DNA of 64,000 bases from Xanthostigma xanthostigma (Eukaryota; Arthropoda; Insecta; Raphidioptera; Raphidiidae). Below are positions 1 through 64,000 of this stretch, one piece after another (the first letter of the stretch is position 1; each line of letters begins with the position of its first letter). A program made the position numbers and the translations under genes. The notes below the pieces were generated by a model. That model was not told where the DNA came from. It saw nothing but the letters and a program-made list of their open reading frames with translations, and did not search any database. Where the stretch lies: NCBI GenBank assembly GCA_963575645.1, contig OY754468.1, positions 4,340,001 through 4,404,000 of the forward strand, given 5' to 3'.

Positions 1-1768
1 TATGGGTCACACTGATAAGGTTTCTCGGCGGTATGTTGAAGTTTGTGTCGATGTAAAGTGTATGATCGCGTGAAACGCTTATTACAAAGATCACATTGAA
101 AAGGTTTCTCGCCGGTATGTCGAAGTTTGTGCGCATTTAAAGTGGATGAATGAGCGAAACGCTTATTACAAAGGTCACACTGTTAAGGTTTCTCGCATGT
201 ATGTTGAAGTTTGTGTTTATTTAAATTGGATGACTGAGCGAAACGCTTATTACAAAGGTCACATTGATAAGGTTTCTCGCCCGTATGTTTAAGTTTGTGT
301 TTATTTAAATTGCTTGAATTAGCGAAACGCTTATTACAAAGATCACACTGGTAAGGTTTCTCGCCGGTATGTTGACGTTTGTGTGTATTTAAAGTGGATG
401 AATGAGCGAAACGCTTATTACAAAGATCACACTGATAAGGTTTCTCGCCGGTATGTCGAAGTTTGTGTGTATTTAAATTGGATGACTGAGTGAAACGCTT
501 ACTACAAAGATCACACTGATAAGGTTTCTCGCCGGTATGTTGACGTTTGTGTTTACTTAAATTGAATGACTGAGCGAAACGCTTATCACAAAGGTCACAT
601 TGATAAGGTTTCTCGCCGGTATGTTGAAGTTTGTGTCGATGTAAAATGAATGACCGAGCGAAACGCTTATCACAAAGGTCACATTGATAAGGTTTCTCGC
701 CGGTATGTTGAAGTTTGTGTCGATGTAAAATGAATGACCGAGCGAAACGCTTATTACAAAGATCGCATTGATAAGGTTTCTCGCCGGTATGTATTCGTTG
801 GTGGATCATTAATTCTTCGGATGTAACAAAGCATTTAATACAAACGTTGCATTTATATAGTTTTTTAATAGCATGACGTGTTCGCTTATGAAAGTACAAA
901 TCAGAACGACTTTGGTAGCACTTATTGCAAACATTGCATTGATACGATATCACTTTATTTGATTTTTTGTATTTCTTACGATTTATGGAAATGCGTCCTT
1001 TTGTTTCCTTACATCTACTCAAATTTCCGGTCTGATTCGCAGCACGGTCGCACAAATGCTGCGGTGCGTCGACAATATTGATCTTCGTATCTTTGCACCT
1101 AATTTTATTTACCCCGCCGTTAGATGAAGCGTTTTCCGTGTCATCGAATGATTCTGTTAGAATTAATGAAGTATCACCCGTATTTTTGTCATTGATTTTG
1201 GAATTTAACGATATTTCGTCCACGAATTTGTTCGCTACATTATAATTTTCAGGTTCTTGCTCTTTCCAATTGACAGTCGTTGTTTCGCTCACTTTAGTCT
1301 CACTTATGTCGATCTTAAAGTCTTCACAGATGAATTCTTCGTTGTCTATATTAGACGAAATGTCTTCTGTGTCAGTTGAGCATTCTGTTGGTAAAAAAAA
1401 TAAATTCTCGTCATCCGGTTCGACTTTGATTACGAATTCTGAACACATTTTTTGTTATTTGTATTTTCGTAAATTACATCTCCAGATCCCACCGCAATCC
1501 GATTAAGATTCGTGTCAAACACATCGTTTAGTTCTAAAGCTTCATTTTTCACAATAATATCATTATTAGTGTCAAGGATTAAATTCTCTTCGAAAGGTTG
1601 AACAGAACGTTCAGCCTTGACTGGTTTGTCAGAAACGCGTAATAGTTGAAGATAACGTTGGAGTGTTCTGTCAGACTGTTCTATTTGAGTCAGGAACTGA
1701 TGAGTTTCCTCCAGTTTAGTGTAACATGATTGGCAGATGAAATTCGGCTTTTCTTCGCCTCTGGATAT
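1..1768 (-). pseudogene. ZAD-C2H2 zinc-finger copy A, exon 2 (disabled; runs to the window edge)
   Basis: Paralogue of the gene at 16206-21898, aligned along its whole length. The acceptor (TCAG at 1772-1769) and phase are conserved, as are the second ZAD half, linker and fingers. Two lesions are visible. A 1-nt deletion near 1447-1452 shifts the frame between the GSGDVI-type segment and the MCSE-type segment. A TAA at 185-183 replaces the Tyr codon of a TGEKPY linker. Fingers continue in frame on the far side of that stop down to base 1, ending in the same CDP sequence as copy B. It keeps about 21 linker codons that copy B lacks. The array differs from copy B at helix positions (for example Phe at helix position 2 in several fingers). 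Two disabling changes here plus those in exon 1 make a functional full-length product unlikely; a finger-only protein starting at MCSE remains possible. Confidence 0.88.
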
Positions 1769-1914
1769 CTGACAATCGAGAAAAAAAATTATTATAATCA
1801 ATTTATTGATACATAACATTGTATTCGAAAAAAAATTCATAATAGGTAAGTTTCTCATTTTTCACTCTCTTAAAAATACAAAATTTGTAGCGAAAGAAAT
1901 TTTGGAATATTTTC

Positions 1915-2390
1915 AGAAACAAAGTTGTATTAATAAATAAAATTATCGACCAATTTTTCAGACAATATATTAACAAACAATATAAAATTAATACATTAAC
2001 GTTTCAATCCGGATTTGGATCTTCTTCAGAATTAATCTAAAAATATAAAAATAATTAATATTTAAATATAATTCGCTATTTAAAGAATGTTTTCAAAATT
2101 AATTATGAAATTCAAAATAATGAAAAAATAATAATAAACAATTTTTTTTCCATGACTACTTAATAAAAAATTGTTTATTATTATTTTTTCATTATTTTGA
2201 ATTTCATAATTAATTTTGAAAACATTCTTTAAATAGCGAATTATATTTAAATATTAATTATTTTTATATTTTTAGATTAATTAAGAAGATCCAAATCCGG
2301 ATTGAAACGTTAATGTATTAATTTTATATTGTTTGTTAATATATTGTCTGAAAAATTGGTCGATAATTTTATTTATTGAAGAGTTCTATT
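1915..2390. repeat. AT-rich foldback MITE (about 225-bp arms)
   Basis: Two arms of roughly 225 bp are near-perfect reverse complements around a short spacer near 2150-2165. Present in copy A only. Relatives with the same outer arm (AAATTGGTCGATAATTTTAT type) occur at 18565-18690 and 38870-39005, so this is a mobile family rather than a local accident. Confidence 0.8.
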
Positions 2391-2930
2391 CAGACGTTAA
2401 TCAAAGATTTCAAAGTTGTATTACTTCAAAGTTTATATTTGTCAATTCTCCGCGCTATTATTACATGAAATAGTACAAGAAAATACAATTTTAATAATAC
2501 TATTATACTATATAGATTATAGAGTAATGTTTTATAACAATGAAATTTAGTTAATAATTAAATGCATTCTAAAATAGGTAAATTCTGAATTTAATCAAAC
2601 CATTTTTTATTGGTTTAGCTTCTATTTCTGTCGCAATTTGAACTACAATTTAAATTGAAGAAAACAAATTATTTAATTACTTTTTCCTTTCATAAAACCT
2701 ATTATAAGAGGTTACTACACACTAGTGATCTGTACTACGTACCGCAACCATAGAGAATTCTTCGAAAAATAAATAAAAAAGACGAGAGGGGAACACCCGG
2801 TTAAAACGAAGCTCTTTTCGCTATTTTTGTTATCATATTATTTTTTAACTAATTTTTCTATAATTTATTCGATTAACCAAAAATTAGTCGTGTGATTTGC
2901 AACTCTAAAAAAATAAAAATAACATTTTTT

Positions 2931-3000
2931 GCGCATCTGTCGGAAATCGAACCTGGGACACCCGCATGGCAGATGAGTATTCTGAACCATTGATATTGCT
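2931..3000 (-). repeat. tRNA-Gly(GCC)-derived segment of an interspersed repeat
   Basis: The minus strand resembles tRNA-Gly: an A-box-like AATGGTTCAG, an anticodon loop around CTGCCAT, and a B box GGTTCGATTTCCGA. The 5' acceptor strand does not pair and six bases of the D-arm are missing relative to the copy at 19099, so this is not a working tRNA. It lies inside a repeat shared by both ZAD introns. Confidence 0.6.
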
Positions 3001-3410
3001 TAGATATCGCTATGTATATAGGTTTAATAATAAATCGTGAAGTTAGAAGGCGTTGCATTTCACAAAATATTAATGTCAAAAAACTAACTAATATTTAAAA
3101 TGACATCCGTTTTTGAACAAATGCAATCTTTTTATTTTAAGACAGAACATACGCAATCTTTAAATGTCCATAACACACCGTGTAAGAGAAAAGGATAATC
3201 GATCCACGTGCGCGATGTATTAGGCAAAATCGAATTTACACAGTGATTATTTCTGATTTTTAAAAACTATTTACGCAAATTCTGTTATACGAAATCTATG
3301 TAAAATGTTCTCCTCTTTCGTTTAAGACAGGTTTCGAACCGATCTGATTTAAATTGAACGAATTATAAGCAAACAACTTTTTTGTTTTCAATTTACTCCC
3401 CTCTGTACCA

Positions 3411-3539
3411 AAAAGTATAATTACTGCTTTTTATCGATAAAAACTTTTGAACGGTAAACTAAGATGAATGTGCGTACTCATGTGCCTCCCTTCCCCATTC
3501 GTTCTTTTGCACCCGGGTGAAACCGGGCGAGACCGCTAG
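3411..3539 (+). mobile_element. Helitron 3' terminal fragment
   Basis: About 130 bp matching the 3' ends of the full Helitrons in this window (CACCCGGGTGAAACCGGGCG) and ending CTAG followed by T. Only the 3' end is present; copy B has unrelated sequence here. Confidence 0.6.
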
Positions 3540-4039
3540 TTAGTTATAAATCAAATTCATGTCAATACAGAAGTGAAATTAGCGATGTTGATGATGAAAA
3601 AAGAAAACGTAATATGTATGATTTAATGCATAGATTCTGTCAATTTCTCTTATTTGAGTTTGTGCTTCTTGAATAGCCTCCATGAAAATGAACAACTTTG
3701 ATATTACAACATAGTTCTATTTCCCAGGTCTGTGTTCTTCGTTGTTCTCGGGCCGACCGAACATTGGTCCGTATCGTATGTGGTCCCGCGTACAAAATAA
3801 AAATTAGGGTCCAGTACGATAACTCGATGTGCCCAAATTTTGACTTTTTTTAAGTTACAGAAAACAAAAAATTTTGACGTGTCACAAAAAAAACTGCGGA
3901 ATATTCACAAATTTTCTCAAAAATACGTAAAAACTTTTCATCTTTCACTGTTATTTTTTGAATCTAAACAATCAGAAATCACATGTACACGTCATAATAA
4001 CTGGTGCAGAATTACTGTATTACTATCTCACTTTGTATA

Positions 4040-4345
4040 CACGACCCCGTAATTGTTTTTTAGAGAACTCCCCCCAAACGCCCTCCACATTTCACTGCGC
4101 AAAAAAAGCCATCGCATCGACACGACCCCCTAACTGTTTTTAAATAACTCCTTCTAGACGCGTTCCCCTTTTCACTGCGCCAAAAAAATGCCATCGCATC
4201 GACACGACCCCGTAATTGTTTTTTTAAAAACACCTCGCCCTTTGCACTGCGCAAAAAAAACGCCATCGCATCGACACGACCCCGTAATTGTTCTTAAAAA
4301 AACTTCCACCAGACGCCTTCATCTTTTCACAGCGCAAAAAAAAAA
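4040..4345. repeat. about 80-bp minisatellite, about 4 units
   Basis: Imperfect tandem units of the form CACGACCCCGTAATTG...CTTTTCACTGCGCAAAAA...CATCGCAT. The same unit sits inside the same larger repeat at 20375, 51855 and 62876 with different copy number. Confidence 0.8.
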
Positions 4346-4845
4346 TTTATAAAAATCAATTTTCCGCACTTAAAACGGCTAATAACACTGTTTTATATTA
4401 TATAAAATAATCATTGTGTATTTCCAATGGATATTTTGCACATTGTGTTATCGTACATTAACCCAATTTTTTTTATCAAATTCAAAAACACCACTGAAAA
4501 TGTCTATTTTCCATAAGAGCCCTAGTAAAAATTGCAAAACTTTGATAACGATTTTTTAAATCGGAATAGGTTCATATTATTTGTATTTGCTGAAATAACA
4601 ATCAAGAAAAGTTTTGGTCAAATCCTTTGAATAGTAATTTCACGTAACAATGACCTTAAAAGAAATTCATTGTGTAAGTTTGGGCTCGATAATAAATGAT
4701 GTATTAATGTAACGTTTGAAGATACTAATAAATATGTATCATTATTTAAATAATGTTGATTTCTTACTGATATACGACATAAACTATAATGCCATTTCAA
4801 ATCGAAACGCTGTATTGCTAATAATCTTTGAAAAATAGAACTTAC

Positions 4846-4994
4846 CTGTACAGCAGCACATTTCATAATAACACCAGCCAACCTATTATTCATTTTCGAT
4901 GAATAATAAAATATATCTAACAGTGTTACGCCACTCGATAAGCACAATCGACACTTGTACTTAATCCAGATCCAATTATCGATATTTATTTCAT
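4846..4994 (-). pseudogene. ZAD-C2H2 zinc-finger copy A, exon 1 (start codons lost)
   Basis: Counterpart of 21749-21898. The first ATG (4994-4992) is followed after one codon by TAA. A 1-nt deletion near 4954-4957 puts the ZAD segment (CRLCLSSG) into another frame and changes the second ATG to AAG, so neither start of copy B reaches the ZAD here. The splice donor (CAG then GTAAGT) is kept. An unseen upstream exon could rescue the frame, but none is visible before the LTR element at 5314. Confidence 0.85.
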
Positions 4995-5221
4995 AATTTT
5001 AATTTAAAAAATGTTGCTACAGAAACAGTCACAAACTTCACGGTATTATAACTGATCTCTGATTAGTGGATAGTGAATCAAGGCAGTGATAGACCGTGGA
5101 TCTGGTACAGATGTCGCTAAAAGCTGTTATTTGAAAAAAAAAGTTGGTAAACTCACGAATTTGAGTTTAATATTAATTAATTTTAGGATATTTAGGATTG
5201 ATTTTTGACTACGGCATTCAA

Positions 5222-5313
5222 ATCCGAGGGAGAAGAAAGATCTGTATCCGTTAGTTTTTGACGGATCTTTTACCTTATTAATTTTCAATTCATAGATGAA
5301 ATTTTATATATAG
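5222..5313 (-). mobile_element. hAT-like MITE, part 1 (interrupted by the LTR element)
   Basis: Matches, in reverse, the interior of the MITE at 43708-44083 (CGAGGGAGAA...GTATCCGTTA). It resumes at 9389 after the LTR element; one 5' terminus is missing. It marks the right edge of homology between ZAD copies A and B. Confidence 0.65.
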
Positions 5314-5510
5314 TGTTACGACACTGCGGGTTCTTACAATAAAACAAGTACTGATTTCAATTACTTTAATTTATTATATCAATTTCAATATATTAGCTCA
5401 TAATATACGTGCGCCATATGCGCTCGCTTCTTGTACTCTGCCGTCGATATTCGACTGTCTGGGGGGGCTGTCCATCATTAACCCCTCCACTGCCATGATC
5501 ACTTCTAACA
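5314..5510 (-). repeat. LTR (3' LTR of the minus-strand element)
   Basis: 197 bp starting TGTTACGACACTG and ending CTTCTAACA, almost identical to 9191-9388. On the minus strand it holds an AATAAA-type signal near its end. Confidence 0.88.
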
Positions 5511-5639
5511 TTCGGCCATACTGACCATAAGTCGTGTCCTCGCGACTTCTTCATATTTCGTCCTGACTCTGTAAAAGTAACAAAATTAATTAGTCCGCCT
5601 CTGCTTCCACAGACGCTTTAGTCTTTTACTTCTTTAGTG

Positions 5640-6605
5640 TCCTACTACAGTTGGCACTGCACATAGAAACACCAACGCATACCCAGGTCAATCATTGATA
5701 CCATAGGTTAGCAACTCAAACCGGGTTCTACAACAGTTAACCACTGCACCATAGAAACGCCGTACCATACCTAAGTCATTCATTGACAACCATAGGTTAG
5801 CAACTCAAACCGGGTCCTACTACAGTTAACACTGCACAATAGAAACGCCGTACCATACCTAAGTCATTCATTGACTACCATAGGTTAGCAACTCAAACCG
5901 GGTCCTACTACAGTTAACACTGCACAATAGAAACGCCGTACCATACCTAAGTCATTCATTGACTACCATAGGTTAGCAACTCAAACCGGGTCCTACTACA
6001 GTTAACACTGCACAATAGAAACGCCGTACCATACCTAAGTCATTCATTGACTACCATAGGTTAGCAACTCAAACCGGGTCCTACTACAGTTAACACTGCA
6101 CAATAGAAACGCCGTACCATACCTAAGTCATTCATTGACAACCATAGGTTAGCAACTCAAACCGGGTCCTACTACAGTTAACACTGCACAATAGAAACGC
6201 CGTACCATACCTAAGTCATTCATTGACAACCATAGGTTAGCAACTCAAACCGGGTCCTACTACAGTTAACACTGCACAATAGAAACGCCGTACCATACCT
6301 AAGTCATTCATTGACAACCATAGGTTAGCAACTCAAACCGGGTCCTACTACAGTTAACACTGCACAATAGAAACGCCGTACCATACCTAAGTCATTCATT
6401 GACAACCATAGGTTAGCAACTCAAACCGGGTTCTACTACAGTTAACACTGCACAATAGAAACGCCGTACCATACCTAAGTCATTCATTGACAACCATAGG
6501 TTAGCAACTCAAACCGGGTCCTACTACAGTTAACACTGCACAATAGAAACGTCGTACCATACCTAAGTCATTCATTGACAACCATAGGTTAGCAACTCAA
6601 ATCGA
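5640..6605. repeat. 88-bp satellite, about 11 units
   Basis: Successive CGGGTCC motifs at 5811, 5899, 5987 and on to about 6515 are exactly 88 bp apart. Each unit runs through CACTGCACAATAGAAACGCC and CATTGACAACCATAGGTTAG. The leftmost two units are the most diverged and the inner ones nearly identical, as expected for unequal exchange. Confidence 0.92.
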
Positions 6606-6609
6606 TCTT

Positions 6610-7715
6610 CGTCATACAGGCTCACTGGACTAGTGTCAGCGCACTCGATCTGTGCCAGCACACAGGTCTGCGTCGTCCTTACGACCTTTGTCAGCAACTT
6701 GACTTGCAACAGCACGCTCGACCTGCGTCAGCACATTGGAACCGCGTCAGCACGCTCGACCCGCGTCAGCACGCTCGCTCTGTGTGTGCATGCTCGCCCT
6801 GTCAGCACGCTGGACCTGCGTCAGCACGCTCGCCCTACGTCAGCTCGCTCGACCTGTATCTGCATGCTCGACCTGTGTCAGCACGCTGGACCTGCGTCGG
6901 CACGCTCGCCCTACGTCAGCTCGCTCGACCTGTGTCTGCATGACCGACCTGTGTCAGCATGCTCGCCCTGTTAGCACGCTGGACCTGCATCAGCACGCTC
7001 GCCATACGTCAGCTCGCTCGAACTGTGTCTGCATGCTCGACATGTGTCAGCACGCTCGACCTGCGGCAGCACACTGGACTCGCGTCAGCACGCTGGACTC
7101 GCGTCAGCACGCTGGACCTGCGTCAGCACGCTGGACCTGCGTCAGCACACTGGACCCGCGTCAGCACGCTGGACCTGCGTCAGCACGCTGGACCTGCGTC
7201 AGCACGCTGGACTCGCGTCAGCACGCTCGACTTGCAGCAGCAAGCTGGACCTGCGTCAGCACACTGGACTCGCGTCAGCATGCTGGACCTGTGTCAGCAC
7301 GCTCGACTTGTGTCTGCATGCTCGCCCTGTCAGCACTCTGGACCTGCGTCAGAACGCTCGACTCGCAGCAGCAAGCTCGACCTGGAGCAGCACGCTGGAC
7401 TGGCAGCAGCACGCTGGACCTGCGTCAGCACGCTGGATGCGTCTGCATGCTCGAACTGCGTCAGCACACTGGACTCGCGTCAGCACGCTGGACCTGTGTC
7501 AGCACGCTCATCTTGTGTCTGCAATGTCGCCCTGTCAGCACTCTAGACCTGCGTCTGCACACTGGAGTCGCGTCAGCACGCTCGACTCGCAGCAGCAAGC
7601 TCGACCTGGAGCAGCACGCTCGACCTGCAGCAGCACGCTCAACTTGTGTCTGCATGCTCGCCCTGTCAGCATGCTGGACCTGCGTCGGCATTCTGAATTG
7701 TGTTCTTCTGTAGCT
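6610..7715. repeat. 19-bp minisatellite inside the LTR element
   Basis: Nearly 60 tandem variants of GTCAGCACGCTGGACCTGC. Because 19 is not a multiple of 3 and no phase of the unit contains a stop, all three plus-strand frames stay open for hundreds of codons. The predicted peptides are cyclic permutations of each other and are artefacts. Confidence 0.9.
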
Positions 7716-7800
7716 GACATTCGGCCCATTACTCGGCAGTAACGCAACAATCTGTAACTTTAATAAAATTAGTCAATCGCTCACCACAATTGTGCCAACC

Positions 7801-8097
7801 TTAATCTATTAAATGCGATTTGAACCGTTTCAATAGTTCACTGCAACAACGCCTTTGAACCTTGCATAAGGAAACGACGCTGTAGCGGTCATTTAAGATC
7901 TCTACGATCTGTACAGGTCCAATATTCTTGTAAACCAATTTGTCGCTATTGGAGCCCGTCACGAGCATCGTCTTATCCACCAAGACACGATTGCGTTTCT
8001 TGATCTTAGTAGCCACAAGCTTATTCTTGTTGTACTGTTTCTTCATTTTCACTGCAGCTACATCACAGTTTAGCTTCGCTTTTCGCCTCAACTCCAT
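7801..8097 (-). pseudogene. gypsy-type integrase C-terminal fragment
   Basis: About 98 codons resembling the region after the integrase core in Ty3/gypsy elements: a Lys-rich start, RVLVDKTMLV, KLVYKNIGPVQIVEILNDRY (a GPY/F-like module), ending with a stop. The catalytic DDE domain is absent. It is read in the same direction as the gag fragment 450 bp upstream. Confidence 0.7.
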
Positions 8098-8553
8098 TAC
8101 GAAATACAGTCAGTGACTTTCTTCACGCGACTCAGTAAGTCCATTACACCAATACTGAGCGTTTGCAGCGTCTATAGCTCATAGAATTCCTGGATGTTCG
8201 CTGTCGTCCTTGAACATCTTCTACTATGGAGAAATATTTCTCCAATTCACCATTTTCAATTTTCTACGTATCAACTGTGAATTTTCATCCTCGAGTTGTA
8301 TTGCTTGCACCCAATCGGTCATATCGCACCGTTGCGTCATCGTAGCACTGTGGAGCAACTAACTCGTCACACTCCTTGCAAGCAACTAGCCAATCAGGCG
8401 TCGTTGTCTTCAAGACCTGCTCAATTTCACATCCACACTACTCTCATCTAGCAACCTGAGCTGTTATTATTATGAGAGTCAATGTTGCTTTCGATAGTTT
8501 GTCACTTTATAAGGTATTTGTCATACTCAACTCAATATTGCATTCCTTTGCAC

Positions 8554-8856
8554 TTACAATTTGTTAGTAAAACGAAATATTCGTGCTTTAGAATCCCAAT
8601 TGTAAACATCACCCGTCGTGTCGATCATGTGCAGCCATTTTTCTGCGTTAAGCCCTTCTCGGCAACCTTTAAACTCTGGAATGTTTTTGATTCTGGCCGG
8701 GTATCTGACCTCCTTTATTTCTAATTGTCTTTTTAGTTTTCTTACTTTTTCTTTTAATTTTTTGTTTAAATTATTGTCGGATGAGTCAGACATACTCAAG
8801 CACAAAGAGCTAGAGGAGCTAGATTCATCTCTTTTGCGTTTATTTTTATTCCACAT
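8554..8856 (-). pseudogene. gag N-terminal fragment of the LTR element
   Basis: 100 codons beginning MWNKNKRKRDESS. There is a Ser-rich stretch, a Lys-rich coiled-coil-like stretch, then IPEFKG...EKWLHMID, resembling the start of gypsy-type Gag capsid. No zinc knuckle; the frame stops early. The leader between it and the 5' LTR (8857-9190) holds nothing else I recognise. Confidence 0.6.
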
Positions 8857-9190
8857 AATAGTTGATTTTAATTAGTTCAATAATTTATGTCAGATTCCTA
8901 GTTTCCTGGGCACACTCAGTGCTTATAAAAATTCTCAAACTGTTGTCACCGCACCGCACTACAATGTCCAATGGTATCTACGAGCCTTTGTGTTTATGCA
9001 TAAAGTGCAGTTGCACCCGATCTGTGATGCACACACGCACACAACACATTCACACATACATCGATGGCTACGTCGTCACCCACTGCCTTTGTGTAAAACC
9101 AACAGAATAAAGAAAACACGTAATTTATTAATTATAAGTTTAATTTTTTAATATTAGGCACACGCACAAGTTCTTATCACACTTCTGATA

Positions 9191-9388
9191 TGTTACGACA
9201 CTGCGGGTTCTTACAATAAAACAAGTACTGATTTCAATTACTTTAATTTATTATATCAATTTCAATATATTAGCTCATAATATACGTGCGCCATATGCGC
9301 TCGCTTCTTGTACTCTGCCGTCGATATTCGACTGTCTGGGGGGGGCTGTCCATCATTAACCCCTCCACTGCCATGGTCACTTCTAACA
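9191..9388 (-). repeat. LTR (5' LTR of the minus-strand element)
   Basis: 198 bp nearly identical to 5314-5510: the only differences I see are one extra G in the G-run and ATGATC versus ATGGTC near the end. The similarity implies recent insertion. Confidence 0.88.
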
Positions 9389-9800
9389 ATAGGTATAGGT
9401 GATTAGGTAATAATAAAAAACTGTTAAATTCCATTCAGATTATTTTTTATTTTTTAAAATCGTATTTGGCACCTTTATATTGCAAACATTTATCGTAGTG
9501 AGTACCATACCAATAGTACATAACTCAAAGGTACTAAAAACTATCTTTATAATAAGATATTGCACATCGATCTTTGGAAAGAGACAATCTGTTATAAGAG
9601 TTAACTTTCAAAGAGGTCAATAACTTTTTCCCATAACAGATAGTCTCTTTCGAAAGGTCGATGTGCAATATTTACCGCCGCGTACTCCAAGATAGTTAAG
9701 ATCATTATCCGTGTCCGTATCCGCGGAACTTGAAACCAAATATCCGTATTCAGATCCGTATCCGCGGATATACATTTTTAACGATCCGGCACATCACTAG
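9389..9800 (-). mobile_element. hAT-like MITE, part 2
   Basis: Continues the element broken at 5313 and ends CCGGCACATCACTAG, the terminal motif also seen at 44069-44083. It contains repeated ATCCGTATCCGCGGATA-type motifs near the end. A roughly 40-bp-arm hairpin (9568-9673) is inserted or grown inside it. Confidence 0.65.
9568..9673. repeat. hairpin with about 40-bp arms
   Basis: ATATTGCACATCGATCTTT on the left is answered by its reverse complement ending at 9673, around a roughly 25-base loop. It lies within the interrupted MITE; function unknown. Confidence 0.7.
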
Positions 9801-10387
9801 TAAGCACGAGCGGCCATTGCCGTATACGAATATAATAATCAGAATAAACTAGGAATGTCATTAAAATAATTGTACTTTAAACATTCTTATTTCTAAAAGT
9901 AAACTGCATATATAATAAGGTACAAAAAATATGAGAATATTCAAATGAATCGAAACTATTTAATTAAACTATTTTAAGTATGTATACGCTTGTGTCGATT
10001 TTGTAATGTGACAAGTTGAGAACATTACAGGCGTTGTCCTAATCATTCTTTTGAAATTTGAATAACCGAAACATATAATGTAAATTAATTAAAATCATTC
10101 GTTTTTGAACATTCAGTATAGTAAATGCAAAACGTTATTAACTCCTATAACATTTATGAACATAATGTATTTTTCAAAAGGAGGTTATCTAAGTTTGATG
10201 CTGATTGATATTGCTGTAAACTTGAAAATTTTGAGCGCACTGATTGGTAAATCAAAATTAGGTGGGATGAAATACGCCATGGATGATAGAATTTTGAAAT
10301 CGAAAAACTATAACAGTTTGCTGGCTTCGGAAGGAAGTGCACGACTAATTTATCTAACTATTGTAACTTCGATATTCACTAAGGCCT
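9801..10387. other. no gene recognised
   Basis: AT-rich sequence without convincing coding signal; two overlapping short open frames on opposite strands near 10105-10389 have no recognisable motif. Confidence 0.5.
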
Positions 10388-10464
10388 AGTTTATATGAGA
10401 GGCGTTCAACGCGCGTTGGCCCAACGCGCGTTTACAATTTCTATACAATTGTGTAGAACTGTCT
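10388..10464. repeat. fragment of the CCTAGTTTATATGAGAGGCG MITE family
   Basis: Starts GGCCTAGTTTATATGAGAGG and includes an internal palindrome of CAACGCGCGTTGG type. The same sequence, inverted, forms the right part of the palindrome ending at 22722. Confidence 0.6.
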
Positions 10465-11066
10465 TTCATGATTAATATTTAATATCCATAGCAAAGAAAA
10501 ACCATTTGCCGGAATTGCGAGAATTAATTGACTAATTTATAGTTTAGATGAGTTTAGTTACAGTTAGTAATTGTTATAATTTTTTACAGAGTAGCTACTG
10601 TTTGCTACAATTGTTAAGAAACACCCATTGTTACAACGCTATTAACATAGAAAAATTAGTTTATTTTTTCAAACAATGTCACCGTCGGGATACGAACCCC
10701 GAATCTTTCCACTCTCGCGGCGGACTGAGTTACATTTTAATGTTACATTACAATGTTACATTAAAATGTAACTCAGTTAATGTTACATTAAAATGTAACT
10801 CAATCCGCCGCGAGAGTGGAAAGATTCGGGGTTCATATCCCGACGGTGACATTGTTTAAAAAAATAAACTAATTTTTCTATGTTGATAGCGTTGTAACAA
10901 TGGGTGTTTCTTAACAATTGTAGCAAACAGTAGCTACTCTGTAAAAAATTATAATAATTACTAACTGTAACTAAACTCATCTAAACTATAAATTAAAGTC
11001 AATTGATTCTCGCAATTCCGGCAAATGGTTTTTCTTTGCTATGGATACTAAATATTAATCATGAAA
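10465..11066. repeat. about 600-bp palindrome with a tRNA-like B box in each arm
   Basis: Arms of about 290 bp are near-perfect reverse complements (TTCATGATTAATATT...and its mirror ending at 11066). Each arm holds GGGGTTCRTATCCCGAC, a B-box-like motif, beside ACTCTCGCGGCGG. The centre is a short run of ATGTTACATTAAAATGTAAC variants. Two SINE-like units head-to-head, or a foldback element that captured one. Confidence 0.75.
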
Positions 11067-12120
11067 TACCAATCGTAAAAGTAAAGATGTACCCAAAAAA
11101 GGGGCTGTAAATAACAAAAGATAAAATTTAAATGTAGACATGCAATGCTAGTTTTAAGTTGTAAATATTTTAAATATAAAAAATATTGTCTGAAAACACA
11201 AGTAATTCAAGAATTACAAGGCGCGAATTTTACATAATATACCCCAACGTTATGTTCGAAAATTGATGTATATTTTTAACGACACTTTGAGCTTAATAAT
11301 ATAATTTAATTAACTTAATCTAATAAAAAAATAACAGTTGAAAGTATTGAAACACAGAAAGGAAAAAATCATTTTAATAATTTATTAATAATTAATTTAG
11401 GTTCATAAATATAAAAGCGTTAGCTGTAAACTCTATGATCGTTTATTAGTCACAATCAATAATATAAATTATTGTGACCCTAAATTATAAAAATTATATT
11501 TTCTTTTTGGTACATTTCAATAAAAACTTTCTTTTTATTAGTATTTTATTTTTCTTGTTTTTATAGTCTTTCAAAATTTTAACTATTATGACATTAAATT
11601 ATAAAAATTATTTGATTATTTTATTCAAGATGGTTGAGAAGGAAAAGGTATTCCGTCATCTTGGGGCATCCGCCATATTGGATATATACATTGTCACCAG
11701 ACTTGCATGTGTGTGAAATTTCAAAGCTTTAGTTAATTTAATCTAGTCGAACAAATTGCAGCAATTAGATTATGGGGCCTTTCCAACTAATAAATTATAA
11801 TATTGACATTTGACATATAATAGATAACAAAGAAAATAAAATTTTCGTTAACGCGTATAGTTACCACTAAATATTATAAAATTTGCTGTTCGTGTTCATG
11901 GTTTTCTATATGTTATCACGTTATGATGTTAAAAATAAACAAAGAATGCTTGTCAAATACCTAACTAACATCTACGGAACAAACTAACATTAGATTTTTT
12001 TTATTTTCAAAATATTTCTGAAACTAAGTACAAATTTAGAAAAACACATTTTTTCATGACTATCTTGTAAAAATATACAGGCTAATAAACTGTTATGACA
12101 TGTAAGTATATGATAATTAT
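11067..12120. other. AT-rich, no gene recognised
   Basis: No open frame of note and no repeat termini that I can define. Confidence 0.5.
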
Positions 12121-12440
12121 AAAAAAAACAACATTGAAAGGTAGGTACTTCTTTCTCTGTTGCGCATGCGCCGATTTTCCCGAAAAATAAATTACAAAAC
12201 TTTCTTGTAAAACATATAGAATAATAATCCGTTATGAAAAGTTTACTATTATTATATAAAAAACATCATAGCATATAATATCTTTTGCGCATGCGCCGAT
12301 TATCCCCAAAAAAAATTACAAAAATTTCTAGTAAAATATGCAGAATAATAAGCCGTTATAAAAACTATATTATTATTTTATAAAACAACATTATAAAAGA
12401 TATACTTTTTTGCGCATGCGCCGATGTTCCCCAAAAAACA
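12121..12440. repeat. 125-bp tandem repeat, 3 units, each with TGCGCATGCGC
   Basis: Three imperfect units, each ending in the palindrome TGCGCATGCGC at 12161, 12286 and 12411, exactly 125 bp apart. That core equals the consensus bound by the NRF-1 / Ewg family. A degenerate relative without the core is at about 22730-22790. Confidence 0.75.
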
Positions 12441-13139
12441 ATAAATCACTTTATATTTGCATATCAAACATCCTCCCAAAATTTGGTTACAATCCGATCA
12501 TCCGTTGTGTCGGAATGGTAAGAAATGTCAAAAATGACGTTTGCAACTGTCAAAGTTTTATGTTCTAAATTAGTTATTCAAATTGTTAACTCAGAAGGCG
12601 TTGCATTTCACCAATATTTATAATGGCATTCGTTTTTGAACAAATGCAAACTTTTTATTTTAGTACTACCAAGGCAATTTTAAATGAAAGGCTTGCCTTT
12701 TTTTAATATTTATTTATAATTAAAAAGATATTTATTTAATTAAATATCTTTTTAATTAGTCGGGCACAACGGGTTTTTTTGTTTTCAATAATTTATTAAT
12801 GTTTTAATTTTAATTTAAATAGTTTTTTTTTAATTTCCACCGACTAGTTTTGGAGAAATCAATGAAAACATATCATCCATCTACCGTTTTACCATAAAGC
12901 CAATGTTAAATATGCCTACTTTTGAAGTCATTTATTTATATAAATAATCGGGCAACCCCCCCTAAAATTTTCAGAATTGGTTTAGACTTAGTCCAACTTA
13001 AAAAAAAAATCAATCCTTTCTATTTCAAATTACCTTGGTGCTCGTATTTTAAATTGTCATGTTAAACCGTGCAACAATTAAATTGAATTCATTTCTATAT
13101 AATTATGTATAAAATGAATTTATTTCTATATAAATCGGG

Positions 13140-13770
13140 ATAAAAAAACTGTTTGGGCAAATTCTGTTACACGAAATGTATGTAAAAAGTTCTCCTCTTT
13201 CGTTTAAGACTGGTTTCAAACCGATCTGATTTAAATTGAGCGAGAAATAAGCAAAAAACTTTTTTTTTCCTAATTTTCTCCCCTCTGGGACAAAAATTCA
13301 AAAATCGAGCGACGTTAGGATTTAAGTTACCCGGAGACGAATCGAACAAAAAAAAGTTTTTTAAAATCGGTTAAGGCGTTTGGGCTGTACGCTGGATACA
13401 AAAAGCGTGACTCACAGATTCACAGACAAAGCGAGTACATATAGGCGCTTTAGCTTACGCTATTCGCGCCTAAAAAGGAGATCCGAATAATTCTCCTTAT
13501 TAAATTGAATTAGAAAATAATTTTGAGCTAAAATAATAAAAAATAGTAATTTTCATTTTTTTTGACGTGATAACGTCTTATAAATTGATGAATCACCAAT
13601 CTTATAAATTGATAAAACACCGGCTGCATGCACGAAAAAGTGTAACGTTCCTAACGTTCGTAACGTTCCGCCTGACCCTGTGCATGCTTTTCTCGAAAAC
13701 GGCCCTAACGATTTGGATAAAATTTACTGAAAAGGGATTTTGGGGGGCAAAAAATCGTTTTAGCTAGGTC
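13140..13770. repeat. fragments of interspersed repeat M1
   Basis: Contains the conserved block CTCCTCTTTCGTTTAAGAC and, at about 13563-13690, an M1 end (GACGTGATAACGTCTTATAA through CGTAACGTTCCGCCTGACC). Copies recur at 40.4-41.6, 49.9-51.8 and 60.2 kb. Confidence 0.6.
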
Positions 13771-14288
13771 TCATCTCTCGAAACAATCGTTTTCATACAA
13801 ATTTTATCATTATAAAAATCAATTTTTTGACGTATGAAAATACTTAAATATTGTAAGTAGGTTTTGGAATTTTATATAAACAGTGAAACAATTGTTTTCA
13901 AAATATTATGACAGCTAATCTTTCAGACTTAAAATAAATACGAAAGAAAGAAAGTTAAAAAAAACAATTATATTATAGGTGGTGAGTAATTTAAATAAAT
14001 AAAATTAACCTAAATTTGAAGCGAAAGATGCAATATCATAGATTCGAATTATTATAATTATTATATAAATTTAGGTTATGTATTACGGAATACGTTATCA
14101 CGTAAAACTATCGTCCGTAAACCGACTTTACAGACAACCAATTTTTTGTATATATAATTTTTGCTTACGTTAAAATTCAATACTTTGCAAATGTTTATAT
14201 TTAAAAGAATAAGATAATGTTTAGAAAAGTTTGTAATATATTTTTCTCCCACAGTCGAACTTTGCTCAATGTTTTTAAAATTGAAGTA

Positions 14289-14740
14289 TTAACCACTTAA
14301 TGCTTTTGAACGAACACTGCTCGCGCGCGGCGCGTGTATCGCAACGCGACAACCCGAGCAGTGCTCGCCAGTTTCGACTTGTTAGTTTTATGCGATAAAC
14401 AAACGAACGGTGGGTGCTCGCCAGTTGCTACTTGACGGGCTAGAGACACTACGCATATCGTTTCCTCTGTTTTACCTTATTGAAAAACATTATAAAATAT
14501 TTTGTAAGTATTATATTTACAAAATTAATAAAAAAAAATGCATTTTTTACGAACTTATAGTGATTTATATCTATTTTTATTCATTTTGTTTCTACATTTT
14601 TATCACTTTTGTGTTTTATTTCGAACTTTTTTTGAGCTACACAGTTTTTAAATCATGTAAACTGTATAAACAAAAAATAAAATAACCTGCAGTTTTTATT
14701 TCAATTTTTGATAAAAAAAACCCGAGTATTAAGTGGTTAA
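14289..14740. mobile_element. piggyBac-like MITE
   Basis: Flanked by TTAA on both sides (14289-14292 and 14737-14740), with inverted ends CCACTTAATGC and TATTAAGTGG. The TTAA target is diagnostic for piggyBac-type elements. The short open frame inside shows no transposase motif. Confidence 0.7.
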
Positions 14741-15462
14741 TTAAGAGTGAATGATAAAAAATTATAAGTATTAAAAGAATATAATTGTAGCCCCGCAAAG
14801 ACGGGTAATTATAAAAATGATGATGATGAAAGTATAAGAATTTATAAGGTATTTTAAAAAATGCAATTGCAAACCCGCCAATATGGGCAATTGTAGAAAA
14901 TAATTAAAGAATAGAAAAAGGTATAAAATATTAAATGAATGAATGAGGGGTAACGCATAATATAAAATAGAAATAATAGAAATGATAGAAAAAATTAACA
15001 AAGTCCGAATGTAATGAAATGGTATATAAATTACTTACTTTGAAGAAATAAAATCGAATTCTGATTAATTTAATATTAAGTAAAATTTTATAAACGGAGT
15101 CAAATTATAAAGAAATTATATGTAAAGTGGAAAATGATTTGAAATTAGCATAGTTAAGAAATAATTTGAATTTATAACATATTAAAATAATTTGGAAATA
15201 TAAAAATGTAAAATAATTTTGAAGGCAAAGAATAAAAAGTTGAAATCTATATTTTAGGCTAAGTTAGCTATAAGTTAAGCAAATAGAAATTGAATTTAAA
15301 TATATTTAGATTGAACAAAAAATTGAATTTAAATACAATGTTGTTTTAATGTCTAAAGAAAAGAAATGCAGTTATCAATAATAGCGTTGATATCTGCTCA
15401 GAAGACGGGCGTTCCCGTCTTCATACACACTGCGTGAAGACACGGGGGAACGTTACAATTTA
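14741..15462. other. AT-rich, no gene recognised
   Basis: No convincing gene. A small GACGGGCGTTCCCGTC hairpin lies at about 15405, just before the zinc-finger relic. Confidence 0.5.
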
Positions 15463-15588
15463 TATTGGATGACTGAGCCGAACCATTTACAAATGTCACA
15501 CTGATAAGGTTTCTCGCCGCTATGTTGAAGTTTGTGATTATTTAAATTGGCTGACTGCGCGAAATGATTATTACAATGATCACACCAT
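15463..15588 (-). pseudogene. stranded zinc-finger module and original 3' end of ZAD copy B
   Basis: Reads CDHCNNHFAQSANLNNHKLQ on the minus strand, then an [11 protein letters not shown] linker and a final partial finger ending in TAA. It is in frame as a continuation of the array that stops at 16206 and is separated from it only by a LINE. TCACAC sits on both sides of the LINE, consistent with a target duplication. It is therefore the amputated tail of copy B. The last partial finger has lost its register (KWFGSV), probably by a small deletion. Confidence 0.8.
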
Positions 15589-16204
15589 AGATAGATAGAT
15601 TTATTGGTTTTAGTTATACAAAAAAAAAAATGTTAAAAACACGTCAAAAGAGAAAAAAAATATATAATATACAATGTTAGGGTGCATTGTCCATCTCTAA
15701 AAATTCTTGGTACCTATAAAATAAAATAAAATATTTAGGTATAGTTTTTTTTTTTTAATTTTATGAGTCAGGTTTCTAGTGGCCAAAGACAGTTTGTTAA
15801 AAAATTGTAAACCTAAGTAATTAGAACCAAAAGTTGAATTTTTTGTTAGAAAAAAAGGAATGATAAGATTTTCTTTTCTTCATGTAGTGTAATGCTGCAG
15901 GAAAATATGACTATTAAATTTATCTAAATGTTTTTTAACAAATATCAAATTGTTATAAATATACTGAGCTGGTAAAGTAAAACTATTTAAATAAATAAAC
16001 AATAATATAGACATAAGTAAGTAGAGTACACTAGTTCGTATGCATGCCACAAGTGAAAGTCCCCTCAGTTGAGAGAGAGAACGCTGCAGAAAACCAGATA
16101 TTTGTTTACTCAAAACAGCATTGTTTTGTATCATTAGTTACCATAGAGATAAGGTACTGGTCTCTCTCTGAATTGAAGACACTTTCACGCCTTTTTACAA
16201 TATA
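15589..16204 (-). mobile_element. 5'-truncated LINE splitting the finger array
   Basis: Minus-strand LINE 3' end. The tail is ATAGATAGATAG at the left boundary, as in the LINE at 27602. A short frame contains TLPAQYIYNNLIFVKKHLDK, typical of the region after the RT domain. The 5' end is truncated. Insertion gave copy B a new stop codon at the junction. Confidence 0.75.
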
Positions 16205-16205
16205 T

Positions 16206-17909
16206 CTATGGGTCACACTGATACGGTTTCTCACTTGTATGTTGACGCTTATGTTTATTTAAATTGCATGAATGAGCGAAACGCTTATCACAAAAGTCAC
16301 ACTGATAAGGTTTCTCGCCGGTATGTTGACGCTTGTGTGTATTTAAATTGGATGAGTGAGCGAAACGCTTATTACAAAGGTCACACTGATAAGGTTTCTC
16401 ACCGGTATGTTGACGTTTGTGAGAATTTAAATTGGATGACTGAGCGAAACGCTTGTTACAAAGGTCACACTGATAAGGTTTCTCGCCGGTATGATGAAGT
16501 TTGTGTTTCTTTAAATTGCCTGAATTAGCGAAACGCTTATTACAAAAGTCACACTGATAAGGTTTCTCGCCGGTATGTTGACGCTTGTGTGTATTGAAAT
16601 TGGATGACTGAGCGAAACGCTTGTTACAAAGATCGCATTGATAAGGTTTCTCGCCGGTATGTCGAAGTTTGTGTGTATTTAAAGTGGATGACTGAGCGAA
16701 TCGCTTATTGCCAAGGTCACACTGATAAGGTTTCTCGCCGGTATGTTGAAGTTTGTGTGTATTTAAAGTGGATGACTGAGCGAAACGCTTATTACAAAGG
16801 TCACACTGATAAGGTTTCTCGCCGGTATGATGAAGTTTGTGTTTATTTAAATTGCCTGAATTAGCGAAACGCTTATTACAAAGGTCACACTGATAAGGTT
16901 TCTCGCCGGTATGTTGAAGTTTGTGTCGATGTAAAATGGATGACCGAGAGAAACGCTTGTTACAAAGGTCACATTGATAAGATTTCTCTCCGGTATGTAT
17001 TCGTTTGTGGATCTTTAATTCTTCGGATGACACAAAGCATTTAATACAAAAGTTGCATTTATATAGTTTTTTAACAGCATGTGTTCGCTTATGAAAGTAC
17101 AAATCAGAACGACTTTGGTAGCACTTATTGCAAACATTGCATTGATACGATATCACTTTATTTGATTTTTTGTACTTCTTACGATTTATGGAAATGCGTC
17201 CTTTTGTTTCCTTACATCTACTCAAATTTCCGGTCTGATTCGCAGCACGGTCGCACAAATTCTGCGGTACGTCGACAATATTGATCTTCGTATCTTTGCA
17301 GCTAATTTTATTTACCCCGCCGTTAGATGAAGCGAATTCCGTGTCATCGAATGATTCTGTTAGAATTAATGAATTATCACTATAATTTTCAGGTTCTTGC
17401 TCTTTCCAATTGACAGTCGTTGTTTCGCTCACTTTAGTCTCACTTATGTCGATCTTAAACTCTTCACAGATGAATTCTTCGTCGTCTATATTAGACGAAA
17501 TGTTTTCTGTGTCAGTTGCGCATTCTGTTGGTAAATAAAATAAATTCTCGTCATCCGGTTCGACTTTGATTACGGATTCTGAACACATTTCTTTGTTACT
17601 TTTATTCTCGTTAATGACATCTCCAGATCCCACCGCATTCCGATTAAGATCCGTGTCAAACACATCGTTGAGCTCTAAAGTTTCATTTTTCACAATAATA
17701 TCATTAATAGTGTCAAGGATTAAATTCTCTTCGGAAGGTTGAACAGAACGTTCAGCCTTGACTGGTTTGTCAGAAACGCGTAGTAGTTGAAGATAACGTT
17801 GGAGTGTTCTGTCAGACTGTTCTATTTGAGTCAGGAACTGATGAGTTTCCTCCAGTTTAGTGTAACATGATTGGCAGATGAAATGCGGCTTTTCATCGCC
17901 TCTGGATAT
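16206..17909 (-). CDS. ZAD-C2H2 zinc-finger protein, copy B, exon 2 (second half of ZAD, linker, 11 fingers)
   Basis: Second and last coding exon of a predicted 617-aa nuclear DNA-binding protein; joined to 21749-21898. It opens after a pyrimidine-rich tract and an AG at 17911-17910, in phase 0, and ends at TAG 16208-16206. It supplies the second ZAD cysteine pair (ICQSC, about residues 61-65), then an acidic linker with two SUMO-type motifs (VKAE near 101; IKVEP near 165) and a basic stretch RKKYKK before the array. Eleven C2H2 fingers follow (about residues 305-610) with [10 protein letters not shown] linkers in near-identical 84-bp modules. One finger reads QCDLGNKRF, so a zinc-binding Cys is Gly. 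ZAD domains dimerise and the fingers bind DNA in this family; the target is unknown. The array ends abruptly after QCDP at the junction with a LINE. Compared with copy A it lacks about 21 codons in the linker. ZAD-ZNF identity is very secure; expression is not shown. Confidence 0.93.
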
Positions 17910-18051
17910 CTGACATTCGAGAAAAAAAATTATTATAATCAAATTATTGATACATAACATTGTATTCGAAAAAAATTCTTAATAGGTAAATTTCTCATTT
18001 TTGACTCTTTTAAAAATACAAAATTTGTAACGAAAGAATTTTTGGTATATA

Positions 18052-18473
18052 CAGGGTGAAAAGTATAATTATGTCATGCTCTAGAGGGTGGATAGAGATC
18101 GCGGAGACAAGCATTTTTAGTATAAGAACCCATGTCCGGAAATGCACCGTTACGGAGTTAGTGCGCCGGGTGTCGGGAAGACAAAGGTGATGGAAAACGG
18201 GCTCTGAAACGTTTGGCCTGTACAGTTTACTGTAATAAATGTTAACAAAACATTAGAGTACACTGGCAGGCTACAAAACTAAACAATTACAACTTTGAAA
18301 AGAACGATACGGCGAAAAACGGTTGGTACAGTACAGATCTTGTTGGAGAGTACAGTACATTTAAAGCAGGTGTTCGATGTGATTTCGATGCATGGGTTCT
18401 TATACTAAAAATGCTTGTCTCCGCGATCTCTATCCACCCTCTAGAGCATGACATAATTATACTTTTCACCCTG
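18052..18473. mobile_element. MITE with about 90-bp inverted repeats, TA target
   Basis: Ends CAGGGTGAAAAGTATAATTA and its reverse complement, flanked by TA. The arms extend about 90 bp. Absent at the same point in copy A. TA target and CAGGG ends suggest a Tc1/mariner-type origin. Confidence 0.8.
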
Positions 18474-18564
18474 TATATTTTCAGAAACACAGTTGTATTA
18501 CCTACTTTTATTATTAGATGAAATATTACAAGAAAATGCAATTTTAATAATACTATTATACTAT

Positions 18565-18690
18565 GTAGGGTAATTCAAATCTTTGATTAACGTCTGAATA
18601 GAATCTTTTGTAATATAGATTTATAATTTGATTTTTGTCAATATATAGTCTGAAAAAAATTGGTCAACAATTTTATTTATTTATATAGGG
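18565..18690. repeat. short copy of the 1915-2390 MITE family
   Basis: Contains TTGATTAACGTCTGAATAGA and an AATTGGTCAACAATTTTATT-type arm. Inserted at a site that is empty in copy A; copy A carries its own family member elsewhere. Confidence 0.6.
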
Positions 18691-19098
18691 TAATGTTTTA
18701 TAATAATGAAATTAAGTTAATAATATAATGTATTCTAAAATAAGTAAATTCTGAATTTAATCAAAACATATGGTTTAGCTTCTATTTCTGTCGCAATTTG
18801 AACTACAATAATTTTTATCTGAAGAAAACAAATTATTTAAGTACTTTTTCCTTTCACAAAACCTATTATAAGAGGTTACTACTCAATAGTGATCAGTACT
18901 ACGTACCGCAACCATGGAGAATTCTTCGAAAATTAAATAAAAAAGACGAGAGGTGTCGTGGAACACCCGGTTAGAACGAAGTCCTTTCGCTATTTATTTA
19001 TCATATTATTTTTTAACTAATTTTTCTAAAAATTACTCGATTAAACAAAAATTAGTCGTGTGATTTGCAACTCTAAAAAAATAAAAATAACATTTTTT

Positions 19099-19174
19099 GC
19101 GCATCTGTCGGGAATCGAACCTGGGACACCCGCATGGCAGATGAGTATTCTAACACTGAACCATTGATATTGCT
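19099..19174 (-). repeat. tRNA-Gly(GCC)-derived segment, copy B
   Basis: Same element as at 2931, with a more complete D-arm (GGTTCAGTGTTAGAAT) and B box GGTTCGATTCCCG. The acceptor 5' strand (GCAATAT) does not match the 3' strand (CAGATGC), so it reads as a SINE-like tRNA relic and not as a functional tRNA gene. Confidence 0.6.
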
Positions 19175-20374
19175 TAGATATCGCTATTTATATAGGTTTA
19201 ATAATAAATCGTGAAGTTAGAAGGCGTTGCATTTCACAAAATATTAATGTCAAAAAACTAACCAATATTTGAAATGACATCCGTTTTTGAACAAATGCAA
19301 TCTTTTTATTTTAAGACAGAACATACGTAATCTTTAAATGTCCATAACACACCGTGTAAGAGAAAAGGATAACCGATCCACGTGCGCGATGTATTAAGCA
19401 ATATACAGTGATTATTTCTGCTTTTTAAAAACTATTTACGCAAATTCTGTTATACGAAATCTATGTAAAATGTTCTCCTCTTTCGTTTAAGACAGGTTTC
19501 GAACCGATCTGATTTAAATTGAACGAATTATAAGCGAACAGCTTTTTTGTTTTCAATTTGCTCCCCTCTGGGACCAAAATTAAAAAATAAGGCCCCGTTA
19601 GGATCTGTCCCATGCCCTATATTATAAGTGTGCAAAATTTCAACTTTATAATATGTCTACGGGTAGGTAGGTAATTATATATTATGTAGATTTTCGTTAC
19701 AGATTTTCTCTACGCCTTTTTCTTTGCGTTTTTTTTCTAGCCCTCTCCATTTATACCTATAACGTTCCATAAGGAACTTCGTTCCAATAAGTTAACCTGT
19801 TTTAATTCAAGTAAACAAATAACGAAAATTTATTACCACAGCAAAATTAAAATGACATTTGGAAGTTAGTTATAAATCAAATTCATGTCAATACAGAAGT
19901 GAAATTAGCGATGTTGATGATGAAAAAAGAAAACGTAATATGTATGATTTAATGCATAGATTCTGTCAATTTCTCTTATTTGAGTTTGTGCTTCTTGAAT
20001 AGCCTCCATGAAAATGAACAACTTTGATATTACAACATAGTTCTATTTCCCAGGTCTGTGTTCTTCGTTGTTCTCGGGCCGACCGAACATTGATCCGTAT
20101 CGTTTGTGGTCCCGCGTACAAAATAAAAATTAGAGTCTAGTACGATAACTCGATGTGCCCAAATTTGACATTCTTTAAGTCATAGATAACGCTAAATTCG
20201 TTCAAAAGAAAAAAAACTTTGCGGATTATTCACAAATTTGCTCAAAAATACGTAAAAACTTTTCGTCTCTCACTGTCATTTTTTTTTAATCTAACCAATC
20301 AGAAATCACTTACACACGTCATAATAACTGGTGCAGAATAACTGTATTACTATCTCACTTTGTATGTACACGAC

Positions 20375-20520
20375 CTCGTAATTGTTTGTAAAAGAACTAC
20401 CCCAAACGCCCTCCCCTTTTCAACTGCGCAAAAACAAAACGACATCGCATCGACACGACCCCGTAATTGTTTTTTAAAGAACGTCCCCCAGACGCCTTCT
20501 TTTCACTGCGCATTAAAAGA
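20375..20520. repeat. about 80-bp minisatellite, 2 units
   Basis: Copy B version of the array at 4040-4345, with two units instead of about four, in the same place within the intron. Confidence 0.75.
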
Positions 20521-20953
20521 ATAATTTATAAAAATCAATTTTTCGCACTTAAAACGGCTAATAACACTGCTTTATACTATATAAAATAATAATTGTGTAT
20601 TTTCAAAGGATATTTTGCACATTGAGTTATCGTACTCTAACCCAATTTTTTTATCAAATTCCTTTAAAGCGTTCTGAATTAATTTGAAAAAAACTCGACT
20701 AAAAATACCTATTTTCCATAAGAGCCCATGTTTAAATTGCAAAACGTTGATAACGTTTTTTTTAATCGGAATAGGTTCATATTATTTGTATTTGATGAAA
20801 TAACAATCAAGAAAAGTTTTGGTGAAATCCTTTGGATAGTAATTTCACGTAACAACTACCTTAAAAGAAATTCATTGTGTAAGTTTGGGCTCGATAATAA
20901 ATGATGTATTAATGTAACGTTTGAAGATGCTAATAAATATTTATCATTATTTA

Positions 20954-21638
20954 AGATAAGATAAGATAAGATTTTATTGTCATATTATAAAAGTAAGTTA
21001 CAATTTTACATATTTTTATATTCTGGTTCCTTATTAATTACCCAGTGGAATAAGCTTAATGCTAACATAAATGTTGTTTATTTGTAGACTTATGTGTTAC
21101 CATTTTTTATTTTTTTTGTATATAGGGAAAAGTTAAAAAAAAAAACCCTACGCTAGATAATATTGAATATAATTAGCTATTTCATGAATCTGGTTTTAAG
21201 ATGCTTTTTATCCTTTTATGCTTATATGTATCAGTTATCTTATAATTACCTATTTTAAATTTGTTTTGATTTATTCTGTTGGTGAAAAATTTGTTTGCTT
21301 GTTTCCGAATATGGTTTAAAATTAGTTCTATGTTAATATCTGAGTGTAATTGAGATATTCGGGTATACCGGGGGTAGTTTCCAATAATTCTTAAACTTTT
21401 GTTTTGAACTATCTGAAGCTTTTTTAGATTAGTTTTGCAAGTGAGGCTCCATACTGGAGAAGCATATATAATTATGGACCTAATAATTGATTTGTATATA
21501 ATTAGCTTATTTTTAATTGATAATTTTGATTTTTTGTTAAGTAGAGGGAATAAGTTTGACATAACCCCTAAGGCTTTGTCACAGGATTTGTTTATATGAT
21601 GCGTAAAATTTAATTTTTTATCCAAATAAACCCCTAAG
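20954..21638 (-). mobile_element. Jockey-type LINE 3' fragment with 12-bp target duplication
   Basis: Target duplication TATCATTATTTA at 20942-20953 and 21639-21650. The tail is a TTATC-type repeat (minus sense). The coding part (21625-21182) includes LDKKLNFTHHI-like and YASPVWSLTC motifs found after the RT domain of Jockey-clade elements. Absent from copy A, so it post-dates the locus duplication. Confidence 0.85.
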
Positions 21639-21748
21639 TATCATTATTTAAAAAACGTCGATTTCTTACTGATATACAACATAAACTATAATGCCATTTC
21701 AAATCGCAACACTGTATTTGCTAATAATCTTTGAAAAATAGAACTTAC

Positions 21749-21898
21749 CTGTACAGCAGCACATTTCATAATAACACCAGCCAACCTATTCTTCATTTTC
21801 GATGAAGAATAAAATATATCTAACAGTGTTACGCCACTCGATAAGCACAATCGACACATCGTACTTAATCCAGATCCAATTATCGATATTTCTTTCAT
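21749..21898 (-). CDS. ZAD-C2H2 zinc-finger protein, copy B, exon 1 (first half of ZAD)
   Basis: First coding exon, 50 codons, of the gene completed by 16206-17909. It begins ATG at 21898; a second ATG at codon 14 lies directly before the ZAD motif MCRLCLS. Cys15 and Cys18 are the first ZAD zinc ligands; Cys62 and Cys65 come from exon 2. The exon ends CAG followed by GTAAGT, a near-perfect donor, in phase 0, matching the phase-0 acceptor 3.8 kb away. Splitting the ZAD between two exons fits the spacing expected for the domain. Either ATG could be the start; the upstream one is chosen because the frame is open from it. No TATA box or other promoter element is obvious upstream. Confidence 0.9.
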
Positions 21899-22140
21899 AA
21901 TTTTAATTTAAGAAAATGTTATGTTGCCACAGAAACAAAGTCACAAATTTCACGGTACTGATACTGATCTCTGATTAGTGGATAGTGAATCGAGGCAGTG
22001 ATGTTATAGCGTGGACGAATGAACCTGGTACAGATGTCGCTAAAAGCTGTTATTTGAAGAAAAAGTTGGTGAACTCACGAATTTGAGTTTAATATTAAAT
22101 TTTAGGATATTTAGGATTGATTTTTGACTACGGCATTCAA
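21899..22140 (-). promoter_or_regulatory. 5' flank shared by ZAD copies A and B
   Basis: About 240 bp upstream of the copy B start, conserved beside copy A up to about 5220, where homology stops at a MITE. It should hold the proximal promoter, but no TATA box or clear initiator stands out. Called by position and conservation only. Confidence 0.35.
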
Positions 22141-22177
22141 AGGTATTTGCTGCAAAATAATTGTAAATTATTAAGAA

Positions 22178-22438
22178 TGAATTTAAAAATTATTAAAAAA
22201 ATATTCAGATTAAATTCGATCTGAAACAGATCTGCATTCGCCTAAATTTGACCAGATTTAGGCCTAGTTTATATAAGGACTGTTTATATGATAACGCGCG
22301 TTCAACGCGCCACCAACGCGCGTTATCATATAAACAGTCCTTATATAAACTAGGCCTAAATCTGGTCAAATTTAGGCGAATGCAGATCTGTTTCAGATCG
22401 AATTTAATCTGAATATTTTTTTAATAATTTTTAAATTC
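22178..22438. repeat. palindrome P1 with nested core hairpin
   Basis: About 130-bp arms (GAATTTAAAAATTATT outward) surround a 65-bp core hairpin at about 22276-22340 built from GGACTGTTTATATGATAACG and its complement. Confidence 0.85.
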
Positions 22439-22444
22439 AAAAAA

Positions 22445-22722
22445 AAAACTCCAGTCGTGCGTCGCAGCTGACACAAACTGACAGTTTCTATACAATTTCT
22501 ATACAATTCTATACAATTGTATAGGACTGTTTATATGATAACGCGCGTTCAACGCGCCACCAACGCGCGTTATCATATAAACAGTCCTATACAATTGTAT
22601 AGAAACTGTAAACGCGCGTTGGGCCAACGCGCGTTGAACGCCTCTCATATAAACTAGGCCTAAATTAGATCTATCCAAAAAAAGGTCAGTTTGTGTCAGC
22701 TGCGACGCACGACTGGAGTTTT
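22445..22722. repeat. palindrome P2 sharing the same core hairpin
   Basis: Outer arms AAAACTCCAGTCGTGCGTCG and complement. The same 65-bp core as P1 sits at about 22524-22588 inside a different stem. The right side also carries the CCTAGTTTATATGAGAGGCG MITE sequence, so the stem is asymmetric. Confidence 0.8.
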
Positions 22723-23112
22723 CAGTTATGAAAAGTACTTATACCATTATTATATAAAAACAGCGTTATAGCATATAGTCGATTTTCTCCAAAACAACAG
22801 GGCTCTTCATATTTGCATATCAAACAGCCTCCCAAAACTTGATTTCAATCCGCTCATTGGTGGTATTGGAATGGTAAAAAATGTCACAAATGACGTTCGC
22901 ATCTGTCAAACTATTATGTTCTAATAATTAGTTATTCAAATCGTTAACTCAGAAGGTGTTGCATTTCACCAAATACTATTGTCAAAAAATTGAATTACTA
23001 TATTACAATGTCGCATACAATATGTAAATGTTGACTAATAATTCTATTTCTATTTTCTATGTCTAGTCTTAAAATGAAACGGCTTCATTAAAGCCGTTTC
23101 ATTTTAAGTCAT

Positions 23113-23289
23113 AAAAAAATTGGTTGTCTGTAAAGTCGGTTTACGGACGATAGTTTACGTGATAACGTATTCCGCTCGAATATCATATTTAATAATACAT
23201 TACTGCGCGCAGGGTCAGGCGGAACGTTACACTTTTTCGTGCGTGCAGCTGGTGTTTCATCAATTCATAAGACGTTATCACGTCAAAAA
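23113..23289 (+). mobile_element. short M1 element
   Basis: Bounded by AATTGGTTGTCTGTAAAGTC and GACGTTATCACGTCAAAA, with the internal GGTCAGGCGGAACGTTACAC block. The two ends share ACGTGATAACGT in opposite orientation. No coding capacity. Confidence 0.65.
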
Positions 23290-23539
23290 CTTAGTCCGCC
23301 ATCTGTAGAAGTCCGCCATATTGGATTTAAACTAAAGTCACTTTATTTTTCGAGTTATTCTCAGCAAGCCCTTTCATTTGATACCCATATTGTAGGAAAG
23401 CATAATAAAATTAGTCCGCCATCTTTAGAAGCCCGCCATATTGGATTTAGAGTGACGTCACACAGCTAACCATGCATTGTCATTCAAACTAAACGTGTAT
23501 ACAAATTTTCATCTCAATCGGTTGATGATATCTGCCGCT

Positions 23540-23746
23540 CGAATATCATATTTAAGTCAGGCGGAACGTGACATATTTCGGAACGGGACACATTCGGAAC
23601 GGGACAGATTCGGAACAGGACAGATTTCGGAACGTGACACTTTTTCGTATATGCAGCCGGTGTTTCATCAATTTATAAGATTGGTGTTTCATCAATTTAT
23701 AAGATTGGTGTTTCACCAATTTATAAGACGTTATCACGTCAAAAAC
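23540..23746 (+). mobile_element. partial M1 element with short internal repeats
   Basis: Contains GGCGGAACGTGAC, several CGGAACGGGACA-type units and three TGTTTCATCAATTTATAAGA-type units, then the M1 terminus GACGTTATCACGTC. Confidence 0.6.
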
Positions 23747-23804
23747 ATTATAATCATTAATATAAAAAACATTAACATTGGAGTTAAAAACTGTAATTAA
23801 AAAA

Positions 23805-24195
23805 ATCATTTAGACTATAGAGTTCTGAGTCTATCAGAATCTGCTTAAGCTTTTTTTTAAAACAAATGTACGGCATAGTTTAATAGACCTCCGGCAGATG
23901 ATTAAATAATTTGATACAATTGTAGTATGTGTCCTTCTCAAATATGGCTAGCGAGTGCGCTGGTACACGTAGATCTTCACCTCTAGTGGGATATTTCTGT
24001 CGTAGCTTAGCCTCTTTAAATGTTTTCGGGTGTTGTCTCATGTAGCATAGACACTCAAAAATATATAAACAAGGCACGGTCATCAGTCCATGTTGTCTAA
24101 ATACAGTTCTGCAGGAGTTGTTCACTGGCAAATCTGCTAAGATGCGTACTGCACGTTCTTGCAGTTTAAAAATAATCTGTGTATTTGAAGCACCC
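23805..24195 (-). pseudogene. LINE RT C-terminal fragment
   Basis: Minus strand shows a LQERAVRIL motif, SCRTVF, then MTVPCLYIFECLCYMRQ and a terminal NCIKLFNHLP, the usual end of CR1/Jockey-type RT proteins. Possibly the same copy as the RT fragment at 25747-25992, split by MITEs and a mariner. Confidence 0.7.
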
Positions 24196-24435
24196 CAAAA
24201 AAATTGGTTTACGGTCGATAGTTTTACGTGATACTGATTACGTATTCCGCTCGAATATTTTTTTTTTTATTTTAAAAACAAAATAATAGCGAATCAGCAA
24301 CTAAGGCCATTATCGCAAAAACAAATACATAATATGGTAAGTAATAAGTAATGGGTGTTTTTTTTAGAGGTATACAACTTTAAAATGAAATAAAACACGT
24401 AAAAATAAGGTTGCTGGCCACGTTGTTGGCTTTGT

Positions 24436-24666
24436 TTAAAATATAATTTTATGCCATTTATGTTTAAATATGATTTCGGGCATATGGGCGCCACGGCTGG
24501 CTTGAATGAAGCGCAATCGGGAAGTCCAATTTTCGATCACTTTATCGAGCATCTGGGGCCGTATATCGCCAATAGCGCGGCAAATGTTGACTTCCAAGTG
24601 ATCCAACGTCTGTGGTTTATCGGCGTAGACTAGTGACTTCACGTATCCCCAAAGAAAGTAATCCAT
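24436..24666 (-). pseudogene. mariner transposase C-terminal part
   Basis: Begins in the DYFLWGYVK motif that follows the second catalytic Asp in this family and runs to the usual IIFKH end. First and second catalytic Asp regions are missing. Confidence 0.85.
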
Positions 24667-24676
24667 AGGTGTGAGA

Positions 24677-25171
24677 TCAAAATTTTGCGTTGAAAAAGAG
24701 GATCAAGCTGAATATTGTTTTCGGCCCATTCACCGAACGACGGCGCGCATAATGGTCACGCGGCTTTAACTCTTGCACAAGCTGGATCTTGTAAGCTTGT
24801 AAGCCAAGATCTTTTCGCAAAATCTTCCACAACGTGGATGGGCACAGTCCCAATTGCTGTACACGACGGCGTATCGACTCATTCGGGTCCTCCTCAACAC
24901 TACGCACCACAGCAGCAATGGCATGTTCTGTGCGCACTGTATGGCGTCTTTGTGGATGCGTATTATCAACTAGAGTATGCGTAGTTCGAAAACGATCCAT
25001 GGTTTTCCGAATAACTTGCTCGGATGGACGATTATGTCGACCGTAAAATGGACGTAGCGCACGGTTAGTTTGGCAAACTGAACCATAATTTTCAAAATAA
25101 ATTTGCACAATTTGCAAGCGTTGTACTGATGTAAGTCTATTCATGGTGAAATGGCAAAACATACTGACCAC
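24677..25171 (-). pseudogene. mariner transposase N-terminal part
   Basis: About 160 codons covering the paired-like helix-turn-helix DNA-binding region and the start of the DDE domain. The frame is lost around RRSVNGPKT just before the first catalytic Asp. Confidence 0.85.
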
Positions 25172-25418
25172 AAATCATCTGTCAACTGTCAAATTAACTG
25201 TCACTTGAAACGGTGTTGCCAATTTCAAAACCAAACCTCCAAAAAAAACACCCTTTATAAATATTAAATAAGTAACATATTCAGATTTCAGGTAAGTACA
25301 ATTTATATGTAGGTATGTATATTAATTTATTATTATCTATTTTCAATTTTCTATTAAATTTCTTTATATTTGTTTATTTCTTTTAGGTATTTAAATAAAG
25401 CTGTAGGTATTGTTCTGT

Positions 25419-25768
25419 GCTCGAATATCATATTTAATAATACATTACTGCGCTCTCGCTTACACGCACAGGGTCAGGCGGAACGTTACGGAACGTTACA
25501 CTTTTTCGTGCGTGCAGCTGGTGTTTCATCAATTGATAAGACGTGATCACGTCAAAAGTGTACCGTTCCGCCTGTAACACGTATTATTAAATATGATATT
25601 CGAGCGACGTGATAACGTCTTATAAATTGATGAAATACCAGCTGCACGCACGAAAAAGTGTAACGTTCCGCCTGTAACATGTATTATTAAATATGATATT
25701 CGAACGGAATACGTTATCACGTAAAACTATCGTCCGTAAACCGACTTTACAGACAACCAATTTTTTTT
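25419..25768 (-). mobile_element. M1 elements, two overlapping copies
   Basis: GACGTGATAACGTCTTATAA and GTAACGTTCCGCCTGTAACA blocks occur twice, ending in the M1 terminus ACTTTACAGACAACCAATTT. Probably one copy inserted in another. Confidence 0.6.
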
Positions 25769-25992
25769 AAACACCAGGTACTTATTGTTCGAAATGTTTC
25801 TTTTGTCTTAATCGTTAATTCGTGTATGTCTTTTGCTTTGATTAGGAGATTGGTGTCATCTGCATAACAAACAGCTCTTGCTTCTGTTAGATGTTCCAGT
25901 AAATCGTTGGTATAGAGAATAAAGAGCAGTGGACCTAACACGCTGCCTTGAGGTACTCCAATATTGACAGTACGCAATCTTTTGATTTCCAT
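25747..25992 (-). pseudogene. LINE RT core fragment
   Basis: Contains GVPQGSVLGPLLFILYTNDL and CYADDTNLL, the RT finger and catalytic YADD motifs. Truncated on both sides. Confidence 0.85.
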
Positions 25993-26527
25993 GTCACATT
26001 GTGGGGCAGACTAAGACGACCGATCTGCGTGCGCGATGTATTAGACACATTTGAATTTATACAGCTACTTTTCTATATAAATCTGTATAAAAAAACTGTT
26101 TTGGCAAATTCGGTTGTAGGAAATCTATGTAAAATTTTCTCCTCTTTTGTTTAAGACTGGTTTCAAACCGATCTAATTTAAATTGAGCTAGTTATAAGCA
26201 AACGTAGTAAACTATTCGCTTATATGTGTGCGATGCTAGCGCCAACCAACTGAAGTAATTATTATGGACCTGTCATTTTTGACATTTACGTGAAAAGCAA
26301 AAGTGCACAAAAAATATTAAAATTACATATTAAAAGTATTCAGAGATAATATTCATATAATTTAGAACACAATGTATGTGTAAATAACGCTCTAATGTAA
26401 CAAAAGTAAGTAATAGATTTGAGATATTTAGTTTGTTTAGAAAACTATTTTGAGATAATAAATAACTAAAGTGTTCGTATGTTCATTGTACGTGCATAAT
26501 ATTATTATTAAAAACATGATTTTCACT

Positions 26528-27275
26528 TGAACTGGTGAAGCGTAACGGGTTGCGGTCTAGTATCTGGCTGCACGATTTGAGAGGTGGAAAGGGGTGTAGA
26601 GGATAGAAAAGAGTTGTCGAAGCATCCCCTTAAATTGTGGAGGTGCGGAAATCTCTATTCACCCCGGAATTACAATTCGCATACCTACCCGTTTATCGTT
26701 CCCCCCGGAATTTTTTTTTTTTGAAAACTCCACATTGCCCCTGCCCGTTTCACTGCGAGACAATTCGCATACCCCTTTATCGTTCACCCCGGAATTACAA
26801 TTCGCATACCCGTTTATCGTTCACCCCGAAATTGTTTTTTTTAAAAACTCCACATTTACCCCTTCCCGTTTCAATGCAAGACAATTCGCATACCCCTTTA
26901 TCGTTCACCCCGAAATTACAATTCGCATACCCGTTTATCGTTCACCCCGGATTTTTTTTTTAAAAAACTCCACATTTGCCCTTCCCGTTCACTGCGAGAC
27001 AATTCGCATACCCCTTTATACAATATCTAAGGTTGTTTTGGAACACACTCATATTCACTGTGCACATAACCACAATATGTGACATTAGGCCTACCTGTTA
27101 CATCGTTACGTTGAAAAGTTTATTTATTTATTTTGTAAAATATAGACATTTCCGCACCGCCACAATATAAGAGGATGCTTCTACAACCCTTTTCTATCCT
27201 CTACACCCCTTTCCACCCGTCAAATCGTGCAGCCAGATACTAGACCAGAACCGCGTAACGCCTCACCAATTATCA
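26528..27275. mobile_element. MITE with about 125-bp terminal inverted repeats and internal tandem units
   Basis: Ends GGTGAAGCGTAACG... and the matching ...CGTTACGCGG / CGCCTCACC. Both arms include TAGTATCTGGCTGCACGATT and GGGGTGTAGAGGATAG. Between them are several TTCGCATACCCGTTTATCGT-type units separated by poly-T. No transposase. Confidence 0.75.
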
Positions 27276-27600
27276 TTACTAATCATAAAATTTCCGTATC
27301 ATAAAATTTCCTTACAACTCAAAATCGTTTCTTAAGGAGTAAACTCCAAAAAAATTTCGGGTATAATCAATGTTAAAAGTTTGTATTATTGAGTACCAGC
27401 ACAATTTTTAGTTGGTACATGGTATAAGACTTTGAAAAATGGTACGTATACCAAGAAATTGGTACGTCTAACCACATACGTTACTTTTCAGATCACAGTG
27501 ATCATTTTAGACGGCTGATCACAGTGATTTTTACACGCTTTATATTAGTTTCACTTGTAAGTTTGTTTGTATGTATGTATGCATGCATGCATGTATATAA
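27276..27600. other. no gene recognised
   Basis: Short TTGGTACRT repeats near 27410-27470 and a GTATGTATGCATGCATGC run near 27570; nothing coding. Confidence 0.5.
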
Positions 27601-27601
27601 G

Positions 27602-29025
27602 TATGATAGATAGATAGATAGATATTCATTTATTTGCATTTCCAAAAAGGGTGCAATACGTCAATACAATATTATACAATAAAATGGAATAAAATGATTA
27701 TTAAAAAGTAAAATTCGAATCGTACGGACAACTGTTTATTAATAATGTTCTAACTTTTCTTTTAAAAACGTCTAGATTCTGTATATCTTTGATCTCAGGA
27801 GGTAGCGTGTTATAATAATCTGCACCTTTACAAAGTGGGCTGTTGCTATATCTTGTAGTTCTGTATCGACCGATGTAAATATTATTATTATTACGGATAT
27901 TATGATTGTGTATGTCTGATATCAGATTTAGACTATTTAGATTTTGTTTAATATATACAATGAGATCAAAGATATACAGCGCGTAAAATGTTAAAATTTT
28001 TTTATCAATAAACAGTTGTCTGCACGATTGTCGTTTGTTCAAATTAAAAATTAGTCGAAGAATTCTCTTCTGACATCTAAAAATTCGGACAGATTCCGAT
28101 GCATGCCCCCAAATAACAACACAATATTTCATGGCGCTGTAGGCAAACGAGTAGTACACAGACATCAAATCATTACTATCAAATATATGACTTAATGATT
28201 TAATGTAGTAGCACACTGTGTTGAGTCTTTTGCAAACACCTTCAATTTGAATAGTCCATTTTAATCCCGAGTCAATGGAAATACCTAAGAATTTCGAACT
28301 GAGCAGCTTTGATATGTCATTATTCTGATGAGAGATGGTCAAGTTGGAAATATCGCAATTTTGTCTATCAAAAACAATATAATTAGTTTTACTTAAATTG
28401 ACTATTAGATGATTTTTTTCACACCAAGCGATAAATTCTTCTAGGACGACTTGAATGCTGTCTGTAAGTTCCTTGGTATCTTTGGCTGATATTATCACCG
28501 ATGTGTCGTCGGCATACATGATGACTTGACCAATAGAAATATGTTGTGGAAGATCATTTATATATAGTAAAAATAGTATGGGCCCTAAGTTGCTTCCTTG
28601 AGGTACTCCGATCGGAGTGTCATATGTGCCAGACTTGTAGCCGTTGATATTGATCATCATACAACGATTATTTAAATATGACTGGAACCATTCAAGCGCT
28701 TTTCCTCGAATTCCTAAATTCGACAATTTTTGATACAGAAAGGAGTGATTTACAGTATCGAATGCGGACGTTAAGTCAAACAGCAAAACAGCGACATATT
28801 TATTATGGTCTAATTGTTGCAAGATATGCTGAATGAAATGGCAGCATGCCGTACACGTTGAAAGATTTGGTCTAAAACCATGCTGGCACTCAGTTAATAT
28901 ATTATTCACCTTGACGAAATTCATTAGTCTAGTGTAAGTTGCACTTTCGAATATTTTTGCAAAAATGCTTATTAGTGCGATCGGTCTGTAGTTTGTAAAC
29001 GCGTTTGGACTACAGCAAGTGGTTT
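27602..29025 (-). mobile_element. LINE with intact RT core, 5' truncated
   Basis: Minus-strand non-LTR element ending in a GATA-type tail (27604-27624). One long frame (27701 to at least 28924, open further to about 29020) runs from NYRPIALISIFAKIFE through FRPNLST, LLFDLTSAFDTVNH, IGVPQGSNLGPILFLLYIND, MYADDTSV and the post-RT region. All RT motifs including YADD look intact. No endonuclease domain is present because of 5' truncation. CR1/Jockey-group by motif style; exact clade uncertain. Confidence 0.9.
27701..28924 (-). CDS. reverse transcriptase (partial ORF2, N-terminus missing)
   Basis: 407 codons from the internal Met. RT palm motif A is FDLTSAFD, the B region GVPQGS, motif C YADD; then the thumb and a C-terminal DVFKRKVRTLLI-type end. 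The reading frame continues upstream of this Met in RT sequence, so the Met is not the true start. Lack of stops suggests a young insertion, but without the endonuclease it is dead on its own. Confidence 0.88.
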   Translation of the reverse strand: MNFVKVNNILTECQHGFRPNLSTCTACCHFIQHILQQLDHNKYVAVLLFDLTSAFDTVNHSFLYQKLSNLGIRGKALEWFQSYLNNRCMMININGYKSGTYDTPIGVPQGSNLGPILFLLYINDLPQHISIGQVIMYADDTSVIISAKDTKELTDSIQVVLEEFIAWCEKNHLIVNLSKTNYIVFDRQNCDISNLTISHQNNDISKLLSSKFLGISIDSGLKWTIQIEGVCKRLNTVCYYIKSLSHIFDSNDLMSVYYSFAYSAMKYCVVIWGHASESVRIFRCQKRILRLIFNLNKRQSCRQLFIDKKILTFYALYIFDLIVYIKQNLNSLNLISDIHNHNIRNNNNIYIGRYRTTRYSNSPLCKGADYYNTLPPEIKDIQNLDVFKRKVRTLLINSCPYDSNFTF

Positions 29026-29039
29026 ATATAGTGGTATAA

Positions 29040-29160
29040 TATGCCAGCTATGTAAGTACACTGGCTAGCAGTGCGGTGTAAGGCACGGGTCTTCGCTGAC
29101 ATCAACTCTCGGCATCACGGGTCGTGGGTTCTAATCCCGACCACGCCGAAAAATAAAATT
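29040..29160 (+). repeat. tRNA-derived SINE head
   Basis: A-box-like TAGCAGTGCGGTGTAAGGCA near 29067 and B box GGGTTCTAATCCCGACC near 29119. It sits directly at the truncated 5' end of the LINE. Confidence 0.5.
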
Positions 29161-29214
29161 GTTTTTTTCGGCAAATTTTTGACAATAAATCGAACTAAAA
29201 AAAGGAAAATAAAT

Positions 29215-29478
29215 GTAGTTTAAAAAAACTAAAAAACACGCTTTATATCAAACTAAAAAGTGAAAAATAAATGTAGTTTAAAAAAAACTAAAAAACACGC
29301 TTTATATCGAACTAAAAAGTGAATTTTTTTTTTAATAAGCTTAAAAAGCATGGGGCGCTCGATGTACGAAAATGTGGAACAAAGCGCCCCACGCTTTTTA
29401 AGCTTATTTTAAAAAAAATATTTTTTACTTTTTAGTTCGATATAAAGCGTGTTTTTAGTTTTTTTTTAAACTATATTT
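29215..29478. repeat. foldback element F1, hairpin only
   Basis: Arms ACTAAAAAACACGCTTTATA and complement around GCGCTCGATGTACGAAAATG in the loop. Same family as 50172 and 55278 but without the 157-bp repeats. The left arm is partly duplicated. Confidence 0.75.
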
Positions 29479-29975
29479 ATTTTTTCATTGTGAAGTTATT
29501 TATTCCCCAACTCTACGCGCCAGGTCGTAAGCCTAGAGCCCTGTCAGTTCTACCTCTGTGGAGGAAGAAGTTTTGTATGATTATTCTTTCTTCACAAAAA
29601 TATTCTCAAAATTCTCGACGTTACTTCAGCGATTCTTCGGTTCTTCTTTTATTTTCATGTCCCCACATCCTTGACACTGACGGAGCACTATGAGCCATGG
29701 ACTATAATGGAGCTGAGACGTCACGCTGCTATAAGGGGCGGTATCCACAGAGATCTCGTACTGCTACCTGACTGACTGTTTGACTGACATCTCTACTGGT
29801 GCGGGGCATTGAGCGGCGGCAGTGTTTTATTTCAAATTCGACTTTTTATACAAACGAACGCTTACCTGCCTCATGTACGTTACGTCATACTTGTATAAGC
29901 AGTATACAGTCCAGTGCCGGATTAAGCTGGCGCGGGGCCTGTAGCAAATATTACCAAGAGGCTTTAAGTTTTAAA
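29479..29975. other. no gene recognised
   Basis: Unique-looking sequence; short open frames without motifs. Confidence 0.4.
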
Positions 29976-29979
29976 ATAT

Positions 29980-30604
29980 TGTAACAAAACTGCTATAGTC
30001 TGTGGCGGAAAGTATTTATTTACGATATTAACTGTTTAACAAACAGTAAAAACACACAAACGAAAGCGTTAACAGAAATAAAACTAATAGTTCTAAATTA
30101 TACAATTAAGTAACAAAGAATAAAGAAATATGTACAAAGAAATATTCAATTCACACTAAAACACAACACAGAGTTTATCAGCGCACTTGTCTATTCACTT
30201 TAAGTTATTTATTTATTTACCACTCACTAGAGTTATATTTATTTTATTAGATTAACAGAATTTATGTTGTAATGCCAGAGCAAGCACAATTTATGTAACC
30301 GACTGTACGTCCACTCACTGTTAACACGCTGTAACTGACTGAACTCAACTGACTGAACTCAACCAAACCTCTGGCCGCTGTTATAGATTTTGGTCTATGT
30401 TCCAGAACGTTCGAATTACGATTTCCTGTCCTCTCTACTCGTTCGGGTCTCTACGGCCTGGTGCCGGCTACCTGCATTCATTGTTGCTTGTCGTTATATG
30501 CGTGGGCGCCTCTAACGGTCGGATGTCCGTTACCTGCGTTCATTGTTTGTCCGTTGACCTTCGAGCGTTTAGTAGACTTTTCTAGAAATTCCATAGACGT
30601 AACA
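29980..30604. repeat. R3 repeat, possible solo LTR
   Basis: Starts TGTAACAAAACTGCTATAGT and resembles 33129 and 57630 in order of motifs (GTAACAGAAA, TTCTAA...AATAAAG, then a CGTTC-rich right part). It ends near ACGTAACA. An LTR is suggested by TGTAACA...TGTTACA ends in the 33-kb copy only. Confidence 0.35.
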
Positions 30605-30801
30605 TTGTGGGGTAAAAATGCGCAACAATATAAACACAACTTTTCTCGGTTTAATGAAAGCAACTTTAGAGATAGCACCAGGGGTTTTAAACCTTTTTGA
30701 AGTCAACGGTCGAGAATATTTTGATTTTGGTTCGGCGGACCGCGACACAAGGGAAACATACCTAGCTTCCTATTAATATTCCATTATTAAATTATCAGTG
30801 A

Positions 30802-31130
30802 CTAGCGGTCCCGCCCGGTTTCACTCGGGTGCAAAAGAACGATTAGGGGGGAGGGACATGAGTACGCACGTTCATATTAGTTTACTTTGATGAATGTTGT
30901 GTCCAAATTTCATGATGATCACAGTTACCGTTCAAAAATTTTTGTCGTACTGACAAATTTTGAGTTATATTTTTCATTGATGCTCCGCTCCTATTGGTCG
31001 TAGCGTGATATTATATTCCTCGATAAATGGACTATCCAACAAAAAAAAAATTCAATTCGAACCAATAGTTCCTGAGATTGGCGCGTTCAACCAAACAAAC
31101 AAGCTCTTCAGCTTTATACATTAGTAAAGA
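30802..31130 (-). mobile_element. Helitron deletion derivative
   Basis: Minus-strand element ending CTAG beside T and starting TCTTTACTAATGTATAAAGC. It lacks the tRNA-like middle of the longer copies. Confidence 0.7.
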
Positions 31131-31294
31131 TTAAATAAAAAACAACTTACTGGCGTGCTTACGTAGATATAGTGCATGTAGGTATCGAACAAATCGATTT
31201 ATAGCAATACTAGCTTTTACTTGACGACTATAGCTTTTACTCACAACTTCGTCCGCGTGGAATCAGTGTATACAATTGATATAATTGATTAAAA

Positions 31295-31847
<553 letters not shown>

Positions 31848-31955
31848 GTGGATTAAAACATTTGTTAACTCAAGTAAGACTCTAATTTAAGACAGCCCTA
31901 TAAATAATTGTGAAAAATAACTAATAATTTAGAGTGATGATGATCCTGTCTAAAT

Positions 31956-32133
31956 GTTGGAAGATTAAAGGATGAATCCTGGTGGCATAGGATCAATGAA
32001 TTAAGCAAATACATACTGAAGTTTTTTTATTGCATTTTTTTGAATGACAATGAAATGCAATAAAAAAAGCCTTTAGTATTTGCTTAGTTCATTGATCCTA
32101 TGCCACCAGGATTCACCCTTTAATCTTCCAACC
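31956..32133. repeat. foldback element with about 80-bp arms
   Basis: TCCTGGTGGCATAGGATCAA on the left is mirrored on the right by its reverse complement; the loop is about 15 bases rich in ATG/CAT. Confidence 0.8.
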
Positions 32134-33128
32134 TATAAATAATGTTTTTTTAAGCCTTCTCAATTTGGCCCGCGACAGGAATCGGTCATATGTTTGAAGT
32201 CATGCCTGAAAACGACAAAATTTACGTCAAATTCGATCCTGGATGGAAAGTTTGAAGACGAAATCTCGTGTGAGATCCGCCTTGCTATGTTTACAGTAGT
32301 TGCATAGAAGTTGCTCGACCCACCTAGGCGAAGCGAAAAGGTTATACATCTTCTTATTTAATACATTATTTTATATTATATAATATTAGAGTTTGAACCC
32401 TCTGAGGATCCGTGCGGTTTTACAGTACACAAAGAGAAGAGTAAAGTTTGTATATATTATGTTTGTGTTGTGCGAAACGGAGAAACACGAACTGAAAACT
32501 TGAACGGGCCCCGCTGCGGTCAGAAAACATTCGCTTCTTCGTGCGTACTGCGGTTCAGACTTAGCATTAAGGTACAACGTATTCATATACCTAAACCTAA
32601 CACTACCTATAAAATATTGTAACAAAACTGTTCTTTGAGTGGTGCTGAATATTCATTTACAATACTCAAGACGTAACATATTCATATACTTTTATTCTAT
32701 ACTGAGCATAAGAATAAAATCGCAATCGAGTCATTAGGGTGCAAACATATACTTCTGTCTTTTTTAAGCCGTAAGCACTGGCGTATCCAGGAGGGCAAAC
32801 CAAGCACGGGGGATCTGGCTTAAGAAATTTCTAATTTGCCCCCTCCTGAGCTAAAAGCTGGGTACGCCCATGTTAACGTCATAGAAAAAGACAAAGTTTT
32901 TGAAACAGAGATACTTTATTCAGATTGAATGCAAGTACATCAGCCAATCCTATCATCGAAGAAATCAGGGAATTACATCGAAGAAAGAGACGCAGATATA
33001 TTTTCGATACGCTTTGTTGCCTTCACTCACCGCACATTGAGTAGATAGACAATGATTCATATAGTAAATTATTAAATATATGGACAAAACAAATAGACAA
33101 ACAAACTAAAAGTTCTTCTCTTGTAAAA
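32134..33128. other. no gene recognised
   Basis: Contains a short R3-like start (TGTAACAAAACTGTTCTTTG near 32617). No convincing coding sequence. Confidence 0.45.
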
Positions 33129-34148
33129 TGTAACAAAACTAATAACGTAACAGAAAACAACTAATTCTAAGTACCTAATAAAATAAAAATAATACAAAGT
33201 CACTACTAAATCTCTATGTACACAAAAACACTATCGCACGCTTATACACAAAATTTATCTTCACACTCTAGTAAATTTATGTCTGAAACCAATGGTCTAA
33301 TAACCACACAGTTATATTTATTTCGTACCGGTAACGACCGTATTTACTTCACCGTGTCCCAATCGTGTCTGTCTAATCTCGCTCGGATGTATTTATACGC
33401 GCGCGGTATCCCTTCTAGCGTTTTCTCGAATGTTCCAAACCCGTCTATACCTGTATTGCAATTGTTAGACGCAAGTCAGGCTCGTCTCAGCTGGGGGGTT
33501 AGGAGCAGTGTTGCCAGAAGCTTTTTGTTTTGCGTACTGGATTAGAGTTAAAAAAGTACTAGAATAGACTAACTAATTATCTGTTCCGTTCGAAGGAAAA
33601 AATTTTGTCGTGTGCACAATTGAAGAGCAAAAAAAAATCGGCAAAAACTTTACTGACACATACTCTCCCCAAACTTTGTATATAGCTTCATTAGGCCTAG
33701 TCAGACACCTATTTCCTCTATGAATTTTCTTGATTTTGGGGCGTTTTCCCTCTAAATTTTTCGAAAGATGTCGTTTTGACGACATGTAAAAATTTATAGA
33801 TACCTACTGTTTGTTTTTTTAATTGGATAGCTTAAAAACTTCAACCAAAACGCTAAAATAATGTTCTCTGACAACCATTTAAAATGTCTAACACCTCGAA
33901 TATGTCGAACATATTCGAGGTGTCAGACATTTTAAATGTTAAATGTTATTTGTTTTCCCTTTTTCATTTGTGTGGTGGGTGTGTGGACATTGGATATTAA
34001 AAAGTACTAGATTTTTGCTTCAACGTACTAGCGTACACAAAATGACAAAAAAGTACTACATCTAGTACAATAGTGCTAGATCTAGTACAATAGTACTAGA
34101 TTTAGTACAACAGTACTAGACTGGCAACACTGGTTAGGAGTGTGTTAC
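33129..34148. repeat. R3 repeat (LTR-like), split by a hAT MITE
   Basis: Begins TGTAACAAAACT and ends GTGTTACA, so the termini are inverted as in LTRs. Without the inserted hAT it would be about 385 bp. No clear target duplication. Confidence 0.4.
33506..34132. mobile_element. hAT MITE with 8-bp target duplication
   Basis: Inverted ends CAGTGTTGCCAG and CTGGCAACACTG with GTTAGGAG duplicated on both sides (33498-33505 and 34133-34140). Interior has a TCGAATATGTCGAACATATT hairpin and several TAGTACTAGATCTAGTAC-type repeats. No transposase. Confidence 0.92.
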
Positions 34149-34787
34149 AATATGATCAGCGAACTGTTTCAATTTTTGACGTGAAACGTCTACTCGCGCG
34201 ATTGGATAGGAGTAAAAACGTGCAATTGGCGCGACAGTCGACACTTTGATCTCGCGACGTTACTTTTTTAGTTACTAGTATTTCGTTAGATGACAGCGCG
34301 TAACGCTTGCTGTGTGTAGGATTTTACCATGGCTTCTTGATGGCGACATCTGAAAATAGTCTAGTCTAACCAGAATAGTCACTTAAGTGGCGCTGCTAGT
34401 AACTTAAGGTTGCGGTGTACACAGGGCTTTAGGAAGTGTCCGTAGAGTTTCCATAGGGTTTTGTAGCTTAAAGTTGTATTTGGCAAGCTTTTTTTGTTTC
34501 ACGTCGGCCAAGCGTCCCACGACGGATCACATTTTTATAAAATAGGAAATTTTAAAGGAGTAAGGATCAAGGGCGTAGATATTTTTTTTCTGGGGGTTAA
34601 AGCAAAAAAATCATAATATTTTTTTTAAGTTTTATTAATATCAAAAAAGAATACTCACAAAGGAAGGTGTCAAGCAAAAGCTTAATTCCAAAAATAATTA
34701 TGTTACAAAATACGCTGTTGCAATCTTGCCTAAATTTTGTTTTTTAGATAAGTACCTATTCGTAATATTTTCAGTTTTATTTTTTAT
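34149..34787. other. no gene recognised
   Basis: No coding frame or repeat boundary that I can support. Confidence 0.45.
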
Positions 34788-35562
34788 TAGCGGTTCCGCC
34801 CGGTTTCACCCGCGTGCAAAAGAACAAATGGGAAAGGGAGGGACATGAGTACGCAAATTCATCTTAGTTTGTTGAATGTTGTGTCCAAATTTCATGATGA
34901 TCGGAGTTACCATTCAACAGTTTTTGTCGATAAAAAGCAGTAATTATACTTTTTATAAGTAGGTATAGATAATAAATTTCTTTTAAATCAATAATTACTG
35001 GAATTAATAAAATATAATAAATATTTAATTGAAAACACTGTAGGAAATTTTTTTTTATATAGGTCCCTATAGTTATAACAGTTTTCAAATGAGTTATTAA
35101 TTAGATTTAATTAATTTTAATTAGTCGTAAATAAAATTAAAATAAATTTAAATGTAAGAAAGTAATGTAGAAAATAAAAAAAAAATTAAAAATATATTCG
35201 CCCAACATGGGACTCGGTCCACGATCCTGATATTAAGAGTCACGTACTCTACCGACTGAGCCAGCCAAACTTCTGGATTTGCAACGCTAATATTGCTATA
35301 TTTAGTTACGGCATTTCACCTAAATAGAAAGTTATTTTTGAGATACATTTTGCAACATTTTTCATTGATGCTCCGCTCTTATTGGTCGCAGCGTGATATT
35401 ATACAGCCTATAGCCTTCCTCGAAAAATGGGCTACCCAACAATTTTTTTTTTCAATTTGAACCAGTAGTTCCTGAGATTAGCGCGTTCAACCAACCAAAC
35501 AAACAAACAAAAAACAAACAAGCAAACAAACAAATTCTTCAGCTTTGTATATTAGTATACAT
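34788..35562 (-). mobile_element. non-autonomous Helitron with tRNA-Lys-like segment
   Basis: Minus strand: begins near GTATACTAATATACAAAGCT, ends GGCGGAACCGCTAA before T. CTAA fits the CTRR end rule. Carries a tRNA-Lys-like block at 35194-35270. No Rep/helicase. Confidence 0.75.
35194..35270 (-). repeat. tRNA-Lys(CTT)-like segment in Helitron
   Basis: Minus strand shows GGCTCAGTCGGTAGAGTACG, the anticodon loop GACTCTTAAT, and a degraded B box (GTGGACCGAGTCCCA instead of GGGTTCGAGTCCC). Confidence 0.6.
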
Positions 35563-36600
35563 TATTATGGTCCTGGGGGATGGGGGTAATTACCTTGTTT
35601 ACCCCCCCCCCATATCTCCGCTTTTGATAAAGATTCTATTGAATTTTGAATTTGGGTATCTTCAGTGACGAATTTGTAAGATTTATGACTCGGGCAAAGA
35701 GGATTTCGTAAACATGAAAAACAACTATTTTGTAGAAGTCGTGCAAAAACTAGTGTATTGTCATACCTCCTATAAAATAACTGCTTTACGTGAATATATT
35801 ATGCAGGTATGTAAAGTGACCTATTATGCACTAGTGCTGTAATGAAAAACAAATGCAATTATTTAATGTTATTAACAATACTCGCCTGCTGTGTCAGTTT
35901 ATTTACAGGTGATAAAAATCAAACAGCAGTTCAGGATTGCATCAAATCAAAACATGTTTGGTACAAAATTTGTTTTCTTTGACCCAAAGAACAAAAATCC
36001 GAAATAAAAATATGAGTTCCTATTTTAAAAAGAGGAAGTGATCTTGATATTTCGGAAACACCTCCCTCTTGATTTCTTGCAACTTTTGTCTAAAAACTTT
36101 TTTTTAAACCCTTCCTTTATTATAGATAAATGATGTTCGGGTTTTAAAAATCCACCCTTGTATGTAGTCTAGTACCTACATTTATTCGTTCAGAACTTTT
36201 ACGGAATACTCGGTTTACGAGTTACAATATTCTGAACTTGATCGGTCTTATTTTAAATTGTTTTGTATGCCTTTGTATATAAACTAGACGTTACTATTGA
36301 TGAAGAGTAAGAATTATGGTAACAGGCATGATGACAGTATATAAAAGAATCAAAGAATAAATGGTTTTAGAAAAAAATATATGTTGAAAGGATTCTAAAA
36401 AATGACCCAGTGTTAATATAAACATTGAGAGTAATAATATTTTTAATAAAATAACAGTATAAAATACTGCAATCGGCCATGTTGACTGAAACACTGAATG
36501 ACGTCACGCCTTCTTAATTCAAAGAGAACAAAACACTTGAAGTAAATAATCAACGTGTCGCTTAAAGTTTTGTTGCGATTATCACTTCTGCATCATTTAA
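35563..36600. other. no gene recognised
   Basis: AT-rich; poly-C run at about 35606. Short frames only. Confidence 0.45.
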
Positions 36601-36784
36601 TTATGTAATTGGTTTGTTGTTTATTCTTTTTTTGTGATATTTTATAACACTTATGTCATAGGTTATTTTTGAGGTTAGTTGACTTGCAACTAAAGAAAAC
36701 TGTACTATTTTTACTACTAAGTATCTAATATTAAGAAAATAATTAATATAAATCATATTATCACTAAGTAAATTTACATACCTT

Positions 36785-36948
36785 TCTACGAAATACCTCT
36801 GCGCCACAGCTCTACATCCATAATTAATACAACATCTAATGTTAGCTGTCACAAAGGCGTAACATCGCAAGCATTTTCGCGATTTTTTTTCGGAAATAGT
36901 AGGCGTGTAGATACCTACATTATAGAACTGGATTTCAAAATCTGTCAT
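36785..36948 (-). CDS. orphan Cys-rich exon candidate (unknown)
   Basis: ATG at 36948 opens a frame with KCLRCYAF and RCCINYGC motifs and reaches VAQRYFVE before a good splice donor (AAAG then GTATGT at about 36784). The Cys pairs could bind zinc, but I recognise no family and no partner exon. The frame stays open past the donor to 36601. A chance frame is quite possible. Confidence 0.2.
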
Positions 36949-38470
36949 CGTACCGTTTGTCCGTAGTATTATTTTTCAAGATTAAAATGTGCTTTTCCCT
37001 TGCTGAAATATTTTTAGAATAAGCTGAATGTGAACGAAGTAGAACCTCTATTTTGTCTGCATTCAACCCCGACTTTAATCATAACAAACTTTGATGTTTC
37101 CACTATTTGTTCAGCATCAAGTATCCTGCACAATAGAACGGTAAATGGTACCTGCAGCCTGTATAATTATGAAGACTTCAGGAACGGTGAGAGATTGGGT
37201 TGTGTGAAACGCAACAGCACGGACAGCTTTTAATTAAAAAGTGAAATAATTGATTAAAGAGTGACGGCCGGTGCCGTGTTACCTGATACATTGGGTGATC
37301 GCAATTACCTAGGCTGATATATACTAGCAAAGCCATGACTTTGTAGTGACTCGGAAATCTCTCTTACTAATACACATATACTTTTATTCTGACTGAAGAC
37401 CTGAAGTAAATAATGCGCTAAGTGCCATTTTTGTAATTTTTAACACCGGATTTATGATGAATGTGCTAGCCCAGATTTAGTGTGTATTGCTCTAAGTGCC
37501 AACTCTACTCTGCTAGTTCAGACAGCTGCTAACAGAATGCGCCAGCTCTAAGTGCCATGCAGCTCAAAGTAAATTGTGATCTATGTGCCTCGCGCCAAAA
37601 CTCAGCTGTTCTGACTGTTCTGACTTCTGTATTGATTGTAGGAATAAACACTGTAAATCAATTTTAGCTATTGTTTATTAAATATAATTTGCTACTTCTG
37701 GAGTCAATTAATTTGATATAATTTGCTAACTGTTATAAAAATGTGATTATTTTTATTTGTGACACCTATATTTATTATTTTTTAATTGAAATTTAAGAGG
37801 CTGACTGCTTAATGTTTGTAGTGTTTGTGCTATATTATTTTATTGCCTGCCCTTAACACATCTTTCTTCTGCCACCATCTCCGACTCCGATTCCGGTTCC
37901 GACTCCGAAAAACCAAATTTAAAAACTCCGGCTCCGACTTCGGTTCCGATAAAACCACCTCCGTAACATTCCTAATTTTAACATGAACCAAAAGATAACT
38001 AATGGTATATTGGATTGAATGTAAGGAAGAATTTTCATCTATAATTATAGCTCAACGGAATAATAAACATTAATTTTCTAAGGCAATAATACTTACTTTG
38101 TTTTCAGTTTGTATCACATTTATATCCCTTGCATTTCCTTTTGTATTTGTCATAAATATACAATTAATATATCATTTTGTAAGAAATTTAATAAGCTTCA
38201 TTACGTTTTAAGGTTTTTTTTTCCTACGACGCTTAGTTTTTGAAATATTTAGGAAAAACTAAAATATGGGACATATCCCCCCCACCCCGCCTAAAGAAAG
38301 CGGCCCCTGGCTGGGGACTTTTGGTATGTTATACCTGTGGGTCAACCCTATTATAAAAAATATTAATCCAGACTATACAATTTTTTGCATTTATTTGCCA
38401 ATTTCGGGTCTTCGTTAACTGAACTATTAGGTCAAATAAGAAAATTAAAAAATATGTTTGTATTCTGCTA
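36949..38470. other. no gene recognised
   Basis: A short open plus-strand frame (37030-37233) lacks motifs. CTCCGACTCCGATTCCG-type repeats occur at 37880-37970. Confidence 0.45.
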
Positions 38471-38475
38471 GCAAT

Positions 38476-38660
38476 ATGATTTTTTTGGATTAGATGTCAG
38501 CCATTTATTTTTTTTTATTAAGATTTTTTTTTATTTAAGAAAAAAGACTTTGTTAGTCAATGATAATAATAACAGGTAATTATTGACTAACAAAGTCTTT
38601 ATTCTTTGTGATAAAACAATAATAATCAATAAATGGCTGACATCTAATCCAAAAAATTCA
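38476..38660. repeat. foldback element, about 80-bp arms
   Basis: GGATTAGATGTCAGCCATTT on the left mirrors AAATGGCTGACATCTAATCC on the right, around GTTAGTCAATGAT...TTGACTAAC. Confidence 0.8.
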
Positions 38661-38869
38661 TATTTACAATCACATCAGACGTATTAAATTCATATTTTAA
38701 ATCTGCTAGCAAGTAGCAAAGCTCTTTCCAACGATACCTACAAGCATTAGTAGTAAAAAATTGTTTGTATATGTGGCGTCCCCTCCAAATAAAATTTGAG
38801 TAACTTTAAATACGATTTTCGTTTTTGGGCTAAGGATTTACATATTATTCAAATCTTTGATTAATGTCT

Positions 38870-39005
38870 GATTAGAACTCTTCAATAAATAAAATTATCC
38901 ACCAAAAAAAATATATAATTAATACATTAACGTTAATGTATTAATTATATATTTTTTTTGTTAATATATTGTCTGAAAAATTGGTCGATAATTTTATTTA
39001 TTTAC
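38870..39005. repeat. short member of the 1915-2390 foldback MITE family
   Basis: Perfect centre ACATTAACGTTAATGT with flanking AATAAATAAAATTATC / GATAATTTTATTTATT arms. Confidence 0.75.
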
Positions 39006-39203
39006 ATATTATGTTTGATTTTCAAGTCGATATCTCATTGCGTTTAGATATTAGAAGGCTCTGATAGACGGAGGGACGAACGGACAACGTTGGCACAATA
39101 ATAAGTTTCCGTTAGGATTAGACCCTATGGTACGGAAACCTAAAAACAGGCATGTGACACGATACACACGACTGAGTGAAACTCCTTATTAAGATAATTT
39201 ATA

Positions 39204-39905
39204 TCTATACTAATATATAAAGCTGAATAGTTTGTTTGTTTGTTTAGTTGAACGCGCTAATCTCAGAAACTACTGGTTCGAATTGAAGGCTATAGGCTAT
39301 ATAATATCACGCTACGACCAATTGGAGCGGAACATCAACGAAAAATGTTGCAAGATGTATCTCAAAATTAGTCCGTCCGACAAATATTATCAGGTGAAAT
39401 GCCTTAACTAAATATTGCAATATTAGCGCGCTACATTTACAAGCCCGGATAGCTCAGTCGGTAGAGCGTAAGACTCTTAATGCCAGGATCTTGGGTTCAA
39501 GTCCCACGTCGGCGAATATATTTTATTTTTTTTATTTTCTACATTGCTTTCTTCTAAGGCTTACATTTCAATTGTTTAAAATTTTATTACGACTAATTAA
39601 AATTAAATAAATCTAATTAATAGCTTATTTAAAAACTATTACAACTATAGGTCCCTATAGGTATATAAAAATAATTTTCCTACAGTGTTTTCAATTAAAT
39701 ATTTATTATATTAAAAGAAATTTATTACTTAAAAAACGTATAAATACTGCTTTCTAACGACAAAAACTTTTGAACGGTAGCTCCGATCATTATAAAGTTT
39801 GGACACAACAGTCATCTCGGTAAACTAAGAAGCATGTGCGTACTCATGTCCCTTCCTTCCCCATTCATTCTTTTGCACCCGAGTGAAACCTGGCGGGACC
39901 GCTAG
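39204..39905 (+). mobile_element. non-autonomous Helitron with tRNA-Lys-like segment
   Basis: Starts TCTATACTAATATATAAAGC after A and ends GGGACCGCTAG before T, the textbook Helitron context. 702 bp, no Rep/helicase. Same family as 53010 and 60508. Confidence 0.85.
39443..39515 (+). repeat. tRNA-Lys(CTT)-like segment in Helitron
   Basis: 73 bp with A box TAGCTCAGTCGGTAGAGCG, anticodon loop CTCTTAA and B box GGGTTCAAGTCCC. The D, anticodon and T arms are recognisable. One acceptor base is missing and no poly-T terminator follows closely, so a functional tRNA is doubtful. Confidence 0.7.
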
Positions 39906-40389
39906 TCATTAAATAAAGAGATAAAAATTTGTTTGTTTGTAGAGGGCAATTTTTGAAACTATTGAACTGATTCCACAAATTCATTCACTAATAAAAAGCT
40001 ACACTATCCCCAGGCGCGGTCGCAGCCTGAAATTTTGGAGGGGGTCACTCACTACACTAATAAAAAATAGGTATCTGGAATAAATAAACATTATTGCATA
40101 AGACACAATTTTATTTTATACATTACCTATAAAACAAATGGAAACTATAAATTTATCGCTGTTAGGGGATAGCTAAAAATTTCCTTTTATTATTTGGCAA
40201 ATTTTTGAGATTTTTCAATTTGACCTTAGATTTTGGGGGGGTCATGTCCCCTGTGACCCCTTCCCCTCTTCGGACCGCGCCTGACTATCCCTAAGTAATA
40301 TGGACTGTATTTTATCACAATAAACTGGCTAAATTTGAGTAGGTATATGGTGAAAGTACAGTAATTTTATGGTGGAAGTACGGGTCTAT
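39906..40389. other. no gene recognised
   Basis: Contains a TTTTGGGGGGGTCATGTCCC block at about 40233; no coding sequence supported. Confidence 0.45.
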
Positions 40390-41062
40390 AAAAAAAAATT
40401 GGTTGTCTGTAAAGTCGGTTTACGGACGATAGTTTTACGTGATAACGTATTCCGTAATACATAACCTAAACCTCCCAAAATTTGGTTTCAATCCGCTTAT
40501 CCTTGGTGTCGGAATGATAAGAAATGTCAAAAGTGACGTTTGCAACTTACAAAGTATTATGTTCTAATAATAATTAGTTATTCCAATACTTAACTTAGAA
40601 GGCTTTGCATTTCACAATATACTAATGTCAAAAAATTGAATTAAACATTAGAAATGCAGCTGTTTTCATGTTAAGACAAGACATACGTTTGCTTCTAATT
40701 TCCATGTACGGCAAACAAAGACAACCGACCGCGTCGCGCCATGCATTACACAACATTGCATTTATACAGCTATTTTTCTATATAAATTTGTATAAAATAT
40801 TTTTCTATATAAATTTGTATAAAAAAACTGTTTAGGCAAATTCTGTTATACGAAATCTATGTAAAATGTTCTCCTCTTTCGTTTAAGACTGGTTTCAAAC
40901 CGATCTGATTTAAATTGAGCGAGAAATTAGCAAAAAGCACGCACAGGGTCAGGCGGAACGTTACGCGTTAGGAACGTTACGTTACACTTTTTCGAACATG
41001 CAGCCGGTGTTTTATCAATTTATAAGATTGGTGATTCATCAATTTATAAGACGTTATCACGT
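40390..41062 (+). mobile_element. M1 element, tandem copy 1
   Basis: Full-length M1: AATTGGTTGTCTGTAAAGTC end, a CGGAATGATAAGAAATGTCA block, CTCCTCTTTCGTTTAAGAC, CGCACAGGGTCAGGCGGAAC, and the GACGTTATCACGTCAAAA end. No open frame. Confidence 0.75.
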
Positions 41063-41638
41063 CAAAAAATTGGTTGTCTGTAAAGTCGGTTTACGGACGA
41101 TAGTTTTACGTGATAACGTATTCCGTAATACATAACCTAAACCTCCCAAAATTTGGTTTCAATCCGCTTATCCTTGGTGTCGGAATGATAAGAAATGTCA
41201 AAAGTGACGTTTGCAACTGTCAAAGTATTATGTTTTAATAATAATTAGTTATTCCAATACTTAACTTAGAAGGCGTTGCATTTCACAAAATACTAATGTC
41301 AAAAAATTGAATTAAACATTAGAAATTCAGCCGTTTTCATGTTGCATTTATACAGCTATTTTTCTATATAAAGTATAAAAAAACTGTTTAGGCAAATTCT
41401 GTTATACGAAATCTATGTAAAATGTTCTCCTCTTTCGTTTAAGACTGGTTTCAAACCGATCTGATTTAAATTGAGCGAGAAATTAGCAAAAAGCACGCAC
41501 AGGGTCAGGCGAAACGTTACGCGTTAGGAACGTTACGCGTTACGAACGTTACACTTTTTCGAACATGCAGCCGGTGTTTTATCAATTTATAAGATTGGTA
41601 ATTCATCAATTTATAAGACGTTATCACGTCAAAAAAAT
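41063..41638 (+). mobile_element. M1 element, tandem copy 2
   Basis: Directly abuts copy 1 and is nearly identical, with an internal deletion of about 100 bp around the CATGTTAAGACAAGACATAC block. Confidence 0.75.
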
Positions 41639-41684
41639 TGTCACTGTATTAACAGTGCAATGATTTTGTAAGATTATGTCTAGG

Positions 41685-42452
41685 GTAATTGCTCGTATTC
41701 CTCTCGAGAGAAAAAACTATGACTAATTTGGAATGATTTACCTCTATCACTTGGGGGTCGGAAATGCGTCATTTTTTTTATAATAAAGACAAGATTAGGA
41801 GAAGTTTTGTTCCAAAATATGTATTGAAGGAGATTTATTTGGTTGAGTAACAACTTACCAAAGTATCGCTTGTGGCCAACGTTTACCATCTTAACTTGCA
41901 TTGAGGTATGTTATAATGTTTGGTTTATCTGATTTGTAATGCATTTATCTTTAATTTAGAAATCTAATTAATATTAATGTAATTGAATACTATATAATAT
42001 GTTCATAGGCCCGGAGGATGAAAATATAATTTTCGAAACGTTGGCCGCAAGCGATACTTTGGTAAAGCTTATTTCTATTGTTCCTCAGCCAAATAAATCT
42101 CCTTCAATAATAAAGACACTGTAAAAAAATGTATTTTATTTTTTTTTATTTATTGTAAGTTTTAACACACAACATAAAATCTAACAGTAAATTTCGTGGT
42201 TTTTAGCTTTAGGATGGTTGGCTAATTATAGTAAGCTATCAAATCATGGAAAAATTCAGGCCAAAAAGTGAGAATATTTTTTTTTAATTTTAAACTTCCA
42301 AAATTAGGATTTTTGTAAAAAGAAAATCGAAGTAGATTTTCTCGAAAATGACACATTTTCGACCCCCAAGCGATAAAGGTTAAATCATTCCAAATTAGTC
42401 ATAGTTCCTTCTTCCGAGAGGAATACGAGCAATTATACCAGTCACCCTATAC
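41685..42452. mobile_element. DNA element with about 75-bp inverted repeats
   Basis: Both ends carry AATTGCTCGTATTCCTCTCG and TTTGGAATGATTTA in opposite orientation. A second inverted pair inside (AAGTATCGCTTGTGGCCAAC and mate; GGAGATTTATTTGG and mate) makes a nested foldback. The 73-codon minus-strand frame at 41680-41901 has no known motif. Confidence 0.7.
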
Positions 42453-42589
42453 TGACAAACGTGTTCCAAAACTGAAAATCGTATCTAAAACGTGTTTCCT
42501 AATTTAAAGGCCACAAATTTATAAACCCCCAATTTTGAAGGATCTATAGTAATATTGCCCCCACGAGTCCACTGTAAAGCGTTGTCGGT

Positions 42590-43290
42590 TGTTTTTAACC
42601 GACTTCAACAAAAAGGAGGAGGTTCTATGTTCGTCTGTATATTTTTTTTTAATGTATGTTCACCGATTTTTCCGTCAATTAGGCTTTTGAAAAAAAAATA
42701 ATTATCGATTTTTTTATTGTATTTTAAAACTTTATTATAAATAATATTGATAATCGATGCGAAAAACTTTCAAAAAACTTTTTTTAAATTAATTATAAGC
42801 AATTTAAAATTGATAAAATATTAAAAAAAATCACGTGACTGCAAAGCACTAAAATTGTTTTTGACAGTTGTGACGTCATAATGGTAAAATGTATATAAGT
42901 ACGCAGTATAATACTATTAATGGCTTCTACATATGTATTGACTAAAACATTATGACGTCACATTATGTTCGGGTAATGTCGGCGCGTTCTCGGAACTGGG
43001 TACAAAAATGTATTTTTAATTTGATATAACTTTTGAATTATAACGAAAATAAAAAAAAGAAAAATAGTTTTGTTATAAAACTAAAACTTATATACGATCT
43101 TTCCATTTATGACAAAAAAAAAATTTCATTCAAAAGCCCGGACCGATTTTCAATTTTTTTTTTATTCGAAAGAGTGCACCTCAGAGGTGGTTCCATCGGA
43201 ACCAAGTCAGGATCTGATGGTGGAATCCGGGGAAATCGAGGGAAACTCTCAAATTTCAAAGGCACGCATAATGTTTTTTATGTAGGTATG
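42590..43290. repeat. widespread insect repeat with CCGACTTCAACAAAAAGGAG
   Basis: The start ACCGACTTCAACAAAAAGGA and later GGTGGTTCCATCGGAACCAA look like repeats known from many insect genomes. Family name not assigned. Confidence 0.5.
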
Positions 43291-43334
43291 TTCACCGATT
43301 TTTAGTGTTAGATTAACACTAAAAAGAGAAAAAT

Positions 43335-43510
43335 AAAATATTTTTAACAAAAAGTAAAAAATAATTGCGTATTGAAATGTTTTGGAGTCGGTGTCAGCCA
43401 AAATGAAATCTATTCCGAGAACTACACCGACTCCAAAACATTTCAATACGCAATTATTTTTTACTTTTTAGTGTGATGTCGGTTCAATTTTTTTGTTAAA
43501 AATATTTTAT
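43335..43510. repeat. foldback element, about 75-bp arms
   Basis: AATAATTGCGTATTGAAATG and the rest of the arm mirror across a roughly 40-base centre flanked by GGAGTCGGTGT and ACACCGACTCC. Confidence 0.8.
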
Positions 43511-43707
43511 TAGAGACATACTCTGTATAATATTAAATTTCTTAGTTACACAGTAAGCTAGACACAATATACGTTGTGACGTCAGAGAGTACAATTAAAA
43601 AATAAAGTTTAAAATTTCGCATCAGTATCATAAAGTGGTTCAGTGCACTTGACAGACGGTACTGTCATCTCATTATTACGAAAAATAAGCTCTGGATGGT
43701 TCACAGT

Positions 43708-44083
43708 CTAGTAATGTGCGGGATCGTTAAAAATGTATATCCGCGGATACGGATTCGAATACGGATCATAAGTGTCCAGATCCGCGAATACGGATACGGA
43801 TCTCATTTTTTTTTACTCAGGTACTATTAGTAACTCACTACAATAAATGTTTAAATATTTAATTTTTGCAATATAAATGTGCCAAATATCAATATGTGAT
43901 TTTCTGAAATAAAAATTAATTTAAATGGAATTAATAGTAATTCATTGCTACCTATACTTAGAATTTCACATATACATAATGAAATTTAATAACATAAAAG
44001 ATCCGTCAAAAAGTAACGGATACAAATCTTTTTCTCCCTCGGATATCCGTGGATACGGATACGGATATCCGGCACATCACTAG
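43708..44083. mobile_element. hAT-like MITE
   Basis: Ends CTAGTAATGTGCGGG and CCGGCACATCACTAG. TTCACA flanks both sides (imperfect 8-bp duplication). Interior ATACGGATACGGAT repeats. Uninterrupted relative of the element split at 5222/9389. Confidence 0.7.
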
Positions 44084-44149
44084 TTCACACACATAACACA
44101 CTCTAGATAATTATTAAGCAGGCAGTTTAAATAAAACATTATTAGAGAT

Positions 44150-45075
44150 GAAACATTTTTACATGTTACACAAATATGCGTCGGTATAGAAAAACATTGC
44201 GAAACATTTGACATACGAGGTCCTATTAGCATATGGTATTATTATGTGGGGCTGTTCAGTGCATGTTGATCGTTTTTTTTTTCTTTTTAATTCAGAAGAT
44301 AATAATAATAATAATAAATTCCTTTAACTCCTAAGTGGAGCATAGGGTCTCTACGAAAATTTTGAATTTAGTCCTATCTTTTGCCATATGTTTGACTTGA
44401 AGCCAGGTAGTTCCTTGTTCCATAACTTCTTCACGAACAGTTCTTCTCCATTCCTCTTTTACGGTATCCCTGTGGGTTTCAATCCAAAGCTCTCTTCGTG
44501 TTGTCATCTGTCTTTCGTAGCATGTGTCCTTGTCCAATTCCATTTCCTACGTTTTATAGTTATACAGATTTGTTCAAGACATGCACGTTTCGTTGTTCGA
44601 GACGTGTTCGTACCATTTCACCTTGAGGATTGCTCTGAGACATTTGTTTGTGAAGATTTGCAGTTTAGTTGTTATGGCTTTTTGGTCACTTTCCAGGTTT
44701 CAGATCCATATAATATAGTGCATGTTGATCGTTTTTTTTCTTTTTAATTCAGAAGATAACCATTATGATACTTTGTGGTATAAATGATTCCAGACACTCA
44801 AACACCCAACAAAAATTACAAAAATTACTTAATGATTTCCTCTAAAACTCAGTTTCATCAAAAAGAGCACTACTATGGGTGTGAAAGTTTTTAATAATCT
44901 ACCTCGAGAAACAGTTGCCATTGAAAGGCTCTTAAAAAAGAATTACAAAAAATTCTTTATCGAAGACGTTTTTTATAGTGTGAATGCTTCATTCAATATT
45001 ATGTGATTATTAATGTAAATTTTATTTTTTTATAACGAATCATATAACTGTCACTATGAAATAAAGCTATTATTA
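44150..45075 (+). pseudogene. LINE RT C-terminal remnant, split by a second LINE
   Basis: Plus strand reads LLAYGIIMWGCSVHV before the interruption at 44303 and MGVKVFNNLPRET...RLLKKNYKKFF at the end. A TAACGAATCATATAACTGTC 3' region and AATAAAG follow. Degenerate. Confidence 0.65.
44303..44716 (-). mobile_element. RTE-like LINE 3' fragment with about 43-bp flanking duplication
   Basis: Minus strand carries YGSETWKVTKK and, at 44543-44331, WRRTVREEVMEQGTTWL...FVETLCST with a stop, the classic end of RTE-like RT proteins, then an ATT tail. AGTGCATGTTGATCG through AGAAGATAA is repeated on both sides (44258-44302 and 44717-44759). Confidence 0.8.
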
Positions 45076-45076
45076 T

Positions 45077-46370
45077 TAGAGCTATGAAAGTAACGAGAAA
45101 TTGTGTACCCGTACGTATTCGTTACTTAAAGAACCAGTAGGGGAAGGGGGGGGGGGGCATGATGGGGTACCTAAGGGAAATATCAAAAATACAGCATAAT
45201 CATTACGTTTGTTATTTTTATTTATTTATGGCACGATATCTAATTAATCTGAGTACAATTTGGCATAGTCTTTGGGAGATAAACGTACTTACTACATTTT
45301 TTTTAAAATAAATGATTTATTAGGAACATGCAAAAAATCATCTTGCCCCGTACCACGGGGCAAGATGGGGTAGGCTAATTATTATCACAATTTTGTTTAT
45401 TCTTAGCATTTTTTTGAGCCGAGGATCATTAGAATTGGATACTTTTCTCGGTTTTTTCAAATTGTCTAGCTCATTTTTATAAGGAGTTGAGGTAATGGTG
45501 GCTGTTTTATCTCTCCGGTATTGTTTCATCTTTTAATCTCGTTGGATTGAAGGGATTGGAAAAACATCACTAGGGGATGCGTTTTCAAAGCTAGATGCAC
45601 GGATGGGAGATTTAGAAGCAAAAGAATATCTTCAGAAGCAGATGTATTATTCAAAGTGGGCGTGACTTGCTTGTACCCCTTCTTGCCCCATATCCTATAT
45701 CTCGTCTTGCCCCAAAGGCTGACTTAGAAAAAAATAATTCCTCAAAAATAAAAATATTGATTGAATTTTTATTTCATTATACCACAACAAAGTAAACAAC
45801 ACTAGCAACCATATACCAGAAGAGACATCATTTGGATAGTCATTGTTACCTTACAATTAAGACATTTCAAACTGAATAAAATTAGATCGACGAGAGACTC
45901 AACATGATTTTCGTTTGTAAACGAAAAACGCGTGAACTTCCACGCACTGTTTCTGTCGCGCTAACCGTTGATCGAGTATGGCTTCTTATTGGCTTGTTGA
46001 TTTCAATTCGCAAACGTTTAGTTTCTTGTAAGTGTGCGTTACCCCGTCATACCTCGCGTCCCCGTCATACCCCCCCCTTCCCCTACCCGTTACTTTCGTA
46101 TCGTTACGTTACTCGTTACTTTTCATACGACATCCAATCGTGTACTAACAGCATCAAGCATGTAGCATCGCATATCGAGGCGCGTCGCATACGTGATACG
46201 CTATGACTTCGTTCGTATAACGTATAACCGTATCAAACGAGTCGAACTGATATGGATACGACAAATGCGAGTAACGAAATGAATTTGTAAGTAACGATTC
46301 GTTACTTCGAGTCAGACGATGTAGGTACCCGTTACTCAGTAACGAATACATACGGTTTGTTACAGCTCTA
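45077..46370. mobile_element. hAT-like element with 8-bp target duplication, host of another insertion
   Basis: Ends TAGAGCTATGAAAGTAACG and GTTTGTTACAGCTCTA. Flanks are ATTATTAT and ATTGTTAT (7 of 8). Interior is rich in GTAACG / CGTTAC repeats. Confidence 0.75.
45136..46087. mobile_element. DNA element with G-rich inverted ends
   Basis: Ends GTAGGGGAAGGGGGGGG and CCCCCCCTTCCCCTAC. Internal GGGGCAAGATGGGG / CTTGCCCCATATC motifs repeat. No transposase frame. Nested in the hAT-like element. Confidence 0.7.
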
Positions 46371-46789
46371 ATTGTTATTATTATTTAGTCCGAGTTTTGT
46401 AGCATTCGCTGATTTGAATTTCGAGAATTCTAGCTTCGTCAGCGGTTAATTTTAGTTTGTAGTACGCTGCGGTTTAATATTAATGAAGTAATCAAGACGT
46501 GGGTATGACAGGCATTTAGTTTTGCTACTAATTGGACATTTGAGATAAAAGAAGAGGCCAGCTCGAATGAATGATTAAGTTTGATTAGAAAAGTACCAGT
46601 CGCGAATAATAATGCCAGTTCGTGATACGTTAGCTGCTGAATTAGTTATTAACGGTTCGTCCGACGTCCAGTGTCCACATTTAACACATACGTCGTAGGT
46701 TCGATGTATGTGTGGGTGTATTTAAGGTAACATGTAATAGTTTGATTGCCTACGAGTAGGGACTGATAAACGCAGCCAATCAAACGTGA

Positions 46790-47300
46790 GTGATTTGTCA
46801 CCTGTTCTTCTTGGCAACGAGTTGGGCCGTCCCACCTGCTCGAATAGAAACGGCGCGCTGTTGATTATTGCGCAATCGCCGGTTCGCGGACCGCCTTTCG
46901 CGAACCGAGATAAATTCCGCGGCATTCCAAGCATCAGCAACAACACAGTCTAATCTCAGCAACGGACGCCATCGGAACAGAGAACGCGCGCCGCGATCGC
47001 CAGTTCTACTGTTTTCTTGTACTGCCGGCGATGTGTCGCTGTTTCCTTGCTTAGCGCGCCATACACGCGCGCACCGTCCGAACTAGCGGCAGAGGAACTG
47101 AACTATTCTTGTACATAGAGTGGCGGGATCTCGCGGTATAGTTTGCCGCACACATAATATAGCAAGACGAACCGCCGAACGGACGGGCAACAGCGACAGT
47201 CATTGCACTGTTGTACTCCGAAACGAGCCGAAGCACAGTTCGCTGCCTGCCAGCGGTCTGCCTTGCGTACATAACCTCTCTTTTACTTCAGTCACGTAGA
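46790..47300. promoter_or_regulatory. CpG-rich block, possible promoter or first exon
   Basis: The most GC-rich unique stretch of the window, dense in CpG (GGCGCGC, CGCGCGCCGCGATCGCC, ACACGCGCGCACCG). No TE termini found around it. Open frames on both strands are short and mutually overlapping, as expected of GC-rich DNA. Could be the 5' end of a host gene whose coding exons lie outside, or an unrecognised LTR. Confidence 0.3.
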
Positions 47301-48924
47301 GACGCTTTGATAGGGTTGACGTTATTTTGTTGCCTTTTTGATTCACGCTTAACACAATACAATTTAGCTGGTGCAAGTAGATTTCCGCGTCGTTAGCCGT
47401 CATCGTCCGGCACTTCTTGAAAGTGTAAGGTTTTACAACTTGACACACCTAAATATACCAGTGATAATTGTGTTAAATAAGCCGTTTAATTGGATATGTG
47501 AAAAAAAAGCAAAAACACTCATCCACATAAAGAAAACTCTGCAGCGTTGCTTAGACAAAATAAATAAAATTATATTATTTAATTCCACTGATCAAAACAG
47601 TTTGATTGCGGTAGTTTTTTTATTTAACTTAAAAGAGTGTTTCTTCTTCTCTCTCGATTTCTTGAAGAGAGACCACTGAACCTTCTCAGACTAGCTTTCA
47701 AGGAGAACCAGTTCTTTTCTGGTTTATATACTTTATATATATGTATATATTTTTACAAAAATATTATATACACGCCGAACTCACTGTGTTAAAAATCATA
47801 CTTGGACAAAATACAAACATATAATAAAAAGATTTGTGCTGACAAACTTTTGTTGTTCGACTTTTGTAGTATAATAGGTAAGACACAGCCAGTCACCAGG
47901 GGATGATGTTTTATATCCCTGTAAGTTCTTTTGACAGTATTGCCGATTATCAACATAAGGCTGCAATAATTTTTTGAAAATTTTACCTGATTCCATCCCT
48001 TATGTTACATGAAGTTTACAAAAACACATTTCTTTTACAAGTGTCAAAACTGATAAACAAATCTTTAATCAAACTGAAATAATTTGACAGCTAAAGCACT
48101 ATTTTTCTTGCAGTTTTTTTTTATTTCAAGTGTCATTAAACTATAGAGGCTAGTGTCATTTAATTAAACAGTGTAGTGTCTGTAAATTAATTAATTTCTG
48201 TAAATGTTCGTATTCAATTGAAACTAGAGAGGATCGTCACATTCTAACAGCACGTTTGGATCTGCTTGCAGCATCTGTAGCATTAGGTAAGTTTACATCT
48301 GTTGTATGAATGTGACTGGAATACGAACCTCGTGTTCGTATAATTGGCACAGATGTTCCATGCCGCTGGATGTTGTTACCATTTCTCTTGTAGATTTTCT
48401 GCGCAGATGCTGTTTTCACTATTGAAAGCCACGTGTCAGTTAGAATTTCATTACTGACAAAAATGCACAACTGATTCTTTTATTCCCGAAACTTGACAGT
48501 AGGTACTCGATTTCAACTTTGAATGAAGATTTATGTTAAAAGTACTTTTTTGCACGACATCCTATAAAATAGTTGCTTTTCATGCCTGTATATTGGTAGT
48601 AAAACTACTCTATTTATCACAAGTTCTTTAAGTAAAACAAAAGAAATGCGAAACTTAGTCGTAGGTCTACCATTTTCAGAGTATGAAAAAACTCAGCCTA
48701 CAATTGGAAGTGAACTGTCAATTTTTTTTTAAATTATGCGAAAATCAGCTATTTTATAGGGCATGTCACTGTTCAAACTCGCTGTCGCTCTTTTTTAACA
48801 TAATGCCACATTCGCTAGAAACATAACCTATTATTAACTTTGAATTTTATCATGTTTTATATGGTAAAATGAATGTAAAAAAAATCGGGTAACTAATGTA
48901 AAATAGAAAGCACGCACACAATAG
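47301..48924. other. no gene recognised; two weak minus-strand frames
   Basis: Minus-strand frames at 47796-47996 (MESGKIFKKLLQPYVD...) and 48237-48470 (ending SRSKRAVRM and stop) look slightly protein-like, but I recognise no family and see no linking splice sites. Confidence 0.35.
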
Positions 48925-49348
48925 TATGTATTACACCACAAGGGCCGAAAGTATTATATTCTGCACGCTATGATGCCCTCGGCTTTGCCTCAGGCATCAT
49001 GGCGTGAAGGGAAAGGTATCACACTTTCGGCCAGTGCGGTGTATACTATTTTTCTTCATACCTCGGTAGAAAGCACGCTTATTACTAAGTAATTAATTAC
49101 ATAAAAACACAGATAAATTCCAAGCAAGAAGCTTTGAGATTATGCATAAAAACACGAATGACAGCTGTTCGCGACTATAAGCTAAAATGTAATAGGGTTG
49201 CTATGGAAATGAAATCAGTTGATTGGCTGTTTTTGCTTTACTAAGGCCCAAACGTACAAACTTCCCGCATGGGTGCATGTAAATGTTACAGTTTCTGCCT
49301 TAAAATTGATGCCGAAAGTATGCACTTTCGATCGAGGTATGTAGAAAA
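48925..49348. mobile_element. composite MITE with CATACCTCG ends
   Basis: TTTCTTCATACCTCGGTAGA and the mirrored TTTCGATCGAGGTATG bound 49053-49348. Immediately left is a second inverted-repeat unit (ACCACAAGGGCCGAAAG / CTTTCGGCCAGTGCGGTGT). The same pair occurs inverted at 58267-58625. Confidence 0.65.
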
Positions 49349-50171
49349 ATATATGCGTGCCCTACGTATTGGAGGGAACGGTTGAGAGTTGAAAATAACG
49401 TTACCGAACTTTAAAAACAATTAAATTTAATGAATAAAGTACCTAAATGTCACAAATCAAGGCGAAATTGTTGATAATGAAGCATTTTTTCTTCTGAGAA
49501 AAAATCACTGCAAAACAAATAATATGCTGTGCAGTTAATGCCAATAATTCAATATCTGATCATTTTACCTTGGCCTATACGCGTAACTAATTTATAAAAC
49601 AAAGGTTTAAATATTGATCGCTTTATTCGCACGCTGAGATATAAAATTACATTTTGAGACGATATCGTGTACTTTTATACATAATATTTTACGGTTCTGT
49701 GTCAATTTATCACACGACAACTCATATATCCGTCAATTCACCGCAGTGACAATTAATCGCTACGGCAGTTTATGGCAAGATAACTTATCGCAACGAGAAT
49801 TTCTCGCAACAGGAATTTATCACAAAATCACTATTGTTGATATTCATAACGGGTCCTGTACGATAACTCGATGTGCCCAAATTTTGACTTTTTGACGTGA
49901 TAACGTCTTATAAATTGATGAATCACCAATCTTATAAATTGATAAAACACCGGCTGCATGTACGAAAAAGTGTAACGTTCCTAACGGTCGTAACGTTCCT
50001 AACGCGTAACGTTCCGCCTGACCCTGTGCGTGATTTTTGCTAATTTCTCGCTCAATTTAAATCAGATCGGTTTGAAACCAGTCTTAAACGAAAGAGGAGA
50101 ACATTTTACATAGATTTCGTATAACAGAATTTGCCTAAACAGTTTTTTTATACAAATTTATATAGAAAAAA

Positions 50172-51383
50172 TATAGTTTAAAAAAAACTAAAAAACACGC
50201 TTTATATCGGACTAAAAAGTAAAAAATAATTGTTTTAAAATAAGCTTAAAAAGCGTTGGGCGCTCGATGTACGAAAATGTGGAACAAAGCGCCCCACGCT
50301 TTTTAAGCTTATTTTAAAACAATTATTTTTTACTTTTTAGTCCGATATAAAGCGTGTTTTTTAGTTTTTTTTAAACTATATTTTATTTTTCACTTTTTAG
50401 TTTGAGGATCTATAAAAGAATTTATTAATCCTGGGGGTCCTAATAAGGATAATGGGAAACTGTTATCAAATTATTGCATTGTCATCGGTCCTTGATACGT
50501 ATGCAAAGTTTCAAATTAATCAGACTTCGGGAAATTGGTGAAAATTATGCTCAAAGATTCCGTTACGGACATACATACATAGTTACAACCCAAACTAATA
50601 TAAAGCGTTTAAAAAAGCAACGAAGGAAATGGGACCCAGAGTCGATGCAAAAGCATATAATGATAAATTGAATAAAGAATAAGCTTAAAAAGCGTTGGGC
50701 GCTTTGTTCCACATTTTCGTACATCGAGCGCCCAACGCTTTTTAAGCTTATTTTAAAACAATTATTTTTTACTTTTTAGTCCGATATAAAGCGTGTTTTT
50801 TAGTTTTTTTTAAACTATATTTTATTTTTCACTTTTTAGTTTGAGGATCTATAAAAGAATTTATTAATCCTGGGGGTCCTAATAAGGATAATGGGAAACT
50901 GTTATCAAATTATTGCATTGTCATCGGTCCTTGATACGTATGCAAAGTTTCAAATTAATCAGACTTCGGGAAATTGGTGAAAATAAAGCGTTTACTACAG
51001 AGGATCTATAAAAGAATTTATTAATCCTGGGGGTCCTAATAAGGATAATGGGAAACTGTTATCAAATTATTGCATTGTCATCGGTCCTTGATACGTATGC
51101 AAAGTTTCAAATTAATCAGACTTCGGGAAATTGGTGAAAATAAAGCGTTTACTACAGAGGATCTATAAAAGAATTTATTAATCCTGGGGGTCCTAATAAG
51201 GATAATGGGAAACTGTTATCAAATTATTGCATTGTCATCGGTCCTTGATACGTATGCAAAGTTTCAAATTAATCAGACTTCGGGAAATTGGTGAAAATTA
51301 TGCTCAAAGATTCCGTTACGGACATACATACATAGTTAGTTACATACATACATAGTTACAACCCAAACTAATATAAAGCGTTT
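50172..51383 (+). mobile_element. foldback F1 element with tandem repeats, compound copy
   Basis: Starts TATAGTTTAAAAAAAACTAA...ACACGCTTTATAT, ends CTAATATAAAGCGTTT. Contains one complete hairpin (50172-50400), one repeat unit to about 50600, a roughly 66-bp foreign stretch, a second hairpin with truncated left arm and inverted loop (about 50680-50840), then 157-bp units at 50843, 51000 and 51157. AAAAA flanks both sides. Confidence 0.8.
50600..50680 (+). pseudogene. short psq-type HTH-like coding scrap
   Basis: Plus frame reads KRLKKQRRKWDPESMQKHI then stop. RRKWDPESMQK resembles the start of psq-type helix-turn-helix domains found in pogo/CENP-B-like proteins. Only about 15 residues, so this is suggestive at best. 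It lies between the two halves of the compound F1 element. Confidence 0.3.
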
Positions 51384-51849
51384 AAAAATAGCTGTATAAA
51401 TGCAATGTTGTCTAATGCATGACGCGACGCGGTCGGTCGTCTTTGTTTGCCGTACATGGAAATTAGAAAATAACGTATGTCTTGTCTTAACATGAAAACG
51501 GCTGCATTTCTAATGTTTAATTCAATTTTCTGACAATAGTATCTTGTGAAATGCAACGCCTTCTAAGTTAAGTATTGGAATAACTAATTATTATTAGAAC
51601 ATAATACTTTGACAGTTGCAAACGTCACTTTTGACATTTCTTATCATTCCGACACCAAGGATAAGCGGATTGAAACCAAATTTTGGGAGGTTTAGGTTAT
51701 GTATTACGGAATACGTTATCACGTAAAACTATCGTCCGTAAACCGACTTTACAGACAACCAATTTTTTTTTGTCATATAATTAAACGCTAAATTTTCACG
51801 TTTCCAAAAAAAAAAAAACTTATTTCCTCAAAACAATTACTATCTCACT

Positions 51850-51990
51850 TTGTATGACCCCGTATTTGTTTTTTAAAGAACTCTCCCCAAACGCCCTTCC
51901 CTTTTCACTGCGCAAAAACACGCCATCTCATCGACACGACCTCGTAATTGTTTTTTAAAGAACTCCCCCCAAACTCCCACATAAAATGTA
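51850..51990. repeat. about 80-bp minisatellite, 2 units
   Basis: CACTGCGCAAAAACACGCCA and CGACACGACCTCGTAATTGT units, same family as 4040-4345. Confidence 0.75.
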
Positions 51991-52329
51991 TACGAATATG
52001 CCTTGAACGTTTGATCTATTTTGCATTTTATTAGGAACGCTTTTCTGTAATGCATTAGTGATTTCCATAGCTATCATATCAACAAAACTCATGTATATAT
52101 AGCATTTTAAATGAAATTCACTGTATGCAATGAGTTGTACATCTGGAGAGCGAGATTACTACTGGGCATTCAAATTTGCTTGTAAGAGAAGGAATGAATT
52201 GACTGACGTCTCTCTCTCTTTCTCTCTGACGTTGAAAATTAAAACGCATAACCAAATTATTTTGAAATATTTCATTAAACAACAGAATAGTCTGAAATAT
52301 TAATTTTGAATCAACTTAAATGGTATACA

Positions 52330-53009
52330 TACTGGCATACTGCTGGCCAAATTATATAAATACAGAATTAGAGACATATTCCTAAAATGGTTTAGAAGCT
52401 ATTTATAAAAAAGATCACAATTTGCAGAGGCAACTGGATATAGATCTAAAGAATTATTTTTTACTAAAGGTGTACCACAGGGATTCGTTCTTGGTCCACT
52501 GCTATTTGTAATCTACATTAACAACATGCCCCTGTCGAATTCTGTAATGTTTGCTGATGATACGCCCTTATTTAATAAGTTCTAAAAGATCATATGATGT
52601 CTTTGAAATTAGATTCCAGTCTAATAAAATCAAATGATTGTAGTATTTCCCAAGTTTACTAAATTTCTCGGTGTTAAAATCGACCAGAAGTGTAGCTGGC
52701 ATTGTCACATTAGTAATTTATGTATCAAACTGGCATCATTATGCTACATTTTGAGACAGCTTAAATTTTCTGCCCATCTTGATGTTTTGAAAACATCATA
52801 TTTTGCACATTTCCACTCCCTTATATCATATGGAATAATTGCCTAGGGGAATGCAAGTGAATCTATTAGGACTTTTAAACTGAAAAAAAGAGCAATTAGA
52901 TCCATGTTAGATTTGAACTTGAAACATTACAACAAACCCGATTACAACACTAGGAACACATTTTTGTTATCTATTCCTAGAAATAAACACACGATTTATG
53001 AAAAAGGAA
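52330..53009 (+). pseudogene. LINE RT fragment, part 1 (interrupted)
   Basis: Plus strand includes GVPQGFVLGPLLFVIYINNM and VMFADDT, then FLGVKIDQKCSWHCHI and RNKHTIYEKGI. Several stops and frameshifts. Continues at 54536 after the Helitron. Confidence 0.8.
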
Positions 53010-53023
53010 TCTATACTAATATA

Positions 53024-53943
53024 ACGGGTGATTTTTTAAGAGGTATAGGATTTGATTTTCAAAAAAAACACAAAAAATTTGAAAAAATTGATGAAATCTT
53101 TATTGGAATCGATAGAACGATCAATATAATTTAATGTTTGAAGATGATTTCATGCAAATGTTGGCCGCGGCTCCGCTGTAGATGGCCCATGCGCAAGGTC
53201 CAATTTTGGCATACTCTCTCCAACATATCGGCCGATATTTCACGAATAAACGCTTCAATATTGGCTTCCAGTGCGTCAATCGTTGCTGGTTTATCCCTGA
53301 AGACATGAGCCTTAACATGGCCCCACAAGAAATAGTCCAAAGGCGTTAAATCACACGATCTAGGCGGTCAATTGACGGGCCCCAAACGTGAGATAAACTG
53401 TTCACCAAAGGCGGCTCTCAATTTGGCCATTGTTTCGCGCGCCGTGTGGCATGTGGCACCGTCTTGTTGAAACCACATGTCAGGCATGTCCAATTCTTCC
53501 ATTTTGGGCAAAAAAAAATCGTCAATCATCACACGGTAGCGCTCGCCATTCACAGTAACGTTCCGGCCATCGTCGCCTCTGAAGAAGTACGACCCGATGA
53601 TGCCACCGGCCCATAATCCTCACTCTACGTATGCGTGTTAGTGGCTTAATATCCAAAGTGTAAACTGGGTTCGAAATTTAGTCACAAGCTTCCGAATAGC
53701 TCTCCCTCAGTAGGCCGATCAAACTGCCCATAAATTGGAAGAAGTGCGCGATGCACTCTCTTAACCGAGCATGAATTTTGATAGTAAAATTCAATAATTT
53801 GCAAGCGTTGTTCGTTCGTAAGTCGATTCATGATTAAATTATAGACCAAACTGAACAAGTTTGACAATGACACAAGACACGATTCACGCGTGATCTGTCA
53901 AAAACAGTGTTGCCAAAAAGATACCAGCAAAAAAATCACTCGT
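53024..53943 (-). mobile_element. Tc1/mariner remnant inserted in the Helitron
   Basis: Inverted ends ACGGGTGATTTTTT and AAAAAAATCACTCGT, TA duplicated. Minus-strand order: HTH start (53873-53682, MNRLTNEQRLQIIEFYYQN), catalytic segment with WFQQDGATCHTA (53553-53368), C-terminus with MDYFLWGHVKA to IIFKH (53340-53131). Much of the region between HTH and catalytic segment is deleted and frames are broken. Confidence 0.9.
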
Positions 53944-54192
53944 TATAAAGCTGAAGAGTTTGTTTGTTTGTTTGTTTGAACGCGCTAATCTCAGGAACTA
54001 CTGGTTTAAATTGAAAAAAAAAATATTGTTGGATAGCCCATTTATCGAGGAAGCCTATAGGCTATATAATATTACGATACGACCATTAGGAGCGGAGCTT
54101 TAATGAAAAATGTTGCAAAATGTATCTCAAAAATAAGCTTTTATTCATGTGAAATGCATTAACTAGATATACTCATATTAGCGTTGTGAGAA

Positions 54193-54272
54193 CACAACCT
54201 CAGGTGCCTCAATCGGTAGAGCATGCGACTGTCAATATCAGGGTCGTAGGTTCGAGCCCCACCTTGGGCGAA
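54193..54272 (+). repeat. tRNA-like segment in Helitron (anticodon changed)
   Basis: CAATCGGTAGAGCATGCGAC, then loop CTGTCAA where the others have CTCTTAA, and a perfect B box GGTTCGAGCCCC with CTTGGGCG. Closest to tRNA-Lys in the 3' half. Confidence 0.6.
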
Positions 54273-54535
54273 CATATTTTTATTTTTTTTTTATTTTATA
54301 CATTGCTTTCTTCTGAGGCTTACATTTAAATTTATTTTAATTTTATTTAATTAGGTAATTTAAAAAAAATTAAATACTGCTTTTTATCGACAAAAACTTT
54401 TGAACGGTAACTCCGATATATATGAAATTTGGACACAACATTCATCTCGGTAAACTAAGATGAATGTGTGTACTCATGTTCCTCCCTTCCCCATTCCTTC
54501 TTTTACACCCGGGTAAAACCGGATGGGACCGCTAG

Positions 54536-54700
54536 TACAATATATGGGGATAAAAGTATTCAAAAAACTGCCAAGCAATTTTAAAAATATGCAGTTGAGA
54601 AGTTTTAAAAATAAAACGAAACTATTCAGTCACTTGTCCCTGTCTCGAACTTGGTTCTAGCAGACCAAACTATCAGTTTTCTATCCAGGTCCATGACTAT
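54536..54700 (+). pseudogene. LINE RT fragment, part 2 (C-terminal tail)
   Basis: Reads QYMGIKVFKKLPSNFKNM in the frame that follows EKGI at 53009, so it is the same LINE copy resumed after the Helitron. Confidence 0.8.
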
Positions 54701-55277
54701 AATATGTACTATATTTTCTGAAAGTTTAATCCTCTATACAATCGGAATAATTTTTGACGGTCGCTGCTCCTACGATTAGAAGATAACTTTTCATAATAGA
54801 TTTTTCTGTTGGTGAATTACTCAATGCGTAGCAAATCTGTTGTCAGTAATTGATATTCTATAAGTATATGCTGTGATTGGTTGCAATTCATCCATCGTTA
54901 ATATTATATTATGTACAGTTAGATTGGAAGATGATTCTGTTGTAGAATAATGTATGTATTTAATATCACTGATTGTCAGGAATTAATATATCGTTGCAAA
55001 CGAATTACTGTAATGATAAATGGCGTTTGTACGTGAGACCCGTACAAGAATGTATACAGTATGTAAACGCGTATAGGGAAATGAGCATTGGGAAAAAATA
55101 CTTGGATCAGAGTTAGCCATGACTGCACTAATTGTTATTTCTATTGAATTATCGTGGTAATCTTGAGGATTTCTATTTTATTTTGATTTATTTTTATTTT
55201 ACTTGGCTTTTTTAATAATAAAAAGCTCTTATAAATCATTATTTTAATTTTTTTGTACAAAAATAAAACAAAAAAAA
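54701..55277. other. no gene recognised
   Basis: AT-rich, no structure I can support. Confidence 0.45.
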
Positions 55278-56443
55278 TATAGTTTAAAAAAAACTAAAAA
55301 ACACGCTTTATATCGGACTAAAAAGTAAAAAATAATTGTTTTAAAATAAGCTTAAAAAGCGTTGGGCGCTCGATGTACGAAAATGTGGAACAAAGCGCCC
55401 AACGCTTTTTAAGCTTATTTTAAAACAATTATTTTTTACTTTTTAGTCCGATATAAAGCGTGTTTTTTAGTTTTTTTTAAACTATATTTTATTTTTCACT
55501 TTTTAGTTTGAGGATCTATAAAAGAATTTATTAATCCTGGGGGTCCTAATAAGGATAATGGGAAACTGTTATCAAATTATTGCATTGTCATCGGTCCTTG
55601 ATACGTATGCAAAGTTTCAAATTAATCAGACTTCAGGAAATTGGTGAAAATAAAGCGTTTACTACAGAGGATCTATAAAAGAATTTATTAATCCTGGGGG
55701 TCCTAATAAGGATAATGGGAAACTGTTATCAAATTATTGCATTGTCATCGGTCCTTGATACGTATGCAAAGTTTCAAATTAATCAGACTTCGGGAAAAGA
55801 ATTTATTAATCCTGGGGGTCCTAATAAGGATAATGGGAAACTGTTATCAAATTATTGCATTGTCATCGGTCCTTGATACGTATGCAAAGTTTCAAATTAA
55901 TCAGACTTCGGGAAATTGGTGAAAATAAAGCGTTTACTACAGAGGATCTATAAAAGAATTTATTAATCCTGGGGGTCCTAATAAGGATAATGGGAAACTG
56001 TTATCAAATTATTGCATTGTCATCGGTCCTTGATACGTATGCAAAGTTTCAAATTAATCAGACTTCGGGAAAAGAATTTATTAATCCTGGGGGTCCTAAT
56101 AAGGATAATGGGAAACTGTTATCAAATTATTGCATTGTCATCGGTCCTTGATACGTATGCAAAGTTTCAAATTAATCAGACTTCGGGAAATTGGTGAAAA
56201 TAAAGCGTTTACTACAGAGGATCTATAAAAGAATTTATTAATCCTGGGGGTCCTAATAAGGATAATGGGAAACTGTTATCAAATTATTGCATTGTCATCG
56301 GTCCTTGATACGTATGCAAAGTTTCAAATTAATCAGACTTCGGGAAATTGGTGAAAATTATGCTCAAAGATTCCGTTACGGACATACATACATAGTTAGT
56401 TACATACATACATAGTTACAACCCAAGCTAATATAAAGCGTTT
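55278..56443 (+). mobile_element. foldback F1 element with 157-bp and 275-bp tandem repeats
   Basis: Hairpin at 55278-55505 with loop TCGATGTACGAAAATGTGGA, followed by tandem units. Unit starts (GAGGATCTATAAAAG) fall at 55510, 55667, 55942 and 56217. The last two intervals are 275 bp, each a full 157-bp unit plus a 118-bp truncated one. Ends CTAATATAAAGCGTTT. Confidence 0.88.
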
Positions 56444-57629
56444 AAAAACAACTCCGTTTGGAAACATTTCACTCAAAAATTGTCTGACTGGTAAATCAGT
56501 GACCCAATGTCTTTAGGTTCAACACGAATAGGCGGAGATATTTGATCTCGCACCATATTTAAGTATTTTTGGGAATTTAATGTTTCAACTCCCATTAATA
56601 AAAAAAGTCTGATTATGTTGTAACCATTTGAATATTTTCTTCGGTAGTATACACATTCATTTTGCAAAAGAATATTATCTGTCAAATTGAAAAACAAGAT
56701 TTCAAGGCTCACTCTGATCCAGTCATTTTTTCCCAATGTTAATTTCCCTATGTGCACCTTACGTGTTTACCTTTACATACTGTATACCTATAGGTATTGT
56801 AGTACTCACATAATTATGGTAGTGCGTTCAGTACACCTCGAGTATCCTCATATCTGCGGCGAAAGGACAAAATCGCTCAAGCCAAATAAGCCAAGTCATC
56901 TGTAGAGTTGTGGGTTTTCCGGAAAATGTTCTAAGCTACAAAATTAATAAAGCATTGTAAAATTAAACTCTTGTTCACTTGAGGTTACAAGTAAACAAAA
57001 CGAGTATTTTCATCAGCTCTGGATGTGATGCCTTTTTGATAATCTAATTCCCTTTATAACTGCAGCAGTCAGTACAGTGGTGCCATCTTCTGGCCTCTTC
57101 TACTACCTCATTACTTTGTTTATCAAAAAACAAGAAAAATGGGTGATTAATTTTCTGTGCGCTCTTTTATTATGAAATAGGATGAATTGACTTGTTATGA
57201 GTTGCAAGTTAAATAATATGACAAATTTTAACAAAACAGAATCAAACTTCATGTGGATTACGAAATTAGAATTATAACCTATAGTTTTTGTTTAAATTGT
57301 ACAGAAATTGATTAACAAAACAAAATATGGAAAGTTCAATAATGTTTACTAAAAAATTGCTTTTCTGACATTGAAATTTTCCGGAAAAACAGTGGAAAAT
57401 TTTCCTCCTCATATCATTAGTCACCTGACCTGACACTTATGAAAATTTGGTATAAAATAATAAATAAGGGTATGTTTCTGTTTTTTTTTTCAACATCCTG
57501 TACATTTGAATAATTTTTTAATGGGAATTTCATTTTTTATATAAGCAGGAGTTTTTATGTAGAATGCTTTTTTTTCGTTAAACGAACAATATAAAGATTT
57601 TCCTATTGTCAATCCGATCCAGGGACATA
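56444..57629. other. no gene recognised
   Basis: Weak short frames on both strands around 56473-56905; no motif. Confidence 0.45.
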
Positions 57630-58250
57630 GTATTGTAACAAAACTATTCTTGTTCGTGGTAGGAAAATGTTTATTTACAGTAGTAAAATTTTAACAAAAC
57701 AGTTAAACGCACAAATTAAAGTACTTCTCTCTAATGTAACAGAAACAAAACAACAAATTCTAACTAATAAAATAAAAGAATAAGTAATAAAGAATACAAG
57801 TCACTTTCTATCTACACAAAATATTTAGAACACAGTAACACACCAACATTTATTTAGCACACTTTATACAAGAGATTATTTATGTTAAACAAGATTTATG
57901 TAATTGAAATCAATGGTCTATTATACCGCACTCCATACTAGTTATTTACACAGTTCATTTATCTTTTTATCTCAGCAGTTACCCCAGTACTGTTTACAGT
58001 ATTGACTGAATAATTTATGTCACAACTGTTTGTCGATTGTTAACTCGATCAAACACACTGTATATGACTGACTGTGTCACTGAGCTTACGGCCGTATTTA
58101 TATGTGCTGGTTATGCTGCGAGCGAATTCTTGCATGTTCCAGAGAAATCTATCTGTAGTTATTGTTGTGGTTGAGAACACTTGATAGAAAGCAGTGTCGT
58201 TCAAACAGGAAGCGTATAACAGTATAATTCCCCGCCGTCGAATTATTTAT
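57630..58250. repeat. R3 repeat (LTR-like)
   Basis: Starts TGTAACAAAACTATTCTTG and follows the same motif order as 33129. The right end is unclear. Confidence 0.4.
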
Positions 58251-58266
58251 ACGCCGTTAAAGAAGT

Positions 58267-58625
58267 TTTCTTCATACCTCGATCGGAAGTGCATACTTTC
58301 GGCATTAATTGTAAGGCAGAAAGCCTAACATTTACTCCTTGGTGGGATTACACGCACCAATACTGTTTAGATGTCGTTTTCATAGCAACCCTATTGCATT
58401 TTAGCTAATAGTCGCGAACAGCTGTCGTTCGTGTTTTTACGTATAACCTCAAAGCTGCTTGCTTGGAATTTATCTGTGTTTTTATGTAATTAATAAGTTA
58501 TTAATTAATTAATGTATTTAATAAGCGTGCTTACGACTGAGGTATGAAGAAAAATAGTATACACCACACTGGCTGAAAGTGTGATATCAATTTCGGCCCT
58601 TGTGGTATAATATACTATTTACTTA
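58267..58625. mobile_element. composite MITE with CATACCTCG ends, inverted relative to 48925
   Basis: CTTCATACCTCGATCGGAAG and GACTGAGGTATGAAG ends, then the adjoining TATACACCACACTGGC ... CCCTTGTGGTATA unit. Confidence 0.65.
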
Positions 58626-59335
58626 AGAAAGTACGGAAAATTAGACATACGCAGTTTTGCCTTTTGGCCAAAAGATATACTCATACATACATTGCATTTA
58701 TAAATGTCATTTCTGTAAACCAGTTTGGGAAGTTGTAATAGGAATAATACTAAATAATTTTTATATTATGTACTTATAGCCAGGGGCGAGACTGCAATCA
58801 AACTTTTAATTTTGTATGTTCTGAAAAAAGTGCCACAAAAAAAAAGATTTTTTAGTTTAGTAGATCATAGAATCGACAGTCGCGAACATCACCCTGTATC
58901 TTCTATCAAACACTGCTTGGCCTTCTGCCAGCCGGCAGACTGGATACGCGGCTGGAAATGACGTCACTGCGGGCTCACCTGCTAGTTTACAAGATAGATT
59001 TTAAAATTAGAACAGGGGCTATTTTCCTTGCTCTGATCCTCTACTTGTTCTGAGCAATAACCAACCAGGAAACCAACTCGGCGTCATTCTGCTCTGCAGA
59101 GTCAGACAACAGACACGTTTTGCTCTGTGTTTATATTTGAACTCACTACGCACTGGACCTACCTATAAAAGAAGCTTGAAAAGACGTCTCGTGCGAAACG
59201 GGCACATAGAAGCAAGAAAACCAGTGCTAGAAAACTAGTAGTCAAATCTAGCAAGGAATCTAGCGGTAAATCCAGTCTCGTGTGTAGCGGCCTTAAGAAG
59301 TAAGAAAGTAGTACAGTAGACTCCCTTTGATTTCA

Positions 59336-59440
59336 TAATAATAATAATAATAATAATAGTAATAGTAATAATAATAATAATAATAATAGTAATAATAATA
59401 ATAATAGTAATAATAATAATAATAATAGTAATAAAAAACA
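59336..59440. repeat. (AAT)n with AGT variants
   Basis: About 100 bp of AAT with interspersed AGT; tail of the LINE. Confidence 0.9.
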
Positions 59441-59990
59441 TTTTTATTGCAGAAATTATTTTATAAAAATCTACCAAAGGGTATATGAATTCAGTCTAAA
59501 AGACTGGGTTTCAATTCTGCCCATGTCTAAGCTAGCAAATACATTAATAAACGCGAAAACGATCACAGCTGTATTGAATACTGAAAACAATTTTTTTAAC
59601 TAATTTAGATAAATTAATTAATTGTGGGTTTGAGATATTATACAGAATTCCTGAAAAATATTTTGATTGAATAATATCATTGAGAAGTTTTGATCCGAAA
59701 TAAGAAAATGATTTTTGGAATTGCGATGAGTTGTGTTGAGGGATGTCAAATAATAAATAACGGGTGTTATAGGGATTTTGAACAGTTTGTAGCTTATTTA
59801 AGAGATATTGGAGCTCCTTAGATTTTAATATTTTCAGAAGAAAGTTACAAACGTGGAGCAAACCTCTGTGATACATATCAAGTAAATTATGCTGCACAAT
59901 GACAGGTAAAATGTTATGATTTTGAAAAGGAATATTGTATATGAATCTAATGCAAGCATTTTGCAACCTTTGTAACTTACTTCGGGTATT
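59338..59990 (-). mobile_element. LINE 3' fragment with TTA-type tail
   Basis: Minus-strand frame 59966-59544 has QNACIRFIYNIPFQNHN, LLDMYHRGLLHVCNFLLKI and a YFGSKLLNDI end, the post-RT region of Jockey/CR1-like elements. The left side is an AATAAAAATG signal and a TTA/CTA microsatellite tail. Confidence 0.8.
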
Positions 59991-60195
59991 AAAATCTAAC
60001 GAGCTTCAAGCTGTTAGGGAAGGACACGTTGACTAAACGGGAGTCCTTACTTTATTTTTTCTGAGGTCAAACCAAACGTACTGTGACGCTCGTCCAGTAG
60101 TGTGCGTTCATAACGGTTGAAAACAATAAAGCGCAGAAGAGAAAGTACCAGAAGCGCTTATTTAACGAGCATTCCGAAATAGATACTGCAATGAT

Positions 60196-60371
60196 AAAAA
60201 ATGGTTGTCTGTAAAGTCGGTTTACGGACGATAGTTTTACGTGATAACGTATTCCGCTCGAAGGTCAGGCGGAACGTGACACATTTCGGAACGTGACACA
60301 TTTCGAAACGTTACACTTTTTCGTGCATGCAGCCGGTGTTTTATCAATTTATAAGACGTTATCACGTCAAA
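60196..60371 (+). mobile_element. short M1 element
   Basis: Ends TGGTTGTCTGTAAAGTCGG and GACGTTATCACGTCAAAATG, followed by an inverted copy of its own right end (to about 60420), making a hairpin. Confidence 0.7.
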
Positions 60372-60507
60372 ATGTTTTACTATAACAGTAAAACATTTTG
60401 ACGTGATAACGTCTTATAAGTCAGGCATTCTAATGATTAGATTATTAATCAATAAACACGTGTCAGATAAGAGAAGTCGTGAGAATTTTCAGTAAGCTAA
60501 CTTGAAA

Positions 60508-61215
60508 TCTATACTAATATATAAAGCTGAAGAGATTGTTTGTTTGATTGAACGCGCTAATCTCAGAAACTACTGGTTCGAATTGAAAAAAAAATTTTTT
60601 TGTTGGATAGCCCATTTATCGAGGAAGGCTATAGGGTATATAATATTACGCTATGACCAATTGGAGCGGAAAATCAATGAAAAATGTTGCAAGATGTATC
60701 GCAAAATTAGTCCGTCCGACAAATATTATCAGGTGCACGAAATGCTTTAACTAAATATTGCAATATTAGCGCGCCATGTTTACAAGCCCCGATAGCTCAC
60801 TCGGTAGAGCGTAAGACTCTTAATGCCAGGGTCTAGGGTTCAAGCCCCACGTCGGCGAATATATTTTTATTTTTTTTTTTATTTTCTACATTGCTTTTTT
60901 CTAAGGTTGACATTTCAATTTTTTAAAATTTTATTACGATTAATTAAAATTAAATAAATCTAATTAATAACTCATTTGAAAACTGTTACAACTATAGGCA
61001 CTTATATAAAAATAATTTTCCTACAGTGTTTTCAATTAAATATTTATTATATTAAGAGAAATTTGTTACTTAAAAAAAGTATAAATACTGCTTTTTAACG
61101 ACAAAAACTTTTGAACGGTAACGCCGATCATTAACTAAGATGAATGTGCGTACTCATATCCCTTCCTTCCCCATTCGTTCTTTTGCACCCGGGTGAAACC
61201 GGGTGGGACCGCTAG
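60508..61215 (+). mobile_element. non-autonomous Helitron with tRNA-Lys-like segment
   Basis: TCTATACTAATATATAAAGC start after A; GGTGGGACCGCTAG end before T. 708 bp; very similar to 39204-39905. Confidence 0.85.
60786..60858 (+). repeat. tRNA-Lys(CTT)-like segment in Helitron
   Basis: TAGCTCACTCGGTAGAGCGT, loop CTCTTAA, B box GGGTTCAAGCCCC. One D-arm base differs from the 39-kb copy. Confidence 0.65.
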
Positions 61216-62660
61216 TGTAATATAATCCACTAGAATGTTATATTTTGACGTCTATTCGCTTGTTAAGTACAATAGCCAGCGAACTTTCTTGTGTTACCCA
61301 AATACCTTTAGATTTCAATCGCTAATAACTATGGGAGTAATAATGCGTTACTGATGGTTGAGCCCACAACGGGCAGAACATGTCTTTACGAGTTCAACGC
61401 GCACGATTTGTTTTGCCTGTGATGTCATCGCACAAGTGTAGACGCATGCGCGTGATAGTCACGAATTAGCTCTGTGTAAAGTTTAAAATTAATGTAGCGT
61501 GCAAATGCGTTTAGCTCGGACGTTGATTCAGGTGTTATTTTAAAGAGCTCGCAACCCTTTTTAAAAATGGCGGCCAAATGGGGTAGCCGCCGACTCCGAA
61601 AACGTGATTTTAAACTTACACCAGCCTCCTTGAAAAAAAACCTTGTCTTACTCAAAATGCAAGGTTAAATATAACATTTCAATGGACTAGTAACTCATCT
61701 AAAAAAACGAGATAAAGGTATTCATATCTTTTTTTTTGTCGACCATTTGATAAGCCACTGTAGATTCAAGCCACTGGAATAAAAATTAAAAACTCCCCAA
61801 TGCACACTTCTGACGGCTCATGAACGGTTTTGAGTTTTCTGGAAGAGCAAACCTATTATATTTATCATCTTTAATTTCATGGGTTTTTCATTTTTAAAAT
61901 AAGAGTTGTTTGTCAGTCTACAAATAGTTACGTATTGAACAATTTAGCGAAAATAACACGATTTAAAATGTTTAAACTTAAAGACTATGTTACATTATGA
62001 GCAAATATTTATTTTTTATCTGGTCGACTTGAATATTTATTGAAAAGAGAAGATTTTATGCATATTTGTACGTTCATAATATTTACGTGTTTCAGAATAT
62101 TACGAAATATTAATAATATCAATATTTATATACTTACGAACCTTGAATAAAAATGAATGTATCTGGGGGCACGGCAGTGCCCCCGCCAAGTCGCGCGCGA
62201 AGCAAACACTGCCGTACCATCCTTTACTAGAACCATTTCGCCGCATTTTCAGGCCCCTATTTGAGAACCTCTGGATAAGATTAGCGACATAAGACGTTGA
62301 ATGATACTTTGTATAAGCGGAGTTCTCTATTCAGCTGTTGAAAAAATCACACAATGAAAACAGAATTGTACGCTGTTTGTGGAGTACAGATTCGTTGCGG
62401 CGTCCACAAATACATTTCCGTGTCGGCGGCCACGAGTTTGAGACTTGATGGCGACAATGTTTTACTGCTGCAGTCACTAAAAAAAAAACACGTGTGACGT
62501 TGTACCATTACAGAATTTCCATCTTAAAAACTTTCGGAGTTCTTACAAATTATATTACAGCGTGGGAAAAACTAAATCACTTTTTATATCGAAAAGTGAA
62601 GATTTACACAAAACGATAAAGATTCAAGAAAAATTAAATATCAGTAAAAACCTTTTATTG
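61216..62660. other. no gene recognised
   Basis: A 76-codon minus frame (61425-61655, MSKTRFFFKEAGVS...) has a possible GTAAGT donor early on, but no family. A GGGGGCACGGCAGTGCCCCC palindrome is at about 62165. Confidence 0.4.
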
Positions 62661-62875
62661 AAGTACGATAACTCGATGTACCCAAATTTTGAATTTTTTT
62701 TTAAGTCATAGAAAACGCTAAAAAACTTTGCGGATTATTCACGAATTTCTTCAAAAGTACGTAATGGACCTACTTTTCGTCTTTCACTGTCATTTTTTTA
62801 ATCTAACCAATCAGAAATCACATATACACGTCATAGCAACTGGTGTAGAGTAAACTGTATCACTATCTCACTTTG

Positions 62876-63095
62876 TATACACGACCCCCAAACGCCTTCC
62901 TCTTTTCACTGCGCAAAAAAAATGCCATCGCATCGACACGATCCAGTAATTGTTTTTTAAAGAACTTCCCCAAACGCCTTCCCCTTTTCACTGCGCAAAA
63001 AAAACGCCATCGCATTGACACGACCCCGTAATCGTTTTTTAAAGAATTCCCCCCAAACGCCTTCTCCTTGTCACTGCACGAAAGAAAATAATTTA
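62876..63095. repeat. about 80-bp minisatellite, about 3 units
   Basis: Same unit as 4040-4345, inside the same larger repeat (62660-63200). Confidence 0.75.
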
Positions 63096-63199
63096 TAAAA
63101 ATTAACTTTTTGCACTTAAAACGGCTATTAAATAGATATATAATATAATAATTGTGTATTTCCAATTTCCATTGATATTTTGCAGAGTGATCGTACTCT

Positions 63200-64000
63200 A
63201 ACCAATTATACTAAAACGAAAAATCTAACAAACATTCAAACAAATAAAATTATTTTATCATTGTTGACTTGATCTAAAAGCTTCTGGCGAGAAGTTTAAA
63301 TTATGAAAATAAAAACTTAAAAAGTTTCACTTCACCCGTGAGCTTATGTAGGTGAGACTTATGTTTTTTTTATTTTTTGAAGTAAAAATTCTTTACGCAC
63401 GCTTGACTTGGGGAGTAAGCTGGTAAATGCGTGACGAGAGATTTACGGAAGTGTGATCAGGCGAGGTGAACGGAAGTTGAGAGGGAGATATAAGTTAGTG
63501 AAGATAGAAAGAGGATGACAAATACTTCACTGGCTGGTGGCGCCACCAGGTGGCCGAAAATATAAGCAGTAATAGAATGACATATACTTTACTTGCCAGT
63601 GGCACTATCGGATGAAAGAAAAAAGTTTTGTAAACCTACTTAACTTGCAGAGCTAAATAATATTTCATAAAGATTTACGCTTACAATCCAACGAGAGCTA
63701 AATAATTGCAATGTATTACTTTTGTGTTCATTATCTTTATGTTTATATTTCTTTCTTCTTACATTAGACTGTTCATTTCGTTCTTGAACAATTTTATAAA
63801 TTAATATTCTGTTCAATACATTAAATATTCTACGTTTAAAGTGAATAAAATTGTAAATTCATGTTAAAGTTCATATTTTGTGAATTTTCGGGTGAATAAT
63901 AACAAATTATGGCAGGAAGAAGTTTTACTTCAGTCGTGTGGTCTAAAGCACACTCGTTTTTTTGTAATACAATTTGTCGGACAGTATATTGTGCGTCCAT
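63200..64000. other. no gene recognised
   Basis: AT-rich sequence to the window end without coding or repeat signals that I can support. Confidence 0.5.

Follow-up and report, generated by a model that had tools for sequence, protein, structure and literature searches.

A short DNA transposon with terminal inverted repeats (TIRs) very probably truncated a zinc-finger gene by placing a stop codon in its finger array, after which the shortened gene was duplicated into copies A and B and a LINE inserted into the transposon of copy B. Copy B lies inside a window of 64,000 nucleotides (C5:4340001-4404000) and copy A crosses its left edge; the genome searched comprises 623 Mb in 28 contigs. A sequence-only reading of the window had proposed that the LINE cut off the end of the array and gave the gene its new stop. 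A transposable element did both, but the agent was the TIR element and not the LINE.

The truncated gene and its composite insert

Copy B is a ZAD-C2H2 zinc-finger gene on the minus strand. The gene and the elements at its 3' end are arranged as follows, with a slash marking the splice site of exon 1 and the boundary of the insertion.

21749..21859, minus strand: exon 1, with the ATG and the N-terminal half of the ZAD; it starts MCRLC and ends CAG/GTAAGT
16206..17909, minus strand: exon 2, behind ...TGTCAG, with the remaining ZAD, a linker, 11 C2H2 fingers and a partial finger running to CDP-TAG
16206..16208, minus strand: new stop TAG, bases 3-5 of the CATAG end of the TIR element, read GAC C/CA TAG
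16211..16218, no strand: right target-site duplication, GGTCACAC
15586..16210, no strand: TIR element (MITE-like), split by the LINE into a left remnant (about 15586-15589) and a right part (16004-16210)
15590..16003, minus strand: 5'-truncated LINE 3' end, consisting of a reverse transcriptase (RT) C-terminal remnant, 3' UTR and (TCTA)n tail; its ends are uncertain by a few bases
15578..15585, no strand: left target-site duplication, GATCACAC, one mutation from GGTCACAC

The spliced frame comprises 604 codons and one stop, with the ATG and both splice sites intact. Pfam models recognized both domains, zf-AD at 51.4 bits on the joined exons 1 and 2 (cut-off 28) and zf-C2H2 at 9.8e-43. The array ends in CDP-stop, as had been read from the sequence, with the TAG at 16208-16206.

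The insert between the target-site duplications of copy B spans 625 bp (15586-16210) and is composite. When it was searched against the genome (46 matches; 40 of 2864 candidates scored), query bases 1-418 matched one repeat family at 81-89% and bases 420 onward matched another. Positions 15586-16003 are mostly the 3' end of a LINE, 16004-16210 belong to a different element, and these 207 bp of non-LINE sequence separate the LINE from the finger array. If the insert is removed, the flanks join in frame and in the 84-bp register, reading into a further finger. The TCACAC reported earlier on both sides is indeed present (15580-15585 and 16213-16218), but the true duplication is 8 bp long; only these six bases had been spotted because the left duplication carries one mutation. 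A 6-bp duplication was rejected as the real one, as copies of the family show 8 bp.

The two outer pieces of the insert, 15586-15589 and 16004-16210, are a MITE-like TIR DNA transposon, with TIRs and a fixed 8-bp target duplication. A search with a 253-base query for this element gave 2873 first-look candidates, 40 of which were scored, and all 40 matched, starting at query base 1-11 and ending at 242-253; one of them is copy A itself. The terminal inverted repeats read CATAGAGATAT...ATATCTCTATG in most family copies and CATATAGATAT...ATATCTCTATG in A. Thirty copies including A were fetched, and five were dropped as the end motif was not found. The 25 measured copies, A among them, are 219-247 bp long with ends CA...TG; in 21 the flanking 8-bp sequences match in at least 7 positions (in 11 of these copies in all 8), compared with 2 of 600 control cross-pairings. 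Target preferences were seen for G at position 1 (18/25), T at position 2 (14/25), A at position 7 (18/25) and C at position 8 (18/25). An 8-bp target duplication fits both the hAT and the P superfamily; judged by such superfamily traits, the duplication and the CA...TG ends suggest hAT or P transposons as candidate relatives.

The segment 15590-16003 is a non-LTR retrotransposon (LINE), with a reverse transcriptase origin, a characteristic 3' end and a 5' truncation. Its constant 3' end and (TCTA)n tail recur at other loci, 28 of 29 of which match from query base 1-3 and the last (L029) from base 48. Two relatives (L014 and L016) contain a 609-aa frame, of which copy B keeps just the C-terminal end, and the L014 frame matches RVT_1 at 1.7e-33. 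When the frame in the insert was compared with four LINE-like ORFs of the window, two comparisons beat 100 of 100 shuffles and the others were equalled by 49 and 86. Any target-site duplication of the LINE would amount to roughly ATA, a sequence hard to tell apart from the (TCTA)n tail. At another locus, L006 (C11:21315658-21319073), a LINE of the same family adjoins pieces of the same TIR element, so the nesting in copy B may not be unique.

Copy A and the order of events

The matching site of copy A straddles the left edge of the window.

C5:4339770-4340004, no strand: copy A counterpart of the TIR element, 235 bp, ending at window base 4
1..12, no strand: copy A junction, TATGGGTCACAC, composed of the last 4 bp of the TIR element (TATG, 1-4) and the target duplication GGTCACAC (5-12)
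5..1790, minus strand: copy A exon 2, pseudogene, with a 1-bp frameshift near 1465 and an in-frame TAA at 183-185

Exon 1 of this pseudogene copy, near 4957, no longer carries an ATG. The match between A and B is interrupted and runs from about 1-5222 against 16207-22141 in the window, extending left to C5:4339551. Identity is 0.964 in the linker, 0.925 in the tail, 0.90-0.95 in the introns and 0.844 in the element; the last whole 84-bp units are only 76% alike, and the array near the site is reshuffled. In the same finger as in B, to the left of window base 1, copy A reads GGTCACAC, the 235-bp element CATATAGATAT...ATATCTCTATG and GGTCACAC again. This insert aligns with the second part of the B insert, with the LINE as a single gap in A, and the sense reading is also GAC C/CA TAG. 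The earlier observation that copy A begins with the same junction as B was therefore accurate (TATGGGTCACAC at 1-12). That reading had also staked its case on a LINE following copy A, and the DNA left of window base 1, read at this site, contains none, only the 235-bp TIR element. As copy A has the same stop and the TIR element but no LINE, the short element made the stop in the common ancestor of A and B. The proposal that the truncating insertion preceded the duplication is thus borne out for the TIR element, which occupies the same site in both copies.

Only copy B has the LINE, which sits within its TIR element. This makes it most likely that the LINE arrived later and cut nothing, and the argument for that timing is the complete lack of LINE sequence in A. 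The LINE differs by 6.9% from the consensus of its eight nearest relatives, which exceeds half of the A-B divergence, so this clock does not prove that the LINE postdates the duplication. The same value is about the size of the A-B divergence and would suit a LINE that was already present, or polymorphic, when the gene was duplicated and that copy A lost or never inherited. We consider this improbable, as the element of copy A is continuous across the LINE site with no LINE residue, and the precise loss of a LINE is rare.

Two separate insertions of the same TIR family into the same GGTCACAC in A and B are very unlikely. The low identity of the two elements (0.844) would be consistent with separate insertions, as would the recurrence of near variants of the target word across the fingers of the array, but the elements sit in the same finger, register and orientation. 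Part of the excess divergence between them is due to an A-rich tract in the copy A element and a changed right end in that of B. The two elements have six derived bases in common, which would date from before the duplication and are fewer than the private ones (17 in A, 15 in B); four of the six occur in 0 or 1 of the 29 other copies. The A or B element shares at most three derived bases with any other copy; among the other 29 copies, the top pair also shares six (mean 0.52). In a tree of the elements, A and B are grouped at 88/73, below the starred threshold, and in 92% of 200 bootstrap trees, which amounts to moderate support for the grouping. Finally, the junction pattern TCTATGNGTCACANTGATAAGG was found at up to one mismatch in A and B only in a search of the whole genome. 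A third gene copy with the junction was likewise rejected at this cut-off, as no place other than A and B lay within one mismatch; four more places appear at two mismatches. Equally hard to credit is the LINE as the agent that cut the array and created the stop: in B it does neighbour the stop, and the composite insert has TCACAC on either side, but the junction and stop recur in copy A, where the LINE is missing, and in B the intervening 207 bp belong to a genome-wide element whose end makes the stop.

We therefore return to the history with the TIR element first. A non-autonomous transposon of ~235 bp (ends CATAG...CTATG) entered the GGTCACAC with which a finger late in the gene begins. Its terminal CATAG sets a TAG in frame at the insertion point, and the sequence shows that the protein lost its last fingers in this way. 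The truncated gene was then duplicated in a stretch no shorter than about 5.7 kb, the length of copy A, with A decaying and B keeping its frame. The LINE entered the left end of the TIR element of B, probably after the duplication and presumably by the usual target-primed integration. If the protein of copy B is still made, it would bind DNA with a shorter array than that of paralogue C, described below.

Other repeats were seen in and around the two copies. Intron 1 of copy B contains a second insertion specific to B (20959-21635), and the matching place in A (about 4733-4753) is free of it; its ORF at 21182-21640 matches no Pfam family and resembles, by eye, a LINE C-terminus. The same intron holds a fold-back insertion (18047-18478) with 88-bp perfectly inverted arms containing TATACAGGGTG, which is unmatched in copy A. 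Near-perfect palindromes are located at 1932-2377 (96% over 449 columns), in intron 1 of copy A, and at 10461-11069 (95% over 612 columns). Positions 5639-7690 hold neighbouring minisatellite arrays with long open but repetitive frames; the repeat unit of the first is ~88 bp.

The lost fingers and the state of copy B

Beyond the insert, remnants of the array continue in copy B.

15501..15584, minus strand: the finger cut off by the insert, CDHCNNHFAQSANLNNHKLQH; finger 11 of paralogue C is its probable counterpart
15453..15500, minus strand: decayed start of the next finger (CDIC...) and a TAA at 15453-15455; array homology stops at ~15457

A further in-frame finger had been reported here together with a terminal TAA; the finger is present, and the TAA lies at 15453-15455 rather than 15463. 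This TAA is probably a product of decay, because A and B carry different indels in that finger. Two further copies of the gene occupy the same contig in opposite orientation, paralogue C near 4456 kb and paralogue D near 4470 kb, and were compared downstream of exon 1. Both have uninterrupted arrays, of 13 fingers in C (native end ...SILFTHKRIHTR-stop-stop) and nine in D (...SVLCRHRRIHTR-stop-stop), and both end HTR-stop-stop; a relative on contig C13 ends ...SILRNHKR-stop. Paralogue C thus serves as a putative empty-site relative. At the protein level, the cut-off finger of A and B (AQSANLINHKLQH and AQSANLNNHKLQH), followed by CDIC, resembles finger 11 of C (AQSANLNGHKLQH), also followed by CDIC. 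At the DNA level, the B tail finger is 0.881 identical to C finger 11 and 0.893 identical to four other C fingers, and the A tail finger is 0.857 identical to finger 11 and up to 0.881 to others, so DNA identity alone does not single out finger 11. If the match to finger 11 is right, the ancestor would have had about three more fingers past the insertion point. A second break at ~15457, common to A and B, removed the native end of the array, and the 81 bases beyond it occur in A and B only among the matches listed (40 of 519 candidates scored). The sequence beyond the array homology occupies 15377-15457 and C5:4339551-4339640, with a GAAGACGGGCGTTCCCGTCTTC palindrome in B.

No support emerged for the suggestion that a retrotransposon remodelled the DNA binding of a host regulator: A is a pseudogene, and in B the frame is intact but constraint was not detected. 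The prospects that copy B is a dying gene, in which the truncation remodelled nothing and the intact frame is a remnant, are evenly balanced. Its sixth finger is broken by a Cys to Gly change (CDLG), and an in-frame deletion (window 17378-17380) has removed 63 bp of linker that A, C and D retain. Across 276 linker codons (3 skipped), the B lineage has 3 synonymous and 8 nonsynonymous changes, not clearly a sign of constraint, and the A lineage 3 and 16 with one ambiguous, the last few A-lineage changes falling at the alignment end. Pairwise A-B dN/dS is 0.94 in the linker and 0.36 in the fingers, the latter confounded by exchange between fingers; neither dN/dS nor the linker changes, which are too few, detected constraint on copy B. 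Against a dying gene stand the intact ATG, splice sites and 604 codons of B, whereas A lost its ATG and gained a frameshift and a nonsense codon; the fact that ~5.6% of single substitutions in B would create a stop; and the finger dN/dS, hard to read as it is.

Copy B also has candidate signals for 3' end formation.

15600-15605 (AATAAA) and 15754-15759 (ATTAAA), minus strand: poly(A) signals in the LINE, by sequence match only

The AATAAA lies 603 nt past the new stop, and the two signals are the only canonical ones between the stop and 15371; none is found in the 462 nt after the stop of copy A. The LINE lies in the new 3' UTR and may therefore supply the 3' end of B, including its poly(A) signal. 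A tentative reading, which we regard as possible but doubtful, is that the element-made stop was kept and copy B encodes a functional, shortened ZAD regulator: the MITE end would form its C-terminus, the nested LINE would provide the 3' UTR and poly(A) site, and its DNA specificity would now be unlike that of the full-length paralogues C and D.

Comparison with known systems

As an example of a gene shortened by mobile DNA, the locus is clear but rather ordinary. Its events can be put in order (TIR element, duplication, LINE), an empty-site relative is found in the cluster, and the whole illustrates how a tandem-finger gene can lose its terminal fingers at once. The locus also cautions that a conspicuous repeat beside a breakpoint is not necessarily the cause. 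A search of the open-access literature, with a limited set of wordings, returned nothing relevant on an element-made stop in a finger gene. The TIR element resembles MITEs of the superfamilies with 8-bp targets (hAT or P) in its short length, TIRs, 8-bp duplication and many copies.

Doc is a LINE, and we take it to be the element inserted in CHKov1 of Drosophila. Passages of PMC10926513 describe CHKov1 and Veneno as Drosophila genes whose products are truncated by element insertions and name Doc as the element in Veneno. The present case is like these in that a transposable element in a coding exon alters the product, with a possible new function; it differs in that transcript or resistance data exist for CHKov1 and Veneno (PMC10926513, in the same passages), whereas here the element is a short DNA transposon and the case is known from sequence alone. 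Among zinc-finger genes, parts of PMC4351887 note divergence in the DNA-contacting residues of fly ZAD-C2H2 genes and, for KRAB finger genes, clustered duplication, pseudogene formation and loss of the binding domain. Compared with the fly ZAD-C2H2 genes as presented there (PMC4351887), the change described here was a single step, the loss of terminal fingers to the end of a transposon, and it can be read through an empty-site paralogue.
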